From the NCBI RefSeq assembly GCF_019278565.1, contig NZ_CP058988.1:3224001-3288000 (forward strand): a stretch of DNA of 64,000 bases. The letters run 5' to 3'. This DNA is from Cellulophaga sp. HaHa_2_95 (GTDB lineage: Bacteria > Bacteroidota > Bacteroidia > Flavobacteriales > Flavobacteriaceae). The notes beneath the pieces were generated by a model, which had not been told where the DNA came from, searched no databases, and worked only from the letters and a program-made list of their open reading frames with translations. Shown piece after piece: positions 1 to 64,000 of this stretch (the first letter of the stretch is position 1; every line of letters begins with the position of its first letter). The translations under genes and the position numbers were made by a program.

Positions 1-22
1 ATCTTTGTTAAAAAAATAACTT

Positions 23-220
23 ATGAGCGATGTAGCAAAATGCCCCACTTGCGGTAGCATTTCTAAAATAAAGGAAAAAGATGGTCACATTACGTATGCT
101 GCAGTACAGGATGAACAGGCTTTAAAAAAAATTGGTCAGCTTAAAAAAGCCTTGGAAAAATTTAAACAAAAAGCAGAAGCACTAGAGAAAGAAGTTCAAG
201 AATTGAAGGCCTTAATTTAA
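23..220 (+). CDS. small zinc-ribbon/coiled-coil protein
   Basis: A 65-residue protein of unknown function. Near its start is one CPTCG motif (residues 7-11), half of a zinc ribbon. The rest is a Lys/Glu-rich helix (residues about 30-65) with heptad-like leucines that should form a coiled coil. It is probably cytoplasmic, because it has no signal peptide or membrane segment. The first bases of the window read ATCTTTG, possibly the end of a TAnnTTTG promoter box, which would give a very short leader. The next gene starts 1 bp after its stop, so the two are probably co-transcribed. No family is recognised. Confidence 0.6.
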   Translation: MSDVAKCPTCGSISKIKEKDGHITYAAVQDEQALKKIGQLKKALEKFKQKAEALEKEVQELKALI

Positions 221-221
221 A

Positions 222-842
222 ATGAGGTTTATAAAAAAGAACTATGGCTGGTTTATCGTAACTGTTTTAGCCATTCTCCCTTTATTTATTTTAGCAAATT
301 TCTTAGAAGTTGAATACGCATCAGATTTTGCCGTCAGCTTAAAAGAAAGCGCTGAAAACAATGACCAAAGCACTCTAGAACTATTGTATCACATTTCTGG
401 AGAATTTGCTATACGATGGATGACAGCCGTACTTAGTTGCACCCCATTTTTTATTCTATTTGGAGTTACCAATCTTTATGTACGACAAGCCATGGGTATT
501 GCAACGGCAATTTGGAGTATTATTCATTTTATAATTTTTTGTGCTGCGGAAGGGTTTCTTGAAACGTTTACACAAGTAAATTATATGGCGGGGTTTCTAG
601 CCGTATTGTTATTAGTACCTCTGTCTGTTACCTCAAACAGAAAAGCTATGAGACGGCTAAAAAGCAAATGGAAAAAGCTTCAGAGTTTGGCTTATATCAT
701 TATACTATTAAGCATCGTACACGTCGCAATATTAGATAAAACATGGATGATCTACGCAATTATTGTAGGCTTAGGTTTTATACTCCGAATACCGCTTATC
801 AAAGCACCAATTATAGCATTCAGAAAAAGGAGGTTAGAATAG
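222..842 (+). CDS. ferric-reductase-like transmembrane protein (MsrQ/YedZ-like)
   Basis: A 206-residue polytopic membrane protein with about five or six hydrophobic helices. The order of motifs (helix with TP, an R-x-x-[LM]-G loop, a helix with IIHF, an LTS-like VTSN loop, then RRLKSKWKKLQSLAY and a helix with IVH) follows the heme-binding MsrQ/ferric-reductase-like family. That family passes electrons from quinols or flavins to periplasmic methionine sulfoxide reductase. The histidine normally found in the LHRL motif is Gln here (LQSL), so one heme ligand seems missing. No msrP lies beside it. A flavoprotein of the siderophore-interacting family follows two genes later. The family call is inference from pattern. 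Confidence 0.55.
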   Translation: MRFIKKNYGWFIVTVLAILPLFILANFLEVEYASDFAVSLKESAENNDQSTLELLYHISGEFAIRWMTAVLSCTPFFILFGVTNLYVRQAMGIATAIWSIIHFIIFCAAEGFLETFTQVNYMAGFLAVLLLVPLSVTSNRKAMRRLKSKWKKLQSLAYIIILLSIVHVAILDKTWMIYAIIVGLGFILRIPLIKAPIIAFRKRRLE

Positions 843-869
843 CTTAACTTAAATATAAAATTACATCAT

Positions 870-1730
870 ATGAAAATAGCAGTTACCTCAGCAAGCGGAC
901 AATTAGGCGCTTCCATAGTAAAGCATCTCATTGCATTAGTAGGAAAAGATCAGGTTATTGGTATCGCAAGAACTCCAGAAAAAGCGAAGCATTTAGGGGT
1001 AGAAATTAGAAAAGGGGATTATAATAATAGAGAAGATTTTAATAATGCCCTTCAAGGTGTATCTACCGTACTACTAGTTTCTGGAATGGACGAGCCTCAG
1101 AAAAGAATAGCACAACATCAAAATGTCATTGAAGCTGCAAAAACTCAAGGTGTTCAAAAAATTGTATATACGAGTATCATTGGTAGTGAAGATAATAATG
1201 CTTTCAGTCCCGTCGTTCAAAGTAATCGACAGACTGAAAAAGACGTTAAAAACTCTGGACTTCATTGGGTGATTGGAAGAAACGGAATATACATTGAACC
1301 CGACTTAGAGTATATACCTACCTATTTAAATGCAGGGGAAATAAGCAATTGTGCGGCAGACGGCAAGTGTGCTTATACGAGTAGAGAAGAATTAGGGTAT
1401 GGATATGCCAAAATGTTAACGGAAGAAAAGCATAATGGTCAGATTTACAATCTTATTGGAGAAGCAGTAACGCAAACACAACTTACCGAAGCCATTAATA
1501 CCCTTTACCACACCCATTTAACCTACACGGCTGTATCTGTTGCTGCGTATGCGCAAGAAAGAAAAGAAGCTTTAGGAGATTTTATGGGAACTGTAATTGC
1601 AGGTATTTATGAAGGCATAAGAAATGGCGCCAATAATGTTCCTTCAGATTATGTAAGAGCAGCTGGAAGACCCCATAAATCGCTCTTAAAAATGATAGAA
1701 AACTACAGACAAAATCACCCTCAAAAATAA
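870..1730 (+). CDS. NmrA/QorB-type NAD(P)H-dependent quinone reductase
   Basis: A 286-residue cytoplasmic Rossmann-fold protein of the atypical SDR (NmrA-like) group. The N-terminal beta-strand and dinucleotide loop SASGQLG sit at residues 7-13. The segment with IVYTSIIGSE and the conserved N-R-Q-T-E-K stretch match NAD(P)H:quinone oxidoreductase 2 (QorB-like) proteins, which reduce quinones with NADPH. The usual Tyr-x3-Lys of classical SDRs is not evident, as expected for this branch. It lies 27 bp after the membrane protein and 11 bp before the flavoprotein gene, suggesting a redox operon. The substrate cannot be told from sequence. Confidence 0.8.
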   Translation: MKIAVTSASGQLGASIVKHLIALVGKDQVIGIARTPEKAKHLGVEIRKGDYNNREDFNNALQGVSTVLLVSGMDEPQKRIAQHQNVIEAAKTQGVQKIVYTSIIGSEDNNAFSPVVQSNRQTEKDVKNSGLHWVIGRNGIYIEPDLEYIPTYLNAGEISNCAADGKCAYTSREELGYGYAKMLTEEKHNGQIYNLIGEAVTQTQLTEAINTLYHTHLTYTAVSVAAYAQERKEALGDFMGTVIAGIYEGIRNGANNVPSDYVRAAGRPHKSLLKMIENYRQNHPQK

Positions 1731-1741
1731 CATAGATCCTC

Positions 1742-2470
1742 GTGAGCATTTTAGAACGTATTTTAAAAACCGTAGTATTAGACGAAGCTATTATCACAGA
1801 AAAAGTTGCACTTTCTAAGACTGCTTTTAAAATTAGACTTCAAAGTGATAGCATTAAAAACATAAGTTTTATTCCTGGCGCTTTCCTAAGGTTAGGTATT
1901 GGCATTGGCAAAGAAGAGTTGTCCATGAAAGATAAAATTAGAAGCTATAGTATATGGGATATTAATAGCACCAGTGGCTATCTAGATCTAGCGATTGCCA
2001 CCCATAGTGGGGGTATCGGAAGTCAATGGGCTCAAGATTGTAAAGAAGGAGATACGGTGTTTTACAAGTTGAAAAAAGGAACTTTTTTAGCAGATGCTAC
2101 TGCTGATAGTTACCTTATGATAGGAGACCTTTCTGCACTTTCTCACCTTTATGTGCTCAACAGAGCCGTTGGAGCGGACAAACAGGTAGCTAGCATACTA
2201 TATAACATCCCAAAAAATGAATGTTTTCCTGATATTGACGGAAACTATCCTTTTGCAGTACAAGGGTTACTGCAAGTATCAACTGAAGAAATTATTGCCA
2301 AAATTAAGGACATAGCACCTACACTAAAAGGCTATCAAATGGTATACATTGCTGGTGATAGTAGGGTTTGCATTGCGGCACATTCTTTCTTCAAAAATGA
2401 ACTAGGATGGAATCCAAAACAGATAAAAACAAAACCTTTTTGGAATCCCGATAAAAAAGGATTGGAGTAA
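1742..2470 (+). CDS. siderophore-interacting-type FAD oxidoreductase
   Basis: A 242-residue protein resembling the siderophore-interacting protein (SIP) family, which are NAD(P)H- and FAD-dependent ferric-siderophore reductases. Visible marks are an N-terminal FAD-binding beta-barrel with I-R-S-Y-S (the family R-x-Y-[ST] flavin motif, near residues 64-68), GIGSQWA before a KEGD turn, and a C-terminal NAD-binding part ending in W-N-P-D-K-K-G. The start is GTG at 1742, 11 bp after the previous stop; no better ATG lies in frame upstream. No siderophore transport genes are nearby, so a general flavin reductase role is also possible. Confidence 0.7.
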   Translation: MSILERILKTVVLDEAIITEKVALSKTAFKIRLQSDSIKNISFIPGAFLRLGIGIGKEELSMKDKIRSYSIWDINSTSGYLDLAIATHSGGIGSQWAQDCKEGDTVFYKLKKGTFLADATADSYLMIGDLSALSHLYVLNRAVGADKQVASILYNIPKNECFPDIDGNYPFAVQGLLQVSTEEIIAKIKDIAPTLKGYQMVYIAGDSRVCIAAHSFFKNELGWNPKQIKTKPFWNPDKKGLE

Positions 2471-2611
2471 TCTTTATACGAAGAATCAAACGAAATTTTC
2501 TGCACTTTGCTATCCGTATTTGTCCTGAAGCTCATCTCATAAAACTTCTTAGAATGGCCCCATAATACATCTAATTGACGTAATTTAGAGCGCCATCTGA
2601 AGGAATACATT

Positions 2612-4453
2612 ATGAAGGACATGAAAGTAGTTACATTTATAAAAGCGGTTTTAGAACAGATGCCAAAAGCATGGTTGACCACAACCACGCACCGACTAGA
2701 TATCTACGACGAAAAATTGGCTAAAACTGAATTTTTAATACAATTTGAAGCCTTATTTCAAGCTAATATGGCAAGTCCTTCTGCTTTAGAGGCATTACCT
2801 ACGGCCTATGATTACATCCGTTTAGGACACCCAATATCTTGTGTTTTAGAATGGACTATTGCCAAATTACACCATTTAAAATCAGAGAATGTCATCAGTT
2901 TTTCGTCGAAGACTATGCCAGTACTTGCCATTCTGAGAAAAAATCTACTAGCACACAAAAAAACTAGGATTGTATTCTTAGGAGCACTCCCCTCTTGTTT
3001 TGATGCGGAGCTTATAAAAAATGTTTACGGATATACTTTTCAGTTCACCAACATTAAAACTGTAGCAGAAATAACTGCTTTTGAAGGCAGTACCATCTTG
3101 CTGGCAGAGCAGGAATTAGGCACAACAATTAGCCATCCAAATATCGATTTCACTGTTAGTCTTCATGCAGAACTGGGGAGTATACTCGTAGTTCACGACA
3201 AAAAAAATGAAGCTTATATTTCAGACATACAGCATGTAAGAAGAAGAGAAACTATTGCGATGACGCCATCAAATTCTCTTAAAGCGTTAAAGGCGCTGGT
3301 CGCTAAAGCTCCCTTAGAAAATAGTACAAGTATCGTTGCTAAAAATAAAGCAGAAGTTCTCCAATTAATTGCGAGCGTTACAGGAACTACCTCAAAAGCC
3401 TTGGTTGCCTCTAGTGGGCTTTCCATTCAATATGCTATTATGATGGGGCTGGTTGATGATGCCCAAGCCAAACACCCGGGAAAACCGATCAAATTTATCG
3501 TGCCACCTAATTGTTATGGCGGAACAAATGACCAAGCTAGACGTGTTGCTGCTTGTCTTGACAATGTTGAAGTAGTAGATCTACCTGTAGATGGTGGTCA
3601 TGATATGATACGTAGTATTGATGCTATTTTAGATGATCTTGCAAAAAAAGATGCGGTACCTTACATTATTGCAGAAATCCCAACTAATCCTAGAGTAGAA
3701 GTTCCTGATCTTCAACAATTAAAAGCTGTTTTAATAAAGGAGCGTAAAACTGCAACTGGTGGCATTGCTATAGATCCTGTTTTTATTTTAGATCAAACTT
3801 TTTGTCCGAATGTGCTCTTCTTAGGCGAAGGTAAAATTCTATCTTCTGTTAGAACCATTTCGTATGTTAGCGGCTCAAAATTTCCTAGTGGTGGTCAATG
3901 TACGGCGGGTTATTGCGTAGCTAATACCAAATCTGATGTATTGCTAAAAAAAATAGAAACTCATCTCATGTTGTGTGATAATGAAGCCACGCCACTTCAA
4001 TATAAACTATTGGCTACTCAGCTGCCTTCTATGAATCAAAGAATTAGTGCTGCCTATAAAAATACACGAGAATTTGTAAATTTTATACAAACGACTTTAC
4101 CAGCTGCTAAAATAAATTTTGTCTCAGAATCATTAGCTGCACAAGGGTTTACGCCTTCTGTTTTTTCGTTAGACTTACCTACTAAAGGAACTACGGATAA
4201 AGAAAAGGAAGTTTATAAGAGAGCGTTAAATTTGAAATTAATCAATTTGATGATTAACGAAATCCCTGACGAAAGTAAGTTTTGTGTCAGCTACGGACAA
4301 TTAAAAGGTTGTTATTGGACTGTACCTGCTACTTCTACACAAGGGACTACTAAAGAGGGGGACAAAGACTATATTGTTAGGGCGTCTCTTTCTCCTGATT
4401 TAGATTTACAACGTCACAAAGAAGTGTTTTTAAAATTCGTAAAAAGTATATAG
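2612..4453 (+). CDS. Cys/Met-metabolism PLP-dependent enzyme with N-terminal extension
   Basis: A 613-residue protein whose C-terminal 400 residues follow the cystathionine gamma-synthase/beta-lyase fold-type I PLP family. The pyridoxal-phosphate lysine is most likely Lys423 in SGSKFPSGGQCTAGY, matching the family S-x-[ST]-K-x-x-x-G-H-x-D-x-x-x-G region. Upstream, PPNCYGGT is the cofactor phosphate-side loop. The first ~220 residues have no counterpart in ordinary family members of 380-400 residues and are of unknown fold. The gene stands alone, 141 bp after the SIP gene. The reaction (cystathionine, homocysteine or methionine chemistry) cannot be told; the family call is firm. Confidence 0.75.
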   Translation: MKDMKVVTFIKAVLEQMPKAWLTTTTHRLDIYDEKLAKTEFLIQFEALFQANMASPSALEALPTAYDYIRLGHPISCVLEWTIAKLHHLKSENVISFSSKTMPVLAILRKNLLAHKKTRIVFLGALPSCFDAELIKNVYGYTFQFTNIKTVAEITAFEGSTILLAEQELGTTISHPNIDFTVSLHAELGSILVVHDKKNEAYISDIQHVRRRETIAMTPSNSLKALKALVAKAPLENSTSIVAKNKAEVLQLIASVTGTTSKALVASSGLSIQYAIMMGLVDDAQAKHPGKPIKFIVPPNCYGGTNDQARRVAACLDNVEVVDLPVDGGHDMIRSIDAILDDLAKKDAVPYIIAEIPTNPRVEVPDLQQLKAVLIKERKTATGGIAIDPVFILDQTFCPNVLFLGEGKILSSVRTISYVSGSKFPSGGQCTAGYCVANTKSDVLLKKIETHLMLCDNEATPLQYKLLATQLPSMNQRISAAYKNTREFVNFIQTTLPAAKINFVSESLAAQGFTPSVFSLDLPTKGTTDKEKEVYKRALNLKLINLMINEIPDESKFCVSYGQLKGCYWTVPATSTQGTTKEGDKDYIVRASLSPDLDLQRHKEVFLKFVKSI

Positions 4454-4536
4454 CCTTACGAATACTTGTAATACAACTGAACCTAGTATTTATAAACAAA
4501 TCACTATTTAGAAACTACTAGCATATACAAAATTCC

Positions 4537-4911
4537 ATGGATCATATATTTCAAGTCGTCTATAAAACCTTAAAATGGATTTCTGAAATCTCGGGTATTA
4601 CCTATCATGAGGTAAACATAATTGTATATTATATGGTAGTCCCTACGCTCTTCATCTTTCTTATCAGTAAGATCCTTAAAGCAAAATCATTGCTTATTGG
4701 GTTTATCATCTTTCAATTATTTGTTGTTTTCGTAATTCCTGATTTTGAGAAGTTTGCTACGACGTTATTTGAAGGGTCTGTTAATTTTCTAAATTCTTTT
4801 TCTCAAGTGGGCCTAAATTATGTACAGGCCTCTGTTGTTATTTGTGTAATTATACCTACTGCAATACTAGCTGCATTAATGTATTGGAATAAGAAAATAA
4901 CTCGCAACTAA
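4537..4911 (+). CDS. small four-helix membrane protein
   Basis: A 124-residue hypothetical inner-membrane protein with hydrophobic segments at about residues 24-45, 49-68 and 93-117 and short polar loops. No conserved catalytic motif is seen and no family is recognised. It converges with the monooxygenase gene on the other strand, their stop codons being only 6 bp apart, with no clear terminator hairpin between them. Confidence 0.55.
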   Translation: MDHIFQVVYKTLKWISEISGITYHEVNIIVYYMVVPTLFIFLISKILKAKSLLIGFIIFQLFVVFVIPDFEKFATTLFEGSVNFLNSFSQVGLNYVQASVVICVIIPTAILAALMYWNKKITRN

Positions 4912-4917
4912 AAACCA

Positions 4918-5973
4918 TTAAGATTGTTCACTTATAGTCTTCGCTAGATAGCTTGCATCTTTTGATACACCTCCTAAGGTTGCAGAACCACGCGTATACA
5001 TCCATGGCAGACCAATAAAGTACAGTCCCTCTATATTACTTACACCCCTGTAATTCTTAGGATAATTATTTGCATCTAATTCTAAGCCTTCTATCCATTT
5101 AAAATTGGGCCTGTACCCTGTAGACCAGATTATATTTTTAATACTTGAAATTTTCTTAGATTCAAAAATAATTTCTTCTTTTAATGCATCTTTTGTTCTC
5201 CCTACTGGGATAACATTTTCCCTTGAAAGAATTTCTTTTACATCTGTACCGATAACCGGTTGTTTAGAAGCATTAATTTTTTTTCCAATCCAACTATACT
5301 TAGTATAACTCAAGAACCCAATGAAGGTAAACCACCACCATATTGTTTTTCCTAGAAATTGCTGCGGAATTGATTTTACGGTAGTATCTCCGGAAAAATA
5401 AACCGTTCTACTTTTATCTTTAGAGAGTTCGTTTAAAATTTGATATCCAGAATCGCCACCACCCACTACTAAAGCATCTCCTTCTTGTAATTGACTCACT
5501 TCTTTGTAGTAATTACTGTGCATTTGTAGAATTCGATCTGAAACCTTGGTATGACAAGGGGGCGTATAAGGAATATGAAAAGGTCCTGTGGCTATAATCA
5601 CGTTATTGGCCTGAATAACCCCATCTTTATGTGCTACAGAAAAACCTTTATCGGTCTTACGCACCGCCGTTATTAAGGTGTTTAATTGTACGGGAATATT
5701 GAATTTCTTTACGTAGGTTTTAAAATAATTGGCCACTTCAAATTTCGTAGGGTAATGGCCTTTGGGCGCATCAAATTTTAACCCAGGTAGGTGATTGTAT
5801 TCTGTAGATGTAAATAGTTTTAAAGAATCCCATCTATTTAGCCAAGAAGCTCCAATTTCTTCTTCACCATCTACCACTAAAAAGTTTTTGTTCATTTGCT
5901 GTAAATGGTACCCCATGGCCAAGCCTGCTTGTGCTCCTCCTATTACAACATAATCTAACTTAGTATTACCCAT
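4918..5973 (-). CDS. flavin-containing monooxygenase / FAD-dependent oxidoreductase
   Basis: A 351-residue FAD/NAD(P)-binding protein of the CzcO/flavin-monooxygenase type. The N-terminal FAD site is VVIGGAQAGLAMG (residues about 9-21). The NADPH site is VVGGGDSGYQI near residue 165. ATGPFHIPY precedes the second Rossmann fold and IIWSTGYRPNF is the late FAD contact. In the family NADPH reduces FAD, which then oxygenates N, S or carbonyl groups; the substrate is unknown here. It is cytoplasmic, with no signal peptide. The start ATG at 5973 precedes a short unexplained stretch toward 6089. It is transcribed alone. Confidence 0.8.
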   Translation of the reverse strand: MGNTKLDYVVIGGAQAGLAMGYHLQQMNKNFLVVDGEEEIGASWLNRWDSLKLFTSTEYNHLPGLKFDAPKGHYPTKFEVANYFKTYVKKFNIPVQLNTLITAVRKTDKGFSVAHKDGVIQANNVIIATGPFHIPYTPPCHTKVSDRILQMHSNYYKEVSQLQEGDALVVGGGDSGYQILNELSKDKSRTVYFSGDTTVKSIPQQFLGKTIWWWFTFIGFLSYTKYSWIGKKINASKQPVIGTDVKEILSRENVIPVGRTKDALKEEIIFESKKISSIKNIIWSTGYRPNFKWIEGLELDANNYPKNYRGVSNIEGLYFIGLPWMYTRGSATLGGVSKDASYLAKTISEQS

Positions 5974-6088
5974 TAAAACTTATTACAAATTAAGCCACAA
6001 AAGTAACCATACTGAGATGAAATCTATAGGTATAATGTCCTTATAAAATAGAAAAGAGCACCAACAGCGCTACCTACCTACGAACATT

Positions 6089-6760
6089 TTAGATGTCAAA
6101 ATTCCAAAATTTATTATTTGGCAAAGAGGCTACGAAGGTTTTAGTTTCCTTAGAGCCCTCTATTTGATAAGTTAATTTCCAAGCATGAAGTCCTACCGAT
6201 AGCGGAAAATAGGTTTGATCTGATCCATATTTTTCATCGCCAATAATCGGAATTCCAAGATGGGCTAATTGTGCTCTAATTTGATGAAACCTTCCTGTTT
6301 TAGGTTTTACTTCTAACAGATAACCAAAGTCGTTTTTAGCCATAAGTTTATAACTAAGGTTACAATCTAGCGACTGTTTTGATTTTACAGCGACAATATC
6401 AGCCCTTTTTTCTAGGTTGTTTTTTACTAAAAAATTGATCAAAACACCGGTATCTTTTGCGGGTTTATCTTTTACAATTGCCAAATATGTTTTCTGAACT
6501 TTTCGGCTACTAAACAATTCATTAAAGGCCACTAAGACCTTTTTTTTCTTTGCGAAGATTAATACCCCGCTGGTAACTCTATCTAAGCGATGAATGACAC
6601 CTATATACGGTTTTGATTTACGCTTCACTAAGTGCGCAAAAACCTGATCTTCCATCGTATTATTTTCATACGGGTTTTTTTCACTAATGTACCCTGCCGC
6701 TTTATTTACAACAATATAATCGTTGCTCTCTTCTATTACTTCTAAATTTGGTAATGACAT
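6089..6760 (-). CDS. RluA-family pseudouridine synthase
   Basis: A 223-residue RNA pseudouridine synthase of the RluA/RluC/RluD family, which isomerises uridines in 23S rRNA or tRNA. The catalytic motif HRLDRVTSGVLIF (around residues 58-70) supplies the active-site Asp. GRFHQIRAQL near residue 162 and the C-terminal LHAWKLTY are family marks. It lacks the N-terminal S4 RNA-binding domain, as RluA-type members do. The target uridine cannot be assigned. The methyltransferase gene upstream on the same strand ends 64 bp before its start, so the two may be co-transcribed. Confidence 0.88.
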   Translation of the reverse strand: MSLPNLEVIEESNDYIVVNKAAGYISEKNPYENNTMEDQVFAHLVKRKSKPYIGVIHRLDRVTSGVLIFAKKKKVLVAFNELFSSRKVQKTYLAIVKDKPAKDTGVLINFLVKNNLEKRADIVAVKSKQSLDCNLSYKLMAKNDFGYLLEVKPKTGRFHQIRAQLAHLGIPIIGDEKYGSDQTYFPLSVGLHAWKLTYQIEGSKETKTFVASLPNNKFWNFDI

Positions 6761-6824
6761 GCTAATTATTACTTAATAATTTATGTATTTCTGTCTATCT
6801 TTCTGATGAACGGGTAATTACAGT

Positions 6825-7892
6825 TTATATATGGGTTAACACCCATAATTCTACTTCCTCTAACGTGCGCCAATGTTGCGTTCTCTTTGTTTTATCTGAG
6901 GCTACTTTTACTGATTTTTTATAACACTTCTCCAATTGAAACCTTCCACCATTTGTCAGTTCCATTTCTACAGGATGCTCTTTTGTTGCTGCTGTTATTT
7001 GTCCTAAGTTTGAAAATAAGACCACTAGCCTACCTTGGGGTAATAGCTGTTTTTTTGCTGCTGTAAAAAAGTCTGAGAACAGATTTTTAGGGTAATAAAT
7101 AGCTTCATCAATGCGGCCTAAATTATGTGCTTGCGGCAACCAAGGTGGATTAAAAACAATAAGTTCTGTCTGTTTTTCAAATTTTCCAAATAATGAACCC
7201 TGGTCTAACGTTATTTTTCTAGACAATTTTGTAACGCCCATAAACTCTGTTAACCCAACAATTGCATTAGGATTGGTATCCGTTCCGAAAACATTTTGAA
7301 AACCATACTTAATCATTTGAAGCGATAGTATACCACTGCCTATTCCAATATCTATCGCAGATTTTTTAGCGCCATCATAGCGTTTTAACCACTGATCAAA
7401 AAGTAATAAATGATCAAAACGCGTTGGAAAATAAACGCCGTAATACGGATGCATTTTATTTCTCAATACAGGAACCGAAATGCCGTTTTCATACCATTGC
7501 CAAGCACTATTTAATCCTTGTACTTGAGGCAAAGGTAATAGAAAATCGCTTATTTCTGGATATAACTTTACTAACCAGCCAATAGACGGTGCTTTTTTTA
7601 TCGTCAATTTATGAGCGACAATTTCTACTAGAATTAGATTAGATAGTTTTTGGTATGTAGCACGAAATTTGCGTTGTTCTTGGAAAGAATCATTAGGAAA
7701 CTTTTTTTGAAGATAATGTTTCAATTCTTTTAAAAGAACGAGTCCATTGCTATAAAAAGCTGTTATAAGCACAGGATTACCTGATTCTAGCGTTTTAATT
7801 GTGCGCTTTATATCCGTTGCTCTATGAAATAATTCTAATGGTGTTTGTATTACAATAGGCTCTGGCTTGCTAATCTTTATAGCTGTGTTCAT
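6825..7892 (-). CDS. class I SAM-dependent methyltransferase (NPPW motif)
   Basis: A 355-residue protein with an N-terminal helical domain of about 150 residues and a C-terminal Rossmann-fold methyltransferase. The SAM-binding motif I is AIDIGIGSGILSLQM, followed by GTDTNPNA as the acidic loop. IVFNPPWLP is the [DN]-P-P-[YFW] motif typical of enzymes that methylate amide or amino nitrogens, such as the HemK/PrmC, RsmC and RlmG groups. The substrate is therefore probably a protein Gln or an exocyclic amine of RNA, but it cannot be named. It is upstream of the pseudouridine synthase, a plausible RNA-modification pair. Confidence 0.75.
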   Translation of the reverse strand: MNTAIKISKPEPIVIQTPLELFHRATDIKRTIKTLESGNPVLITAFYSNGLVLLKELKHYLQKKFPNDSFQEQRKFRATYQKLSNLILVEIVAHKLTIKKAPSIGWLVKLYPEISDFLLPLPQVQGLNSAWQWYENGISVPVLRNKMHPYYGVYFPTRFDHLLLFDQWLKRYDGAKKSAIDIGIGSGILSLQMIKYGFQNVFGTDTNPNAIVGLTEFMGVTKLSRKITLDQGSLFGKFEKQTELIVFNPPWLPQAHNLGRIDEAIYYPKNLFSDFFTAAKKQLLPQGRLVVLFSNLGQITAATKEHPVEMELTNGGRFQLEKCYKKSVKVASDKTKRTQHWRTLEEVELWVLTHI

Positions 7893-8677
7893 AGTTAAAA
7901 TTTAAAGTTTTTACGGACTAATGTTTACTCAATTATCCTTGTAATAAGAAAGGAATGCGTGAGGGATTGCAGTATAAATCCCGCAGCCCGATTCCGATAC
8001 TTCGGGAGCGGTGCGAGGAATTGAAACGAAAAGCCCGACCTTGCTGCTGATCTTTTTTCAGCAGTAAGGTCACGCCCGAGCCAGAAAAGACAAAAACAAC
8101 AAAATACCCTTTTGCTTTTTGTTAGGATAGGAATATCTTTTCTTATGATGATATCATCTAAGAATTGGGTCTTTTGTAAAGACCAACTTATCTAAAGTAA
8201 AAATGCTTTGAAATAAACCATGCTTTTATTTTGAATTGAAACGAATTGCAGACTAATGACATTAGCAATGCGTAAGATTAAAAACTATTAAATAGTTACT
8301 TACTAGCAATCAGGCATTAAGTTGGCCACTAGCGTTTCATAAATCAAAATAAGAGCTCATAAAAAAGCCACAGCAATTCGCTCAAGTGAAGCGAAAGGAT
8401 AAATAATACATTGCAAATATACCCTATTGAATCTCTATTCAGGATAGCAAAGTATGTAGAAATAGTTGTGCAACCTTAAAAGAAGCCTCCTACAACTAAA
8501 ATAAAGGCCTAGTCTCTAGGCTGTCTCATATAAAGTTGACTTCTGGTCTATTCTTTTAATTTGATTAAAAAAGGAATCGCCACTAAATCATATTCATAAT
8601 AATTAGAGCTAAAAAACTAGCTTCTTAAAATCAACTTCTGCTGTAGATACATTATTTTTACTGTACAATGCCAATGT
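7893..8677. other. 785-bp intergenic region with a structured element
   Basis: There is no supportable gene here. At about 7951-8096 lies a GC-richer stretch than its surroundings, with two hairpins: a short CCCGA...TCGGG pair near 7987-8006, and a 14-bp stem (GACCTTGCTGCTGA paired with TCAGCAGTAAGGTC, one G-T pair) at 8037-8050/8058-8071 with a T-rich loop. It looks like the dispersed intergenic elements of flavobacterial chromosomes, but there is no second copy in the window to prove it. A small GCCTAG/CTAGGC hairpin lies near 8507-8521. No tRNA or rRNA was seen. Confidence 0.45.
8037..8071. repeat. 14-bp stem-loop of an intergenic element
   Basis: GACCTTGCTGCTGA at 8037-8050 pairs with TCAGCAGTAAGGTC at 8058-8071 around a 7-nt T-rich loop. 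It lacks a trailing T-run on either strand, so a terminator role is doubtful; a dispersed palindromic element is more likely. Confidence 0.5.
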
Positions 8678-10594
8678 ATGAAAAATACCATATCACAACG
8701 AGTTGCTGATTTCTTAAAAAACTTCCCTCCTTTTAATGGACTTAAAGATGACGATTTACAGCACTTATCAGAGCAGATAACGATCATATATCAGGAAAAA
8801 GACAGTATCATTTTTACGGAGAAAGAACTAGGTCATGATCACTTCTATGTGATACACAAAGGTGCTGTTTCCTTATCTAGAAAAACAAACGACACTATTG
8901 TGGACATGTGTGACGAGGGCGATATCTTTGGTCTACGCCCTTTGATGGCCAATGAAAATTATGAGTTAGAGGCTAAAGCACATGAAGAAAGTATTCTTTA
9001 TGCTATTCCCATCGCTATTTTTAAACCTTTGGCCTTACACAACACTGCGGTAGGTAATTTTCTAATTGAAAGTTTTGCTTCAAATACTAGAAACCCCTAT
9101 TCTAAAAACCACCGAGGAAAACTATATAGCGATAGTATCGAATCTGATAAAAACACGTCTGAATTACCGCTTGTAGATTTACAACCGGTACATTACTCTA
9201 AAAAAATTATTTCTTGCGGACCACGTACTACGGTAAAAAAGGCTGCCGAAATTATGACCGCCAAGCGCGTTGGAGCTATTGTCATTGTAAAAGATTTTTT
9301 ACCCATAGGAATTATTACCGATAAAGATTTACGGAATAAAATTGTTACGGGAGACTACCCTATTACAACGGCTGTAAGTAAAATAATGACTGCTCCTGTG
9401 ATTACATACCCTAAAAACCTAACGATTACTCAGGCTCAAATGGCCATGATGAAAAGTAACATTAGTCATTTATGCCTAACGAAAGATGGTACGGTAGACA
9501 CGAAATTAGTAGGTATCCTTTCTAAGCATGATATCATGGTGGCCTTAGGAAACAATCCTGCAGTATTGATTAAGGCCATCAAAAGAGCTAAAAAAGTAAA
9601 ACATTTAAAACCGGTACGAAAAAGTATTATGGGTCTCTTACAGGGCTATTTAGCTTCTAATATTCCCATGACTTTAATCACCAAGATTATATCTGAATTA
9701 AATGATGCTTGCCTGAAGCAAGTGATTAAAATATCTTTAGAAAAAATGGAAACCAAGCCTCCTGTTAAATTTGCTTGGTTAACCTTAGGCAGTCAAGGAC
9801 GTAGTGAGCAGATGCTACATACAGATCAAGACAATGCTTTGATTTTTGAAGATGTTTCTGAAGAAATGTTACCTAAAACCACTACATATTTTTTAGCTTT
9901 TTCTACTTTGGTTACCAAAGGATTAAATGAAATAGGCTATGAATACTGCCCTGCAGAAATGATGGCTTCAAATCCGCAATGGTGTTTAAGTTTTAGTGAA
10001 TGGAAGAAAACAACCTCCCATTGGATTATAAACCCTGGCGTTGATGAAGTGCTACTTTCCTCTATCTTTTTTGATTATAACCGAGTGTATGGTGAAGTTA
10101 GTTTGGTTGCCGGACTCTCTGAACATATTTTTTATACGGTTAAAAAGTACCCTATATTCTTTGTTCACTTGGCAAAAGGAGCATTACAAAACCCTTCTCC
10201 TACAGGATTCTTTAGAAAATTTCTTGTAGAACAAGATGGGGCACACAAAGATACTTTTGATGTTAAAAGTAGAGCTTTGCGGCCATTAACCGATGCAGCA
10301 CGTGTTCTTATATTATCTCATGCAATAAAATCTATAAACAATACCGCAGAGCGTTTTGAGAAGCTCGCAGAATTAGAGCCTAATAATAAAGAAATTTATA
10401 TGGCCTGTTCTTATGCCTCTAAAGCTTTATTAAAATTTAGAACCAAGCAAGGTTTGGCGAACAATGATTCTGGGCGTTATATCGCATTAAATAACTTGAG
10501 TAAAGAAGAAAAGATAAAACTGAAGCGCACTTTTAAAACTATCAAAGAAATTCAAGAGCTTGTAACCTTGAGATTTCAATTAAAATCCATGTAA
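8678..10594 (+). CDS. cNMP-binding / CBS / DUF294 nucleotidyltransferase-like signalling protein
   Basis: A 638-residue cytoplasmic multidomain protein: a cyclic-nucleotide-binding domain (about residues 15-125), two CBS domains (about 165-290; VGAIVIVKD...IGIITDKDLR is typical), a DUF294 putative nucleotidyltransferase domain, and the DUF294 C-terminal helical domain. The nucleotidyltransferase signature GSQGRSEQM is followed by TDQDNA, with Asp383 and Asp385 as likely metal ligands. Such proteins are thought to sense nucleotides and modify an unknown target. The stop overlaps the start of the exonuclease gene (TAATG), so the two are translationally coupled. Confidence 0.88.
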   Translation: MKNTISQRVADFLKNFPPFNGLKDDDLQHLSEQITIIYQEKDSIIFTEKELGHDHFYVIHKGAVSLSRKTNDTIVDMCDEGDIFGLRPLMANENYELEAKAHEESILYAIPIAIFKPLALHNTAVGNFLIESFASNTRNPYSKNHRGKLYSDSIESDKNTSELPLVDLQPVHYSKKIISCGPRTTVKKAAEIMTAKRVGAIVIVKDFLPIGIITDKDLRNKIVTGDYPITTAVSKIMTAPVITYPKNLTITQAQMAMMKSNISHLCLTKDGTVDTKLVGILSKHDIMVALGNNPAVLIKAIKRAKKVKHLKPVRKSIMGLLQGYLASNIPMTLITKIISELNDACLKQVIKISLEKMETKPPVKFAWLTLGSQGRSEQMLHTDQDNALIFEDVSEEMLPKTTTYFLAFSTLVTKGLNEIGYEYCPAEMMASNPQWCLSFSEWKKTTSHWIINPGVDEVLLSSIFFDYNRVYGEVSLVAGLSEHIFYTVKKYPIFFVHLAKGALQNPSPTGFFRKFLVEQDGAHKDTFDVKSRALRPLTDAARVLILSHAIKSINNTAERFEKLAELEPNNKEIYMACSYASKALLKFRTKQGLANNDSGRYIALNNLSKEEKIKLKRTFKTIKEIQELVTLRFQLKSM

Positions 10595-11256
10595 TGTTTC
10601 AATTTTTCAAAAAAAATAAGCCTGAGCTACCTCAATTCTGGAAAGACTACGAATTAAAGTTTAAAGATAAAATGTCTGAAAACTTAGAGGATAAAACTTT
10701 TTGTGTTTTAGATACTGAAACCACAGGTTTTGACTATTCTAAAGACAGAATCTTATGCATTGGTGCCATAAATTTAAAACAACGCCGTATTGAGATCAAA
10801 GATGGTTTTGAAGTATTTATAGTACAGCAGGTTTATGGTAAAGATGCAGCGCCTATTCACGGGATTCTTAAAAATAGCCTTATTCCTAGGCTATCAGAAC
10901 TACAAGCCTTAGAACAGTTTCTGAATTATGTTGGAAATAGCATCATTATTGCGCACCACGCTATTTTTGACTTAAACATGATAAACAATGCGCTACTGAG
11001 AAATGGATTGCCAGAGCTTAAAAACACTTATCTAGATACGTCTCATCTGTATAAGAAAACGATCATAAAATCAAATCTCATTACGAAAAAGGAACACTAT
11101 ACTTTAGATGAGCTGGCGGACAAGTTTACCATTTCTAAAAAAGACAGGCATACTGCTATGGGAGATGCCTATATCACTGCAATCTTGTTTCTCAAAATTC
11201 TAAACAAACTTCAAGAAAGCGGAAAAAAAGTAACCCTTAAGGATCTTTTAAAATAA
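10594..11256 (+). CDS. DEDDh 3'-5' exonuclease (DnaQ-like)
   Basis: A 220-residue exonuclease of the Pol III epsilon (DnaQ) superfamily. The Exo I motif is LDTETTG with Asp40 and Glu42. Exo II is IIAHHAIFDLNMIN, and Exo III is RHTAMGDAYITA with the DEDDh His and last Asp. These four acidic residues bind two metal ions for 3'-5' hydrolysis. The start overlaps the stop of the cNMP/CBS/DUF294 gene by one base, and this gene pair recurs in bacteria, which hints at a shared task. Whether the substrate is DNA or RNA is not evident. Confidence 0.87.
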   Translation: MFQFFKKNKPELPQFWKDYELKFKDKMSENLEDKTFCVLDTETTGFDYSKDRILCIGAINLKQRRIEIKDGFEVFIVQQVYGKDAAPIHGILKNSLIPRLSELQALEQFLNYVGNSIIIAHHAIFDLNMINNALLRNGLPELKNTYLDTSHLYKKTIIKSNLITKKEHYTLDELADKFTISKKDRHTAMGDAYITAILFLKILNKLQESGKKVTLKDLLK

Positions 11257-11389
11257 GCGGGACTAAAGTTCGGAATGTCCTAAAAGAAGATCAGAAATAT
11301 CACAAATATCGATAATGTGTAAAAAATATAGATTAAACACATAGTTTTAAGAAAATTTTACTATTTTCATCAAACAAACCTCCGACCAA

Positions 11390-11578
11390 ATGAAAAATAC
11401 ACATAAAATTAAGAGTCTAATCTTCTTAGTCGCATTTATAGGTACTGCATTATATTACAATGCCTCTCAAAAAAGTGAGTCAAACTCTACTATAAAAAAT
11501 ACCGAATATCAGAGCAATAAAAAAGAGCTTACCTTAAAAAAAGATAAGCTCATTACTGCTGTTTATTCTAAAAATTAA
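11390..11578 (+). CDS. small signal-anchored protein
   Basis: A 62-residue hypothetical protein. Residues about 9-25 form one hydrophobic helix after KNTHKIKS, fitting a signal peptide or membrane anchor. The remaining 37 residues are polar and rich in Lys, Ser and Asn, and would lie outside the cytoplasmic membrane. No family is recognised. The ORF sits between two well-supported genes and ends 13 bp before the convergent purC stop. It is accepted on the signal-like N-terminus alone. Confidence 0.5.
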   Translation: MKNTHKIKSLIFLVAFIGTALYYNASQKSESNSTIKNTEYQSNKKELTLKKDKLITAVYSKN

Positions 11579-11591
11579 ACGAATATCCTAT

Positions 11592-12542
11592 TTACTTGTT
11601 TAAATAGGCTAAAACATTGGCTTCAATACGTTCTTGAATTGCGGTAATGTCTGCTTTATGAAATTGTTCTCCTACAATATTTTCATAGAGTTCAATATAT
11701 CTGTCCGATACTGTGGTGATATAATCATCACTCATTACAGGAACTTTTTGCCCTTCTAATCCTTGAAAGTCATTAGAGATTAACCACTGACGCACAAATT
11801 CTTTAGAAAGTTGTTTCTGTGATTCCCCTTTTTGTTGGCGTTCTTTATAGCCTTCTGAATAAAAATAGCGCGAAGAATCTGGTGTATGTATTTCATCTAT
11901 CAATACAATTTTACCGTCTTTTGTTTTTCCAAACTCGTATTTAGTATCTACCAAAATTAAGCCTCTTTTTTCTGCTATTTCTGTTCCTCGTTGAAAAAGT
12001 GCTTTGGTATATTGCTCTAGAATGTTATAATCTTCTGCGGATACAATTCCTTTTTTCAAAATATCTTCTCTAGAGATATCTTCATCATGATCGCCCATTT
12101 CTGCTTTAGTGGCAGGAGTAATGATCGGTTCTGGAAATTTATCGTTCTCAATTAAGCCTTCTGGTAAAGCTACGCCGCAAAGCATTCTTTTCCCTGCTTT
12201 ATATTCGCGTGCTGCATGTCCGGACATATATCCACGAATCACCATTTCTACTTTAAATGGCTCACAAGCGTGACCAATGGCTACATTAGGATCTGGCGTT
12301 GCTAACAACCAATTAGGAACAATATCAGCCGTATCTGCCATCATTTTAGTAGCAATCTGGTTTAGAATTTGACCTTTGTACGGAATACCTTTAGGCATCA
12401 CCACATCAAAAGCAGAAAGTCTATCGGTGGCTATCATCACCATAATATCATTCTCTAAGGTATACACCTCTCTTACTTTTCCTTTATATATATTAAGCTG
12501 CCCTGGAAAGTTAAAATTTGTATCTGTAATTGTATTGTTCAT
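11592..12542 (-). CDS. purC: phosphoribosylaminoimidazole-succinocarboxamide synthase
   Basis: A 316-residue SAICAR synthetase, which joins CAIR and aspartate with ATP in de novo purine synthesis. Near the start KGKVREVY is the ATP-binding loop, followed by [13 protein letters not shown], a family hallmark. [22 protein letters not shown] and the C-terminal extension match the longer form of about 300 residues found in Bacteroidetes and yeast. It starts 44 bp after the phoH stop on the same strand, so they are probably one transcript. Regulation is not visible. Confidence 0.95.
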
Positions 12543-12586
12543 ACTGTGATTAAATGCGTTGACTATTAGAATGTGTTAGATTGAAC

Positions 12587-13540
12587 TTAATTTTGGTGTT
12601 CTAATCCTTTATATGCTTCGATAACTTTTTTAACCAATTTATGGCGAATAACATCTTTGTCATCTAAATGTATAATTGAAATTCCTTCTACATTTTGTAA
12701 GACTAACAAGGCCTCTTTAAGTCCAGAAACGGTTCTTCTCGGCAAATCTATTTGACCGGGATCTCCTGTAATTAGAAACTGTGCGTTTTTACCCATTCTT
12801 GTTAAGAACATTTTCATCTGTGCGTGTGTTGTATTTTGGCCTTCATCTAAAATAACAAAAGCATGGTCTAACGTTCTACCACGCATAAAAGCCAATGGAG
12901 CAATTTGTATGGTACCATTTTCTATGTACAAGGCTAGTTTTTCCGGAGTAATCATATCTCGCAGTGCATCATAGAGCGGTTGCATATACGGATCTAACTT
13001 TTCTTTTAAATCTCCTGGTAAAAAGCCTAGATTTTCTCCTGCTTCTACTGCCGGACGCGTTAATATGATCCGTTTCACCTTTTTATCTTTTAATGCTTTT
13101 ACGGCGAGTGCTACTCCAGTATATGTTTTTCCGGTACCTGCAGGTCCTATAGCAAAAACCATATCTGTTTTACGAACAGCATCTACCAATTTACGTTGAT
13201 TGACGGTTTGTGCTTTTATCAGACGCCCACTTACCCCATGAACAATTACTTCCCCACTACTTTCAGAAGAGGATAAGTCATCTTTAGGAGTACTCATTAG
13301 TAAACGTTCAATACTATTCTCATCAAGTTTATTATACTTAACGTAGTGCTCTGTAAGCATCTTAAAACGCCTGTCGAACTCTTCTAATAGTTCATCATCG
13401 CCATAGACTCGTATTTTACTTCCTCTTGCTACAATTTTTAGCTTTGGAAAATACTTTTTTATTGCGTCTATATTTTCATTTTGCTGTCCAAAAAAATCTC
13501 TAGGACTAATTTCTGTGAGTTCAATTAATAGTTCTTTCAA
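12587..13540 (-). CDS. phoH: PhoH-family ATPase
   Basis: A 317-residue PhoH-like P-loop protein. An N-terminal KH-like part (residues about 1-100) precedes the ATPase core. Walker A is AIGPAGTGKTYTGV (about residue 135) and Walker B is AFVILDEGQNTT, with sensor ITGDPGQIDLP. The family is linked to RNA metabolism and phosphate stress, and members are ATPases or putative RNA helicases. It is upstream of purC. It is divergent from the SAM hydrolase gene, whose promoter box at 13602 lies in the shared 128-bp gap. Confidence 0.9.
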   Translation of the reverse strand: MKELLIELTEISPRDFFGQQNENIDAIKKYFPKLKIVARGSKIRVYGDDELLEEFDRRFKMLTEHYVKYNKLDENSIERLLMSTPKDDLSSSESSGEVIVHGVSGRLIKAQTVNQRKLVDAVRKTDMVFAIGPAGTGKTYTGVALAVKALKDKKVKRIILTRPAVEAGENLGFLPGDLKEKLDPYMQPLYDALRDMITPEKLALYIENGTIQIAPLAFMRGRTLDHAFVILDEGQNTTHAQMKMFLTRMGKNAQFLITGDPGQIDLPRRTVSGLKEALLVLQNVEGISIIHLDDKDVIRHKLVKKVIEAYKGLEHQN

Positions 13541-13601
13541 AGAATATCGGATTTAATTACTTGCCTATTGAATATTAATTTTAGTTGCCTTAAAATTTGC
13601 G

Positions 13602-13609
13602 TAATTTTG
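13602..13609 (+). promoter_or_regulatory. Bacteroidetes-type -7 box (TAATTTTG)
   Basis: TAATTTTG matches the TAnnTTTG -7 consensus of the Bacteroidetes primary sigma factor and stands 60 bp before the SAM hydrolase start. A TTG upstream (near 13584) could serve as the -33 part, though its spacing is short. Confidence 0.5.
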
Positions 13610-13668
13610 TTAAACAAACTTAAGTAAAAATCAGTTTCATAAAGTAAAAAACATATTAACAGTCTTAT

Positions 13669-14499
13669 ATGGCAATAATTACATTAACTACTGATTTCGG
13701 ATATAAAGACCATTTTGTTGGCGTTATTAAAGGCGCTGTATATTCAGAATTAGCCGATGCTAAAATTGTTGACATCTCTAATGAAATAAGTCCGTTTAAC
13801 ATCCCCGAATGTGCTTACATATTAAAGAATTCTTATAAAAGTTTCCCTAAAGGAACCATACACATTGTGGGGGTAGATTCTGAGCCAACCCCTGAAAACC
13901 AACACATTGCCATATTAGTTGATGGCCATTATTTTATCACCGCGAACAATGGCGTCATAGGTTTAATAACTTCTGAAATAACACCAGAAAAAGTGGTAGA
14001 GATTAACATTCCTAATCCTGAACACGGATCATTTCCTGTATTAGATGTCTTTGTAAAAGTGGCATGCCATATTGCTCGTGGTGGCACCTTAGAAGTTGTT
14101 GGTAAATTATTTAATAAACTAAAAGATATTCGAGAATTTGCCCCTAGAATTACGGAAAATGGCAATGGTATTGTGGGTAGCGTAATTTATATTGACAATT
14201 TTGGCAATGTCATTACGAATATTGAAAAGCATACTTTTGAAGCGTATAGAAAAGGAAGAGGTTTTGTTTTAAACGCTCGAAATAAAAAAATTACTAAAAT
14301 TCATAATAAGTATAGTGATATTATAAATTTCGATTTAGAGAAAGATAGACGCAATGGTCCTGGTGACCTCTTAGCGCTTTTTAATTCATCCAATTATATA
14401 GAATTAGCAATTTATAAGAGCGATTTAAATACAGTTGGAGGAGCTTCTACCCTACTGGGCTTAGATTATAGAGACACCATCACCATAGATTTTACATAA
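13669..14499 (+). CDS. SAM hydrolase / SAM hydroxide adenosyltransferase (DUF62)
   Basis: A 276-residue protein of the S-adenosyl-L-methionine hydroxide adenosyltransferase family, which uses an activated water to split SAM into adenosine and methionine. TLTTDFGYKDHFVG at the N-terminus supplies the conserved Asp-His region, and HIVGVDSEP follows. ITANNGVIGLI and IDNFGNVITNI are the other family blocks. It is the same length as characterised members. It is divergent from phoH and upstream of dnaN, with a 307-bp gap before dnaN. Confidence 0.9.
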   Translation: MAIITLTTDFGYKDHFVGVIKGAVYSELADAKIVDISNEISPFNIPECAYILKNSYKSFPKGTIHIVGVDSEPTPENQHIAILVDGHYFITANNGVIGLITSEITPEKVVEINIPNPEHGSFPVLDVFVKVACHIARGGTLEVVGKLFNKLKDIREFAPRITENGNGIVGSVIYIDNFGNVITNIEKHTFEAYRKGRGFVLNARNKKITKIHNKYSDIINFDLEKDRRNGPGDLLALFNSSNYIELAIYKSDLNTVGGASTLLGLDYRDTITIDFT

Positions 14500-14806
14500 A
14501 TTGTGGTGCATTTTAAGGTACTTATAAACATTGTAAAAAAGTAGAAATGTAGAAACTGGAAAAATGCACGTTTCATATTTAAAGATTTACATTGATTAAC
14601 AGTAGGTTTAGACCCTAAAAGTAGATAATAATTGTGCTATATTTGTAGGGATTTACAGGCCAATAACTGTTAATAAGTTTGTTTCATTAAAAACAACAAT
14701 TAAAATATCTTTGTTTTTCTTGCGACAGTCTTAGTAATTAACAGAATTCAGTTTTTTAGCTATTAGTACAACGAGAGATATAAAGAGAAAATAAAACACA
14801 TAAGGA
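14500..14806. other. upstream region of dnaN
   Basis: This 307-bp stretch holds no gene. Two -7-like boxes, TATATTTG (14638-14645) and TATCTTTG (14706-14713), point toward dnaN. TTTG at 14678-14681 could be a -33 element for the second, with a spacer of 24 bp that is longer than usual. Confidence 0.45.
14706..14713 (+). promoter_or_regulatory. candidate dnaN -7 box (TATCTTTG)
   Basis: TATCTTTG fits TAnnTTTG and would start a transcript with a leader of about 85 nt before the dnaN ATG at 14807. A second box lies at 14638-14645. Confidence 0.45.
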
Positions 14807-15925
14807 ATGAAATTTATAGTATCTAGCACGTATTTACTTAAACAATTACAAGTTTTAGGTGGCGTAATCAACAACAGCAATACCCTACCAATTCTAGATA
14901 ATTTTCTATTTGATTTAAAACAAAACGAATTAATTGTTTCTGCTTCAGATTTAGAAACTACCATGAGTTCTGTATTAAACGTAGATTCTGACAATGAAGG
15001 TTTAATTGCCGTGCCTGCAAAATTATTATTAGATATATTAAAAACCTTTCCAGAGCAACCCTTAACTTTTGTTGTGGAAGACAACAATACGGTTGAGATT
15101 AGTTCTAATCATGGTAAATATGCTTTAGCCTATGCAGATGGTGCTGAGTTTCCTAAAGCAGTAGAATTGGCTAACCCTAGTTCTACGACAATCATAGGAG
15201 ATATTTTAGCAACAGCTATTAACAAAACAATTTTTGCGGCCGGAAATGATGATTTAAGACCTGTAATGAGCGGTATCTTTTTTCAGTTTTCTCCAGAAAG
15301 CTTAACGTTTGTGGCTACAGATGCTCATAAATTAGTAAAATACCAAAGAACAGATATTGTAGCATCTCAGGTTGCTGAATTTATCATGCCTAAAAAACCT
15401 TTAAATCTTTTAAAAGGAATTTTAGGAGGTAGTGAGTCTGATGTTACTATAGAGTACAATGAAAGCAATGCTAAATTTAGTTTTGAGAATACAGAACTTA
15501 TCTGTCGTTTAATTGATGGTAAGTACCCCAACTACGAAGCGGTGATTCCTAAGGAGAACCCTAATGTGTTGTCTATTTCAAGAAATCAATTATTGAGCTC
15601 TGTTCGTAGAGTTTCTATATTCTCAAATAAAACTACGCACCAAATCCGTTTAAAGATTGCTGGTGCAGAACTTAATATTTCTGCTGAAGATATTGATTAC
15701 AGTAATAAAGCAGAAGAGCGTTTAACATGCTCCTACCAAGGTGATGATATGCAAATTGGTTTTAACTCAAGATTTTTAGTTGAAATGCTAGCGAACTTAA
15801 CTTCTGATGATGTTTCATTAGAAATGAGTTTACCTAATAGAGCTGGTATTTTAACTCCTGTAGATGGTTTGGATGAAGGAGAATTGGTAACAATGCTTGT
15901 TATGCCGGTAATGCTTAATAATTAA
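14807..15925 (+). CDS. dnaN: DNA polymerase III beta subunit (sliding clamp)
   Basis: A 372-residue sliding clamp with the usual three repeated clamp domains of about 120 residues. MKFIVSSTYLLKQLQ at the N-terminus, NTLPILDN, DLRPVMSGI in domain 2 and the C-terminal end TMLVMPVML are family marks. It encircles DNA and tethers Pol III and repair polymerases through the hydrophobic cleft made with the C-terminal MPV-M-L residues. It stands alone rather than beside dnaA or recF, which is normal in Flavobacteriia. A perfect bidirectional terminator follows its stop. Confidence 0.96.
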   Translation: MKFIVSSTYLLKQLQVLGGVINNSNTLPILDNFLFDLKQNELIVSASDLETTMSSVLNVDSDNEGLIAVPAKLLLDILKTFPEQPLTFVVEDNNTVEISSNHGKYALAYADGAEFPKAVELANPSSTTIIGDILATAINKTIFAAGNDDLRPVMSGIFFQFSPESLTFVATDAHKLVKYQRTDIVASQVAEFIMPKKPLNLLKGILGGSESDVTIEYNESNAKFSFENTELICRLIDGKYPNYEAVIPKENPNVLSISRNQLLSSVRRVSIFSNKTTHQIRLKIAGAELNISAEDIDYSNKAEERLTCSYQGDDMQIGFNSRFLVEMLANLTSDDVSLEMSLPNRAGILTPVDGLDEGELVTMLVMPVMLNN

Positions 15926-15947
15926 TACCAACCAGATTTTTTTATAG

Positions 15948-15981
15948 AAAAACCCCAATTACAATTGTAATTGGGGTTTTT
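15948..15981. terminator. perfect 34-bp bidirectional terminator
   Basis: A perfect inverted repeat: AAAAACCCCAATTACAA (15948-15964) pairs with TTGTAATTGGGGTTTTT (15965-15981) without mismatch. It has A-tracts and T-tracts at both ends, so it can stop transcription from dnaN and from the convergent DUF4870 gene. Confidence 0.9.
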
Positions 15982-16001
15982 TACTTTTACGTTATTTTTG
16001 A

Positions 16002-16331
16002 TTATAAAAATTTGATACTCATAGGGTAATAAGGCTGTTCATCATTACTAACTCTTATAGCATTTACAATAGGAAATACAAATGTTAGAATACCTAATAC
16101 TAAAAACCCTAATAGCCCTAAGCCAAATAATAATATCATAGGAATACAAATTATAAAATAGAGAAACATACTTATTCTAAAATTCATAATTGCCTTTCCA
16201 TTTTCATCCATGTTAACTACAGTATCTTTTTGGGTTAACCATATAATTAAAGGTACTATAAAACCTGTAACAACATCTAATAACTGACTCAAATGGGTAA
16301 TGACTAATAACTGTTTGTTTTCTTTTTGCAT
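16002..16331 (-). CDS. DUF4870 (Tic20-like) membrane protein
   Basis: A small membrane protein of the DUF4870 family, about 109 residues from the ATG at 16331 (MQKENKQLLVITHLSQL). That start is chosen because the preceding 14 in-frame residues are polar and unlike the family. Hydrophobic segments cover about residues 10-31 and 50-85, with IMNFRISMFLYFIICIPMILLF and FPIVNAIRVSNDEQPYYPMSIKFL, the latter being a conserved family ending. Its function is unknown. It is convergent with dnaN across a perfect terminator. Confidence 0.8.
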   Translation of the reverse strand: MQKENKQLLVITHLSQLLDVVTGFIVPLIIWLTQKDTVVNMDENGKAIMNFRISMFLYFIICIPMILLFGLGLLGFLVLGILTFVFPIVNAIRVSNDEQPYYPMSIKFL

Positions 16332-16400
16332 GATATTTTGATTTTTGATTGATGTACTAATATGACGCTTCAAAAGCCAAAATGTTACAAAAAAGAAGAA

Positions 16401-16907
16401 TTATTGTTTACGCTCTAATTTTCTCAATTTTTCAGACTCCTTTAAAATGTTGATCTGTTCTTTTGCTATTTTATCATTTAACTTATCAATAGCTACAGGA
16501 GAAAGTTTCCCTTTACGTTGACCTTCGGCTAACTTCATTTCATATTTAGCAATCTTGTCTTCACATTTCTGGATATCTTGATTCTTACTTGCTATTGCAC
16601 TTTTTAACTTTTCCTGCTTTTGAGCCTCTTTTGCTTTGGTTTTAGCTTCCTTTTCAATCTTCTTTTGCTCTTTCTCTGCTTTTTTCTGTTCTTTTGCTAA
16701 TTGCTTCTGCTCTTTCGCAGCAGCTTTCTGCTCCGCTTTTACTGCAGCAGCTTCTACTTTGGCTTGTTCTATCTGCTTTAACTCTTCTTGTTCCTTTATC
16801 ATATCTTTTACGACTACGATAGAATCTTTAACTTGTTCTGTTTCTTGTGCATAAGATTTTCCTAAAGAAAATAATGCAATTACTGCTACTACTACTAATT
16901 TATTCAT
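16401..16907 (-). CDS. exported Lys/Glu/Ala-rich coiled-coil protein
   Basis: A 168-residue protein from the ATG at 16907; the upstream in-frame extension to 16964 would bury the signal peptide, so it is rejected. Residues 1-20 are a signal peptide ending in SYA before QE. The rest is almost entirely charged helix, with repeated K-E-Q-K-K-A-E-K-E-Q units around mature residues 45-85. It should form a long coiled coil in the periplasm. No enzymatic motif is seen. It resembles flavobacterial periplasmic proteins of unknown function. Confidence 0.7.
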   Translation of the reverse strand: MNKLVVVAVIALFSLGKSYAQETEQVKDSIVVVKDMIKEQEELKQIEQAKVEAAAVKAEQKAAAKEQKQLAKEQKKAEKEQKKIEKEAKTKAKEAQKQEKLKSAIASKNQDIQKCEDKIAKYEMKLAEGQRKGKLSPVAIDKLNDKIAKEQINILKESEKLRKLERKQ

Positions 16908-17034
16908 ATATAATTTAATTGTTAATGGACGGCGAATGTACAAAATAGTATGAATCACCATCATAATTTTTTTTTAATTCGCACGTTGCTATACATCGCT
17001 TCTTATAACGATCTATTAATGGATATAACAAAAA

Positions 17035-17061
17035 AAATGCCACTTTTATAAAGTGGCATTT
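17035..17061 (-). terminator. rho-independent terminator after the GH16 gene
   Basis: AAATGCCACTTT (17035-17046) pairs perfectly with AAAGTGGCATTT (17050-17061) around a 3-nt loop. On the minus strand the stem is followed by a run of T, 27 bp after the GH16 stop. Confidence 0.85.
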
Positions 17062-17087
17062 AAAACTGATAATTTTTGTTTTTAATA

Positions 17088-18062
17088 TTATAGGTTTTCT
17101 AACTTATAAGTACGTACCCAGTCATAGAACGTCGTACGCTCTCCCCAAGTACCTTTCATACCGCCATCTGAAGGAACAGGATTCCAATCATACGTTTCTG
17201 TAACCAATTTTAAATATAATGGCAAGTCAAAATCGGCTTTAGGAGTAATGCTATACACTTTATTTCCGTCCAAATAAAACACAATTTCTGTTTTACTTTT
17301 CCACCAGGCTGCGTAAACATGGTAAGACTCATACACTTTATTATATAATTCTTTATTGCCTCCTACAGATCCTGTTGGTGTTGTTGCACAAGTTGTATTT
17401 CTACTATGCGTATTAGAATGTATGGTTCTATTGAAGTTTTGTGCAAAATTTGCGGTACCAACAATTTGACCTACACATTCCTGAATGTCTAATTCTATGG
17501 TTCTTTTATCACAGCCATTTGTATCGTTTGCATTGTTAATTAACCAAAATGTAGACGACATAAACGTCTTATTTGCTTTCATTCTTGCTTCAAAATAATA
17601 ACCTACCTGCCCTGCTGTATGAGAAGTTATGTTAGAACCTTCATGTGTAAACGTTTTTCCATTGACTACTCTAGGACTAGGCAACTTCTTACAGGTTAAT
17701 CTAAGGTTACCATTTTTTTCAGATACGGTACTTTCCGTAAAAAGTCCTGGAGGTCTTCCTATCCATCGGTTAGGATCGGTATTTTTCCATTTGTTGGCAT
17801 TAAAAGAGCTGTCATTGAATTCATCAGACATAGCCTCTACCTTTACCCATTTCTTACCATTAGGTAATGGGTTTTGATTTGCGTTGAAAAACGGACCACC
17901 TTTCCGTACATCTCCTTGAGTTTCTTCGGATTGCTGTTCTTCGATAACAACAGCTTCAATCGCATCTTCTTTTTCTACATTTACATCGCTATCATTAGTG
18001 CTACAACTTGCCAGCGCTAATAGGATTGCAAAAAAAGGAATTTGGGGACTCATTTTTTTCAT
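17088..18062 (-). CDS. GH16 glycoside hydrolase lipoprotein (probable agarase/porphyranase type)
   Basis: A 324-residue exported enzyme. The lipoprotein signal ends LALASC (Cys20), followed by STNDSD and an acidic linker, so it is membrane-anchored. The GH16 jelly-roll carries the E-x-D-x-x-E motif as ELDIQE: Glu190 nucleophile, Asp192, Glu195 acid/base. WIGRPPGLFTESTV and the C-terminal TFYDWVRTYKLE are typical of red-algal galactan enzymes (beta-agarase or beta-porphyranase) rather than laminarinases, but the exact substrate is inferred. It has no SusC/SusD or sulfatase neighbours and its own terminator, so it is a solitary CAZyme gene. Confidence 0.85.
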   Translation of the reverse strand: MKKMSPQIPFFAILLALASCSTNDSDVNVEKEDAIEAVVIEEQQSEETQGDVRKGGPFFNANQNPLPNGKKWVKVEAMSDEFNDSSFNANKWKNTDPNRWIGRPPGLFTESTVSEKNGNLRLTCKKLPSPRVVNGKTFTHEGSNITSHTAGQVGYYFEARMKANKTFMSSTFWLINNANDTNGCDKRTIELDIQECVGQIVGTANFAQNFNRTIHSNTHSRNTTCATTPTGSVGGNKELYNKVYESYHVYAAWWKSKTEIVFYLDGNKVYSITPKADFDLPLYLKLVTETYDWNPVPSDGGMKGTWGERTTFYDWVRTYKLENL

Positions 18063-18241
18063 AATAGTATAATTTTAATTTATTTTCTCAAAAATAGTAA
18101 TAAGTATTTCATATAGTAATAACAAATGACCTTTTTAGCAGCACATATGAGTAATTAATCATAGGTTACAGTCATATTCCCCTATGGTAAATGTTTGTCT
18201 AGTTATTAGCTTCTGGTAGTAGATTACCAAATACTATTTTA

Positions 18242-18249
18242 TATTTTTG
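18242..18249 (+). promoter_or_regulatory. -7-like box immediately before mnmE (TATTTTTG)
   Basis: TATTTTTG matches TAnnTTTG and ends only 4 bp before the mnmE ATG at 18254. If used, transcription would start at or next to the ATG and the mRNA would be leaderless. No convincing -33 TTTG is seen at the usual distance. Confidence 0.3.
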
Positions 18250-18253
18250 CAAT

Positions 18254-19666
18254 ATGATACAACAGGATACTATAGTAGCACTTGCCACACCTTCTGGCGC
18301 AGGAGCCATTGCCATCATTCGCCTTTCTGGTATAGATGCTATTACCATTGCCTCTAACCATTTTGTATCTAGAAAAGGTAAAAAATTAGTTCACCAGAAA
18401 ACGCATACCATCGTATTAGGGCATATTGTAGATGGCAATCGTGTTTTAGATGAAGTATTGGTTTCTATATTTAAAGGTCCTAATTCATATACAGGAGAAA
18501 ACATCGTAGAAATATCTTGTCATGGATCTACGTATATACAACAGGAAATCATCCAATTATTTCTTAGAAATGGATGTAGAACGGCAGACGCGGGAGAGTT
18601 TACTTTACGTGCCTTTTTAAATGGGAAAATAGATTTAAGTCAGGCAGAAGCTGTAGCCGATGTTATCGCTTCCGATAATGCGGCTAGCCATCAAATTGCT
18701 ATTCAGCAAATGCGTGGCGGATTTAGTAATGAAATAAAAGAACTTCGAGCAGAATTAATGAATTTTGCTTCTTTAATAGAATTGGAGCTAGATTTTTCTG
18801 AAGAAGATGTGGAATTCGCTAATAGAGATCAATTTCAAGATCTTATCAATAGAATTACCTTGGTTTTAAAACGGTTGATTGACTCTTTTGCCGTAGGAAA
18901 TGTGATTAAAAATGGTATTCCAGTTGCTATCGTAGGAGAACCTAATGTAGGAAAATCTACTTTGTTGAATGTTCTTTTAAATGAAGACAGAGCCATTGTT
19001 TCAGATATTGCAGGTACCACGAGAGATACTATTGAAGACGAGATTTCTATTGATGGAATTGGATTTCGATTTATTGATACGGCCGGAATTCGTGAAACTC
19101 AAGATGTCGTTGAAGGAATCGGAATAAAGAAAACTTTTGAAAAAATTAAGCAAGCCCAGGTGGTCTTATACCTGGTAGATGGTTCTATTATGACGGGCAC
19201 CAAAGAAATTACGCTGTTAAAAATAGAAATTGAAAAAATTAAGAATCAGTTTCCTCAAAAATCGATTCTGTTATTATTCAATAAAGCGGATAAAATAGCT
19301 CCTGACACCACGGCACTTATTATTTCAGAAATGAAGGCGATGGCTGCGCAGCTAAAAACTATATTTATTGCAGCAAAAACAGGGGAAGGCGTAGAAGATT
19401 TAAAAGGAGAACTATTAGGACTTATCAATACAGGAGCGCTGAGAAACAACGAAACGATAGTGACCAACTCCAGACATTACAATTCCCTTTTAAAAGCTTT
19501 AGAAGAGATTCAAAAGGTACAATATGGAATGGATGCTGGTTTTTCTGGAGATTTATTAGCCATAGATATTCGTCAAGCTTTATTTCATTTTGGTGAAATC
19601 ACCGGTGAAATATCAAGTGATGATCTTCTAGGTAATATTTTCGCGAACTTTTGTATTGGAAAGTAA
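18254..19666 (+). CDS. mnmE: tRNA modification GTPase MnmE
   Basis: A 470-residue MnmE (TrmE), which with MnmG installs the cmnm5 group on wobble uridine 34 of tRNAs. The N-terminal formyl-THF-binding domain (IVALATPSGAGAIAIIRLSG) is followed by a helical domain. Within that lies the G domain with G1 GEPNVGKSTL, G2 DIAGTTRDT, G3 DTAGIRET and G4 NKAD. The C-terminal FCIGK carries the conserved Cys of the F-C-I-G-K motif. It is full length, with no frameshift. A -7-like box lies directly upstream. Confidence 0.97.
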   Translation: MIQQDTIVALATPSGAGAIAIIRLSGIDAITIASNHFVSRKGKKLVHQKTHTIVLGHIVDGNRVLDEVLVSIFKGPNSYTGENIVEISCHGSTYIQQEIIQLFLRNGCRTADAGEFTLRAFLNGKIDLSQAEAVADVIASDNAASHQIAIQQMRGGFSNEIKELRAELMNFASLIELELDFSEEDVEFANRDQFQDLINRITLVLKRLIDSFAVGNVIKNGIPVAIVGEPNVGKSTLLNVLLNEDRAIVSDIAGTTRDTIEDEISIDGIGFRFIDTAGIRETQDVVEGIGIKKTFEKIKQAQVVLYLVDGSIMTGTKEITLLKIEIEKIKNQFPQKSILLLFNKADKIAPDTTALIISEMKAMAAQLKTIFIAAKTGEGVEDLKGELLGLINTGALRNNETIVTNSRHYNSLLKALEEIQKVQYGMDAGFSGDLLAIDIRQALFHFGEITGEISSDDLLGNIFANFCIGK

Positions 19667-19924
19667 CCATTTTCTCCCGTTTATTGCTGTATAAACCGTA
19701 TATAAAATCTTCTAAATTTTTATCAATTTTAATGATGCTTTACAATTGCCATAGAAGATAGCGTCAGTCAATTTAATTCTAAATCGGTAAAACTGATAGC
19801 AATTGGATGCCTTTAACTATTTCGAACTCATACCGTATTTTTGATTACGGAATAAGTCCGAATTTGTCTTTACATGATCTTGATAAATAAGATGATAACA
19901 TCACCACTGCATACAGAACAGTCG

Positions 19925-20716
19925 TTAATTAATTTTAATGTTCGTATTCATATTTCTAAGAATACTTACTACACTTTTAACGGCTAAAAAGCTTGTTTTT
20001 GGGTTAGCTGGACTTGGTTTGTTCTCGGTACGAGTGTATATTTTTCCGAAATCGCCCTCACAAGTTATCTCATGCATGTTACTAGTCGCATTAGGATCAG
20101 CAACTATTTCTATTCTTAAATTTTCACATTTAGACGCAAAATAGATACTTGCTGCAACGTTTATATTTTTAGGAAATAAACTTACCGCCTCACTTACTTC
20201 ACCTTCCCAAATAGTCTGACTAGTTTTAATAGAAGCCAAATTAATCTCTGAATTGTCAAAAAACGGTGCTCCTTCTAAACTCTTAGGGTGTTTCGTTGTC
20301 TTTAATTTAATGGCCGTAATATCATCATTAACAGCTTTTATCGCATCCAACCCGGCAATTGCTCCTATGGGTAGTATCACTTCACAGTTTTTCAGTTTTT
20401 TCAAAACTTCTTTATTCTGGTATAGACCGCCCGTACTAATGAGAATTAATTTCAGCCCCGTACGATCTATTTCATCAAATTTCAATAATTGAGATACCAC
20501 TTCTTTCGTTGCACATTCAATAATTATATCAACGTCATTTATCAATTCTGGCGTAACTTCTTTTCTGAATTTTACAGATTCATTTATAAAATCAATACGT
20601 TCTTTATTAATTTCTTTTCTAGCCACCACATATCTCAATTCAAAAGAAGGTTCATTACAAATCCATTCTGCTAGATATTTACCTATATTTCCAAAACCTA
20701 TTATCGCTATTTTCAC
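19925..20716 (-). CDS. nadX: aspartate dehydrogenase
   Basis: A 263-residue NAD(P)-dependent L-aspartate dehydrogenase, which makes iminoaspartate for NAD synthesis. The N-terminal dinucleotide loop is IIGFGNIGKYLAEW. Family marks are LPIGAIAGLDAIK, KTTKHPKSLEG, VSLFPKNINVAASIYFA, DPNATSNMHEI with the likely catalytic His, and the ending NKPSPANPKTSFLAVKSV. It may act with nadA/nadC elsewhere or in another route, since no nad genes adjoin it. The gene is isolated, with a 258-bp gap from mnmE and a 706-bp empty stretch upstream. Confidence 0.85.
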   Translation of the reverse strand: MKIAIIGFGNIGKYLAEWICNEPSFELRYVVARKEINKERIDFINESVKFRKEVTPELINDVDIIIECATKEVVSQLLKFDEIDRTGLKLILISTGGLYQNKEVLKKLKNCEVILPIGAIAGLDAIKAVNDDITAIKLKTTKHPKSLEGAPFFDNSEINLASIKTSQTIWEGEVSEAVSLFPKNINVAASIYFASKCENLRIEIVADPNATSNMHEITCEGDFGKIYTRTENKPSPANPKTSFLAVKSVVSILRNMNTNIKIN

Positions 20717-21422
20717 TTGGTTAATTTTATTGTTTGAGTAAAATAATTACTTAAATATATAACAAAGTTTTCAATTCAAAATCTAGTAACTTAATGCTTT
20801 GAAAATGAGATAATCATACTATATTTATATGGTAGGTGTACTCCATGAAGAACGGAAGCTATATTCTGTCCTTATTATTTTTACTTGAAAAATTAGTAGA
20901 CGCTGAAGTGTTCTTGATGCTAAAACTGGTCTTATTTTATAAATTGAGTTTTTAAATTCTTAATCTTGATATAAGTATTAAAATGAACTTAAAGAACTAT
21001 ATACTGGATAAAAAAGCATGAAATTATACTGTATACTAAAGTTACGCATCTATAACTTAAAGCCTTAGCAATATTAGAGCTGCATGCAAAGCGCTGGTTT
21101 TTTATAAGAGCGGTATGAAATAGAATATTTTGATTCTATTTACTTAATTAATCAACCCATAAAAATAGTAAGGAATAACTTATATGGCTACTACGGCAAC
21201 ATACGGCTATCTAAATAAGCTTAAAACCTTTTGAATTTAACTTGCGAATGCAATTAAGTAACCTTGAAAGTGATACCTCAACTTTTTTTGAAATAATTAA
21301 ATTCGTTGTTCTATAAAAATAAAGGTATTCTCCTTACTTCAAATCAAAATTTTGATTAGAAACGGCACAGAACTTGTTATGATATCTATACTTAAAAAAT
21401 AGCACTATAAAATTAAAGTATT
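20717..21422. other. 706-bp stretch without a recognisable gene
   Basis: AT-rich intergenic DNA between the divergent nadX gene and the repeat-protein gene at 21423. Only very short ORFs are present, such as a 36-codon hydrophobic one starting near 20844, and none has family or context support. No repeat or RNA structure was recognised. Confidence 0.5.
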
Positions 21423-22061
21423 ATGACTAAATATATTAGGTTCTTAATAATTATGGGAATGAGCATTCAAGGTTTTACACAAAATATTGAGAGAGACATT
21501 TTTCATAATCTAAAACACGAATCAGCAAATGGCTCATACACATCATATTTGGAAAAAAACATCTTTAATGATTTAATATTTTCCGATAATAGGGGCAATG
21601 AAATAACCCTTGAGAAAAAATACATTGCAATAGAATATGGTGACGTACTCAAGAATGCGGAAGCAGAAATAGCTATTTTCAAAAGTATGATCCATGAACA
21701 TAGACAGGATAAAGACTATAAAGCTAAATTTTCAGTTGATATATTTAATAAAATAATAATTGAGGATAATAGAAATAGAAAAGTAGAAATAGGAAAAGAT
21801 ATTAAAGGAAATGAAACCTACAAGGAAGAAAATAACGGAGTACACCGCTCAATGCAAACAAGATTTAATGGAGTCATAGAATACAAAGGTGAAAATAAAG
21901 AGGCCACTTTACAAAAAGATATTTTCAACAAATGGATATACAAAGACTCTCATGGCAATGAATTTAAATTCAGCAAAAAAACCTGGGATAAACTAAAAAA
22001 TAAATTTGGGACAGAAGAAAATATTTTTAATCACTTAATTTTTGAATTCTTAGAACTTTAA
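21423..22061 (+). CDS. exported protein with internal D/N-I-F-N repeats
   Basis: A 212-residue hypothetical protein. Residues 1-19 are a signal peptide ending in GFTQ. The mature part is built of degenerate repeats: DIFHNLKHE, NIFNDLIFSDNRGNEITLEKKY, DIFNKIIIEDNRNRKVEIGK, DIFNKWIYKDSHGNEFKFSK and a last NIFNHLIFE. Each unit has the pattern [DN]-I-F-N-x-x-I-x-x-D-[NS]-x-G-N-x-x-x, then a Lys-rich strand, which suggests a small beta-hairpin repeat. It is probably periplasmic or on the cell surface. No known family is recognised, and its neighbours give no clue. Confidence 0.65.
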   Translation: MTKYIRFLIIMGMSIQGFTQNIERDIFHNLKHESANGSYTSYLEKNIFNDLIFSDNRGNEITLEKKYIAIEYGDVLKNAEAEIAIFKSMIHEHRQDKDYKAKFSVDIFNKIIIEDNRNRKVEIGKDIKGNETYKEENNGVHRSMQTRFNGVIEYKGENKEATLQKDIFNKWIYKDSHGNEFKFSKKTWDKLKNKFGTEENIFNHLIFEFLEL

Positions 22062-22182
22062 AAAAAAATAACTCAAATTAATTTCGAAATACAGATGCTT
22101 TTGCAGACGTAGCACCCGTGCGGAATCATTACCTCTGTACTAACGCTCATTTGCAAGAAACGCTACATAGTGATTCTTAAAT

Positions 22183-22713
22183 TTATATTTTTTGAAGTCC
22201 TACAAACTCAGATTTCACGATACTAACTTTTGATAAATCTTCAGAAATGTAAAAAAACTCATCTTGTCCAATACTTGAACCCATGGCCTGAACTTTAGCT
22301 TTGTAAATATTTCCCAAAATAATAGTATCCTGAATCGAAGTGTATTTCTCTGATTTGTGGTAAATAGTAGAAAGCAGGTCTAAATCCTTCTTTAGAATGT
22401 CTAGCGTCACTTTATCAATGGTGTCTGACTTTATTTTATCTTCACAAATGTTAATAGCATCACTTAAAGTTCTTGCATCCTTATTATTATAAAACTTATT
22501 TTTTATCATAAGTTTCATAAATGGTATTCTAAGAATACCCAAACTATCTGAAGCAGTTACCTTTTTGTAAAATCTCAATTCTTTTAAGCTGTATCCGTAA
22601 GTTTCATCATTTTTAATATAATGTTCAACAGCCATAAATTCTTTACTTTTTTCTTTTTCCCCACAAGAACTGAAAGACAAAACGAAAAAAAATAGTACGA
22701 ATACATTTTTCAT
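22183..22713 (-). CDS. hypothetical lipoprotein
   Basis: A 176-residue exported protein. The signal peptide with lipobox FSSC (Cys17) is followed by GEKEKSKE, a charged stretch like the lipoprotein export signal of Bacteroidetes, so the protein may reach the cell surface. The remainder is mostly helical with a C-terminal beta part and has no recognised domain. Its start ATG is at 22713, and it is convergent with the repeat-protein gene. Confidence 0.65.
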   Translation of the reverse strand: MKNVFVLFFFVLSFSSCGEKEKSKEFMAVEHYIKNDETYGYSLKELRFYKKVTASDSLGILRIPFMKLMIKNKFYNNKDARTLSDAINICEDKIKSDTIDKVTLDILKKDLDLLSTIYHKSEKYTSIQDTIILGNIYKAKVQAMGSSIGQDEFFYISEDLSKVSIVKSEFVGLQKI

Positions 22714-23180
22714 ATTTACTTAAATATTTTACTAACCTCAGTTAAAAATAGAGATATAAGTTTACTAAAACACTAAAATCATTGACTAATTTTAGAAAGA
22801 TAATAGGAATAGAATTTAACAACCCTGTATTTTCTAAATGTGCATGCTTCGGTATGAAATCCATTAAAGCTACAAGTCTATTTATAAAAACAGAAATGCG
22901 CTTGCAGTATATTTTGTACAATATCTTCTAGGACATGATGATAATGTGGTTACTGAAATAATTGGACCTAAGGCGAAAGGCGAAGGCACAGAACTTAAAA
23001 ATATAACGAAACTTAAAAGCTTATTTTTAAAGGTAATTGAGGATATAAATGAATTAGAAAATATATCTAATATCAAATGATATATGAAAGTAGTGGCATA
23101 TTACTCAGCCAAAAATATTGAAAGAAACTGAGAACTAAACCAAAATATTAACCCTGTTAATATCACATTTCAAGTGTTTC
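22714..23180. other. 467-bp region with a gene remnant
   Basis: Apart from the start-less open frame at 22868-23080 described separately, nothing is recognised between the lipoprotein gene and the outer-membrane barrel gene. Confidence 0.4.
22868..23080 (+). pseudogene. start-less fragment of a former coding region
   Basis: A 70-codon open frame on the plus strand with protein-like composition (YKNRNALAVYFVQYLLG, then HDDNVVTEIIGPKAKGEG and a helical ending ELENISNIK). It is opened by a stop codon with no ATG, GTG or TTG before residue 32. It looks like the 3' end of a decayed gene. The source gene is not recognised, and the coding signal is only visual. Confidence 0.3.
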
Positions 23181-25553
23181 CTACCTCATCTGCTTATGGT
23201 ATAAGTCCGCCAAATAGTACTCTAAAAAATCTATTATTTCAGCATCGGTTTTTGCATTGCGGTACATGAGGTAAACTTTATTAATATGCTTGTTTTTAAA
23301 CCTATTTAAACGGGTGGTATTAATTTCTTTCATAATATCCCAAGCGCGCATCCCCTTGAGCATAGTCCTATGATTCTCAAACCGATCATTCACCACTTTT
23401 ATATTCGCCTTAAATTCGGCCGTCTTTTTAATTTTAGTGTCATTATTTTCTGCATTTAAACGCAAAAATTCTTTCTCTAATTGGTAATCTATAGCTTCTG
23501 CATCTTTTATTAATTTAGTATAGGCGCTGAGCACATACTCCGTATACTGTTGTTGGAATTTTTTAAAATCATCTACAGATTTCAAATAAGCAATAGCACT
23601 TTCTTTAAACACCACTTCTCTTTTTCCAATAGCTTTTACCATCACCTCAGCCAAACCTTGTAGTTCTAGGCTTTTATCATCTGGGAGGGTTCCAAATTTA
23701 GTGCTTTTGGTTAATTTCAATATGGTATCTGCAATAGTCTCAGCATAAGCTACATACTTGTACTTTTTATAATTCAAGGTAAGTATACTGTCTTTAGCCC
23801 TACGTTTCCGGTCTTTTTTCTTCCAGTTTATTTTCGGCTTTTTTATATCAAACGAATAGTTATAAGCTAGGGTTGCAGTAAACTCTTTTAAGCCAGAAAC
23901 AGAAGGCGTGCTTCTAAACAACTGAATGGCATTGAGACTCAAATTATGCTTTTCTAAGTAGACGTACGAAACTCCTCCTCTTAGATTTGTGGTCTTTATA
24001 GCTCCGCTTGTATTTTTTGCCGTATTATAAGAAGAGGATAGGACCGATTTTAATTCATTATTAAAAAAACCTTTTTTTACACTTATGGTGGGGCCCCAAG
24101 TAATGGCATCTTCTAATCCTATGGTATTATAAGTGCCATGAAGTGCCGGTGTAATGTTTAGATGTAATTCCTTAATCCCATAGGTGTACGCGGTAGAAAA
24201 ATTATGAAAAACAGAAGCATCTCCTACCCGAACTACACCTCCTTGTGCGTTTGATATATCACTTACATTATAGTTCAGGTTTAGATTTTCATTTTTTGTT
24301 TTGGTACTCGATAAAATATAATTAATGTTAAGATTGGCATTCTGCGATACCTGTTTATAGTTTAAGGTATCTACGACATTATCTAAAAGATTAGCATCAT
24401 TAATATCCTCAAACTGGTTGCTCCTTACATTGGTATAGGTACTAAAATTAGAATAAGAACCTGTTAAGGACAAGCGTTCAGAAGGAGTGTATGTAGCATT
24501 AATGGCGCCTACAAACCTACTCGTTGGATTGGCCTTTTGGTCTTCCAAATCATCTCTTTGGTACCCTACATTAAAACTCAAATTAACTTTATGATTAAAA
24601 AGAGGGCGAGAGAGATTAAGGGTGATATTTTCAAAATCATTATTAAAAAAATAGGCCCCTAGGGTTTCATATCCGGGAGCTACACACTCATAATCTATTC
24701 CTAAAGTAGCCTCATACACACTATATTTTACCCCTAATTTATAAGCATTGTAATACTCCGTAGAGGCTCTGTTATTAAATAATTTACGCAGCACGCCTTT
24801 GTTAGATTCTGAAGTTTCTTGCGCTCTTAGATCTTGTGTAAGGATGGTAGTGGCATAGGTTGCACTTAGTTCTAAATCTTTGCTTAACGCTACACGCCCT
24901 TCTACGTCTAGTACTAAATTTTCTTTAGGAAAAACCCCTTCCTCATCTGGGTTTATCGCAATAGAATTTTGGTTGTCTATGGCATAAAAAGTTGAAACCC
25001 CAACGGTATAGGCATTTTGCTCATAGACCGTTTTAAAACCATAACCCATTCTTTGGTAACTGGCTTGTGTACGCTCATCTTCCGGAGGAGCTATCCCTTT
25101 AATAAGGCGGCCATACATGGCTTTAAAGCTAATTGCCTTGGTGGGTTGCATTTCTACCCCTGCGCCCGAAAACTGGTGTCCGCTTAAGGTGTACGGAGAA
25201 AAGCTCATATTCACATCTCCCACGTGTGCCGTTACCCATTTATATTTTGGGTGAAGACTTAATCTATTAAAATTAAATGGCAACTGATACCCTAACTGAT
25301 CTCCTTGATTGGAGTAGTTATAGCTTATGGGAATAGAAAAATTGTAATAACTAATATTCAGGTTCCCTTGTGCAAAATACGTAAATGGAGCTCTATTATT
25401 TCTTTGGTTGCTACTATAAAATACGGAACTTGCAGAAATACCTCCTCCTATTTTAAAAGGGGAAGATTTTCCAAAGGTTTCTAAATCGACACTTTGTGAA
25501 CATACAAAGGCAGGAAGTAGTATAACAACTAAAAGCAATAGGTTTTTCAACAA
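23181..25553 (-). CDS. outer-membrane beta-barrel protein of the surface cluster
   Basis: A 790-residue protein with a signal peptide (residues 1-19, ending VCSQ). Residues about 30-580 are a long series of alternating amphipathic strands rich in Tyr, Asn and Ser (for example LNISYYNFSIPISYNYSNQG), typical of an outer-membrane barrel with perhaps 24 or more strands. Residues 580-790 form a charged helical tail (KKDRKRRAKDS, then coiled-coil), likely periplasmic. It has no plug or carboxypeptidase-like domain, so it is not a standard SusC/TonB receptor. It is the last gene of the minus-strand block and may anchor the block's products to the outer membrane. Confidence 0.7.
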   Translation of the reverse strand: MLKNLLLLVVILLPAFVCSQSVDLETFGKSSPFKIGGGISASSVFYSSNQRNNRAPFTYFAQGNLNISYYNFSIPISYNYSNQGDQLGYQLPFNFNRLSLHPKYKWVTAHVGDVNMSFSPYTLSGHQFSGAGVEMQPTKAISFKAMYGRLIKGIAPPEDERTQASYQRMGYGFKTVYEQNAYTVGVSTFYAIDNQNSIAINPDEEGVFPKENLVLDVEGRVALSKDLELSATYATTILTQDLRAQETSESNKGVLRKLFNNRASTEYYNAYKLGVKYSVYEATLGIDYECVAPGYETLGAYFFNNDFENITLNLSRPLFNHKVNLSFNVGYQRDDLEDQKANPTSRFVGAINATYTPSERLSLTGSYSNFSTYTNVRSNQFEDINDANLLDNVVDTLNYKQVSQNANLNINYILSSTKTKNENLNLNYNVSDISNAQGGVVRVGDASVFHNFSTAYTYGIKELHLNITPALHGTYNTIGLEDAITWGPTISVKKGFFNNELKSVLSSSYNTAKNTSGAIKTTNLRGGVSYVYLEKHNLSLNAIQLFRSTPSVSGLKEFTATLAYNYSFDIKKPKINWKKKDRKRRAKDSILTLNYKKYKYVAYAETIADTILKLTKSTKFGTLPDDKSLELQGLAEVMVKAIGKREVVFKESAIAYLKSVDDFKKFQQQYTEYVLSAYTKLIKDAEAIDYQLEKEFLRLNAENNDTKIKKTAEFKANIKVVNDRFENHRTMLKGMRAWDIMKEINTTRLNRFKNKHINKVYLMYRNAKTDAEIIDFLEYYLADLYHKQMR

Positions 25554-25704
25554 AAAGAGGTCTTTGGTTTAAGGTGATGCTTAGGTTTCTTTTGGGGGAA
25601 TTTGTGGTTTCACTATGGGCCATTTTTCAATAGCTTTCCTGTGCGCTACATAAGTGTTTACTTCTTTGGAAGAGATCCTACAAAAGTCTCTCTTCCCTTT
25701 TCTC

Positions 25705-27171
25705 CTATTCCGGAGTATATTCGGTTGCTACAAAACCATCGGTTAATTGCTTGTCTGTATTTATGTGTATGTCATCAAAACCCACACTTAGTTTTGTATT
25801 TCCTAAATAAGGAACTACAATAAAGCCCCTACCTGAAAAGCTACCATTGCCGCCAGATACTTCTTTAACCGTAACCTCAAAATCACCAGCAGTAAAAACA
25901 TCATCTACCTTAAGCTCTTGTAAAGGTTCTTGGTTTGTGATGATAATTTCAGGAGGTATCCCACAATTATATTCACTTGCTGTTTCCTTAGAAGGTGTGG
26001 TAAATGTATGTATGGCGGAATAGCTGTATCCGCCATTTTGCATACATTGCCCACCAACTCTATACTCATACGTGGTTGCTTTCTCTAAAAAGAAAAGCTC
26101 TTTTGTTGTTTCTACCAGTTCTGACTCAAACCAAACGCCATTGTTGGCATTACCAGCTTCTGCTTTTCTAAATTGCACTTGGTAGCTTAGGTGATTAGGA
26201 TTGTTTTGCCATGTAATTTTCTCTGAATTGGTGCCTTCTGATTTTGCTAAAATATATTGAGGAGCTTCACACTGCCCCGTATAAGAGAAGTAAAATATTT
26301 CACTATACCCATCATTCTTGAAGACGGCAGCTTTGCTAATACCGTCACTAACAATAGCACGCACTTGCCAGCCATAATTTTTACCTTCCAACAAGCTTGT
26401 TTCTCCCGGACCATAAAGTAAGGTATTGGCAAAACTGGTAGTTTGGTATAATATCGGACTTGCTAAAAAGGCGGTCTGAGGATCTACCTGTGTGTCCCAA
26501 AGTTCTCGGAGTTCAAAAGCATACTCCACTCCCGTCGCATTTACATGTCTAGGCGTCCACTGAAAAATAATATTCTGTAATTCTTTGGCGGGTACTTGCG
26601 CTCCACGCTGCGGTAAGTTTAAAAACGGAGGATCATTAAGAAACAGATATACCGGATAGCATTTTTTTACAGATAGCGGCCTGCCTGTTGCCCAATCAAA
26701 AACCTCAAAACAAAACTGGTATAAACCACTGGGTAAAGGTTTGTTGTATTCATTAAGCGTAATACCTTCTAGGTTCTGAAAATCAAAATAAGGTCGTAAA
26801 TCCAAATTAGACAAACGCAAGGGTACCCCGCCAGTAATTTGTATGGGAGCAGCGTTTTGCACGTAATTTTTAGATTGTATCCGTACGCTATTTCCCGAGA
26901 TTGAAAAACGCAACCTCACTTGCAAATCAGATTCATTTACATCGGTTAAAAGTAAGTTTAGCAATAACTTTTCACTCGTAGTGGTGCTATAATCGGATAG
27001 CTTTAAACTATATGGGGGCACTAGTTGTGGTGCTACTTGTACTGGGAATAATTGCGCCGATAAAACGGAACCATGAAAGAGTATAAGTATCCATAGTACT
27101 GGTCTTAAAAATTTAGGCATAAATGCGCTCCATCTGCTTGCCTGACAAGGTATTAATTTACGTATCGTCAT
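25705..27171 (-). CDS. exported FN3-like surface protein (TANFOR-like N-terminus)
   Basis: A 488-residue protein. A 40-residue N-terminal region ends in a signal peptide (LILFHGSVLSAQ). Residues about 40-190 (VPPYSLKLSDYSTTTSEKLL, then GGVPLRLSNLDLRPYFDF and LPSGLYQFCFEVFDW) resemble the segment called TANFOR in Bacteroidetes surface proteins; that name is from memory. Two fibronectin-III-like domains follow (IIFQWTPRH...; ITWQNNPNHLSYQVQFRKAE). There is no T9SS sorting domain. Its start is 1 bp from the stop of the PKD lipoprotein gene, so translation is coupled. Related proteins are often much longer; this one ends early. Confidence 0.65.
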   Translation of the reverse strand: MTIRKLIPCQASRWSAFMPKFLRPVLWILILFHGSVLSAQLFPVQVAPQLVPPYSLKLSDYSTTTSEKLLLNLLLTDVNESDLQVRLRFSISGNSVRIQSKNYVQNAAPIQITGGVPLRLSNLDLRPYFDFQNLEGITLNEYNKPLPSGLYQFCFEVFDWATGRPLSVKKCYPVYLFLNDPPFLNLPQRGAQVPAKELQNIIFQWTPRHVNATGVEYAFELRELWDTQVDPQTAFLASPILYQTTSFANTLLYGPGETSLLEGKNYGWQVRAIVSDGISKAAVFKNDGYSEIFYFSYTGQCEAPQYILAKSEGTNSEKITWQNNPNHLSYQVQFRKAEAGNANNGVWFESELVETTKELFFLEKATTYEYRVGGQCMQNGGYSYSAIHTFTTPSKETASEYNCGIPPEIIITNQEPLQELKVDDVFTAGDFEVTVKEVSGGNGSFSGRGFIVVPYLGNTKLSVGFDDIHINTDKQLTDGFVATEYTPE

Positions 27172-27172
27172 C

Positions 27173-28540
27173 TTATTTTTTCTGAATTTTGATATCGGTT
27201 AGGATGTAAGAGTTGAGACCATCTTTGACATATTCTTTTATTTTTATCGCTCCCTTTCTACCATCAGCTGTTTGAAATAACACCACTCTAGGTACTATAG
27301 CAGCTGTGAAATGCAGAGCACCTCCATTCGTTTCCGTTAGGTGTAAATTATGCAGCAGTACATCAGTGGTAATCGCATCAAATTCTACTGCCGATAATGT
27401 GCTTGAACACATACATTGCTCTTGAGAATTTATAATACGGGTATGCTGTGCATTTTCAAGTGCCGGAAAGGTTGTACTACTCAGGTCATCTGGAGCAACA
27501 AATTTGTTAAAGGAAAAATCTTCCCGCAAACCAAAAAACACCAAATCTATTGCGTTTCCTTCTACCGTATTTCTGCTTTCTTTTGTGTATACTTCTCTGG
27601 TTGTAGCAGAGAAAAATGCCCCTATCATATTGTTATGATGAGCAGTATTAATTCCGAATTTTACATTGGTAAACGTTCTAAGATTGGTATTGGCAACCAG
27701 GGCTATGGTTTTAGAAATAGCTTTGGTCTCTTTTCCGTTAGACACTGTTAGCGTTATGGTCTGGGTACCCTCTTTCGTAAACGTAACAATGGGGTTTTCT
27801 TCTGTACTGGTGGATGTCGTGGCATTGGTGAAGCTCCACTGGTAGGTTAACACTCCCTTGCTAGAATTACGCATCACCAAGCTTACGGGAACTTGAAGAT
27901 CGTCGTCTTGAAAAGCTACGTCCCAATCAAAAGCGACATCCAATCCTTCGACAACCGTTATTATTTTTTCTAGTTCATGCGTTTCTCTGCCATTCTCTAC
28001 GACCAAGTTAATACGATGCGCTCCTGGAGTTGTAAAAAGCACCACCCCCGGTTGTTCTTGGGTACTTGTTGCTGGCGTACCACCTTCAAAAGTCCACGAA
28101 TAGCTTGTAGCGCCTTGGGTTTTATTATACATAAAGACCGAAGCAGGGGCAAAATTATTGGTCTCAATTTCGGTATCAAAATCTACGACAACTGCAGCAT
28201 CTAAGGTAAAGGTGATTTCTTTCTTGGCTATTTCCCCATCTTTATTAGACCCCTCTAACCGTATGGTATAGGTGCCTAATTTAGAATAGACTAAAGTTCC
28301 CGGATTTTTACTGGTACTAGTCTCATGGTCTGCCCCACTAAACGTCCAAGAGTAGGCATCTGCCCCAAATGTTTGGTTTAAAACTTTAACTTTTACAGGA
28401 ACAGAGTAGTCATCATCTACAATGCTTATACTAAAATCTAAGGTAATAGGCACCGCCTGTTCCTTGGAACAGCTCGCACAAAAAAAGCAAACTATCAATA
28501 CGCAAAAACAATAAAAAGCGGTGTGTATTAGGATGCTCAT
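27173..28540 (-). CDS. PKD-domain lipoprotein
   Basis: A 455-residue lipoprotein. The signal peptide ends CASC (about Cys24), then SKEQ. Three PKD domains follow in tandem, each with the family Y-x-W-[ST]-F core: YSWTFSGADHETSTSK, YSWTFEGGTPATSTQEQ and YQWSFTNATTSTSTEE. These immunoglobulin-like folds usually serve adhesion or spacing on the cell surface. The C-terminal 170 residues have no recognised fold and include NSQEQCMCSSTLSAVEFD. The gene is 1 bp apart from both neighbours, a tight operon. Confidence 0.8.
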   Translation of the reverse strand: MSILIHTAFYCFCVLIVCFFCASCSKEQAVPITLDFSISIVDDDYSVPVKVKVLNQTFGADAYSWTFSGADHETSTSKNPGTLVYSKLGTYTIRLEGSNKDGEIAKKEITFTLDAAVVVDFDTEIETNNFAPASVFMYNKTQGATSYSWTFEGGTPATSTQEQPGVVLFTTPGAHRINLVVENGRETHELEKIITVVEGLDVAFDWDVAFQDDDLQVPVSLVMRNSSKGVLTYQWSFTNATTSTSTEENPIVTFTKEGTQTITLTVSNGKETKAISKTIALVANTNLRTFTNVKFGINTAHHNNMIGAFFSATTREVYTKESRNTVEGNAIDLVFFGLREDFSFNKFVAPDDLSSTTFPALENAQHTRIINSQEQCMCSSTLSAVEFDAITTDVLLHNLHLTETNGGALHFTAAIVPRVVLFQTADGRKGAIKIKEYVKDGLNSYILTDIKIQKK

Positions 28541-28541
28541 A

Positions 28542-31500
28542 TTATTTTATAATAATTTTTCTTATTTCACTACCCTTTGCGGTTTCTAACAGTAAAACAT
28601 AGGTTCCTGAAGCCAGCGTAACCCCATAAGCTAATTCAAAACTAGCTGCTGCTTTTTCTTGACGCTCATGCACCAATCCTTGAGAAGCCATATTAAATAT
28701 TTTTAATGAAATAGGACTGGCTTCTGTTAGGTTAATGCTTACGGAAAAATCTCCGTTAGAGGGATTGGGAAATATTTTAAAATCTTGAATAAAAGGGGTT
28801 TCTGCGTCTCCGATATCTGGGATATCTGCAGCCTCTCCAATACGTATGGTTTTCATATACTCTAAAAAACAAGTACCTTGATTGGTACGGAGTATGATGT
28901 CATAGGCGCCGGGGGCATCAAAAAGAAGAATAACATTCTCTTTGGTTTCGGCAATAATTTGAGCCTCAGGTGGAAAAAACCATTCCACCGTATCTCCTAA
29001 CGGTTCACTAATATTCACTAGTGCTAATTCTTCACCAGCAAAAGCCTGAGTGCTCACAATAAAATGTGCATCTATTGGGGTGTCTGTTGTTGAAATAGTG
29101 ATACTATCCCCCCCATTGCAACCAAGCAGTGTGGTAAGAGCCACTGTATAGGTTCCTGCTTCTGTAACTTCAATAGTGGAAGATGTACTGGTAAAGCCGG
29201 TATCTGAGGTCCATACATACGTAGTACCCTCACTATGGTAGGTGGCATCTAATACTATACTTTGTCCGCCGCACAGCAACCTATCTTCTCCTAAGTTTAT
29301 TAAATCAAGACTAGGGTTTGCTAAATTGATCTCTACTGTTTTTGAACATAAGTTAGCATCCGTAACGATAATGGTATAGTCTCCTGCCGTTAAATTATTG
29401 GCATAAAAACCAGAATGATTTGTAATGGGTGTTCCCTCTTTAAGCCAGCTGTAGGTGTATTCTTCTAGTCCGCCACTAATTCCTAAAGATATTATCCCGT
29501 CCGCACCATTGTTACACACAGGAGCCTTTTGTTCTAAAATAGCTATATCCAGAACATTTGGAGCCTCAATACGCACTTGGCTGGTAGCCTGACACCCTTT
29601 TTCATCGGTAACAAAAAGAAGGTAGCTGCCTTTTTCTAGATTTTCAATTTTAGGATCTGTAGCACCATTAGACCACTTTAGGGTATAGTTACCTGTACCA
29701 CCATTAATGTTAGCTTCTGCCCAACCTTCAGTACCATCAGAACATTTTAAATCTCCTTTGGTAAATGTAATTACTAAAGGTTCTGGGTCTAGTAAATCGT
29801 GAACCACATCAGTTTCAGTATCCAAACTATTGTTTACATAGTTACCGATGACAATACCGTTAGCATCTCTAATATTCACCGAATAACGAGCAGCCGTTGC
29901 ATTGCTTAGAATACTATCTTTTTCTTCCAAAAGCTCTTGAAAAACGCCATTTTTATCCTCTTTTTTCCAAGTATAGTAATAGGGTAAACCATTGTTTTCT
30001 AACATATTTAATTGTACCCCACCTGTACCGTGAGCCACCAATTCTCCATCGCCCACAGGATTATTAAATTCATTGAAACTATTACAAGAAACAGGATTTG
30101 TTTCTTCTAGCGTTAACAATAACTTATCTGGTTGTGTAATTGAAAAATCTCCTTTATCAAAACAAGTTGCTTTTTGTGTTGCTTGGGCGTGGTTGAAATC
30201 TGTAACTGTTAAGGTATACGTACCTTCTCCGATAGTATTTAAAGTAAAAGTTTGACTTTCTTCAACGTTATCAAAAGGTGTACTAGAAACTGTTGCAACT
30301 ACATCTCCAGTATTTTTATTCTTCCATTCTACCGTATAAGGGGCTGTACCCCCAGTAACAACAGCAGTAATACGACCGTCTGTAAAACCAAAAGCTTTAG
30401 CGTCATTACTCATCGCTGTTCTATCAGTAGTAACCGCTAAAAATTCTAAGGCAAGTACGCTTGTAGGTTCTTCAATTAATTGTTCTAAAATTAAATCTTT
30501 ATCTTGGTCAGGAGTATCATTACCATCCGCATCAGGTACTAGTTCTTTAGCAACACACTCATTACCATCTCTTACTTTTATGCTGTAGGTATTTGCTGGT
30601 AAATCTGTAATCGTATGAGATTTGCCGTTGGTAAAAGGAATCCAAGTGCCATCTGAACCGTCATCGTTAACAATGGAAAATTGATAACCCGTTTCTGAAC
30701 CACCATCTGCTTCAATGGTAATTGTGCCATCTGCACCATCTTTACAATATACCTCTGCAAATCTTGTTATTTTTGAGGTAACAAAATCGGGTTCATAAAT
30801 TTTAAAATCAATAGTATGTTTAGCCCCGTCTGCAAAAATACCAGAACCTCCGAGAAACTGAATCCTAAAATTCTCAGGATTGCTACCTCTAAGACCTGTA
30901 ATTGTTAGTTTATTATTTATGATATCCTTAGAAGTGATTGAAAAACCAGGAATTACTGCCTCATACAAAGGTTCACTGCTCGTAATATCATTAATTTGTT
31001 TTGATAAGTCTACTACCTCTATAGCTAAGGACTCTTTGTCCCCTAAATTTTTATTAAACTGTAAGGTTACGGTACCGTTATTGGCGCCATAACAAGTAAC
31101 AGGAGTTGTAACATAGTTGATTATTTTAGGAGCCGAAGGAAGTATGTCATAACCTACTATCTTACCCCGAAAATCATCATTACAAGGTTTAATTCTAAAA
31201 TAAATATACTTGCCAATAGATGAATTTGGTAAAATTCCATTTGCGGTAAATTCTAAAGCAGCAGGAGTCGTAGGTCTAGGTACATCTGTCCACAAATTTG
31301 AGGTTGGTTGGATTGATGGTCCAGAAACCACTTGATATTGCCAATTATAGAATGATGAATCTAAATAAGGCGTCGCGTTAATGGTAATAGGATCATCATA
31401 GCCCAACTGTGTTTTTATAGGGTCATTTAGTACATCAACACTATTTGATATTTTATAATCAAATTTTAAAGTATTTTTTGTGCTATAGATATAAAACTTT

Positions 31501-31937
31501 GGAGAAAAGTTGTAAGGTGCATTTTTAAGTTTTGTATATGTTAGAAGAGAACAATTATCCTTATTGGTAATGAGTATATTTTCCTCATTGTATGCTGAAT
31601 AATATTCTGGATAATAATCACAATCTCGAGAAGGAATAGTAAAATAAGTCGTATGAGATAATTGTTTGAACGTAACTTCAATGATATTTTTTCCCGGAAA
31701 ATTGTAGACAAAATCAGGTGCAGGACTTGTTTGAAAACCTTTCCCGAAATTTTCCTTAAAAAAAACAGATGTAGTTTTATCACTGAAATGTACAGTAAGC
31801 TCTACATAGTTCTCACAAATAGAAGTGGCTAACCACTTATCACTTTCAAAACTAAAATTAGAAATCTCAATTTTAGAATTCTGGGCATTTAGAACAAAAC
31901 TGCCTATAATAAACAATAAAAACAATAGCTTTTTCAT
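28542..31937 (-). CDS. SprB-repeat protein with T9SS type A sorting domain
   Basis: A 1131-residue secreted protein. Residues 1-18 are a signal peptide (FIIGSFVLNAQ). The middle holds several SprB-type repeats, recognisable as [YF]-x-[WF]-x-x-x followed by L-x-x-G-x-Y-x-[LIV]-x-V-x-D-x-x-x-C, such as NYTLKWSNG...LEKGSYLLFVTDEKGC and LTAGDYTIIVTDANLC. These repeats also occur in the gliding adhesin SprB. The last 75 residues (FKIFPNPSNGDFSVSIN to IRKIIIK) are a type A C-terminal sorting domain, so the protein crosses the outer membrane by the T9SS and is attached to the surface. The start is 3 bp after the FN3 gene. Confidence 0.85.
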   Translation of the reverse strand: MKKLLFLLFIIGSFVLNAQNSKIEISNFSFESDKWLATSICENYVELTVHFSDKTTSVFFKENFGKGFQTSPAPDFVYNFPGKNIIEVTFKQLSHTTYFTIPSRDCDYYPEYYSAYNEENILITNKDNCSLLTYTKLKNAPYNFSPKFYIYSTKNTLKFDYKISNSVDVLNDPIKTQLGYDDPITINATPYLDSSFYNWQYQVVSGPSIQPTSNLWTDVPRPTTPAALEFTANGILPNSSIGKYIYFRIKPCNDDFRGKIVGYDILPSAPKIINYVTTPVTCYGANNGTVTLQFNKNLGDKESLAIEVVDLSKQINDITSSEPLYEAVIPGFSITSKDIINNKLTITGLRGSNPENFRIQFLGGSGIFADGAKHTIDFKIYEPDFVTSKITRFAEVYCKDGADGTITIEADGGSETGYQFSIVNDDGSDGTWIPFTNGKSHTITDLPANTYSIKVRDGNECVAKELVPDADGNDTPDQDKDLILEQLIEEPTSVLALEFLAVTTDRTAMSNDAKAFGFTDGRITAVVTGGTAPYTVEWKNKNTGDVVATVSSTPFDNVEESQTFTLNTIGEGTYTLTVTDFNHAQATQKATCFDKGDFSITQPDKLLLTLEETNPVSCNSFNEFNNPVGDGELVAHGTGGVQLNMLENNGLPYYYTWKKEDKNGVFQELLEEKDSILSNATAARYSVNIRDANGIVIGNYVNNSLDTETDVVHDLLDPEPLVITFTKGDLKCSDGTEGWAEANINGGTGNYTLKWSNGATDPKIENLEKGSYLLFVTDEKGCQATSQVRIEAPNVLDIAILEQKAPVCNNGADGIISLGISGGLEEYTYSWLKEGTPITNHSGFYANNLTAGDYTIIVTDANLCSKTVEINLANPSLDLINLGEDRLLCGGQSIVLDATYHSEGTTYVWTSDTGFTSTSSTIEVTEAGTYTVALTTLLGCNGGDSITISTTDTPIDAHFIVSTQAFAGEELALVNISEPLGDTVEWFFPPEAQIIAETKENVILLFDAPGAYDIILRTNQGTCFLEYMKTIRIGEAADIPDIGDAETPFIQDFKIFPNPSNGDFSVSINLTEASPISLKIFNMASQGLVHERQEKAAASFELAYGVTLASGTYVLLLETAKGSEIRKIIIK

Positions 31938-31940
31938 AAC

Positions 31941-34013
31941 TTAATAATTTACTTCTAAGGTCTCTAAGTGGCCATAACTACCATCTTCAAACACGGGACG
32001 TATTTGATAGATATACCTATTACTCGGAGAGATATTTTTATCTATAATTTCTGTAAGAGCAGCAGGCAATTGTTTCCATGTAGTTGGTTTACCATCTTTT
32101 TTAGATTTAAAAATCACTAACTCTTTAATCCTATCAGGTAATTTTCGCCAGTATAACCTAATCGTATTATGGTCCCTATCTACTACCGCATGCAAGTTTT
32201 TTATAACCTCATCTTCCGTATTAGAAGCTGTTTTTATGGTGATGGTAGGAGAATCTTCAGAGCTAAGACCACTTTCATCTACCGCTTTTATGGCATAGGT
32301 ATATTTGGTAGCTGCAGTAAGCTTAGTGTCTTTGAAATGGGTAATTGTATCTTTTGTTTCAAATACCAATTCCCAAATACCAGAAGCTTTTGTGTTTTTT
32401 CTAAAGAGTTGGTGTTTCGCCACATCGTTACTACTACTGCTAATCCAAGAAAGGGAAACACCTGTATGTAACACCTTAAAATTTTTAAAGACAGGCGCTG
32501 ATGGGGGAATGATATCTGGCTTCTTAAGTTCTAATACTTCTGAATATGCAGAGGTATTAAACCGGTGATCTACTGCTACTACCGTATAGTATACATCAGT
32601 ATTTAAAGAATTTAGCTGTACCGTATCTATAAATTGATTGGTTTGTAAAGGATCTATAGTAATCTGCGCATAGGTTTCATCCTTAAGGTTACCTCTAAAA
32701 ATACGGTAGCCTAAAATATCTTTTTCCATATTCGGTTCCCATGAAATTATAGCGACCCCTAAGCTATCTACAACACCCCTTAAGCCTGTTGGCTTTGCTG
32801 GTGCTATAGAATCTATAAGCTGTACTAGCGCAGAGAATGAGGCGGTCTCTGTACTGTCTTTGCCTACGGCTATTACTTTTATGTAATTTACACTAAAGGG
32901 GGCCGCTATTTCTCCTGTTCTAGTTTGGGGGGAGATTCCATCTTTTAGAATTTTATAAGTACCATTGTCTTTACTTGCTGCTCTTATTTCAAATGTTGCT
33001 ACTTCATTTTCTTTTTCTTTTGGAAAATCCCAATAGATTTTGGCTCCAGTGCCCACCAATAATTTATGATTGATAATAAATGGGGTCGCTGATAATGCTT
33101 TTTGTCCTTGACCTACAATCGCTTTAGAAGGTTTTCCTTCTTCTCCAAAAGGAGAAATCCCTAAAACCCTATAATGGTATTGCTTATTGTTTTGTGCTAG
33201 CGTATCTATATAATACATTCGTTTTGTTGGCGAATGCTCTGTATTGTTAAGGTTTACTAAAGGCAAATCTCCCAAACGCTTGTAATGTGTACCATCTTCT
33301 GAGCGTTCGATATAGTAGGTAGCATAAATACTTTTGAACAGTTCATATTCCCAAGTAAGGATGACCTCTTTATCTTTAAAAACACCTGCCAAATCTATGG
33401 GTACGGGCAAGGGGTCTGTTTCAGAAGCATCTATATAAACCACGCCTTCTTTTACAACCTTCAAATCCGAGGGAATCCCAGTATTTATCCGATATAAATA
33501 TCCTTCATTACTTTTTACAGACGAATCTTCAAAACCTAAACCAGCTAATTTTGCAGCTTCAAAATTCATATCTGCGGCAAACAAGGCAAAAGAAAAACGT
33601 TGTTCCAATTGTTTTACTTTATTCACAACCGCCATTAACTGCCCCTCTTCTGAACCTATTTCAAAATCGTCTCCATAAATGGCTTGTGCAAGAATGGCTG
33701 CATTATCATTTGCTAAGGCAAGGCCTTCCCAGGATGCTAAAGGAGCTGGTTTAAGTATATGTGTTACTACTTGCTTTTTTTCAGGCGTGTCTAATCGCTT
33801 TCCATTTCTATAGACTGTAAAGCGCTCTAACGTATAGCCATAGGTATTGGCTCTTTGCCAAACCACAGCATCTGTAGGCGCCCAACGCACCAAAATTTTA
33901 TTTTGTTGCGCTCTTGCAATGACCTGAATAGTTGGCGTTGCAATACTATCTTGCTGCTGAGCAAAACAAAACATGACAGTGAAAAAGAAGCTTATAACTA
34001 GTAATACTCTCAT
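31941..34013 (-). CDS. fibronectin type III repeat exported protein
   Basis: A 690-residue protein with a signal peptide (residues 1-18, ending CFAQ). At least five fibronectin-III domains follow; their strands show as VILTWEYELF, YHYRVLGISPFGE, AIISWEPNMEKDILGYRIFRG, VSLSWISSSSNDVAKHQLFR and IRLYWRKLPDRIKELVIF. The first 200 residues contain an insert with a helical LFAADMNFEAAKLAGLGF segment. There is no T9SS sorting domain, so it probably stays periplasmic or partners with the SprB-repeat protein encoded 3 bp downstream. Its role is unknown. Confidence 0.8.
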   Translation of the reverse strand: MRVLLVISFFFTVMFCFAQQQDSIATPTIQVIARAQQNKILVRWAPTDAVVWQRANTYGYTLERFTVYRNGKRLDTPEKKQVVTHILKPAPLASWEGLALANDNAAILAQAIYGDDFEIGSEEGQLMAVVNKVKQLEQRFSFALFAADMNFEAAKLAGLGFEDSSVKSNEGYLYRINTGIPSDLKVVKEGVVYIDASETDPLPVPIDLAGVFKDKEVILTWEYELFKSIYATYYIERSEDGTHYKRLGDLPLVNLNNTEHSPTKRMYYIDTLAQNNKQYHYRVLGISPFGEEGKPSKAIVGQGQKALSATPFIINHKLLVGTGAKIYWDFPKEKENEVATFEIRAASKDNGTYKILKDGISPQTRTGEIAAPFSVNYIKVIAVGKDSTETASFSALVQLIDSIAPAKPTGLRGVVDSLGVAIISWEPNMEKDILGYRIFRGNLKDETYAQITIDPLQTNQFIDTVQLNSLNTDVYYTVVAVDHRFNTSAYSEVLELKKPDIIPPSAPVFKNFKVLHTGVSLSWISSSSNDVAKHQLFRKNTKASGIWELVFETKDTITHFKDTKLTAATKYTYAIKAVDESGLSSEDSPTITIKTASNTEDEVIKNLHAVVDRDHNTIRLYWRKLPDRIKELVIFKSKKDGKPTTWKQLPAALTEIIDKNISPSNRYIYQIRPVFEDGSYGHLETLEVNY

Positions 34014-34060
34014 TTAGTTTTTAAAATTTTGGGATTGATGCAATTTGTGATTAAGCGTAC

Positions 34061-34513
34061 TTACTTTTTTGTATAGGTTGTTCTATAAATGAAAACATCC
34101 TCTTCCAAGTTCCCCATCCCTAACCCTACAACTTCTACTTTAAACGATTTTTCAGAAAATTTAGGCGTCATTGTATAAGAAGTATCGTCACTTGAAATTT
34201 CATAGATACCATCACCAATATTTTCCCAAGTACTATATACAACAAGACATTTCCCTGTATTCCTATTTTCACTTTTACTAATTTTGAATACACCATATTC
34301 TTCAACAATGAGGATGTAATCATTCCCTTCACAATCCTTATGATCCTCTACAGTGGTTGGACCTTCTTTTCCATCTATTAATATATTACTTGTAAATTCT
34401 GTTCGTGTCCATTCCCCTATAAAAGGATCAATATCTTCATTATCATCATCACTATTACAAGAAATTAATAATGAACTAAGGAGTACCGTTGCAATTAAAA
34501 ATGTTTTTTTCAT
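34061..34513 (-). CDS. lipocalin-like lipoprotein
   Basis: A 150-residue lipoprotein. The signal peptide ends LLISC (Cys19), followed by NSDDDNEDIDPF, an acidic stretch like the surface lipoprotein export signal of Bacteroidetes. The start of the mature domain, IGEWTRTEF, and later ENIGDGIYEISSDD fit the small lipocalin-like beta-barrel lipoproteins of this phylum. Its function is unknown. It lies in the minus-strand surface block with gaps of about 50 bp to each neighbour, somewhat looser than the 1-3 bp spacings downstream. Confidence 0.7.
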   Translation of the reverse strand: MKKTFLIATVLLSSLLISCNSDDDNEDIDPFIGEWTRTEFTSNILIDGKEGPTTVEDHKDCEGNDYILIVEEYGVFKISKSENRNTGKCLVVYSTWENIGDGIYEISSDDTSYTMTPKFSEKSFKVEVVGLGMGNLEEDVFIYRTTYTKK

Positions 34514-34575
34514 ACTTAAATTTTATGTTTTTTATTATACTACTACTTTTATTTACTATCTCTTTTGAACACTGG

Positions 34576-37500
34576 TTACTCCAGATTAAGTGGGTTTTTA
34601 AAGTTTACTGTGGCGGAACTTCCTAGTCTATTACCAGGTAGGATATATTGTATTTTAATACGATACGTTCCTTTTGGCATAAATTTATAGGCTGTGTCTA
34701 AAATGGAAGCTTCCGGTGCGTGTCTAGAAATTTTTCCATTTACAAAAGCGTTTAATACTTTAGTTTTGGTAGTGACATAATCTAGTTTGTAGAGCTCTGG
34801 CAAATTGTAACGGTATGGAAAATGTGTTCTTGTCCAACCCTTATCTACACCATACGAAATGCTGGTAACGTAATTTGAAAATAAAGGCAAAGCTTTTTTG
34901 GGAGGAAGGCCATAAGGCGCTTCAGGGCGTTCTATTTTATAAGCCCCTGAACTATATTTTTGATAGAGTATAGGATTAATATCTTTTGTAAAATAGCTGT
35001 CGCGCAAATCAGATTCTGCTACCACCATTGGTTGATGGCCCGTATAAACCGTACCCACCAATTCGGCCGTTTCAAAAGCTTCATGATGATCTATGGTATT
35101 GTATAGGTAAACCACATCATTCGCAATTTTACCCCAAGCATAATTAGCAACCTTTATAGCTTGTATTTTTTTAGCAAATGTATTGTAAGCACTACTCTTA
35201 AAATTATATCCAATACGCTCAATTACTCCCTCTTTAGAAACAGATTGCGCTTGATTTTCGGTTATGACTACTGTGTTCTGATTCCCTAGAGCTGTATCTT
35301 TCTGACTTGTTCCAGTCACTGTAGCCTCTTTCGAAGTTTTAGGCGTACTAAAAATAGATAAGGTATATGCTGCCGAATTATCTAAGATGGGCAAAGCATA
35401 ATTAAGTGTATTGCTTCCAGTATGATAAGAAAATGACGTCTTTACCGCTGTGCCTTGTTCATCTGTTAACGCTAATTCACTTTTCCATTGTGTATTATCA
35501 AACAGGTAATCCTGGCCTTGTTTTAATTGTATATACCCTTTCGCATACTCTTTTGGATAGTAATACCGTTGGTCGATAACAGGATATGAGTATACAATGT
35601 TTTTTAAAGGAATATAGGCTGGTGCTTCTCCTGTGATAAAAGAACGCTCTTCGGTTTCAATCGCAGGAACACCATCGATCATAACCACCTGATACACACC
35701 ATTAATTCGCTCTTTAAAGCCAACTGTTACGCTCACCTTTAATTTTGTTGCCGGAGGTAAAATATCTACGGGAACAAAAGTTAGTGTACTGTTATTTTCT
35801 CCCCATTCTAGGGCTCCAGAAATAAGGGTGTTATTTTCATCTGCAATTTTAAACCCTTCTAAGGTTATTTTGTAAATGTGGTCACCATCTACTTCAGGAA
35901 TGGTTAAAGCTTTTTCTACCTCCATATTAAATGCTACTTGTGGCGTAGCAAATACATCTGCTTTGGTCTCCCCATCTCTTGGCGTTAGATCGCTTATTAT
36001 TTTTAAGCCTCCTAACGGCGCGCTATTCTCAAACTCACACTCTTCTCCTATGGTTACTTTAAAATTAAACTCTCCTTTTACCAAGCCTCCTAACAAATCA
36101 TAATGTCCGCCAACGTAGCCACGCATCCACACCGGGTTTGGTGCTTTTGTTTGCAAGAGTACTGCAGCGGCAGCATTAATTATTGGGATTCGTTTTTTAA
36201 CAGAAAAGAGATTTACGTTTATTCCTAATTCTCCTTGTAAATACGCATGGGCTTGTCCGTTTGCATACCAGCCATTTATACCTACTTGGTCTCCTGTATT
36301 TACGCATTTGGCTTCCCCAAAATCTTTTAGCATGATATCAAACCCTAAACCGGCATTAAAACTGGCATAGAACATTAAGAATTCCATATTACCAGTGGAA
36401 ACAGAAAAATCACTCCCAAAGGCAAAACCTTTACCACCTCGTAAGGCATTTTCATCTCTTGTGTACTGTAAGGTCTCTGCATCTACTCCTAAAATTTCGG
36501 CAACGATTGGTGGCGGCGGCGGACTTTCAGGAATGTTGTTCCCTAACATAAAGTAACTTCTAGCTTTTGCCGATAGTTTCCCTACCCCAAGTTTTAAACC
36601 AAGTCTATCTGATGGTGTTCCCATATGCACATACCACTCCCCTTCTGAAGAATGAAAAACACCCCAACCAGCTCTTCCCCCAGAACTTTGACCTTTTAAA
36701 AGCTCTCCTTCTACATTTACATAAAGATCCATAGTGGCATGAAATGATTTATTTATAAAATCATACTCCATTCCCATTTTAGCAGTAATCCCTGCTTCAC
36801 CAACTATTTCAGTTTCATATTCGGTATCTGCTTTTTCTAAAAATGTTTTTCCGAGCCTACTATCCATCACCCCGTTAACTACTTTGGTGTCGGCCATTTT
36901 ATTGAGCTTATCTGATAATTTTGCAACGGGATTAGGAAAATTAAAAGCTTTCATCATTTGTGCTTCCCCATAAAAGCCTAGTCTATTGACACCGCCCATC
37001 GTATTAAATTCAATTTCAAAACCTGCACCAATACTTATGGCATTTTCATCTGGGATACCCCCAAAAACCATAGCTTTCATTCCCAAACTAGCCTCTTTAT
37101 TAGGGATATAAGAGAGCCCGGAAGGAGAAAAGTTTGGATCTCCATTAGCTTTTCTTGTCATTTTATAAAACGCGCCACCCGCAAAGCCGGATAATTGCAC
37201 GGGGCCTGCTTGTAATTTAAGTCCGTGCACCGCAGCATCTACAAACCAATAATTGAATTCTTTTTTTCCGAAAATTGCTTTGCACGTAATAGGGCCAAAA
37301 GCGCTAAATGTACCTTCTATATCACCCGAAAATCCATTACCATATATGGGATCATCAATCATTAAGGCTAAGCCCCCTTTTATTTGAACCGCACCTAAAT
37401 TGGCATCGATATCTATTTCTGAAAGATCTAAACCATCATAATTCCATTGCTGTACATACTGCTCTTCGCTGTACTTTGCTGTAATTGCCAATTTAGCATC

Positions 37501-39306
37501 TGCCGCAAAACCTTTATCCTCTTTGCCCATAAGATTTACTTTTAAATCAAAAGCTAGGCTTGCTTCTAATTCATCTGCCGAGAAAACAATAGCTGCTATA
37601 GAAACAGGGAAATTGGCAAGCTTTACCTCATCTTTATACCCCAAATAATCTACTGTTAAAATTGGAGCTTCTGTTTGTAGCACAAGATTTTGGAACTCAA
37701 TGCCTTTAAAATCTACAGCGCTAGACTTTTTGGTTGTAGCACGCTTCTTCTCCAAACTTTTTTTATGACTTGCAGAAATTGCCATGCGTCCATGGAGTAC
37801 CGCTTTAGGCATAAAACTGTCATCAACTACCTTCATTTCTATAAAAGAATCTGGCTGTAATTGTGCTTTGGCCTGCCACACATCAATATTTAAAGCTTCT
37901 ATCGTAGTTACACGTACCAAATATTCTTCTTCGCTAATAAGACCTTTATAAGAAATCCCTTTATTCTTGCTTTTATCTTTCGCCGTTTTTTTGGATGTCT
38001 TCTTGGTTGTTTCTTTTGATTCAGATAGAGGTAATAGAATTCGTCCATCAAAAGAAGCATTGGTAATTCTATTTGTGGTTATTTCTAAAACGATATGATC
38101 TACAGAATACGCCCAAGCTTTCTTATCATTTGTTCTTCCGCTTTCTATGGAAATAATATCTTTTGCAGAAAACACTCCAGATACTCCGTTGTTATCAATA
38201 ATCATATTTTTTGCACCAAAACTTACCCGATCTTGCTTGGCAATACTCTCTGTAGTCTTAAATGTTTTGGGTAATGAAACTTCTAAAGATTTTACATACA
38301 CACCACGCCAGGTATTTGCGTTAGGGAGTAATAAGCCTTTGTCATGATAATGTTGTGGAAAGGCAATATCGGGGGTTCTAAGATCGCTAAAATCTAGTTC
38401 GGCTTTGCTTAAGTTAAACACGAATTTATTGGGATGTTTCGCCAATACAAAAGGTTGCAGGTCTATAGAGGTTATAATATCATTCCACCCAGAAGCAACG
38501 ATAGAAAATTTCCCCGTAACCCTATTGGGTAGCTTCTCCGTAGTATTATCTAAGCGTTTAACCGTTTTTGTTTCTGGTAATAATTTTCCTTTTTTAGTAA
38601 CCGGTAAAATCAAATTTCTAGAAAACTGAACCTCAGCCGTAAGTCCCATTTCTTTCACTCCGCTGCAATCTATAGTTACATAGCTAAGATTTTCCGTCAC
38701 GCCCTTTTTATAATCAAAGCCACCCTTTAGTTCTAACAACCAATTTCCTGCATTGAACGGAATTTGAACATCACCTAGTAAAACTAAATTCCCATTACCA
38801 AAAAGACCTCCATCATGAGATAACTTTATAGTATTGGCAGCGAAAAAAATTTCTAAAGGAATACCTCTTTCATCTGTTTGTGGTAGTACTGCTCTAACAA
38901 AAACAGTTAGTTCGGTATAGTCTTTCTGTATGGTCGCTTTTGCAATTCCTATTGCATATTCTACGTCGTTGACCCTACTTTTAATACCTACCGGTAATGA
39001 CACAATAGTAGTGCTAGAAATAATATTTACCCAAGCATTTTTGTTTTCTATTTCTTTTAATACCGTTTCTGCCTGTGCCCTATCATTTTTTATCGTGGAA
39101 GGAACAGGAAATTCCTTTTTAATATTCTGATACGAAAAAATATTATTTATGTTTAGTATAGTTTCTAAGGCTACTGTATTTTGCTTTGGTAGGGTATCTC
39201 CAAGCACAAAATTTACTGGCGCATGTGGCTTTCCAAAACTAGCGAGTGGAAAAATGCATAAGATGGCTAACAAAAAAATAGATTTGGGTCTTTTTTTGTA
39301 CTTCAT
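34576..39306 (-). CDS. giant exported protein of unknown family (1576 aa)
   Basis: The first and largest gene of the minus-strand block. The signal peptide covers residues 1-25 (LCIFPLASFGK). The chain is almost all beta, with long runs of Gly-rich strands between about residues 550 and 1150 (for example AGGAFYKMT, MVFGGIPDENAISIGAGFEIEFN), a PPPPP hinge near residue 930, and a C-terminal part with Ig-like strands (DLTPRDGETKADVFATPQVAFNMEVE). A Lys-rich insert (KETTKKTSKKTAKDKSK) lies near residue 430. No T9SS sorting domain and no known domain are recognised. It may be a large periplasmic or barrel-like scaffold for the proteins encoded downstream. Confidence 0.65.
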   Translation of the reverse strand: MKYKKRPKSIFLLAILCIFPLASFGKPHAPVNFVLGDTLPKQNTVALETILNINNIFSYQNIKKEFPVPSTIKNDRAQAETVLKEIENKNAWVNIISSTTIVSLPVGIKSRVNDVEYAIGIAKATIQKDYTELTVFVRAVLPQTDERGIPLEIFFAANTIKLSHDGGLFGNGNLVLLGDVQIPFNAGNWLLELKGGFDYKKGVTENLSYVTIDCSGVKEMGLTAEVQFSRNLILPVTKKGKLLPETKTVKRLDNTTEKLPNRVTGKFSIVASGWNDIITSIDLQPFVLAKHPNKFVFNLSKAELDFSDLRTPDIAFPQHYHDKGLLLPNANTWRGVYVKSLEVSLPKTFKTTESIAKQDRVSFGAKNMIIDNNGVSGVFSAKDIISIESGRTNDKKAWAYSVDHIVLEITTNRITNASFDGRILLPLSESKETTKKTSKKTAKDKSKNKGISYKGLISEEEYLVRVTTIEALNIDVWQAKAQLQPDSFIEMKVVDDSFMPKAVLHGRMAISASHKKSLEKKRATTKKSSAVDFKGIEFQNLVLQTEAPILTVDYLGYKDEVKLANFPVSIAAIVFSADELEASLAFDLKVNLMGKEDKGFAADAKLAITAKYSEEQYVQQWNYDGLDLSEIDIDANLGAVQIKGGLALMIDDPIYGNGFSGDIEGTFSAFGPITCKAIFGKKEFNYWFVDAAVHGLKLQAGPVQLSGFAGGAFYKMTRKANGDPNFSPSGLSYIPNKEASLGMKAMVFGGIPDENAISIGAGFEIEFNTMGGVNRLGFYGEAQMMKAFNFPNPVAKLSDKLNKMADTKVVNGVMDSRLGKTFLEKADTEYETEIVGEAGITAKMGMEYDFINKSFHATMDLYVNVEGELLKGQSSGGRAGWGVFHSSEGEWYVHMGTPSDRLGLKLGVGKLSAKARSYFMLGNNIPESPPPPPIVAEILGVDAETLQYTRDENALRGGKGFAFGSDFSVSTGNMEFLMFYASFNAGLGFDIMLKDFGEAKCVNTGDQVGINGWYANGQAHAYLQGELGINVNLFSVKKRIPIINAAAAVLLQTKAPNPVWMRGYVGGHYDLLGGLVKGEFNFKVTIGEECEFENSAPLGGLKIISDLTPRDGETKADVFATPQVAFNMEVEKALTIPEVDGDHIYKITLEGFKIADENNTLISGALEWGENNSTLTFVPVDILPPATKLKVSVTVGFKERINGVYQVVMIDGVPAIETEERSFITGEAPAYIPLKNIVYSYPVIDQRYYYPKEYAKGYIQLKQGQDYLFDNTQWKSELALTDEQGTAVKTSFSYHTGSNTLNYALPILDNSAAYTLSIFSTPKTSKEATVTGTSQKDTALGNQNTVVITENQAQSVSKEGVIERIGYNFKSSAYNTFAKKIQAIKVANYAWGKIANDVVYLYNTIDHHEAFETAELVGTVYTGHQPMVVAESDLRDSYFTKDINPILYQKYSSGAYKIERPEAPYGLPPKKALPLFSNYVTSISYGVDKGWTRTHFPYRYNLPELYKLDYVTTKTKVLNAFVNGKISRHAPEASILDTAYKFMPKGTYRIKIQYILPGNRLGSSATVNFKNPLNLE

Positions 39307-39556
39307 AAGTAAGGATTAACTAATAATGTTTAAATAGGATTGGATGTGATTCACCTCCTACAGAGTGACGAACATTTTTTCTAAGCAGTGATTACGATGA
39401 CTACTATTTTATAAAGTGCTATAGAGTAACAGGAACAAAAGCATGCAAAAAATAGCTTCTAACTTGTCTAAATTGGGTAGTTCCATCTGTACTTGTTTTT
39501 AAAATTATCTGATTAAAACTAGCGACAAAAAAAGCGCTTACCTAATATCTGTGGTA

Positions 39557-39722
39557 GACAAAGTATGGACACGATGTAACCGTTTCCGCCTAGCTCCATA
39601 AAAATTTAAAAAAAACAAAAAGAACACAATAAGACTTTAACACCAACAAAAACAAAGACTTACAAGACCTAAACTGTTTTAAAAAAAGCTTTTTTATCAG
39701 GACAAAGCATGGACAGGTGTAA
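39557..39722. repeat. pair of 22-23-nt direct repeats (GACAAAG...TGTAA)
   Basis: GACAAAGTATGGACACGATG at 39557-39576 recurs as GACAAAGCATGGACAGGTG at 39701-39719; both copies continue with TAA. Over 23 positions there are three substitutions or gaps. The copies start 144 bp apart and are candidate regulator-binding sites for one of the divergent gene blocks. Confidence 0.55.
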
Positions 39723-39822
39723 AAAAAAATAATTTCGAAATATGAAAACTAAAAGTCATCATTTCGCATTTTCTAGTAAATTAAATTCTTGAAAATGTAA
39801 TTTTGAAAGCAATTAAATAGGT

Positions 39823-39858
39823 TAAAATAGGGTACTAAATTGCTAAAATAGTGTACTA
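39823..39858. promoter_or_regulatory. twin operator-like repeats TAAAATAGkGTACTA
   Basis: TAAAATAGGGTACTA (39823-39837) and TAAAATAGTGTACTA (39844-39858) differ at one base and are exactly 21 bp apart, two helical turns, so a protein dimer could bind both on one face. They end 20 bp before a -7-like box, TACCTTTA at 39879-39886. This is a strong operator or activator-site candidate; the regulator is unknown. Confidence 0.6.
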
Positions 39859-40504
39859 TAGTATATATGCATAATACTTACCTTTATTCTAAAATCCCCA
39901 AAGATTTATTTATCAACTTAATTACAATAAAATGAGAACACTACTACTTAAAACCTACTCTCGTGCAACAAGCGAGATTAAAACTTGTTATTCTTTAATT
40001 TTTTATCAGCTAAAAATCTTTTCACCTCAAAGCATTTGCTAAAAGTTGTGTTTTACTAAGAAAATTTAAGCGTATGTAATACCGCTTACTGTGCTGTACG
40101 TATTAAAATTTAAATACGTACACCGTGCACGTTGAGCCTATTGTTGCCTTAGCAAATCATGACAGAAGTGATGTAACCGTATACCCTACTCTAAAATTTA
40201 GTAGGTGCACTAAGACTTCTTATCATTTTCACAACGCTATAAGCATTCCCGCTATTTTTCAATAAAACGAACTTTTATTTCTGCATAAAAAGATAATGAG
40301 CCTTATAGCTATATACATCAATTTTTAATTGAACTGTACAGGCATTAGAACGTTTCTCTTACCCCATTCGTAAAGGAGGTAATTTGAGGAACAGGATAGG
40401 TATGTCTATAGGTCAAATGTTAAAAATTCAAAGCCTCAAACTTTTTTTAATTGCCATAAGCCACTCATTACATTCAATTAATTAATAATTAAAACGTATC
40501 ACCT

Positions 40505-43474
40505 ATGAAAACAATTACACCTTACCTACTTATGGCATTTATGTTTTTAAGTGTCCATTTAAAAGCACAAACGCTAGACGGAGAGCTCAAAAGATGGCAC
40601 AAAGTATCTTTAACTTTTAATGGTCCAAATACCAATGAAACTGCCGCTCCCAATCCGTTTTCTGATTATAGATTAGAAGTAATTTTTACGCATACTGCTA
40701 GTAACAAATCGTATACCGTTCCTGGGTATTTTGCTGCTTGTGGCGATGCAGAGAATACAGGATGTGATTCTGGAAACAAATGGAGAGTACATTTTGCTCC
40801 AGACCATACAGGCGCATGGACCTGGAAAGCCACCTTTACCTCTGGAACTAATGTTGCCATAAATGGCGGTGGTTCTAGTGGCGGATTTATGGATGGAACT
40901 AACGGAACCTTCGCCATTGCAGAATCTAATAAGTCTGGAAGAGATTTCAGAAGTAAAGATCTTGGAAGGTTAACCTATGTTGGAGAACATTATTTAAAGC
41001 ATATAGGAAGTGATCCTGAGAATCCAAACGGACCTTGGTTTTTGAAAGTTGGAGCAGATTCTCCTGAAAATCGCTTTCATTATGTAGACTTTGATGGTAC
41101 TCCAGGAAATACGGCCGGAGGAAACAAAAGCAAAACTTGGGCAGCACATACACAAGATTATGTGGCTACCGATGCCAGCGCCTACACTTGGAGCGGTGGA
41201 AAAGGAAAAGGTATGCTAGGATCTATTAACTACCTATCTGGTCAAGGCGCCAACGTAATGTCATTCTTAACCTGGGCCGCTGGTGGTGATGACGGCGCAG
41301 TGTTTCCGCATATCCTAAAAGGTACCGATCAGGATTATTCCAATACGGGAAAAGCAGGTCAATGGGATAAATTACATAAAGACCGTTTTGATGTTTCTAA
41401 GCTAGCGCAATGGGAAAAAGTTATGGAGTATGCCGATAAAAAAGGGATGTACTTACATTTTAAAACCATGGAAACAGAGAATTGCGAGAAAATGGATGGC
41501 CATACTTTTGGGAGAGAAAGAAAATTGTACTACCGAGAGTTAATTGCAAGATTCGGACATCACCTAGCATTAAACTGGAACCTGTCTGAAGAATCTACGA
41601 TCAAAGATGATGTCGTAAAATCTACCGTAAACTACATTCAAAATCTAGATCCTTACCAACATCATGTAGTGCTACATACCTATCCAGGGCAACAAGATCA
41701 AAGATATAATCCGTTATTAGGGAGTAAATCTAATCTGACTGGTGCCTCCGTACAAACAAGTCAGAATAATGTACATAATGACGTGCGTAGATGGGTAGAA
41801 AACTCTAAAAATGCCGGTAGAAAATGGGTGGTTGCTAACGATGAGCAAGGTAGTGCATCAGAAGGGATCATGGTTTCTGATAAACAAGTTAGAGAAAAAG
41901 TACTTTGGGCAACCTTACTTGCTGGTGGTGCTGGTGTAGAATATTACAGTGGCTATACTGCTGATGATGGGGATCTTAATGGACAAGATCATAGAAAAAG
42001 AGGCCTAAAATATAAAGAAGGTAGTTATGCGCTATCTTTCTTTACGGCCAATTTACTTCCTACCCTTACTGATATGGTTTCATCGGATGCCGTTACGGCC
42101 GATAGCAATGATTATGTGTTTGCCGCAGAAGGTAAAACTTATGCTATTTACAGACCCAATGGAGGGAGTACGGGTTTAAGCTTACCTGCAGGGAATGCCA
42201 AATATGACCTACAATGGTTTAATCCAAGAGCTGGGGGTAATCTTACCGCCAAAAATACATTAGGAACAAATTTAGTAGCACCAGACAACAATGACTGGGT
42301 GGCCTTAATTACAAGTAAAGATAGTGATGGTAATGCGGGTGGTTGTGATACGACGCTTACCGCAAGCTTATCTCATGATGCCTATTTACAAGGAACTACG
42401 AGATATAACACTAACGAGTTAAGAGTAGAAAGTGGAAAAAGAATATCTTACCTGCAGTTTACAGTACCAGCAACCACTGAAAATGTGACGAGTGCTAAAT
42501 TAGCGTTAACCGTTTCTAGTGATGGTGGTAATGGTTTAATCGAAATTTATAAAGGAAGTACAAATACTTGGACCGAAGGGAATTTATCTGCAACCAATAA
42601 ACCAGGGGAACAAACTAAATTAGGTTCTCTAAATACCACCTATAGTGTCGGCAGCACTTACAACTGGATATTATCTGGCGTTACTCCTGGAGAAACCATT
42701 TCTCTTATCGTAAAACAAATAGACGGCAATGATGTCTCTTTTTCATCCAAAGAAGGTTCTTCTGCTCCAAAACTAATTTTAGAATTGGCATGTGATGATA
42801 CAGGTAATACCATTGATACGTTTATTGCTATTCCCGGAGTTTTAGAGGCGGAAGCATTTGCAACACAATCTGGTATTGAATTAGAAAATACAACCGACAC
42901 CGATGGAGGTAAAAACATTGGCTACATCCAAAATGGAGATGCGACTACTTACTTACTTAATATAGCTGAAACAGGAATGTATCAAGTGGAAGCTAGAGTA
43001 GCGACGAATACTTCTGGAGGAACAATTTCATTAGTTTCTGAAAGCACAGCTTTAGGACAACTAGCGGTTGCAAATACTGGCGGATGGCAGACTTGGAAAA
43101 CAGTGACGACTACGGTGAACTTAACTGCAGGAGAACAAACCCTAACCTTAAATTTCACTGGAGGCACTGGGTTTCTATTCAATGTAAATAAATTAAATTT
43201 TGTAAAGCAAGATACTGCAGCAAGTATGCTTGTAGCTCCTGCTACAAGCATTAAAACAACACTTGTAGCCTACCCTAATCCTGCACAAAACTATATTACC
43301 CTTTCTGGTATTATCAACGGGAACCAGCTTATCGTATATGATTTTTCTGGGAATATAGTACTGCAAAAAACGGCACTGAGCACAGAAGAAACTTTGGATG
43401 TTTCTAGTCTAAGGAAAGGAACCTACATAATTTCTATTGAAGGCACACAGAGCTTACAATTTATCAAACAATAA
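40505..43474 (+). CDS. DUF5060-type glycosidase with CBM96-like, CBM6 and T9SS domains
   Basis: A 989-residue secreted enzyme. Signal peptide 1-22 (HLKAQ). A DUF5060 beta-sandwich (about 28-125) leads into a TIM-barrel glycosidase domain (about 140-510). Likely acid/base and nucleophile are Glu362/363 in WNLSEE and Glu447 in NDEQG; these are inferred from position. After a linker come a CBM96-like module (about 615-760; DAYLQGTTRYNTNELRVE), a CBM6 (about 775-895; LEAEAF, ending NVNKLNF) and a type A T9SS sorting domain (last 70 residues, YPNPAQNYI). It is the first of three T9SS-secreted enzymes in a row. The target is probably a marine polysaccharide; the exact linkage is unknown. Confidence 0.8.
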   Translation: MKTITPYLLMAFMFLSVHLKAQTLDGELKRWHKVSLTFNGPNTNETAAPNPFSDYRLEVIFTHTASNKSYTVPGYFAACGDAENTGCDSGNKWRVHFAPDHTGAWTWKATFTSGTNVAINGGGSSGGFMDGTNGTFAIAESNKSGRDFRSKDLGRLTYVGEHYLKHIGSDPENPNGPWFLKVGADSPENRFHYVDFDGTPGNTAGGNKSKTWAAHTQDYVATDASAYTWSGGKGKGMLGSINYLSGQGANVMSFLTWAAGGDDGAVFPHILKGTDQDYSNTGKAGQWDKLHKDRFDVSKLAQWEKVMEYADKKGMYLHFKTMETENCEKMDGHTFGRERKLYYRELIARFGHHLALNWNLSEESTIKDDVVKSTVNYIQNLDPYQHHVVLHTYPGQQDQRYNPLLGSKSNLTGASVQTSQNNVHNDVRRWVENSKNAGRKWVVANDEQGSASEGIMVSDKQVREKVLWATLLAGGAGVEYYSGYTADDGDLNGQDHRKRGLKYKEGSYALSFFTANLLPTLTDMVSSDAVTADSNDYVFAAEGKTYAIYRPNGGSTGLSLPAGNAKYDLQWFNPRAGGNLTAKNTLGTNLVAPDNNDWVALITSKDSDGNAGGCDTTLTASLSHDAYLQGTTRYNTNELRVESGKRISYLQFTVPATTENVTSAKLALTVSSDGGNGLIEIYKGSTNTWTEGNLSATNKPGEQTKLGSLNTTYSVGSTYNWILSGVTPGETISLIVKQIDGNDVSFSSKEGSSAPKLILELACDDTGNTIDTFIAIPGVLEAEAFATQSGIELENTTDTDGGKNIGYIQNGDATTYLLNIAETGMYQVEARVATNTSGGTISLVSESTALGQLAVANTGGWQTWKTVTTTVNLTAGEQTLTLNFTGGTGFLFNVNKLNFVKQDTAASMLVAPATSIKTTLVAYPNPAQNYITLSGIINGNQLIVYDFSGNIVLQKTALSTEETLDVSSLRKGTYIISIEGTQSLQFIKQ

Positions 43475-43480
43475 AAGTTA

Positions 43481-43520
43481 AGAGCGATTTAGGGTAGCAC
43501 ATTCTAGATCGCTCTTTATT
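43481..43520 (+). terminator. terminator between glycosidase and beta-helix gene 1
   Basis: AGAGCGAT (43481-43488) pairs with ATCGCTCT (43508-43515) and is followed by TTTATTATT. The stem starts 6 bp after the glycosidase stop. It is moderately strong, so part of the transcription may read through. Confidence 0.65.
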
Positions 43521-43595
43521 ATTTAAACATGCTTATTTTAAATAACCCCATGAGCTAGAGCACAATCTTATTTGAAAAATGAACACTATTTAAAC

Positions 43596-45536
43596 ATGAG
43601 AAAAATGAAAAATTATGTATTTAAAAAACATGCCTATACGATGAGTAGTCTATGGTGCATCCTCTTTATGGGGTTTCAACTAAATGCCCAATTAAAAGTG
43701 GGTGATCCCGGGGTAACTTTCGACTCCGGAAAATATGATAGCCGCTACCCACAAATGAAAAAATGGCAAACAGCGGGTGTTAGAGGCGGAATTCCTTTTG
43801 TCAAAGATCTCAGAGTGGTAAAAACGCTGACCAGTGGAGCCAATAGTGATGCTATTAATAAAGCTATCGTTGATGCGTCTAAAGAAAGTGGACTAGTAGC
43901 TGTCTTATTAAAAAAAGGAACCTACACTATTGATAAGCGAATTGTGATGAAATCAAATGTCTCTTTAATTGGAGAGGATAGAAATAAAGTAAAGTGCATC
44001 GTAAAAATGACGGATGGTGATGCTTTCAGCTTCTATAAAGTGAGTAAAAGTGGTATCTACACCTTAACCATTGAAGGCAGTTGGGGTACACCAAAATACG
44101 ACTGGAATTATGGACTGGATGCCAATGATGAATTACCAAATAACGATAACATCTCTGTTAAAATAAGCACTTCAGAAGATTGTTGGTTAGATAAAGTGAC
44201 GATCTTGAATTGCGCCAAAGATCCTATACGAGTACCTGCAAACCATGTAACCTTAAGAGATTTAAAAGTAGAAGGAGCGCATAAAAAAGCTGGAGGAGCG
44301 CAGGGATATTTTTTTATTCAAGGAGCTTATAACTTAGTTACCGGTTGTGAAATCACGCATTTAAGACATATTTCTCTTCAAGGGGGTAATGTAGAATACA
44401 ATGTGGTGTATGACAATGATTTTAAACAAGAAGTAAGTTTTCATAGTGGAGACAAAGGCAATAATTTAATAGAAAACAATAGAATAACCTTGCCTTCTGA
44501 CATGCCTAACTCAAAAGCAGATACGCCTAATGCTGCCTATAACAATAGTAAGGAGCCTAATTACTTTGCTATTATGGGGCCTTGGTCTACACAACATCAA
44601 AACTCTAAATACCCTAATTTCATTTATAGAAATACTTGTTTAGAAAAAAACCATAACAATGCAACACCTTGGTCAGACCCTGCCTTATTATACAAAGGTC
44701 CTAAAGAGGTGAAACCAGCTAATCCTGCCACAAACTTTCCTGCTTTGGCAGCAAGTTTAAGCCCAAAAGGAGGTACTTTATATCCTATAAAATTAGGAGG
44801 AGCTACCGGAGGAAGTACAACGTGCACGGAGGCGTTAAACGTATCACCCACTGAAGATGCCTACCTTCAAGGAACTACACGTTATAATAGCAATCAGCTT
44901 CGAGTAGAAAACGGAAAACGATTGGTTTTCCTGAAATTTAAAATCCCTACTAATTTTAAAGCTAACGATGCTGCAACCCTAAACCTAACCGTATCTTCTG
45001 ATAACGGAAACGGTCGTATAGATATTTTTAAAGGAAAATCTACGAATTGGACAGAAGAGAACTTATCTAGCGGTAACAGACCCGTTCAAGGTGCTTTATT
45101 AGGAACTAAAACAGGCACCTATAATGTAGGGGCAAGCTACCAATGGAACCTATCGGGTATTACTGCAGGAGAAACCGTTACAATAATCGTTAGACAAGTT
45201 AGTGGTAATGATGTTTCTTTTTGGTCTAAAGAAGGTAGCAAGGCTCCTAAACTTACTTTATCCTGTAGTGCGCTCAATAGTACTGCCGCAAAAAGTATCA
45301 GCGAAGTTTCAATTGAACCATCCGTATTATTATTTCCTAATCCTGCACAAAACTATATAACCCTTACAGGTATTACTCATGGTGATATGATTATCGTATA
45401 TGATTTTTCTGGAAATAGTGTCCTGCAAGAAGTAGCGCAATATACCGAAGAAACCATAGATATCTCTAGTTTAAAAAAAGGAAATTATATTATTTCTATC
45501 GCAGGAAAAAACAATCAACAATTTATAAAAGAATAA
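43596..45536 (+). CDS. right-handed beta-helix polysaccharide enzyme with CBM96-like and T9SS domains
   Basis: About 646 residues from the ATG at 43596; a TTG 24 bp upstream is in frame but less likely. The signal peptide ends NAQ after a long positive n-region. Residues about 60-330 form a pectate-lyase-like beta-helix (LLKKGTYTIDKRIVMKSNVSLIGEDRNK; later HISLQGGNVEYNVVYDNDF, EVSFHSGDKGNNLIENNRI). The following YFAIMGPWSTQHQNSKYPNF and ATPWSDPALLYKGP blocks look conserved, but I cannot place them in a named GH or PL family. A CBM96-like module (about 410-560) and a T9SS type A domain end the protein; both closely match those of the gene before. Confidence 0.75.
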   Translation: MRKMKNYVFKKHAYTMSSLWCILFMGFQLNAQLKVGDPGVTFDSGKYDSRYPQMKKWQTAGVRGGIPFVKDLRVVKTLTSGANSDAINKAIVDASKESGLVAVLLKKGTYTIDKRIVMKSNVSLIGEDRNKVKCIVKMTDGDAFSFYKVSKSGIYTLTIEGSWGTPKYDWNYGLDANDELPNNDNISVKISTSEDCWLDKVTILNCAKDPIRVPANHVTLRDLKVEGAHKKAGGAQGYFFIQGAYNLVTGCEITHLRHISLQGGNVEYNVVYDNDFKQEVSFHSGDKGNNLIENNRITLPSDMPNSKADTPNAAYNNSKEPNYFAIMGPWSTQHQNSKYPNFIYRNTCLEKNHNNATPWSDPALLYKGPKEVKPANPATNFPALAASLSPKGGTLYPIKLGGATGGSTTCTEALNVSPTEDAYLQGTTRYNSNQLRVENGKRLVFLKFKIPTNFKANDAATLNLTVSSDNGNGRIDIFKGKSTNWTEENLSSGNRPVQGALLGTKTGTYNVGASYQWNLSGITAGETVTIIVRQVSGNDVSFWSKEGSKAPKLTLSCSALNSTAAKSISEVSIEPSVLLFPNPAQNYITLTGITHGDMIIVYDFSGNSVLQEVAQYTEETIDISSLKKGNYIISIAGKNNQQFIKE

Positions 45537-45545
45537 TTTATAACT

Positions 45546-45578
45546 AGGCCTAAGACAACAATGCTTAGGTCTCGTTTT
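45546..45578 (+). terminator. terminator after beta-helix gene 1
   Basis: AGGCCTAAG (45546-45554) pairs with CTTAGGTCT (45564-45572, one G-T pair) around a 9-nt loop; CGTTTTTAT follows. The in-frame ATG at 45561 lies in the loop and shares bases with the stem, which argues against its use as the next gene's start. Confidence 0.7.
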
Positions 45579-45593
45579 TATATAAAAACTACT

Positions 45594-48332
45594 ATGAACT
45601 CAACAAGACAACACATAAATACTTATATACTAGGTTTATTTTTAATACTCTGCAGCACTACCCTAGTCGCACAAAAAAACTATTATGTAAGTGCCTCGGG
45701 CACTGATTCAAATAATGGGACATCAGCAGCATCTCCTTGGAAAACCATAAACAAAGTAAACAGCATGAAGAATGCTCTAGCTCCAGGAGACATTATTCAT
45801 TTTAATAGCGGGGACGTCTTTTACGGAAGTCTAGATTTAAAAGGTAAAAAAGGTTCTTCTAGCAATGCCATCGTATTAAAATCTTATGGATCTGGAACTA
45901 AGCCCGTGCTAAGAGCGGCAAAGAAAATTACGGGATGGACACGTCATAGTGGTGCTATCTGGAAAGTAAATCTACCTAAAATTGATAATGGGAGAATTCC
46001 CTCTTTATTTTTAGAGAATGTAGCACAGCAAATAGGTAGAGAGCCTAATAGTGATGCTCCTAATGGTGGCTATAGAACCATCAAGGACCATGCAGGTAAT
46101 AACACCTCTGTTTCTGAAGCTTCCAGTTTACCCTATGCTTCCAATAGTTTTAGAGGTGGTGAAATTACTATAAGAACTACAGATGATAACGTAAAAGTAG
46201 AAACGATAACGTCTCACTCTGGTACCACGGTAAACTTTAGCTTATCTGACCCCAACAGTAATTTTGAAAATAATATAGAAAACAATTTTGGATACTTTTT
46301 CCAAAACCATGTAAACACTTTAGATAAAAATGGAGAATGGGCTCATGACATTACGGCTGGTCTATTATACTTGTATAGCACTAATGACCCTAATAGTTTG
46401 AGTGTAGAAATTCCTGAAGGAGAAGAGACTTTGGCTTTAAACAATAGTAGCTATATTAAAATTCAAGATTTAAAAATAGAAGGCGGTTTAAAACAAACAT
46501 TAGCGGTAAGCGGTGCAGCCAATTTAACAATAAACAATTGTGATTTTAAAAACGGAAACAACTATTTATCCTTAGGTTTTACACTTACCAATATAATAGC
46601 CACAAACAATACATTTGAAGAAAGTAATAACAGTGCCATTCGTTGGGAAGCCATAAGCGGACTCACCTTTACCAACAATAAAATTGTAAACATCGGTATG
46701 CGTTCTGGTATGGGAGACCGCAGTTTTATAGGCTATACAGGCGTAAGGTTTATCAGTAAATCTGGATCTTCAGAGAACATCATAGAAAAAAATTCACTTA
46801 AAAATGTTGGATACCATGCCTTGAATTTTTCGGGTGGTAATTTTAAAGTACGCTATAATGACATTAGTAATTATTGCTATACCAAAGATGATGGTGGCGG
46901 CATATACTCCGTTGGGAATAAAGAGGCTACAAATAGCGTATATAAAAATATGGTACATGATTCTCCAGGAGCTATCAGAGGTATCCCTACGAGTAGAGGC
47001 GTAAAAACTGCTGGTATTTATATTGATAATGATTCGCAAAATCAGTCCATTTATGAAAATACAGTATACAACGTAGTTGGTTGGGGTATTATGGCGAATT
47101 TATCTAGTAAGAATAGTATTAAAGATAATACCGTGTATAACTGTGATTATGGTTTAGTATTATCTACGTATACAAATAGTTTCGGTACCGGTGGTAGTGT
47201 TGCAAAATCTACAAATAACACAGTAACCAATAATATCTTATTCTCTAAAAAACCCACACAGTTTTCTGCTAGATATACCAATCAAATTACAGAAGCCAAT
47301 TTTAATACGTTTCTAGGCGATATCAATAGCAATTACTATTGCCAACCATATACCGATGGAAAAGAAGTGAGTGTAACGGTGGCCAGACAGACCAATGATT
47401 ACACCTTAGATCAGTTTAAAACTAAGTACCCTACTTATGAAAAAAAAGGCAAAAGAGCGCCTGTTAGTTTTAGTACTTCTACTAATCCTGATTCATTTAT
47501 TAAATTTGTTGTCAATAATACAGGAGCAGATAAGGCCGTAAATTTAGGTAATACTGCGTATGTTGATGCTACACATAAAGCGTATTCTGGTAATGTTACT
47601 ATAGCACCATACTCTGCTATTGTTTTATTAAAAGGTACAGCAGACACTTCGACGCCCATAAGCTCTCAATTAATAGAAAACGGAGTATACACCTTAGAAT
47701 CTGTGAGCTCTAATCAACGATTATTATCTAGAGCTTTAGAAAATTACGCCGCTCAAATGATCAATCCAGGCGATTACGATGATCAAAAATGGGTGTTTAA
47801 TCATTTAGGTGAGAATGTATATACAATTAAAAATAAAGGAAATAACAGGTTCTTAGAAGTGCCTTATGCTAAATGTGAAAATAGTGTACAGGTTGCTACT
47901 TATACAAGTGCCGCAGGAACCCACCAACAATGGAAAGTTGTTGAAAATGGCGAAGGTATTTATGGAATACAACCAAACCATTGCACTTCTCAAGGGTTAG
48001 ACAGGAACAACGGCTCAGTAAATGCCAACGTAATTACCTACACGTATGGTACGGACAATGGCAATCAAAAATGGAAAATTGTACCTGCAGCTGCCAGTCT
48101 TACGGTAAGTGCAATGGCGCTACAAGTATTTCCTAATCCAGCACAAGAATATATAAAGATTGTGGGTGTTACCTCTGGAGATCAATTAAAGATTAGAAAT
48201 ATGAGTGGTATCGTTTTAAAAACTATACCTGTAACTTCCGATGAAGAACTAATTTCCTTAGATGGCTTAAAATCTGGAATGTATATTATTTCTATTTCAG
48301 GTAAAGAAAGTCTACAGTTTTTTAAACAATAA
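45594..48332 (+). CDS. right-handed beta-helix enzyme with CBM13-like and T9SS domains
   Basis: About 912 residues from the ATG at 45594 (MNSTRQHINTYILG), preferred over 45561, which lies in a terminator loop. Signal peptide about 1-27, ending LVAQ. It opens with NYYVSASGTDSNNGTSAASPWKTI, a hallmark of parallel beta-helix CAZymes such as GH141-like and other families. The helix (about 35-600) carries repeated N-x-[IV]-x-x-N rungs and the loop YCYTKDDGGGIYSVGNK. A ricin-type CBM13-like domain (about 690-830; QKW..., QQWKV..., QKWKIV) and a T9SS type A domain (FPNPAQEYI) follow. The substrate is unknown, but it shares export route and layout with the two genes before it. Confidence 0.78.
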   Translation: MNSTRQHINTYILGLFLILCSTTLVAQKNYYVSASGTDSNNGTSAASPWKTINKVNSMKNALAPGDIIHFNSGDVFYGSLDLKGKKGSSSNAIVLKSYGSGTKPVLRAAKKITGWTRHSGAIWKVNLPKIDNGRIPSLFLENVAQQIGREPNSDAPNGGYRTIKDHAGNNTSVSEASSLPYASNSFRGGEITIRTTDDNVKVETITSHSGTTVNFSLSDPNSNFENNIENNFGYFFQNHVNTLDKNGEWAHDITAGLLYLYSTNDPNSLSVEIPEGEETLALNNSSYIKIQDLKIEGGLKQTLAVSGAANLTINNCDFKNGNNYLSLGFTLTNIIATNNTFEESNNSAIRWEAISGLTFTNNKIVNIGMRSGMGDRSFIGYTGVRFISKSGSSENIIEKNSLKNVGYHALNFSGGNFKVRYNDISNYCYTKDDGGGIYSVGNKEATNSVYKNMVHDSPGAIRGIPTSRGVKTAGIYIDNDSQNQSIYENTVYNVVGWGIMANLSSKNSIKDNTVYNCDYGLVLSTYTNSFGTGGSVAKSTNNTVTNNILFSKKPTQFSARYTNQITEANFNTFLGDINSNYYCQPYTDGKEVSVTVARQTNDYTLDQFKTKYPTYEKKGKRAPVSFSTSTNPDSFIKFVVNNTGADKAVNLGNTAYVDATHKAYSGNVTIAPYSAIVLLKGTADTSTPISSQLIENGVYTLESVSSNQRLLSRALENYAAQMINPGDYDDQKWVFNHLGENVYTIKNKGNNRFLEVPYAKCENSVQVATYTSAAGTHQQWKVVENGEGIYGIQPNHCTSQGLDRNNGSVNANVITYTYGTDNGNQKWKIVPAAASLTVSAMALQVFPNPAQEYIKIVGVTSGDQLKIRNMSGIVLKTIPVTSDEELISLDGLKSGMYIISISGKESLQFFKQ

Positions 48333-48350
48333 ACAGCACACTTTTATATA

Positions 48351-48384
48351 GCCTCCCACATTTAATATCTGGGAGGCTTTTTTG
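48351..48384 (+). terminator. terminator of the polysaccharide-enzyme block
   Basis: GCCTCCCA (48351-48358) pairs perfectly with TGGGAGGC (48370-48377), followed by seven T. It lies 19 bp after the stop of the third enzyme and closes the block. Confidence 0.9.
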
Positions 48385-48479
48385 TTTATAGCCAGAACCT
48401 AGTTCAGTCGAATGCTAAAATTATAGTATCTTCCAACAAATCATATTTTCTTAGTTATCGAATAACTCATCCGCACAAA

Positions 48480-49103
48480 ATGAAAGTTTTAAAATACATA
48501 GGCTACACTATTTTAGGAATTGTTCTCTTATTTCTTAGTTTGATTTATTTATTAAAAATACAAAGAGAGACGGTAAAAAGTAGGCTAGACATTCAGGCTG
48601 CTAAAAATCTAATAATCCCCATTAAAAAAACACATTCTCAAAGAGTTTATTATGGTGGTCATGGTTTAGGTTGGGGAGGTGGAGATGTAAAAAACTTGAT
48701 TGAGTTTAATTATCTTGAAAAAAAATATTCCCATGAAACCCCCTTTATTCTTGTGCTATTTAGACTATATAAAGGAGATTTTTATATAGCGTATTATGAT
48801 AGAGAAACGGACTTTAATAACATCACGTACCGATTTTACAAATCAAATAAAAAAAGAGAATTTGAGGAAATTAAAGCAACTACTTTCCCGAAACATCTAG
48901 CCATACAAAATAGATTTTGGTGTGTTGAATGTTATGATGGCAGTAAACCAGAAGATCTAATAGGTCTGGAGCCTACAAATATGCTAGGAACAACAACTGC
49001 GAAATTATGGTATTTAATAGAAGGAAAGCCGGAAATATATAATGAAAACCCAAAGCAATTTTTAAAAGAATACAAACAGAAATACATCACGCATAGCGAA
49101 TAA
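48480..49103 (+). CDS. membrane-anchored hypothetical protein
   Basis: A 207-residue protein with one N-terminal transmembrane helix (residues about 8-25, YTILGIVLLFLSLIYLL). The rest is a globular domain of mixed alpha/beta that would lie in the periplasm; it contains YYGGHGLGWGGGDVKN, a Gly-rich loop, and the Cys-containing WCVECYDGSKPEDL. No family is recognised. It lies after the terminator of the enzyme block and is probably not part of it. Confidence 0.55.
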   Translation: MKVLKYIGYTILGIVLLFLSLIYLLKIQRETVKSRLDIQAAKNLIIPIKKTHSQRVYYGGHGLGWGGGDVKNLIEFNYLEKKYSHETPFILVLFRLYKGDFYIAYYDRETDFNNITYRFYKSNKKREFEEIKATTFPKHLAIQNRFWCVECYDGSKPEDLIGLEPTNMLGTTTAKLWYLIEGKPEIYNENPKQFLKEYKQKYITHSE

Positions 49104-49276
49104 GTCAGAAAATATAATTCTAATACTATCCATCTTTCTTTGGCAGCACACTATTCAAAAAAAACAAGATGTTACCTTCAATGATAATCATCAGTTTTGT
49201 ATACCTCGGTTCTAATTACCTTTGTATCTTGTAATTTAAGTGGTTTTACGACTGCCTATTATTAAAATACAAGTCT

Positions 49277-49870
49277 ATGCTTTGGTGTCTGATACTTTTT
49301 AATTTCATAACGTTTCAAGGAGATTTAACACCTTCCCCAGATAAAACGTTATGGTATGATATTATCTATAAAGAGAAAACTATAGGAAGTTTAAAAGCTA
49401 CAAAAACTCACAAGGATGCCAATACAACCTATCGTACCTCAAGTACTATTGAGTTTAGACTCATAAAAGAGTTTGCTGTAAACTATAATTACAGTGTAGA
49501 TTTTGAGGCTAAACTTTTGAAAAAAGCTGTGGTAAACATTCGTATAAATGATAAGTCACATGCAAAAACACTCACCCAATGGCATGAGAACGAGTATCAC
49601 ATTGAAAAAAACGGAAAGACTGAAGCTCCTCTAGAAAGTACCATTAATTACGCTACCATCTTATTGTATTTTGTAGAACCTTCCAACGTTACAGATTGTT
49701 ATTCTGAGCAAGACGGTAGTTTTAATACCATAATTCCTTTAGGCAATCATGGCTACAAGAAAATAAATGCGAACGGCAAAGGAAATGAGTATTATTATAA
49801 GCAAGGTGTCTTAGAAAAAGCGGTGATAGATGGCGGACTAATATCTTTTGAAATGCAACTGCGCGAATAG
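49277..49870 (+). CDS. DUF6134-like exported protein
   Basis: A 197-residue protein with a short hydrophobic N-terminus (MLWCLILFNFITFQG), a signal peptide or anchor. The mature part is a beta-rich domain: LWYDIIYKEKTIGSLKATK, FAVNYNYSVDFEAKLLKKAVVNIRIND, then INYATILLYFVEP and a C-terminal NGKGNEYYYKQGVLEKAVIDGGLISFEMQL. This order resembles the DUF6134 family of Bacteroidetes, of unknown function; the assignment is from memory of the pattern. It stands alone. Confidence 0.55.
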   Translation: MLWCLILFNFITFQGDLTPSPDKTLWYDIIYKEKTIGSLKATKTHKDANTTYRTSSTIEFRLIKEFAVNYNYSVDFEAKLLKKAVVNIRINDKSHAKTLTQWHENEYHIEKNGKTEAPLESTINYATILLYFVEPSNVTDCYSEQDGSFNTIIPLGNHGYKKINANGKGNEYYYKQGVLEKAVIDGGLISFEMQLRE

Positions 49871-50356
49871 TTTTTAGATAAAATCAGATAAGCCTTCCCT
49901 CCTACTTGTTGATGGTAATTTCAAAAATTAGACCTTAGAAACAGGCATCAAGTCCAAGAAAATTGTCAGTTCGAGTGATTTTTGTGCAGGGTAACGAAAC
50001 AAAAATAGTATCGAGAACTAGCGGCAAGAAAAAGCTTCAAATTCACTCGAAGTGACTACCCTATTCAAGTTAAAAACGCATTATCAGTTCAAGCGATTTT
50101 TGTACAGTGTAACGAAACAAAAATAGTATCGAGAACTAGCGGCAAGAGAAAGCTTCAAACTCATGCGAAGCGACAATTCTATTCAAAAAAACGCATTGTC
50201 AGTTCGAGTGATTTTTGTACAGTGTAACGAAACAAAAATAGTATCGAGAACTAGCGGCAAGAAAAAAAGTACAACAGCATTAATAAAATGTAAAATAAAA
50301 TGTATCCTTTTTAAGGTTTATCAGTCTACTTACTGAACCTTAAAAATTAGAATACT
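49871..50356. other. intergenic region with three hairpin repeats
   Basis: It contains three copies of a 65-bp element (listed separately) separated by 50-53 bp, and then an AT-rich stretch that carries the promoter region of the metallothionein-like gene. No other coding signal is seen. Confidence 0.7.
49965..50262. repeat. three tandem copies of a 65-bp hairpin repeat
   Basis: Copies at 49965-50029, 50083-50147 and 50198-50262 are over 90 percent alike and start 118 and 115 bp apart. Each runs from [GA]TCAGTTC[GA]AG through ATTTTTGT, a 13-nt loop containing GTAACGAA, ACAAAAAT, GTATCGAGAAC to GCGGCAAGA. ATTTTTGT and ACAAAAAT pair exactly, and the outer GTTC...GAAC extends the stem. The spacers between copies are also partly alike (AAAGCTTCAAA, GCGAAG or TCGAAG). 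This is a flavobacterial intergenic repeat family rather than a CRISPR. Confidence 0.85.
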
Positions 50357-50470
50357 ATGAATACTTGTAAATGCACCAATTGTGACTGTGCCAAATGTAA
50401 TTGTAAAAATTGCATGGAACGTAATTGCCCATGTACTATATGTGAATGTACAAAATGTACCTGTTGTTAA
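50357..50470 (+). CDS. metallothionein-like cysteine-rich peptide (37 aa)
   Basis: A 37-residue peptide with 14 cysteines, arranged as C-x-C-x-x repeated with a five-residue period (C4, C6, C9, C11, C14, C16, C19; then C24, C26, C29, C31, C34, C36, C37) and no aromatic residues. The composition is that of a metallothionein, which binds soft metals such as zinc, copper or cadmium in the cytoplasm. It is not like known bacterial SmtA, which has other folds and His ligands, so homology is not claimed. A hairpin terminator separates it from a SigZ-like sigma factor gene 48 bp downstream, which itself has a Cys-rich tail. The two may form a metal- or redox-response unit. Confidence 0.75.
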   Translation: MNTCKCTNCDCAKCNCKNCMERNCPCTICECTKCTCC

Positions 50471-50477
50471 TTTTATC

Positions 50478-50508
50478 AAAAGCTAGTTATTTAACTAGCT
50501 TTTATTTA
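50478..50508 (+). terminator. terminator/attenuator between the Cys-rich peptide and the sigma factor
   Basis: AAAAGCTAGTTA (50478-50489) pairs perfectly with TAACTAGCTTTT (50492-50503) and is followed by ATTTATTTTT. Its place 10 bp before the sigma-factor start suggests the peptide mRNA is mostly ended here, with lower read-through into the sigma factor gene. Confidence 0.8.
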
Positions 50509-50518
50509 TTTTTCAAGT

Positions 50519-51046
50519 ATGGAAACTCAAAAAATATGGAACAAATTTAATGATGAGCTCTATTTTTTTATTTTAAAAAAAACAAAAAGTAAAGACGCTA
50601 CAAATGACATTTTCCAAAATACTTTTCTGAAAATTCATGAAAACTTATCAAAACTAAAAAAAGATGAAAAAGCTAGGGCCTGGGTGTTTCAAATAGCTAG
50701 AAACGAAATAGCCAATTACTATACGAAGGAAGCTGTTTATGTGGAGAAAAATAGCGCGAATATAAGTGAGCCGTTGCAAGAATATCAATCGGTCTGTTGC
50801 TTTGATAAATTCATAGATGATTTACCGGAGATTTACAAACAAGTGATTGAATTGATCTATATCAAAGGGCTAAAACAAAAAGATATTGCCACGCAATTAG
50901 ATATTAGTCTTGAAAATGTAAAAGTAAGAATTAAAAGGGGCAAGGATATTTTAAAGAACGAATTCAACACATGTTGCAAATATGAGTTTGATAAAAATGG
51001 AAAGTTAATTGGGGAGTCTAATTGTGCTGCTTGTAAAGCGAGCTAG
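50519..51046 (+). CDS. ECF RNA polymerase sigma factor, SigZ-like
   Basis: A 175-residue extracytoplasmic-function sigma factor. Region 2 (residues about 10-70) contains DATNDIFQNTFLKIHENL and ARAWVFQIARNEIANYY. Region 4 (about 100-150) is LPEIYKQVIELIYIKGLKQKDIATQLDISLENVKVRIKRGK, a helix-turn-helix that reads the -35 region. The C-terminal tail, NTCCKYEFDKNGKLIGESNCAAC, has a CC pair and a C-x-x-C pair as in SigZ-type factors and could bind zinc or sense thiol state. No anti-sigma gene adjoins it, so the tail itself may be the sensor (inference). Confidence 0.85.
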   Translation: METQKIWNKFNDELYFFILKKTKSKDATNDIFQNTFLKIHENLSKLKKDEKARAWVFQIARNEIANYYTKEAVYVEKNSANISEPLQEYQSVCCFDKFIDDLPEIYKQVIELIYIKGLKQKDIATQLDISLENVKVRIKRGKDILKNEFNTCCKYEFDKNGKLIGESNCAACKAS

Positions 51047-51431
51047 AAAAAGCCTCTAAACGAATCATTGAAGCAGAAAACAACTAATTTCTTCTTTAGG
51101 CTATAAGCTTTGAGTCGTCTAAAAGCTTAGCTGTTGCTTATAATAAAGCTAGACACAATGTAATAGGGCGTTACTTTTAATTTTCAAAGTTATTTCAATT
51201 CTGTGATTTTTAGAAAGGTTTTAAATAGTAATAAGAAATTTTAGACATCATTTACTTTTACAAGATGCTGCAAGTAATCTAGAGTTAGATAAATTTTCAA
51301 GTAAATAGCTAATAATTTTGCTGATTCAATGCTTACCATGTAGCCCATAGTTATATAGCTAAGGAAACGGAGCTTATGGTAATGTCAGTAATATATCGAA
51401 GTTGGTCTTAGTTCTTCAAAATTATATAGAA

Positions 51432-51459
51432 GATATAATGAACATATGTTCAATATATC
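51432..51459. promoter_or_regulatory. palindrome 1 with GAACATATGTTC core
   Basis: A 28-bp inverted repeat with one mismatched pair, centred on GAACATATGTTC. The core matches the LexA (DinR) box known from Gram-positive bacteria, CGAAC-n4-GTTCG, but in Bacteroidetes the regulator is not established. The second palindrome follows with centres 38 bp apart. Confidence 0.5.
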
Positions 51460-51470
51460 TTAAATTGGCA

Positions 51471-51496
51471 GTATAATGAACATATGTTCATTATAC
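51471..51496. promoter_or_regulatory. palindrome 2 with GAACATATGTTC core
   Basis: A perfect 26-bp inverted repeat (GTATAATGAACAT paired with ATGTTCATTATAC). It ends 4 bp before the GTTAGGC core of the first cassette, so a regulator or recombinase bound here would sit at the entrance of the array. Confidence 0.6.
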
Positions 51497-51500
51497 AATT

Positions 51501-51510
51501 GTTAGGCACA
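51501..51510 (+). other. first cassette core site GTTAGGCACA
   Basis: Contains GTTAGGC, a perfect match to the integron core GTTRRRY. Its ten bases return as the exact reverse complement TGTGCCTAAC at 52376-52385, right after the stop of the gene it precedes, so it marks the left end of cassette 1. Confidence 0.65.
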
Positions 51511-51519
51511 ATTAAAAAA

Positions 51520-52374
51520 ATGAGAGAATTTGATTTTTTAGAATTTCACAATAACATTCAAAAAGATTTCAGTGATGTAGCTTCTGTTATTATTTCAATA
51601 GAGAGAGTGGAATGGAACCGAGTTCATTGGCCTAATAATTACGATGATGGATATTATGATGAACAATATGAATTAGATAAAGCAAGATTAGTTGAAATAT
51701 TAAATGGAATAAAATTAAAGTTCGAATTTGCCTATGAAATTTTGAACTTAGTAAATATGTCCTTAAAATTAGAAAGTCAATTAAAAAAACATTTGGACAA
51801 ATTTGATCAATTAGATTTTATACATTTCGTTGATGTTTTTTATTCACCAGCTCAATGGATTTTTAGACAGCATTTGGAAGCCATAACATCTCATATAAAA
51901 ATTGGAACCGAAAATGATTATGAAGACACCTATTCGAAAAGATTGCTTGAACAAATTTTGCGAGGCACACCAAAAATGATTTATGACCGAGCTCTGGAAC
52001 CCTCAAAAGAATCAGAAGTTCAAAGTGAAGTTTATAAAACTTTGATTCACGTTTTTCCTGATACTGTAAGAGAAATTCCGATTGCGAAAATTTCTAAAAC
52101 TTATAAACCAGATATTGGGATTAAACAGTTAAAAAGCGCTATTGAATATAAGTTTGTTGATTCCGCAAAAGAAGCAAAAACTTCTATTGGAGGAATATTT
52201 GAAGACATCCAAGGATATGAAGGTTCGGAAGATTGGACTACTTTTTACGCTGTAATTTATATGACCGATAACTACCTTACTGTAGATCAAGTTGAAGCCG
52301 AATTCAAATTATCAAAAGTCCCACACAACTGGAAACCCATTGTAGTGTATGGAAAAGGAAGTAGGAATAAATAA
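51520..52374 (+). CDS. cassette 1: PD-(D/E)XK nuclease-like protein
   Basis: About 284 residues from the ATG at 51520; an in-frame ATG at 51484 lies inside a palindrome and before the cassette core, so it is rejected. The N-terminal 150 residues are helical. The C-terminal part has a PD-(D/E)XK arrangement: ESEVQSEVYK helix, KISKTYKPDIGI with Asp198, then AIEYKFV with Glu209 and Lys211, and a following amphipathic helix and strand (FYAVIYMTD). This fold is common in restriction and anti-phage nucleases; activity is inferred. The gene stands alone in its cassette between exact inverted cores. Confidence 0.7.
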   Translation: MREFDFLEFHNNIQKDFSDVASVIISIERVEWNRVHWPNNYDDGYYDEQYELDKARLVEILNGIKLKFEFAYEILNLVNMSLKLESQLKKHLDKFDQLDFIHFVDVFYSPAQWIFRQHLEAITSHIKIGTENDYEDTYSKRLLEQILRGTPKMIYDRALEPSKESEVQSEVYKTLIHVFPDTVREIPIAKISKTYKPDIGIKQLKSAIEYKFVDSAKEAKTSIGGIFEDIQGYEGSEDWTTFYAVIYMTDNYLTVDQVEAEFKLSKVPHNWKPIVVYGKGSRNK

Positions 52375-52375
52375 C

Positions 52376-52575
52376 TGTGCCTAACACTATATATAGCAAA
52401 TTGGGCGATTAGTGTTTAATCGAAAAGTCATTGTCTATTTACAAAGTCGCCAAATCTTTTGATTTGGTATTAAAAAAGAAAAATTAAAACAAAATAAAAA
52501 GATTTGGCTTGTGGCTAAACCGATAATAATCGTTTATTTATTGCCCAACATGCCATATATTTAACGTTGCCAGTA
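52376..52575 (+). other. attC-like site 1
   Basis: From TGTGCCTAAC (end core of cassette 1) to GTTGCCAGTA (start core of cassette 2). Inside, the arms TATATAGCAAATTGGGC and GCCCAACATGCCATATA can pair with few mismatches, and a second inverted pair GCCAAATCTTTT / AAAAGATTTGGC lies nearer the centre. Length and plan are like long chromosomal attC sites. It closely resembles attC-like site 5 in sequence. Confidence 0.65.
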
Positions 52576-52585
52576 ATTTAGAAAA

Positions 52586-53326
52586 ATGATAATTGAATAC
52601 GAAAATACATTACGAAAACTTATAACTTCAGTTATAGGATTTAATGATAATACAGACTATAAAGTTTCTTCTGAACGATTAAACAAATGGAAAGAAAAAA
52701 GAGATATTGAATCTAAAAAAAATAATGGAATTTTATTCGAGTCCAGAATTATATTTTTCTCTGACTTTTACGATTTGAAAACAATAATTGATAAAAATTG
52801 GGAACTGTTTTTACCAATTTTAAATGAAAAAAAAAGATTTTCTGTATTTTTTAAAGAAATTGAACAATACAGAAATACAGTAGCTCACGGAAGAAAATTA
52901 ATTAAAAGCCAAGAAGATTTATTATCAGGTATTCTTATGGATTTAAAAAACTCTATAACACAATACCATAATCGAAACGAAAAAATGGATGATTATTTTA
53001 TTGAAATTATTAAAGTAAGTGATAATATAGGAAGTTCTTGGGGAGAATCTATATTCAGTAAAAGTAAAAAACCAACTATTAGAGTTGGCGATGAATATGA
53101 ATTATTAGTGGAAGCTAATGATCCTAAAGATAGAGAAATAGAGTATAAACTATTTCATTTTACTGGAAAACTTAAAATTAATCAAAAATCAAATAGATTT
53201 AATTTTACCATTGACGAAAGTTTAATTGGTCAAAATATTATGATTCTTGTAACAGCTTATACACCAGATTCGGAATATAAAAATGAAAGTTCAATGAAAA
53301 TAAATTTAACTGTATTACCTAAATAA
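52586..53326 (+). CDS. cassette 2: HEPN-motif protein with C-terminal beta domain
   Basis: A 246-residue protein. The N-terminal helical domain (about 1-135) ends with EIEQYRNTVAHGR, containing the HEPN R-x4-H motif (Arg96, His101), as in HEPN-fold RNases of toxin-antitoxin and defence systems (Swt1/MAE_28990-like). The C-terminal 90 residues are beta-rich (IRVGDEYELLVEANDPKDREIEYKLF) and resemble an Ig-like sensing domain. It is the only gene of its cassette, with exact inverted ends GTTGCCAGTA / TACTGGCAAC. RNase activity is inferred from the motif; no partner antitoxin is present. Confidence 0.7.
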   Translation: MIIEYENTLRKLITSVIGFNDNTDYKVSSERLNKWKEKRDIESKKNNGILFESRIIFFSDFYDLKTIIDKNWELFLPILNEKKRFSVFFKEIEQYRNTVAHGRKLIKSQEDLLSGILMDLKNSITQYHNRNEKMDDYFIEIIKVSDNIGSSWGESIFSKSKKPTIRVGDEYELLVEANDPKDREIEYKLFHFTGKLKINQKSNRFNFTIDESLIGQNIMILVTAYTPDSEYKNESSMKINLTVLPK

Positions 53327-53330
53327 AAAC

Positions 53331-53466
53331 TACTGGCAACACCGTATATAATTTATTGCTTGTCCTAGCCTACTTACGAAAATCCTCGCGGATTTTCTAT
53401 TCGGTTTTTATTTGCTAAATTACATCCTAAACCACGCAACAAACCATATACAAACACGTTGTACGC
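53331..53466 (+). other. attC-like site 2
   Basis: From TACTGGCAAC to GTTGTACGC. Outer arms GTATATAATTTATTGC and GCAACAAACCATATAC pair well; the central loop has a GAAAATCCTCGCGGATTTTC hairpin (9-bp stem). It has a different central part from sites 1 and 5 but the same outer plan, AAC-ACCGTATATA at the left and CATATAC...GTT at the right. Confidence 0.65.
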
Positions 53467-53485
53467 AAGCTGAAAAAAGAAAATT

Positions 53486-54061
53486 ATGATTCCAATTTTT
53501 GAACAAGGACATCAACAAGGAATTGGTCACGGATATAATAGCTTTTTAAAAAGATTTATTGATATCTGCGAAAATCACCTGAAAAACAAAAGAGCAAAAT
53601 CATTTGCATTTATACTTTACGATTTTCACGACAAACAAATTCGAGATATTTTGAAAAGTCAAGGTGGATTTGCAAAGCTTGACCGACTTTCAGGCTCGGA
53701 ATTATCCGTTTTCTATATCCATTCTGACAATAAAAAACTAGTTAAAGCATTTAATAGAATTTTTGTTGGAGCATTTGAAATCAAAAATACAGCGGAATTA
53801 CCTTGTGTGCTATTCTTTAAAATGGAAGATGGAGATGTCGATGATGTACAAATCGTTGAATTAGAGCAAACTGACAAAATGTTTGCATTCCAAGAACTAT
53901 ATAACACTATTGAAAATTATCTAAAAAACAGTAAAAATTTACCTACCCCAAAAAGAAACAAACTAACTGAATTCATTGGTAAAGTAAAAACAATTACAGT
54001 TGAAGAATTAATCAAATGGGTAATCGGACAAGGATTAGAAAGAGCAGAAGATATATATTAA
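53486..54061 (+). CDS. cassette 3, gene a: hypothetical protein
   Basis: A 191-residue protein of unknown family, predicted cytoplasmic. The N-terminal half is alpha/beta: FLKRFIDICENHLKNK, then SFAFILYDFHDKQIRDIL and SGSELSVFYIHS, followed by LPCVLFFKMEDGDVDDVQIVEL. The C-terminal 50 residues are helical. The alternation hints at a thioredoxin-like or receiver-like fold, but no catalytic motif is visible. It lies 4 bp before the HEPN-motif gene in the same cassette, so the two probably work together, perhaps as sensor and effector. Confidence 0.6.
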   Translation: MIPIFEQGHQQGIGHGYNSFLKRFIDICENHLKNKRAKSFAFILYDFHDKQIRDILKSQGGFAKLDRLSGSELSVFYIHSDNKKLVKAFNRIFVGAFEIKNTAELPCVLFFKMEDGDVDDVQIVELEQTDKMFAFQELYNTIENYLKNSKNLPTPKRNKLTEFIGKVKTITVEELIKWVIGQGLERAEDIY

Positions 54062-54065
54062 ATGA

Positions 54066-54812
54066 ATGGCGGAAAAACACGACATAGATACTTATTCAAA
54101 ACTAGAACTTGGAGCTTCATTTTTCCTTCAAGAATCTTTTCACCACATTCATAGTGCTTTATCCTACGAATATGCTTCAATTTTATTTGCAGAAGAATTG
54201 GATAAAATAGAACCATCAAAAGCTGATAGAAAGGTAATGGATACAATGAACTTACCAAATAATGCTGTTGGAATTCTACAATCGAATATTCCTGATGTTC
54301 TTACCGATGAAACCTTAGGTAAGATGTCTGTATCTTGGCAAAAATCTCAATTGAAAGCCAACAATAGTAAACACAAGTTTGGTCTAAACCACAGAATAGA
54401 TTCGATAGAAATCCTTGGGCACTTAAACAACTTTGGATTTTTTATGGAGACTCTAATAAATAGACACCTTTTGTTTCTAAAGCAAACTAAAGAGATAGAT
54501 GATTTTAGCTACGCAAGAATCTCTGTGGCAAAGGTTATGGAAAGAATCATTTATATCTTCAAAGAAGACTTGACTAATGGAAAAACTCATCTTAATGAAA
54601 TAGTAAACTTGTTCAGTTTGAGAAACAAAACAGTTCATTTTACACCAGACAATGCAAAAGCATTAAAACCTAAAATTTCTGAATTAATACAAATTTGGAA
54701 TCAAAGTGAAAAGCTTATCAAAAAGTTGGAAAAACAAGAGAAATTTAATGAAGAAAAATTCTCAATTAGATTAGCTAATCATATAAAAGAAATAAAAGAA
54801 AGGTGGAATTAA
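54066..54812 (+). CDS. cassette 3, gene b: HEPN-motif helical protein
   Basis: A 248-residue all-helical cytoplasmic protein. Near its C-terminus NLFSLRNKTVHFTPDNAKAL holds an R-x4-H motif (Arg186, His191) with the typical R-N-x-x-V-H form of HEPN domains. The central MERIIYIFKEDL and N-terminal QESFHHIHSALSYEYASILFAEEL helices fit the bundle. HEPN proteins with this motif are often RNases or nucleotidyltransferase partners in defence and toxin-antitoxin systems. It follows gene a by 4 bp; its stop is directly followed by the cassette end core GCGTACAAC. Confidence 0.65.
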   Translation: MAEKHDIDTYSKLELGASFFLQESFHHIHSALSYEYASILFAEELDKIEPSKADRKVMDTMNLPNNAVGILQSNIPDVLTDETLGKMSVSWQKSQLKANNSKHKFGLNHRIDSIEILGHLNNFGFFMETLINRHLLFLKQTKEIDDFSYARISVAKVMERIIYIFKEDLTNGKTHLNEIVNLFSLRNKTVHFTPDNAKALKPKISELIQIWNQSEKLIKKLEKQEKFNEEKFSIRLANHIKEIKERWN

Positions 54813-54940
54813 GCCAGCGTACAACAAAGAACTGAGGTAAAAAACAAGTAAATTCTTCCTTAATCTGAGACACTATTATTCTAGGCTCATAAATTCAAAA
54901 AACAGATTCTTGAGCTTTTTTTTTTCGGTTTATTCCCTAT

Positions 54941-55929
54941 TTATTTAGGTAATACAGAAACATAAGCTTCATCATAGGGTCTGCCAGATTTTGCGATAGC
55001 AAAGGACTGTTTAAGTAGTTTGTTAGCAACTGCTATCAGTGCCAGTTTCTTGCTCTTCCCTTTGTTCACGATTCGCTCATATACCGCTCTGCATGCCTTG
55101 TTGTGTTTACAGGCATTGAAAGAACATAGAAACAATAGATTACGAAGCTTTCTATTACCGACCTTACTTATTCTCGCTTGACCTCTTACGCTGCTCCCCG
55201 ACTCTCGTATCGTTGGGGTTATACCTACATAACTACAAAGCTGTGATGCCGTTTCAAACTTACTGAAACCATCAGTGACCACTATTAGGAACAATGCGGT
55301 CTTTTGCCCTATACCAGGTATTGATGTCAACAAGGTCAATTGCTCTTGTTGGTCCTCTTTCACTAATGATAGAATCTTTGATTCGATTGCCGTTACTTCT
55401 TTATTGAGCTGCTTCTTGTTGCGTATCAACGAACGATAAACAAACTTTGAGGGTATACCTAAAACCGCTTCCCCATGTATTTTGTTCTTGGTTGCCGTTC
55501 GTTGTTTTAAATAGGCATCCAATAACCGGAACAACTGTAGACACTCACTCTGGGTATCCGTCAAAGCATTGTAAATAGGAACCTCGTTGATCAGGGCATA
55601 TTCACATATAGCCTTGGCATCGCTTTTGTCCGTTTTCACCTTTGCCAGTTTCATTTGAATGAACCGCTTTATAGATAATGGGTTTACTACTGAAACTACT
55701 ACTTCATTTTTGTAAAGAAACTGTGCAAGTCTGTAATGATAATAACCGGTAGCTTCCATAACAACCAATGAACTTTTGGGTAATTCCTTAAGGAATTTCT
55801 TAAATCCAATTTCATCATTCTTATACTGGTCATGACCTTGGTTACTACCATGTACATCAAAGACATCCCTGCCTGCCGGCAGGCAGGTTTACTGATGTCA
55901 ACTCCAAAAGTTTCTTTATATTTATTCAT
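54941..55929 (-). pseudogene. IS110-family transposase, frameshifted by a 20-bp palindrome
   Basis: The transposase reads MNKYKETFGVDISK from 55929. It is then broken by a 20-nt insertion (55868-55887) and resumes in another frame as DVFDVHGSNQGHDQYKND and on through VVMEATGYYHYRLAQF to the stop at 54941. Removing the 20 nt restores one frame of about 322 residues. The DEDD residues are visible: D in FGVDIS, E in VMEATG, D and D in KTDKSDAKAI. The C-terminal Transposase_20 HhH region IPGIGQKTALFLI and the GSSVRGQARISKVGNRKLR block are intact. An inner ATG at 55768 could give a 275-residue product lacking the first catalytic Asp. Confidence 0.85.
55868..55887. repeat. 20-bp perfect palindrome CCTGCCTGCCGGCAGGCAGG (copy 1)
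   Basis: A perfect self-complementary 20-mer inside the transposase gene. Because 20 is not a multiple of 3 it shifts the frame, and it creates the odd residues PACRQAG. It is far richer in GC than its surroundings. A second copy with one base changed lies at 56001-56020. Confidence 0.9.
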
Positions 55930-56000
55930 AAGAAATGTTTTATGAAAGAACTAGCTACTTCTGCTCACAACAACTTGAAAACGAGATCTAAAGTCTCACA

Positions 56001-56020
56001 CCTGCCTGCCGACAGGCAGG
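56001..56020. repeat. 20-bp palindrome CCTGCCTGCCGACAGGCAGG (copy 2)
   Basis: Differs from copy 1 only at the 12th base (G to A). It lies between the transposase start and the 144-bp conserved end of the IS, 113 bp from copy 1. Both look like insertions of the same mini-palindrome. Confidence 0.85.
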
Positions 56021-56026
56021 GAACTG

Positions 56027-56170
56027 AACGTGATTTAAGTAGTAAAAGAGAGAGGATTATCAATGTTGTCGAAGTCTAAAGCTTCACCGTGTATACTAAC
56101 CTTAATTCTCTCTTTTGTTCTTTCTAGTTATAGCAACAATTTACTAAGAATCAAACTTAAGACGTGTATA
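56027..56170 (-). ncRNA. candidate IS110 bridge-RNA region (copy 1)
   Basis: A 144-bp stretch upstream of the transposase start, where IS110-group elements encode their bridge RNA. It recurs with 9 differences at 58743-58886. It contains a stem AAAAGAGAG / CTCTCTTTT, an inner GAAG...CTTC hairpin, and CACCGTGTATA at 56085-56095. The last equals the target rebuilt from the flanks (AACA plus CCGTGTATA) and would be a target-guide candidate. The strand is given as that of the transposase. Transcription and function are inferred. Confidence 0.45.
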
Positions 56171-56352
56171 AAACATAGCTAATAAAGGCTTAACTCAAGG
56201 GTTTGTGCTTATTTGCAAAGATCGCCAAATTTTTAAATTTGGCTTTTAGAATAAAAAATTAAAAACAAAACATAAAAATTCGGCTCTGTGTTTATCCGAA
56301 AATTTAGCGTCTTTTTACACGCTACGTTTCATACACAAGACCGTTGGCAGTA
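56163..56352 (+). other. attC-like site 3 (right part, interrupted by IS110)
   Basis: The left core GCGTACAAC is at 54817-54825, before the IS; the rest is here. Left arm CGTGTATAAAACATAG pairs with CTACGTTTCATACACA near the right end, followed by the start core of cassette 4, GTTGGCAGTA (56343-56352). The middle has GCCAAATTTTTAAATTTGGC, a perfect inverted pair. Without the IS the site would be about 200 bp. Confidence 0.6.
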
Positions 56353-56442
56353 ATATAATAAAAGGACAAGTAAAACACAGATTTGGAAAAGTTTTAAGAG
56401 TTAAGATATCTCAACTTTGTATTAAACATAAAACAAAGAATT

Positions 56443-57183
56443 ATGAGTAATCTAAAAGGAAAAATTGCGATAGTAACAGGTTCATCAAGAGGTATAGGAG
56501 CTGAAATAGCCAAAACACTAGGCAAAAACGGAGCTAAAATAGTAATCAACTACACAACAAATAAAGATTCAGCTGAAAGAGTTGTTAACGAAATTATTCA
56601 AAATGGCTCTGAAGCAATCAGTATACAGGCCGATGTCAGCCTTCAAAAAGATGTAAGTCGTTTATTTGACGAAACAATTAATCATTTTGGTAAGATTGAT
56701 ATTCTAGTAAACAACGCTGGAGTAATGCTTAACTCTTTAATTAAAGATACTACAGACGATTTGTTTGACAAACAAATAAATATTAATGTAAAAGGAGTGT
56801 TCAATACATTTCGGGAAGCATCAACCAAATTAGCTGATAACGGAAGTATCATCAATCTTTCATCTACAGTTACACGTACAATTTTTCCAACTTACGGCAT
56901 TTATTCCGCATCTAAAATAGCCGTAGAACAGATGAGTAAAGTTTTTGCTAAAGAAATAGGTAATAGAGGTATTAAAGTAAACTGTGTATTACCTGGACCA
57001 ACAAGTACCGAATTATTTTTAAAAGGAAAATCGGAAGGATTAATATCACAACTCGCAAATAATAATGCCTTTAAGAGATTAGGAACTCCAAGTGATATTG
57101 CAAAAGTAGTTGCTTTTTTAGCCAGTGATGAAGCAAAATGGATTTCAGCTCAAAATATTGGTGCTAACGGAGCTATGGCATAA
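56443..57183 (+). CDS. cassette 4, gene a: short-chain dehydrogenase/reductase
   Basis: A 246-residue classical SDR of the 3-oxoacyl-[acyl carrier protein] reductase-like group. Cofactor loop TGSSRGIGAEIAK (T-G-x3-G-x-G), NNAG (in VNNAGVM), catalytic Ser in INLSST and YSASK with the catalytic Tyr and Lys. An acidic or NADP-binding choice cannot be judged with certainty. It is probably cytosolic and reduces or oxidises a small carbonyl compound. It is first of three genes in one cassette, 18 bp before the DUF1097-like gene. Confidence 0.85.
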   Translation: MSNLKGKIAIVTGSSRGIGAEIAKTLGKNGAKIVINYTTNKDSAERVVNEIIQNGSEAISIQADVSLQKDVSRLFDETINHFGKIDILVNNAGVMLNSLIKDTTDDLFDKQININVKGVFNTFREASTKLADNGSIINLSSTVTRTIFPTYGIYSASKIAVEQMSKVFAKEIGNRGIKVNCVLPGPTSTELFLKGKSEGLISQLANNNAFKRLGTPSDIAKVVAFLASDEAKWISAQNIGANGAMA

Positions 57184-57201
57184 CTTAAAAACAAATTTAT
57201 T

Positions 57202-57678
57202 ATGAAACAATTTTTAACAGCCATAACAATGGGCACTTTGGGTGCATTAGCCGTTTTTATATCATTTTCATTCCATTGGCCAACTTGGCTACTCTTTATT
57301 GCTTGGCTAAGCTATTATATATTTGGTAAATCTTTAAAATCTGCTTTCTATACATTAATACCTATTACAACAGGAATATTTATGGGGATTTCAATACAAA
57401 TATTAGGAGGTTTTTTCAGTAAATATCTTGGAGCTATTGGTTTTCCTATAGCAGTATTCATATTTATTACATCATTAACTTATTTGGCAAAAATTAAATT
57501 ATTAAGTAATATTCCTGCTTGGTTTATTGGATTAATTATTTTCTTTGGTATTCATCCATCGATAGAATTTAAACCAATATTAAGTTTATTTATTCCTATA
57601 ATTGTTGGATTTTTGTTTGCCTTTTTAAACGACATAACAGCAGATAGAATTCAAAAAAATAAATCAGTTTTAAAATAA
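57202..57678 (+). CDS. cassette 4, gene b: DUF1097-like membrane protein
   Basis: A 158-residue inner-membrane protein with five hydrophobic helices over almost its whole length (for example ITMGTLGALAVFISFSF, WLLFIAWLSYYIFG, FPIAVFIFITSLTYLA, WFIGLIIFFGI and LFIPIIVGFLFAFL). The pattern resembles the DUF1097 family of small inner-membrane proteins with unknown role. It lies between the SDR gene and the AraC gene with gaps of 18 and 4 bp, so all three form one operon within the cassette. Confidence 0.7.
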   Translation: MKQFLTAITMGTLGALAVFISFSFHWPTWLLFIAWLSYYIFGKSLKSAFYTLIPITTGIFMGISIQILGGFFSKYLGAIGFPIAVFIFITSLTYLAKIKLLSNIPAWFIGLIIFFGIHPSIEFKPILSLFIPIIVGFLFAFLNDITADRIQKNKSVLK

Positions 57679-57682
57679 TAAT

Positions 57683-58609
57683 ATGGTAAACCTAAAAAAA
57701 TTCTCAAAAATTAAGGATTACCATAACTTTGCTAATCTTAGCACTCCTAAACATCCTTTAATTAGTTTGATAAACTATAGTGAAGTTAAATACCCTGAAG
57801 ACATTAAAGAATTAAATTTTGTACAAGAATATTATACTATTGGTTTAAAACGAAATGTTCCTTACAAATTTTTTTATGGTCAACAAGAATATGATTTTGA
57901 TGAGGGAGTAATGACTTTTATTTCTCCGAATCAAGTTTTGAATATGGAAAGTAATCCAAATGTTAATTCGAATAAAGAATTAAAACCTTCAGGTTGGTTA
58001 CTTTGTATTCATCCAGGTTTTTTATGGAATACTTCTTTATCAAAATTAATTAAAACGTACGATTTTTTTGGATACGTTATCAATGAAGCATTATTCCTTT
58101 CTGAAAAAGAAGAACTTATGATGATTGATATTTTAAAAAACATTGAAAAAGAATACCAAGCTAATATTGATAAGTTTAGTCAGAAAATAATAGTTTCACA
58201 ATTAGAGCTATTATTAAATTATGCCGAACGATTTTATGAACGCCAATTTATTACTCGCAATAAATCAAATCATCAACTTTTAGAGCGAGTTGAAAATTTA
58301 TTATCGAACTATTTTAATCAAAGTGATTTAATTGAGCTTGGTTTACCAACTGTTGAATATATTTCAAATAAACTTAATCTTTCTTCAAATTATTTAAGTA
58401 GTATGCTTAAATCTTTAACTGGAATGAGTACGCAACAACACATTCACAACAAATTGATTGATAAAGCAAAGGAACAATTATCTATAACGCAATCTCCTAT
58501 TAGTGAAATTGCATATAAATTAGGCTTCGAATATCCTTCCTCATTCAACAAACTGTTTAAGAGTAAAACTGAAATGTCACCTTTGGAATTCAGGAAAAAA
58601 TTTAATTAG
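57683..58609 (+). CDS. cassette 4, gene c: AraC-family transcriptional regulator
   Basis: A 308-residue regulator. The N-terminal 190 residues are an effector-binding domain with a cupin-like strand order (YTIGLKRNVPYKFFYGQQEYDFDEGVMTFISPNQVL). The C-terminal 100 residues carry two helix-turn-helix units: PTVEYISNKLNLSSNYLSSMLK and SPISEIAYKLGFEYPSSFNKLFK, ending MSPLEFRKKFN, the classical AraC/XylS signature. It likely controls the SDR and membrane genes of its own cassette in response to a small molecule; this is inference from arrangement. The cassette end core TACTGCCAAC follows its stop within 15 bp. Confidence 0.88.
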   Translation: MVNLKKFSKIKDYHNFANLSTPKHPLISLINYSEVKYPEDIKELNFVQEYYTIGLKRNVPYKFFYGQQEYDFDEGVMTFISPNQVLNMESNPNVNSNKELKPSGWLLCIHPGFLWNTSLSKLIKTYDFFGYVINEALFLSEKEELMMIDILKNIEKEYQANIDKFSQKIIVSQLELLLNYAERFYERQFITRNKSNHQLLERVENLLSNYFNQSDLIELGLPTVEYISNKLNLSSNYLSSMLKSLTGMSTQQHIHNKLIDKAKEQLSITQSPISEIAYKLGFEYPSSFNKLFKSKTEMSPLEFRKKFN

Positions 58610-58629
58610 AAAAAAATACTACTGCCAAC

Positions 58630-58877
58630 AATGGTAACCGTTGCACAACTCCATAATTACAAAATAATAGCCTTTATGACCGCCTTCTAAGGCGGTTTAA
58701 TTTTTCAATTAGTTAATTAATTGGTTGTTTTTAAGGTGTTTAAACGTGATTTAAGTAGTAAAAGAGAGCCAATTATCAATATTGTCGAAGTCTAAAGCTT
58801 CACCGTGTATAGCAACCTTAATTCTCTCTTTTGTTCTTTCTAGTTATAACAACAATTTACTGAGAATCAAACTTAAG
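58630..58877 (-). mobile_element. solo IS110-end insertion in attC-like site 4
   Basis: About 248 bp between the end core of cassette 4 (TACTGCCAAC, 58620-58629) and CCGTGTATA (58878-58886) of attC-like site 4, the same position at which the full IS110 sits in site 3. Its right 135 bp match the upstream end of that IS; its left part is unrelated to the IS and carries a hairpin (58679-58696). No transposase remains. It is either a decayed insertion or a minimal element mobilised in trans. Confidence 0.55.
58679..58705 (+). terminator. hairpin after cassette 4
   Basis: ACCGCCTT (58679-58686) pairs perfectly with AAGGCGGT (58689-58696) across a CT loop, followed by TTAATTTTT. It probably ends the three-gene transcript of cassette 4. 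Confidence 0.75.
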
Positions 58878-58886
58878 CCGTGTATA
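58743..58886 (-). ncRNA. candidate IS110 bridge-RNA region (copy 2)
   Basis: A 144-bp sequence with 9 substitutions and no indel relative to 56027-56170. The CACCGTGTATA segment (58801-58811) is unchanged and matches the right flank CCGTGTATA (58878-58886). Six changes cluster just outside the AAAAGAGAG stem (AGGA to CCAA), at GTTG to ATTG, and next to the guide-like segment (CT to GC). It is kept without a transposase, which hints at function or a recent event. Confidence 0.4.
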
Positions 58887-59004
58887 ATTAATTGATTTGG
58901 TCGTTGCCTACTTGGAAAATTCCTTCGGAATTTTCTCGCGTTCGTTTTTGTTTACTAAATTAGTTACTGAAACACGCAACTAACCATACACAACAACGTT
59001 GTGC
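58878..59004 (+). other. attC-like site 4 (right part)
   Basis: Left arm GTGTATAATTAATTG pairs with CAACTAACCATACAC; the centre holds the hairpin GAAAATTCCTTCGGAATTTTC. The right core GTTGTGC (58998-59004) starts cassette 5. The left core of this site is at 58620-58629, on the other side of the solo IS end. Confidence 0.6.
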
Positions 59005-59007
59005 ATA

Positions 59008-59634
59008 ATGAAAAATAATCAAAAAAATAGGAAAATGAAAAGTCTTAATGGAACTTGGTTAATGATAAAAACAGGAGATGATTATGGACCTCCTGAATTC
59101 ATTGAATTCAAGAATGACCAAATTATTCACTTTGATTTGGAGAAAAAAAGCGGAGATAAATTAGTAAAAAAAACTTCTGAATGGAATGAAAAACTAATTG
59201 AATCCAAATATGAGTTTATAAATGACAATCGGATAAGAATTTATAGAATGGGAAAAACCCATACTGTTATTAGTGAAACGGAATCTAAAATAGAGGACAC
59301 TGAATATGAAATAGATTACGAAAGAATTACACCTACTGAAACCGAATTAACTGCAAATAAAATACAAAAACTTGAATTCAAAGCTGAATGGAATAATGAG
59401 AAAATTCCTTTCGTTTTTAATACAGAACTTGACAGCAAATCAATAAAAGAAATTAATAAGGAGCTAAACAGAGAAGGGCAAAAATTAGTATTAGAAAATC
59501 TGCAAGGAACTTATTTTGCTTCAGTTTATGACAATGGAAAAAGAAGAACTCTAATTGGTATTAAAGAAATTACCGAAGAGAAAGCAATCCTTTATGGTTT
59601 TCCTGAAATACCATATCAAATTATAGCGAAATAA
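59008..59634 (+). CDS. cassette 5: hypothetical lipocalin-like protein
   Basis: About 208 residues from the ATG at 59008; another ATG at 59035 (MKSLNGTWLMIKTG) is equally plausible because the nine residues between are only Lys, Asn, Gln and Arg. A TTG at 58999 lies within the cassette core and is rejected. The start LNGTW and alternating strands resemble cytoplasmic lipocalin-like barrels, but no family is assigned and no signal peptide is present. The C-terminal KEITEEKAILYGFPEIPYQII is also beta. It is the only gene of its cassette (GTTGTGC / GCACAAC). Confidence 0.6.
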   Translation: MKNNQKNRKMKSLNGTWLMIKTGDDYGPPEFIEFKNDQIIHFDLEKKSGDKLVKKTSEWNEKLIESKYEFINDNRIRIYRMGKTHTVISETESKIEDTEYEIDYERITPTETELTANKIQKLEFKAEWNNEKIPFVFNTELDSKSIKEINKELNREGQKLVLENLQGTYFASVYDNGKRRTLIGIKEITEEKAILYGFPEIPYQIIAK

Positions 59635-59648
59635 TAAAAAAGTACTAA

Positions 59649-59846
59649 GCACAACACAATATATAGCAAATTGGGCGATTAGTGTGTAACCGAAAGTTCA
59701 TTGTTTATTTGCAAAGTCGCCAAATCTTTTGATCTGGTATTTAAAGAGAAAAATTAAAACAAAATAAAAAGTTTTGGCTAAGTGCTTAATCGGAAATTAA
59801 TCGTTTATTTATTCCCGTACTAATCATGGCCGAGACAGTTCGCAGC
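59649..59846 (+). other. attC-like site 5
   Basis: From GCACAAC (59649-59655) to GTTCGCAGC (59838-59846). Much of its left and central sequence is close to attC-like site 1 (ATATATAGCAAATTGGGCGA, GTCGCCAAATCTTTTGAT, AAATTAAAACAAAATAAAAA), so sites 1 and 5 share a recent ancestor although 7 kb apart. The right arm is more diverged. Confidence 0.6.
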
Positions 59847-59856
59847 AATTCAAGGA

Positions 59857-60237
59857 ATGGCAAAACAGACAGCATTTGAATTTTATACCGCTTTGGAAAA
59901 TCAATTTCCTAAAGTCAAACAACTATACCTTCTTAAAGATATTGACCTTGATGAAGATGGATTCGAGAACTGTGGAATTATGACAAAACTTGCGAAGCAA
60001 TTAACACAGTTTGTACAAGATGGTGAGTGTGAAGAAGCAATTCAATTTATGAACGCTGTGGAAAATGCTTTTGAAATAGCTGAGTCAACGGTAACCAATT
60101 ACCTATACACAGATTTTTTAGTAACGATAATGGAACAAAAAAAGGAACCTAAAGAGTATCTAAAATCAATTATGGGATCGAAAACAAAGGAACATTACCA
60201 GAATCTTTTTGCTTTCTATCGAGAAATTGATAATTAA
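59857..60237 (+). CDS. cassette 6: small helical protein (DUF7674-like)
   Basis: A 126-residue cytoplasmic, mostly helical and acidic protein. It contains MNAVENAFEIAESTVTNYLYTDFLVTIM and ends KEHYQNLFAFYREID, a pattern I associate with DUF7674-type proteins, some of which sit in immunity-gene settings; this is from memory and not certain. The start ATG is 10 bp after the cassette core GTTCGCAGC. The end core GCTGCTAAC follows the stop by 5 bp and pairs with the start core at 8 of 9 positions. Confidence 0.6.
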   Translation: MAKQTAFEFYTALENQFPKVKQLYLLKDIDLDEDGFENCGIMTKLAKQLTQFVQDGECEEAIQFMNAVENAFEIAESTVTNYLYTDFLVTIMEQKKEPKEYLKSIMGSKTKEHYQNLFAFYREIDN

Positions 60238-60242
60238 TAAAA

Positions 60243-60421
60243 GCTGCTAACACGGTACATAGCAAATAGGGCGTTCGGTGGTTTACGAAAGTTCAATGCT
60301 ATTTACAATAGTCCGCTAAATATAAAATTTTGATATTTATATCGGAAAAAATAAAAGCAATATATTTATAGGTACCTAAGTAATAAATCGAAACGAAAAT
60401 GCTTATTTTATGCCCTACATT
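60243..60421 (+). other. attC-like site 6 (terminal, no right core)
   Basis: It begins GCTGCTAACAC and has the left arm CATAGCAAATAGGGC and a right arm GCCCTACATTTAGGATAC, but no GTT core after the right arm. It therefore looks like the last site of the array, where the next sequence is ordinary chromosome. Confidence 0.5.
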
Positions 60422-60446
60422 TAGGATACAATTTTTATAAACCACT

Positions 60447-61145
60447 ATGATAGATTTATCTCATGCTGAGCATCAAATTCGCTGTGTCACAAATTTTGAC
60501 GACCTTATTTCCATGCCTTTTATGGGAAAAATTAACGCGGCTTGTTGGACTCGTGAATTAGTAGGCGATTTTTCTGAGATCATCCAGCAATTAGAACTTC
60601 ACGAAAACATAGCGGAAATTGGTCAAGAAGAGCTTCGTGAACTCGAATTAAGCGATCAGGGACAACTTGCTCGTGAAATTCTTTTAAATGATTTGCAGGC
60701 CCTAAAAAATCATGGTGCATCTCCAGTACTAAATCTAATCAAGTGTTATGAAAGAGATGATGCGTACCCATTTTTCCCTACAGATGTGTATTCTTTTCAT
60801 GTAGATCGTTCTCCGATCCCAACCGATACCTTTTTATGTACCTATCACGGTGATTCGAGTGATATAATTCCCAATTCACAAGCCATTCAAAAAGTATTGG
60901 TTCCTGAAATTCGGGCAGAACTCAGAAAACTGTATGGTGGTGCTGATGAAGGTTTTGAAGCATTTTTAAGTGAGTATTTCTTTGATCTCCATTATCACCC
61001 CAAACCTAAAGCACCTATTATGAACTTAGGCATTGGTCATTTATGGAAATTAGCCGTAGATCATCCCGAAAGTCAATCTCTTCCGTGTATTCACCGCGCA
61101 CCTAACGAAATAACAGGACAACACCGTTTGTTGCTGATCTGTTAA
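60447..61145 (+). CDS. DUF1826 family protein
   Basis: A 232-residue cytoplasmic protein matching the DUF1826 pattern: an N-terminal ACWTREL segment, central CYERDDAYPFFPTD, then FHVDRSPIPTDTFLCTYHGDSSDI and a C-terminal IHRAPNEITGQHRLLLIC. The conserved His, Asp and Cys residues could bind a metal, and the F-H-x-D-R...H-G-x-S-S layout recalls 2-oxoglutarate oxygenase-like folds, which is only a suggestion. It is the first gene beyond the cassette array. Confidence 0.75.
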   Translation: MIDLSHAEHQIRCVTNFDDLISMPFMGKINAACWTRELVGDFSEIIQQLELHENIAEIGQEELRELELSDQGQLAREILLNDLQALKNHGASPVLNLIKCYERDDAYPFFPTDVYSFHVDRSPIPTDTFLCTYHGDSSDIIPNSQAIQKVLVPEIRAELRKLYGGADEGFEAFLSEYFFDLHYHPKPKAPIMNLGIGHLWKLAVDHPESQSLPCIHRAPNEITGQHRLLLIC

Positions 61146-61418
61146 ATAGATATCAAAAAAAAATACAGATTTTTAAGTACACTGTAATCTAACGAAAGAC
61201 CTATTATTTTCTCAAAAAAATTATTGACAGTACCCTTTGCCTATAATTTATAAATGTAAAAATTAAACGCCCGTAATGTACTAGATGATGCTCTAATATA
61301 TAGTGACAAAAAACGTAACATATACAGCTGAGAACCAATACCTATGTGTTTAGAAACTGCGTTTAGCCTAGCTTTAAAGTCATATTAAGCCTAACCTCCT
61401 AATTAGTATACTTGTTTG

Positions 61419-61982
61419 ATGAAAGAAAAATTAAAAGAACATATTGATAATGTAATCTCACTTACAGCTGATGAGTTCTCATTGGTACTAACACACTTTA
61501 CTCTCACAAAATATAAAAAAAATGATTATATAATTCAAGAAGGAGAAGCGGTAACGCAGTGTTATTTTGTTGTAGCTGGACTTTTAAAATTAGTGCATGA
61601 TGACAAAAATGGAAAACAACATATCGTGTCATTTGCAATGGAAGATTGGTGGGAAAGTGATTTTTCAGCTTATTTCTCACAGACTAAAGCTAAAATGTCT
61701 TTACAGTGTATTGAAAATACTATAGTATATGCCATAAGCTTAAAAAATTACCAAAAGCTGTCTAGGGAATCACCCAAAATGCAGCGTTTTTTTCTTGAAA
61801 AAGCTAACTCAGGACATATTGCTTCACAAAATAGAATCTTATCTTTTTTAACATCAAATGCAAAAGAAAGGTATGAACAACTTCTTAAACAATATCCATT
61901 ATTAATTCAACGCGTACCTAAAACACTTTTAGCTTCTTATCTAGGGATTACACGCGAAACACTTAGCCGACTTTCTTCTTAA
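61419..61982 (+). CDS. Crp/Fnr-family cNMP-binding regulator
   Basis: About 187 residues from the ATG at 61419. The N-terminal cyclic-nucleotide-binding beta-roll (about 25-110) shows KKNDYIIQEGEAVTQCYFVVAGLLKLV and SFAMEDWWESDFSAYF. A long helix follows, then a C-terminal helix-turn-helix with VPKTLLASYLGITRETLSRLSS, the usual ending of short Bacteroidetes Crp-like proteins. No iron-sulfur cysteines of Fnr are present, so oxygen sensing is unlikely. It is upstream of a RidA gene it may control. Confidence 0.87.
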   Translation: MKEKLKEHIDNVISLTADEFSLVLTHFTLTKYKKNDYIIQEGEAVTQCYFVVAGLLKLVHDDKNGKQHIVSFAMEDWWESDFSAYFSQTKAKMSLQCIENTIVYAISLKNYQKLSRESPKMQRFFLEKANSGHIASQNRILSFLTSNAKERYEQLLKQYPLLIQRVPKTLLASYLGITRETLSRLSS

Positions 61983-62152
61983 TATTTAAGCTACTTATAA
62001 TTGTGATGTATGTCACGCTTGAGATCATGCTATGGTTTCCATATTTGTGATATACTAACAATGCTGCACGTAGGCGTATAAACCTGAAATTATCAGCAAT
62101 TATAATCGTAACAACGATGTCTGTAGTAGCACAACATAAAAAAGAAGAAAAG

Positions 62153-62542
62153 ATGACAAAGCAAATCATTAATCCATGGCAATGGCAAAACGAAAGAAGT
62201 TATGTGCAAGCCGTTGAAGTTACACAACCAAAAAGCACCCTTTATATTTCTGGACAAACGGCAATAGATCGGGATGGAAAATCAAGCACTTCCGATATGA
62301 GAACCCAATTAATTCAATCTATAGAAAATTTAGAAAAGGTCATAAAGGAGGCCGGCTATGAATGTGAAAACATTGTGAGATTAAACATTTATACCACTTC
62401 TTCTAAAGAGCTATTTACTTGTTTTGACGTATTTCAAAACTGGGTAACCGCACACAACATGCAACAGGCAAGTACTTTATTAGAAGTACAAGGTCTTTTT
62501 GAAACATTAAAAGTAGAATTAGAAGCCACTGTTGTAAAATAA
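62153..62542 (+). CDS. RidA/YjgF family protein
   Basis: About 129 residues from the ATG at 62153 (MTKQIINPWQWQNERSYVQA), which fits the family N-terminus and follows AAAGAAGAAAAG; the ATG at 62117 adds 12 non-family residues. RidA-fold proteins are trimers that hydrolyse reactive imines and enamines or bind small ligands. STLYISGQTAIDRDG and the helix LEKVIKEAGYECENIVRLNIYTT are family marks. The C-terminal LLEVQGLFETLKVELEATVV lacks the usual R-x-x-V/P ligand arginine of RidA, so it may not be an active deaminase. Confidence 0.83.
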   Translation: MTKQIINPWQWQNERSYVQAVEVTQPKSTLYISGQTAIDRDGKSSTSDMRTQLIQSIENLEKVIKEAGYECENIVRLNIYTTSSKELFTCFDVFQNWVTAHNMQQASTLLEVQGLFETLKVELEATVVK

Positions 62543-62719
62543 CCCAGAATTAAAGTGTAAAAAACAATACCTGGGAAGCTATAGAACGATAGCGACTCTG
62601 ATCAAAACTTAAAGGACTATTGGCTATAATTTACTATATTGTTACCCGTAAAGTAGTAGTGTTTTCACTATGAATTTACGCTGATCAGAAACCGTCACAG
62701 CACCTACTGAAATAACCAA

Positions 62720-63193
62720 ATGCCAAGAATTGAATTACGAACAGAAATCAAAGCAAATAAGAAAATCGTATTCGATTTAGCCCGGAGTATTGACTTACAT
62801 AAAATCTCTACTGAACATACCAATGAAACGGCCATCGCAGGAAAAACTAGTGGCTTAATTGAAATGGACGAATGGGTGACGTGGAACGCAAAACACTTTG
62901 GGATGTATCACAAACTTACCTCAAAGATTACGGAATTTGAGCGCCCTACTCTGTTTGTAGATGAAATGGTAAAAGGAGCTTTCAAAAGCTTCAGACATGA
63001 ACATCGTTTTGAGGACTTAAACGGAGGAACCTTGATGATAGACTATTTTGATTATGAATCGCCTTTTGGTATCTTAGGTACCTTAGCGGACAAGCTATTC
63101 TTAAAAAAATATATGACAGATTTACTCGCCACGCGTAATCATAGTATAAAAGACTTTGCGGAAACAGCCAAATGGAAAAAGATAGTGGAATGA
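62720..63193 (+). CDS. SRPBCC-family ligand-binding/cyclase-like protein
   Basis: A 157-residue protein with the START/Bet v1-like (SRPBCC) pattern of coenzyme Q-binding and polyketide cyclase-related proteins: IELRTEIKANKKIVFDLARSIDLH at the N-terminus, GLIEMDEWVTWNAKHFG in the middle, FRHEHRFEDLNGGTLMIDYFDYESPFGILGTLADKLFLKKYM and a C-terminal helix. It probably binds a hydrophobic small molecule. It has no signal peptide and is transcribed in the same direction as RidA, after a 177-bp gap. Confidence 0.8.
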   Translation: MPRIELRTEIKANKKIVFDLARSIDLHKISTEHTNETAIAGKTSGLIEMDEWVTWNAKHFGMYHKLTSKITEFERPTLFVDEMVKGAFKSFRHEHRFEDLNGGTLMIDYFDYESPFGILGTLADKLFLKKYMTDLLATRNHSIKDFAETAKWKKIVE

Positions 63194-63291
63194 AAAACAC
63201 AAGTATTACTAAACCTAGTGGAAATTTTAGCACAAAACCGAAAGATTGATGAATATCTTGTCTAGCAACTGCCTATAAATTTTACTAAAAC

Positions 63292-64000
63292 ATGAAAGAA
63301 AATAGCTTTAAAAAGTACTTAAAAGGCTTACTCGTTATTATATCCTATCTTTTTATTTCTCAACATACGTATGCGCAATCCAAAATTTACTTTGATAAAG
63401 ACTGGAAGACAACAACGAAAGAAAAAGCGGAATTTTATAGGCTTCTAACTAAAAAAAACGACTCTCTTTTTCATATACAAGATTTTTATATCAATGGGAA
63501 GCAACAAATGGAAGGGCATATTTCTGAGCTAGAAAATGAAACCTTAGAAGATAAGATAGTTTGGTATACTGCTGAGGGAAAAATAACAAATTCCGCAACC
63601 TATAAGAAGGGCATATTACACGGACCGTCTTTAACCTATCTAGAAAATGGTAAAATAGATTATACGACCGAGTATAGAAACGGAGAAATTTATGATGGTA
63701 TCTATTCTAGTAGATATTCTGATGCCTATTTTAAGCAGTATTATGCGCATGGAAAATTACTTAAACAAGTAGAATTTAAAGCAAGAAATGATTTCCACAA
63801 CCTTAAAACACGCGTATTTGGTATAGAAAAAGATTCCGTATACTGGAGGAACACTAAAGGAGACAAACTAATAGGTATTGGCATTTACCCAAGTTCTAGC
63901 ACTGCAATTATAGAAGGATTAAAAATTGAGAATAATTCTTCAATAGCTGTACATACCCACTATAAAAACAGTAAAAGAGAAGGTATTCAACAAGTTTTTT
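63292..64000 (+). CDS. exported MORN/YwqK-like protein (partial, cut by window end)
   Basis: An open frame without stop from 63292 to the end of the window (236 codons visible). Residues about 1-29 are a signal peptide (LLVIISYLFISQHTYAQ). The mature part contains MORN-variant units such as YTAEGKITNSATYKKGILHGPSLTYLENGKIDYTTEYRNGEIYDG, seen in YwqK-type proteins. These repeats are beta-hairpins of uncertain role. The full length and any C-terminal sorting domain cannot be seen. Confidence 0.75.
   Translation, partial: MKENSFKKYLKGLLVIISYLFISQHTYAQSKIYFDKDWKTTTKEKAEFYRLLTKKNDSLFHIQDFYINGKQQMEGHISELENETLEDKIVWYTAEGKITNSATYKKGILHGPSLTYLENGKIDYTTEYRNGEIYDGIYSSRYSDAYFKQYYAHGKLLKQVEFKARNDFHNLKTRVFGIEKDSVYWRNTKGDKLIGIGIYPSSSTAIIEGLKIENNSSIAVHTHYKNSKREGIQQVF

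Follow-up and report, generated by a model that had tools for sequence, protein, structure and literature searches.

A putative integron-type cassette array in Cellulophaga sp. HaHa_2_95 and a distant Bacteroidota-type integrase

Integrons are the best-known platform for gene capture. In the window studied here, 64,000 nucleotides of Cellulophaga sp. HaHa_2_95 (NZ_CP058988.1, positions 3,224,001 to 3,288,000, forward strand), a row of genes is bracketed by short cores and their reverse complements, and no integrase gene is present at the array. The locus raises the question whether these units are integron-type cassettes and, if so, which enzyme could have moved them.

Array anatomy and pairing of the cores

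Six cassette-like units stand in a row at 51501-60251, four of them well paired, with c5 weaker and c6 decayed (Table 1). The sequence-only reading had proposed six start/end core pairs, formed within each cassette and not between neighbours, and all six pairs are indeed present. Start and end cores of different cassettes match over 3-5 contiguous bases. The own pairs sum to 49, and the single one of 720 permutations to reach this value is the true assignment, which bears out pairing within the cassette. In c6 the own pair is broken by a mismatch at its fourth base, with 10 of 14 bases matching overall.

Table 1. Features of the array and its head (window coordinates)
Feature	Position	Strand	Components	Remarks
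attI-like head	51434..51503	+	two palindromes (51441, 51479) around AACATATGTT, followed by ACAATT and GTT (51501)	
c1	51501..52565	+	core GTTAGGCACA; ORF 51520-52374; site 52376-52565	own pairing 10 nt
c2	52566..53457	+	core GTTGCCAGTA; ORF 52586-53326; site 53331-53457	own pairing 10 nt
c3	53458..56342	+	core GTTGTACGC; ORFs 53486-54061 and 54066-54812; site split by insertion sequence	own pairing 9 nt
IS110-family insertion sequence	54826..56161	-	transposase ORF 54941-55768	Pfam Transposase_20, DEDD_Tnp_IS110
c4	56343..58997	+	core GTTGGCAGTA; three ORFs (56443-57183, 57202-57678, 57683-58609); insertion-sequence remnant in site	own pairing 10 nt
c5	58998..59837	+	core GTTGTGC; listed ORF 58999-59634; site damaged in part	own pairing 7 nt
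c6	59838..60440	+	core GTTCGCAGC, one mismatch; ORF 59857-60237; no GTT start after site	own pairing 3 nt contiguous; decayed array end

Whether paired cores are commoner than expected by chance has a divided answer. In 51001-60500 there are six core-type pairs of 10 nt (simulated mean 1.6, maximum 5, in 300 Markov simulations), 3 of these 6 being no cassette ends, but the counts at 7, 8 and 9 nt (104, 34 and 12) stay below the simulated maxima (109, 38 and 15). Since raw pair counts set against simulation are too weak alone, permutation, chaining and site structure were used instead. The weight of the observation lies in the fact that the pairs bracket genes and succeed one another, not in their raw number.

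The ORF of c1 is restriction-nuclease-like and of the DpnII-MboI family (Pfam DpnII-MboI, E 5e-9; PADLOC Aga_Helical-REase, E 2e-11), and that of c2 is HEPN-like (PADLOC PDC-M34B, E 1e-12; Pfam HEPN_Swt1, E 4e-4, below cut-off). The first ORF of c4 resembles short-chain dehydrogenases and the third AraC regulators, by NCBIfam matches that are all below cut-off, while the second matches no family. The ORF of c6 is DUF7674-like (Pfam DUF7674, 26.4 bits, slightly below cut-off). No family in Pfam, NCBIfam or PADLOC matches either ORF of c3 or the ORF of c5, and an Rfam search of the window gave 0 matches. Of the 137 cassettes collected, 126 have their longest ORF in the direction of the array.

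Two of the sites are interrupted. As read from its junctions, the IS110-family element lies straight after the c3 end core AAC, inside the site, and a remnant of the same element, whose end can be read, occupies 58743-58877 in the c4 site (145-nt repeat, 94%). IS1111-type elements that target attC are represented by the IS1111-attC group, named in the reference list of PMC11187229. Like them, the element here is of the IS110/IS1111 kind and has one fixed place in an attC; host and attC type differ.

Sites, array head and differences between relatives

The sites have a predicted fold of the attC kind: their paired arms covary (0.51 and 0.54, where shuffles give 0.135 and 0.150), and in 94 of 98 sites the bottom strand is predicted to fold more stably than the top. 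This set excludes L043, L044, L081 and L048, because their chains included chance links. The sites of c1 and c2 are intact by folding; in c5 and c6 the halves pair poorly, and no further cassette start follows c6. Conserved G.T wobbles form pairs on the bottom strand only, the top strand having A.C mismatches in their place. In canonical attC the asymmetry comes from extrahelical bases. At the level of the consensus structures, the sites studied here keep no base-filled unpaired column throughout the paired arms and keep the G.T wobbles instead. A G follows AAC on the bottom strand of canonical attC, according to PMC2727003, and the same holds here. The sites are longer than those of IntI integrons, with about 117 and 180 bp between the cores. 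Start cores of the form GTTRRRY, unlike in IntI integrons, are rare (9 of 137 start cores, for which GTTR was demanded at collection).

At the head of the array, the 31 bases 51473-51503 are identical to 3134744-3134774, which directly follow the stop codon of an integrase gene in the same genome. Beside this match, some 13 bases of the 3' end of the integrase gene are also matched at the array head. In chromosome coordinates the head of the window's array is at 3275473; a third place with the same 31-base sequence lies at 2022023, and a further attI copy at 1967885. The attI beside the integrase gene is assigned by sequence only, as an inverted repeat and GTT after the stop codon, followed by cassettes. 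The genome holds five attI-like copies (one of them poor) and one integrase of this type; IntI integrons differ in not having several attI copies per genome. Further attI-headed arrays exist beyond that of the window. Within the sequence examined, a paired first cassette was present at only 12 of 21 attI-like sites.

The sequence-only reading had taken the units for integron-type cassettes, to be judged by differences between relatives and by cassettes present at exact GTT positions. Fold covariation and both of these comparisons speak for it. Cassettes that are 100% identical over their full length, with breaks at C|GTT, occur in unrelated surroundings, within one genome as well as in two species. 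A 479-bp cassette, for instance, is 100% identical in two genomes (G000 and G010) between unrelated neighbours, and in G010 it stands straight after attI. At the locus of the window, the relative G009 keeps both flanks and c5-c6 (95.6%), and about 6 kb of different DNA replaces c1-c4; in another relative (G001) the core of the first cassette differs. In the G009 version no attI was found and no cassette by the strict cassette rule, and at least one site is matched by model R1 (G009:C1:3658017). Compared in this way, the sequences indicate that cassettes have been gained, lost or moved with exact ends, and c5-c6 look fixed and decayed.

Homologous recombination between similar sites might move cassettes with no site-specific enzyme, and sites are indeed alike, the c2 site and one site in G009 by 92.6%. 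However, the cassette shared by G000 and G010 has its left break at C|GTT with no similarity leftward, where G010 has attI and not attC; moreover, arrays follow integrases in several genera, and the paired arms covary. We consider this explanation very improbable.

PMC9668308 defines a CALIN as at least 2 attC less than 4 kb apart without an adjacent integrase. The array of the window falls under this definition, as it likewise lacks its own integrase gene; it differs by its attI-like head and by an integrase with the same attI encoded in the genome. A CALIN-like relic, that is, an old integron product beyond any integrase's reach and kept for its genes, would fit an array without integrase, the insertion sequence or remnant in two sites, and c5-c6 sites that are damaged, yet kept in G009. 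Such a relic appears unlikely, however, given a head identical to the attI-like sequence at a complete integrase gene, intact c1 and c2 sites, the replacement of c1-c4 in G009 and the different first core in G001.

The integrase and its distribution

The integrase whose gene carries the matching attI is a tyrosine integrase of 376 aa, encoded 141 kb from the array and heading cassettes of its own. The IntI insert is the part normally used to recognise integron integrases. TIGR02249, the NCBI integron-integrase model, matches this protein in two pieces with 206.5 bits and misses its cut-off of 265; model positions 180-239 and 46 residues of PDB 2a3v are unmatched, the insert being missing. Motif spacing could be measured in 27 of the 30 array-type integrases and their relatives, where it is 62-67; two IntI have 85 and 104. 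The catalytic part and motif spacing are shared with Xer-type recombinases (XerA, NF040815; PDB 4a8e, 5hxy, 1a0p), from which the protein is set apart by an extra N-terminal domain and by the cassette arrays after its gene.

The kinship of this domain is uncertain. Residues 1-79 as a HARP or XPB-type DNA-binding domain are a lead only, because unrelated aIF1/eIF1 chains score level with XPB, and the N-terminal profile brought up nothing notable among PDB sequences. The predicted full-length model is too poor (pTM 0.44) and was used for the catalytic match only.

A canonical IntI-type integron that has only diverged in sequence would have the same parts in the same order, as is found, and the two-piece TIGR02249 match may be taken to point that way. 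In a tree of 88 rows, array-type integrases lie on one side and Xer and proteobacterial rows on the other (SH-aLRT 93, not starred); a clade of the former with 2 IntI rows was not rejected (p-AU 0.686) in a test on 81 rows, those of L130, L163, L039, L126, L105, L157 and L165 being dropped. The trees are thus compatible with a common origin with IntI as well as with a separate one. Against mere divergence stand the missed cut-off, the absent model positions, the motif spacing, and the position-11 rule, which is not present in the IntI control, a Pseudoalteromonas locus (L165; IntI 403.6 bits with its neighbours). The integrase gene points towards the array here and away from it in L165. We regard simple divergence from IntI as quite improbable. 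Chromosomal integrons with IntI nevertheless share the tyrosine integrase, the adjacent attI, the one-way cassettes and the sites that fold on the bottom strand, and differ by having the IntI insert, by lacking the extra N-terminal domain and by a fixed asymmetry other than G.T wobbles. Judged from its parts, the system appears integron-like in its working, yet it fails the IntI test.

Integrase, attI and cassettes recur together in Flavobacteriia and other Bacteroidota, with chained runs of up to 20-26. Within the genus, self-paired chains of 17 (L082), 16 (L083), 7 (L086) and 4 (L087) follow the integrase, and the site models match 18 of 18 genomes, most of them with tens to more than 100 attC-like sites. 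In a wider set, such chains occur in 9 of 79 loci, all 9 from Bacteroidota; 68 of the 79, many of which lie on contigs ending close to the integrase, have no downstream chain of at least 2 by either count. As a control for chance links, outward chains of at least 2 upstream of the integrase were found in 3 of 79 loci (L095, 2; L133, 3; L165, 4). With a free start, chains in the upstream halves were longest in L165 (4), followed by L133 and L155 (3 each); several loci reached 2. The upstream chain of 3 in L133 (Peregrinibacteria) was rejected as a candidate array, only its first site looking real. One survey (PMC9024848) gives Salinibacter ruber M1 as the single complete integron in Bacteroidetes proper. 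In the open-access literature, taken with few subscription papers and no bioRxiv, we found no description of the system.

Proposed working and meaning

Taken together, the locus is very probably an integron-type array with hairpin-predicted attC-like sites and a palindromic attI-like start, likely recombined in trans by the Bacteroidota-type integrase 141 kb away. The enzyme that moved the cassettes is likely this distinctive integrase without the IntI insert; it may act in trans at the array of the window, and may do so at present. In the proposed mechanism, hairpin folding would present the bottom strand of attC to the integrase, which would then link it with double-stranded attI at GTT; cassettes would thereby enter in a single orientation after attI and exit as circles. 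The choice of strand may come from the conserved G.T wobbles, paired on the bottom strand and mismatched on the top, and the extra N-terminal domain may stand in for the IntI insert and help the enzyme to hold on to the folded site.

More tentatively, and with somewhat less than even confidence, the system may form a Bacteroidota integron class of its own, overlooked because detection is keyed to IntI. In such a class, a Xer-like integrase with an N-terminal addition suited to folded DNA would recognise the strand by the G.T wobbles in its attC sites, and a single integrase would supply several attI-headed arrays spread along the chromosome.

If this is true, integron function would be possible without the IntI insert, and wobble pairs could encode the choice of strand. 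Marine bacteria would then offer a large pool of cassettes for study, and the window already holds nuclease-like and HEPN-like genes from it. Identical cassettes are shared between species, and integrases of this type, together with arrays, are also present in other Bacteroidota.

Self-paired cassettes of the window and their locus in relatives

The window covers positions 3224001–3288000 of a closed chromosome of 4.54 Mb, and all six start/end core pairs that the sequence-only reading had proposed for the cassette-like units c1 to c6 were located in it, with 10, 10, 9, 10, 7 and 3 contiguous paired bases, respectively (the mismatch of c6 falls on base 4). Core pairs across cassettes comprise 3–5 contiguous bases, and the true assignment ranks best of 720 permutations, in agreement with the claim that pairing occurs within a cassette and not between neighbours. 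Raw counts of such pairs exceed those of simulated sequence only modestly. In c1 and c2, 180 and 117 bases separate the end core from the next start core, and the ends of these stretches form an inverted repeat. The c3 site holds an insertion sequence, and the c4 site a remnant of the same element.

In the window, an IS110-family element lies immediately after the AAC end core of an attC, with the same placement in G001 (another genome of the genus, as are all G-numbers except the source genome G000; 82% identity), and pieces of its end mark two further sites. It appears to target these attC-like sites, and is likened to the IS1111-type elements that target canonical attC. The c1 unit is similar to a restriction-type nuclease and c2 to a HEPN-like candidate of anti-phage systems, and because of this resemblance phage defence may be among the functions of the cassette cargo.

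Sister genomes differ at this locus, as the proposed mobility would predict. G009 retains both flanks together with c5 and c6, and carries about 6 kb of different sequence between them, in which no attI match and no cassette by the strict rule (see below) were found, and one site is matched by R1, one of our two models of attC-like sites. In G001, the upstream flank is followed by an attI pair 89% identical to that of the window and then by a different first core; a search of 1.5 kb yielded no partner for this core. The downstream flank is located elsewhere in G001. The G002 contig ends near attI. By comparison with G009 and G001, c1–c4 are variable, and c5–c6, whose sites are damaged, appear fixed. 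The imperfect repeats that precede a sigma-factor gene are arranged differently in G009 and G001.

Positions of features in the window and in the source genome (L-numbers are sequence stretches; L043 is the integrase locus)
Feature	Position	Remark
Upstream flank retained in G009	window 49257–51140	repeats rearranged in G009
Imperfect repeats	window ~49950–50250	
Genes of c1 and c2	window 51520–53326	
IS110-family element and pieces	window 54826–56161, 58743–58877; L044:4437–4462; L189 (G001)	
c5, c6 and downstream flank retained in G009	window 58879–61316	95.6%
Integrase gene	L043:5598–6728	376 aa
Best match of integron-integrase model	3133931–3134725	below cut-off
attI-like head of the window's array		last 13 bases of integrase gene matched
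attI-like copy (L047)	2022023	last 50 bases of integrase gene matched
attI-like copy (L048)	1967885	one mismatch; last 29 bases of integrase gene matched
attI-like copy (L046)	3293512	three mismatches; integrase gene 3′ end not matched
DUF1877 cassette, two copies	L043:9059–9665; start of L044	about 8.8 kb apart

The integrase and its attI-like sites

The best match of the integron-integrase model in the source genome lacks model positions 180–239. The integrase gene is oriented toward the cassettes, and those ahead of it pair likewise with their own ends (e.g. cores GTTGTAGTGA, GTTGGCAATA, GTTGTGTGCA). Directly 3′ of its stop codon lies ATAATGAACATATGTTCATTATACAATTGTT, and 31 identical bases are found after this stop, at the head of the window's array and at the head of the array at 2022023. 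No integrase gene was found in the stretches examined around the other attI-like copies, and the genome holds one match to the integrase at E 1e-60 or better. The integrase shares 98% identity with one of Cellulophaga baltica and about 80% with those of many marine Flavobacteriia, which indicates a Cellulophaga-like flavobacterium as host. Paired cassettes without an integrase follow the copies at 2022023 and 1967885; none were found at 3293512. The 1967885 copy is preceded, about 100 bases earlier, by a decayed second-type attI. The main array's DUF1877 cassette has a second copy that adjoins an apparent insertion sequence (judged by eye).

Of the 18 genus genomes, 16 contain an integrase match with an E-value of 1e-60 or lower, and in 10 the match spans the full length (split in G009) with at least 57% identity. 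Nine further integrase loci display an inverted repeat and GTT within some 30–60 bases of the stop. An exact inverted repeat (arms of at least 8) stands ahead of GTT in 15 of 23 integrase loci, compared to 30 of 500 random stretches; L103, L110, L117 and L125 are among the loci lacking it. The own-type attI (up to 3 mismatches) is present five times in G000, four times each in G001 and G002 and three times in G009, and was found in none of the other 14 genus genomes. The second type is present in 5 of 18. Start cores have a partner of at least 9 bases at 12 of 21 distinct attI-like sites versus 66 of 1044 random GTT positions; the search covered the available stretch, and for 2022023, one of the nine misses, the partner lies just beyond.

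Self-paired cassettes chained from attI number 17 in 20 kb of G001 (20 with longer sequence, the last doubtful), 16 in G007, which has a second run of 26, 7 in G012, 4 in G016 and 2 each in G011 and G014; G002, G009 and G010 show a single cassette or chains with doubtful links. The models R1 and R2 of the two site classes match all 18 genomes, ten of which (G002–G006, G008, G013–G015, G017) contributed no training sequence. Matches per genome are at least 4–84 for R1 and at least 13–131 for R2 (source genome: at least 11 and 40), which are lower bounds per model, with up to 150 and 146 candidates scored per genome and possible overlap between models. G008 and G017, without an integrase match at E 1e-60, display at least 39 and 57, and at least 29 and 28 attC-like matches with R1 and R2, respectively.

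Site structure, strand asymmetry and cassette movement

Out of 112 linked cassettes from 27 loci, 102 were kept and 10 with GTT[CT] dropped. Where exactly ten bases pair (n = 75), position 11 is A in the start core and C in the end core in 72 cassettes, and pairing resumes for at least 2 bases past it in 71. This gives a T.G wobble on the bottom strand and an A.C mismatch on the top strand; the canonical cassettes of L165, a Pseudoalteromonas locus with true IntI, do not obey this rule. In 34 short (from 43) and 33 long sites (from 41), 95.6% and 97.2% of cells are paired, percentages favoured by construction because the structure was derived from the same alignments. Pairs changed on both sides number 13 of 16 (short) and 17 of 27 (long), and covariation scores are 0.51 versus 0.135 in shuffles (short) and 0.54 versus 0.150 (long), with slid controls at 0.04–0.14. 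For long sites, 7 and 22 of the 500 shuffles reached the observed value in two of the five measures; no shuffle did so in any other measure. Two more G.T pairs of the inner arm are almost fixed (26/34 and 33/34 in short, 32/33 and 33/33 in long sites). When circular-form sites are folded with DNA parameters, the bottom strand is predicted to be favoured for 94 of the 98 (mean energies −31.2 and −27.3 kcal/mol). The strand of canonical sites is chosen by extrahelical bases, according to PMC2727003, whereas the fixed asymmetry found in the arms here consists of the G.T wobbles, which would play the corresponding role.

Requiring 10-nt pairing, GTTR and the A and C of position 11 (the strict rule) yields 137 cassettes in 20 array sequences, with a median body of 661 bp and the longest ORF oriented along the array in 126. 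A 479-bp cassette is 100% identical between a G000 satellite and G010, cassettes of 518 and 648 bp are 100% identical at three places each in G001, one of 703 bp is so at two places in G001, and a 745-bp cassette shares 99.5% identity between G001 and G012; for these five, no similarity was found in the DNA 190–700 bp off on either side. Identity in the G000/G010 pair starts at CGTT and continues through the site up to the next GTT, and the left neighbour of the G010 copy is attI itself. Two of the G007 pairs have one similar flank and may be longer duplications.

Distribution and relation to known integrons

Among 79 of 80 integrase loci from species genomes (L132 was left out), chains of at least two cassettes start within 400 bp downstream in L090, L093, L095, L096, L101, L103 (at least one doubtful link), L110, L117 and L125, all Bacteroidota by record title; in L111 and L115 (Flavobacteriaceae), chains of 8 and 9 start farther downstream. 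No downstream chain of two was found among tested loci titled as other phyla; the lack of a chain says little for the many contigs that stop near the integrase. The positive control L165 displays a chain of 4 on the opposite side of the integrase gene, the usual divergent layout of IntI integrons. L133, a Peregrinibacteria contig, encodes an integrase that lacks the IntI insert, and outward of it lies a similar-looking site with an almost identical pairing rule, for which reason the type may extend outside Bacteroidota.

Earlier papers (PMC8618304, PMC2426708, PMC9668308) already place Bacteroidota among integron carriers, and for Bacteroidetes proper the IntegronFinder 2.0 paper (PMC9024848) lists a single complete integron. 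No paper on the present type was found in the open-access literature searched; at NCBI, a general family already gives proteins of this kind the name 'site-specific tyrosine recombinase/integron integrase'. The system appears to work like an integron yet falls outside IntI by the membership test, which is why we file it as a variant of the integron. Anatomically, this clade has one integrase accompanied by several attI-headed arrays, and this one integrase would act at all of them.
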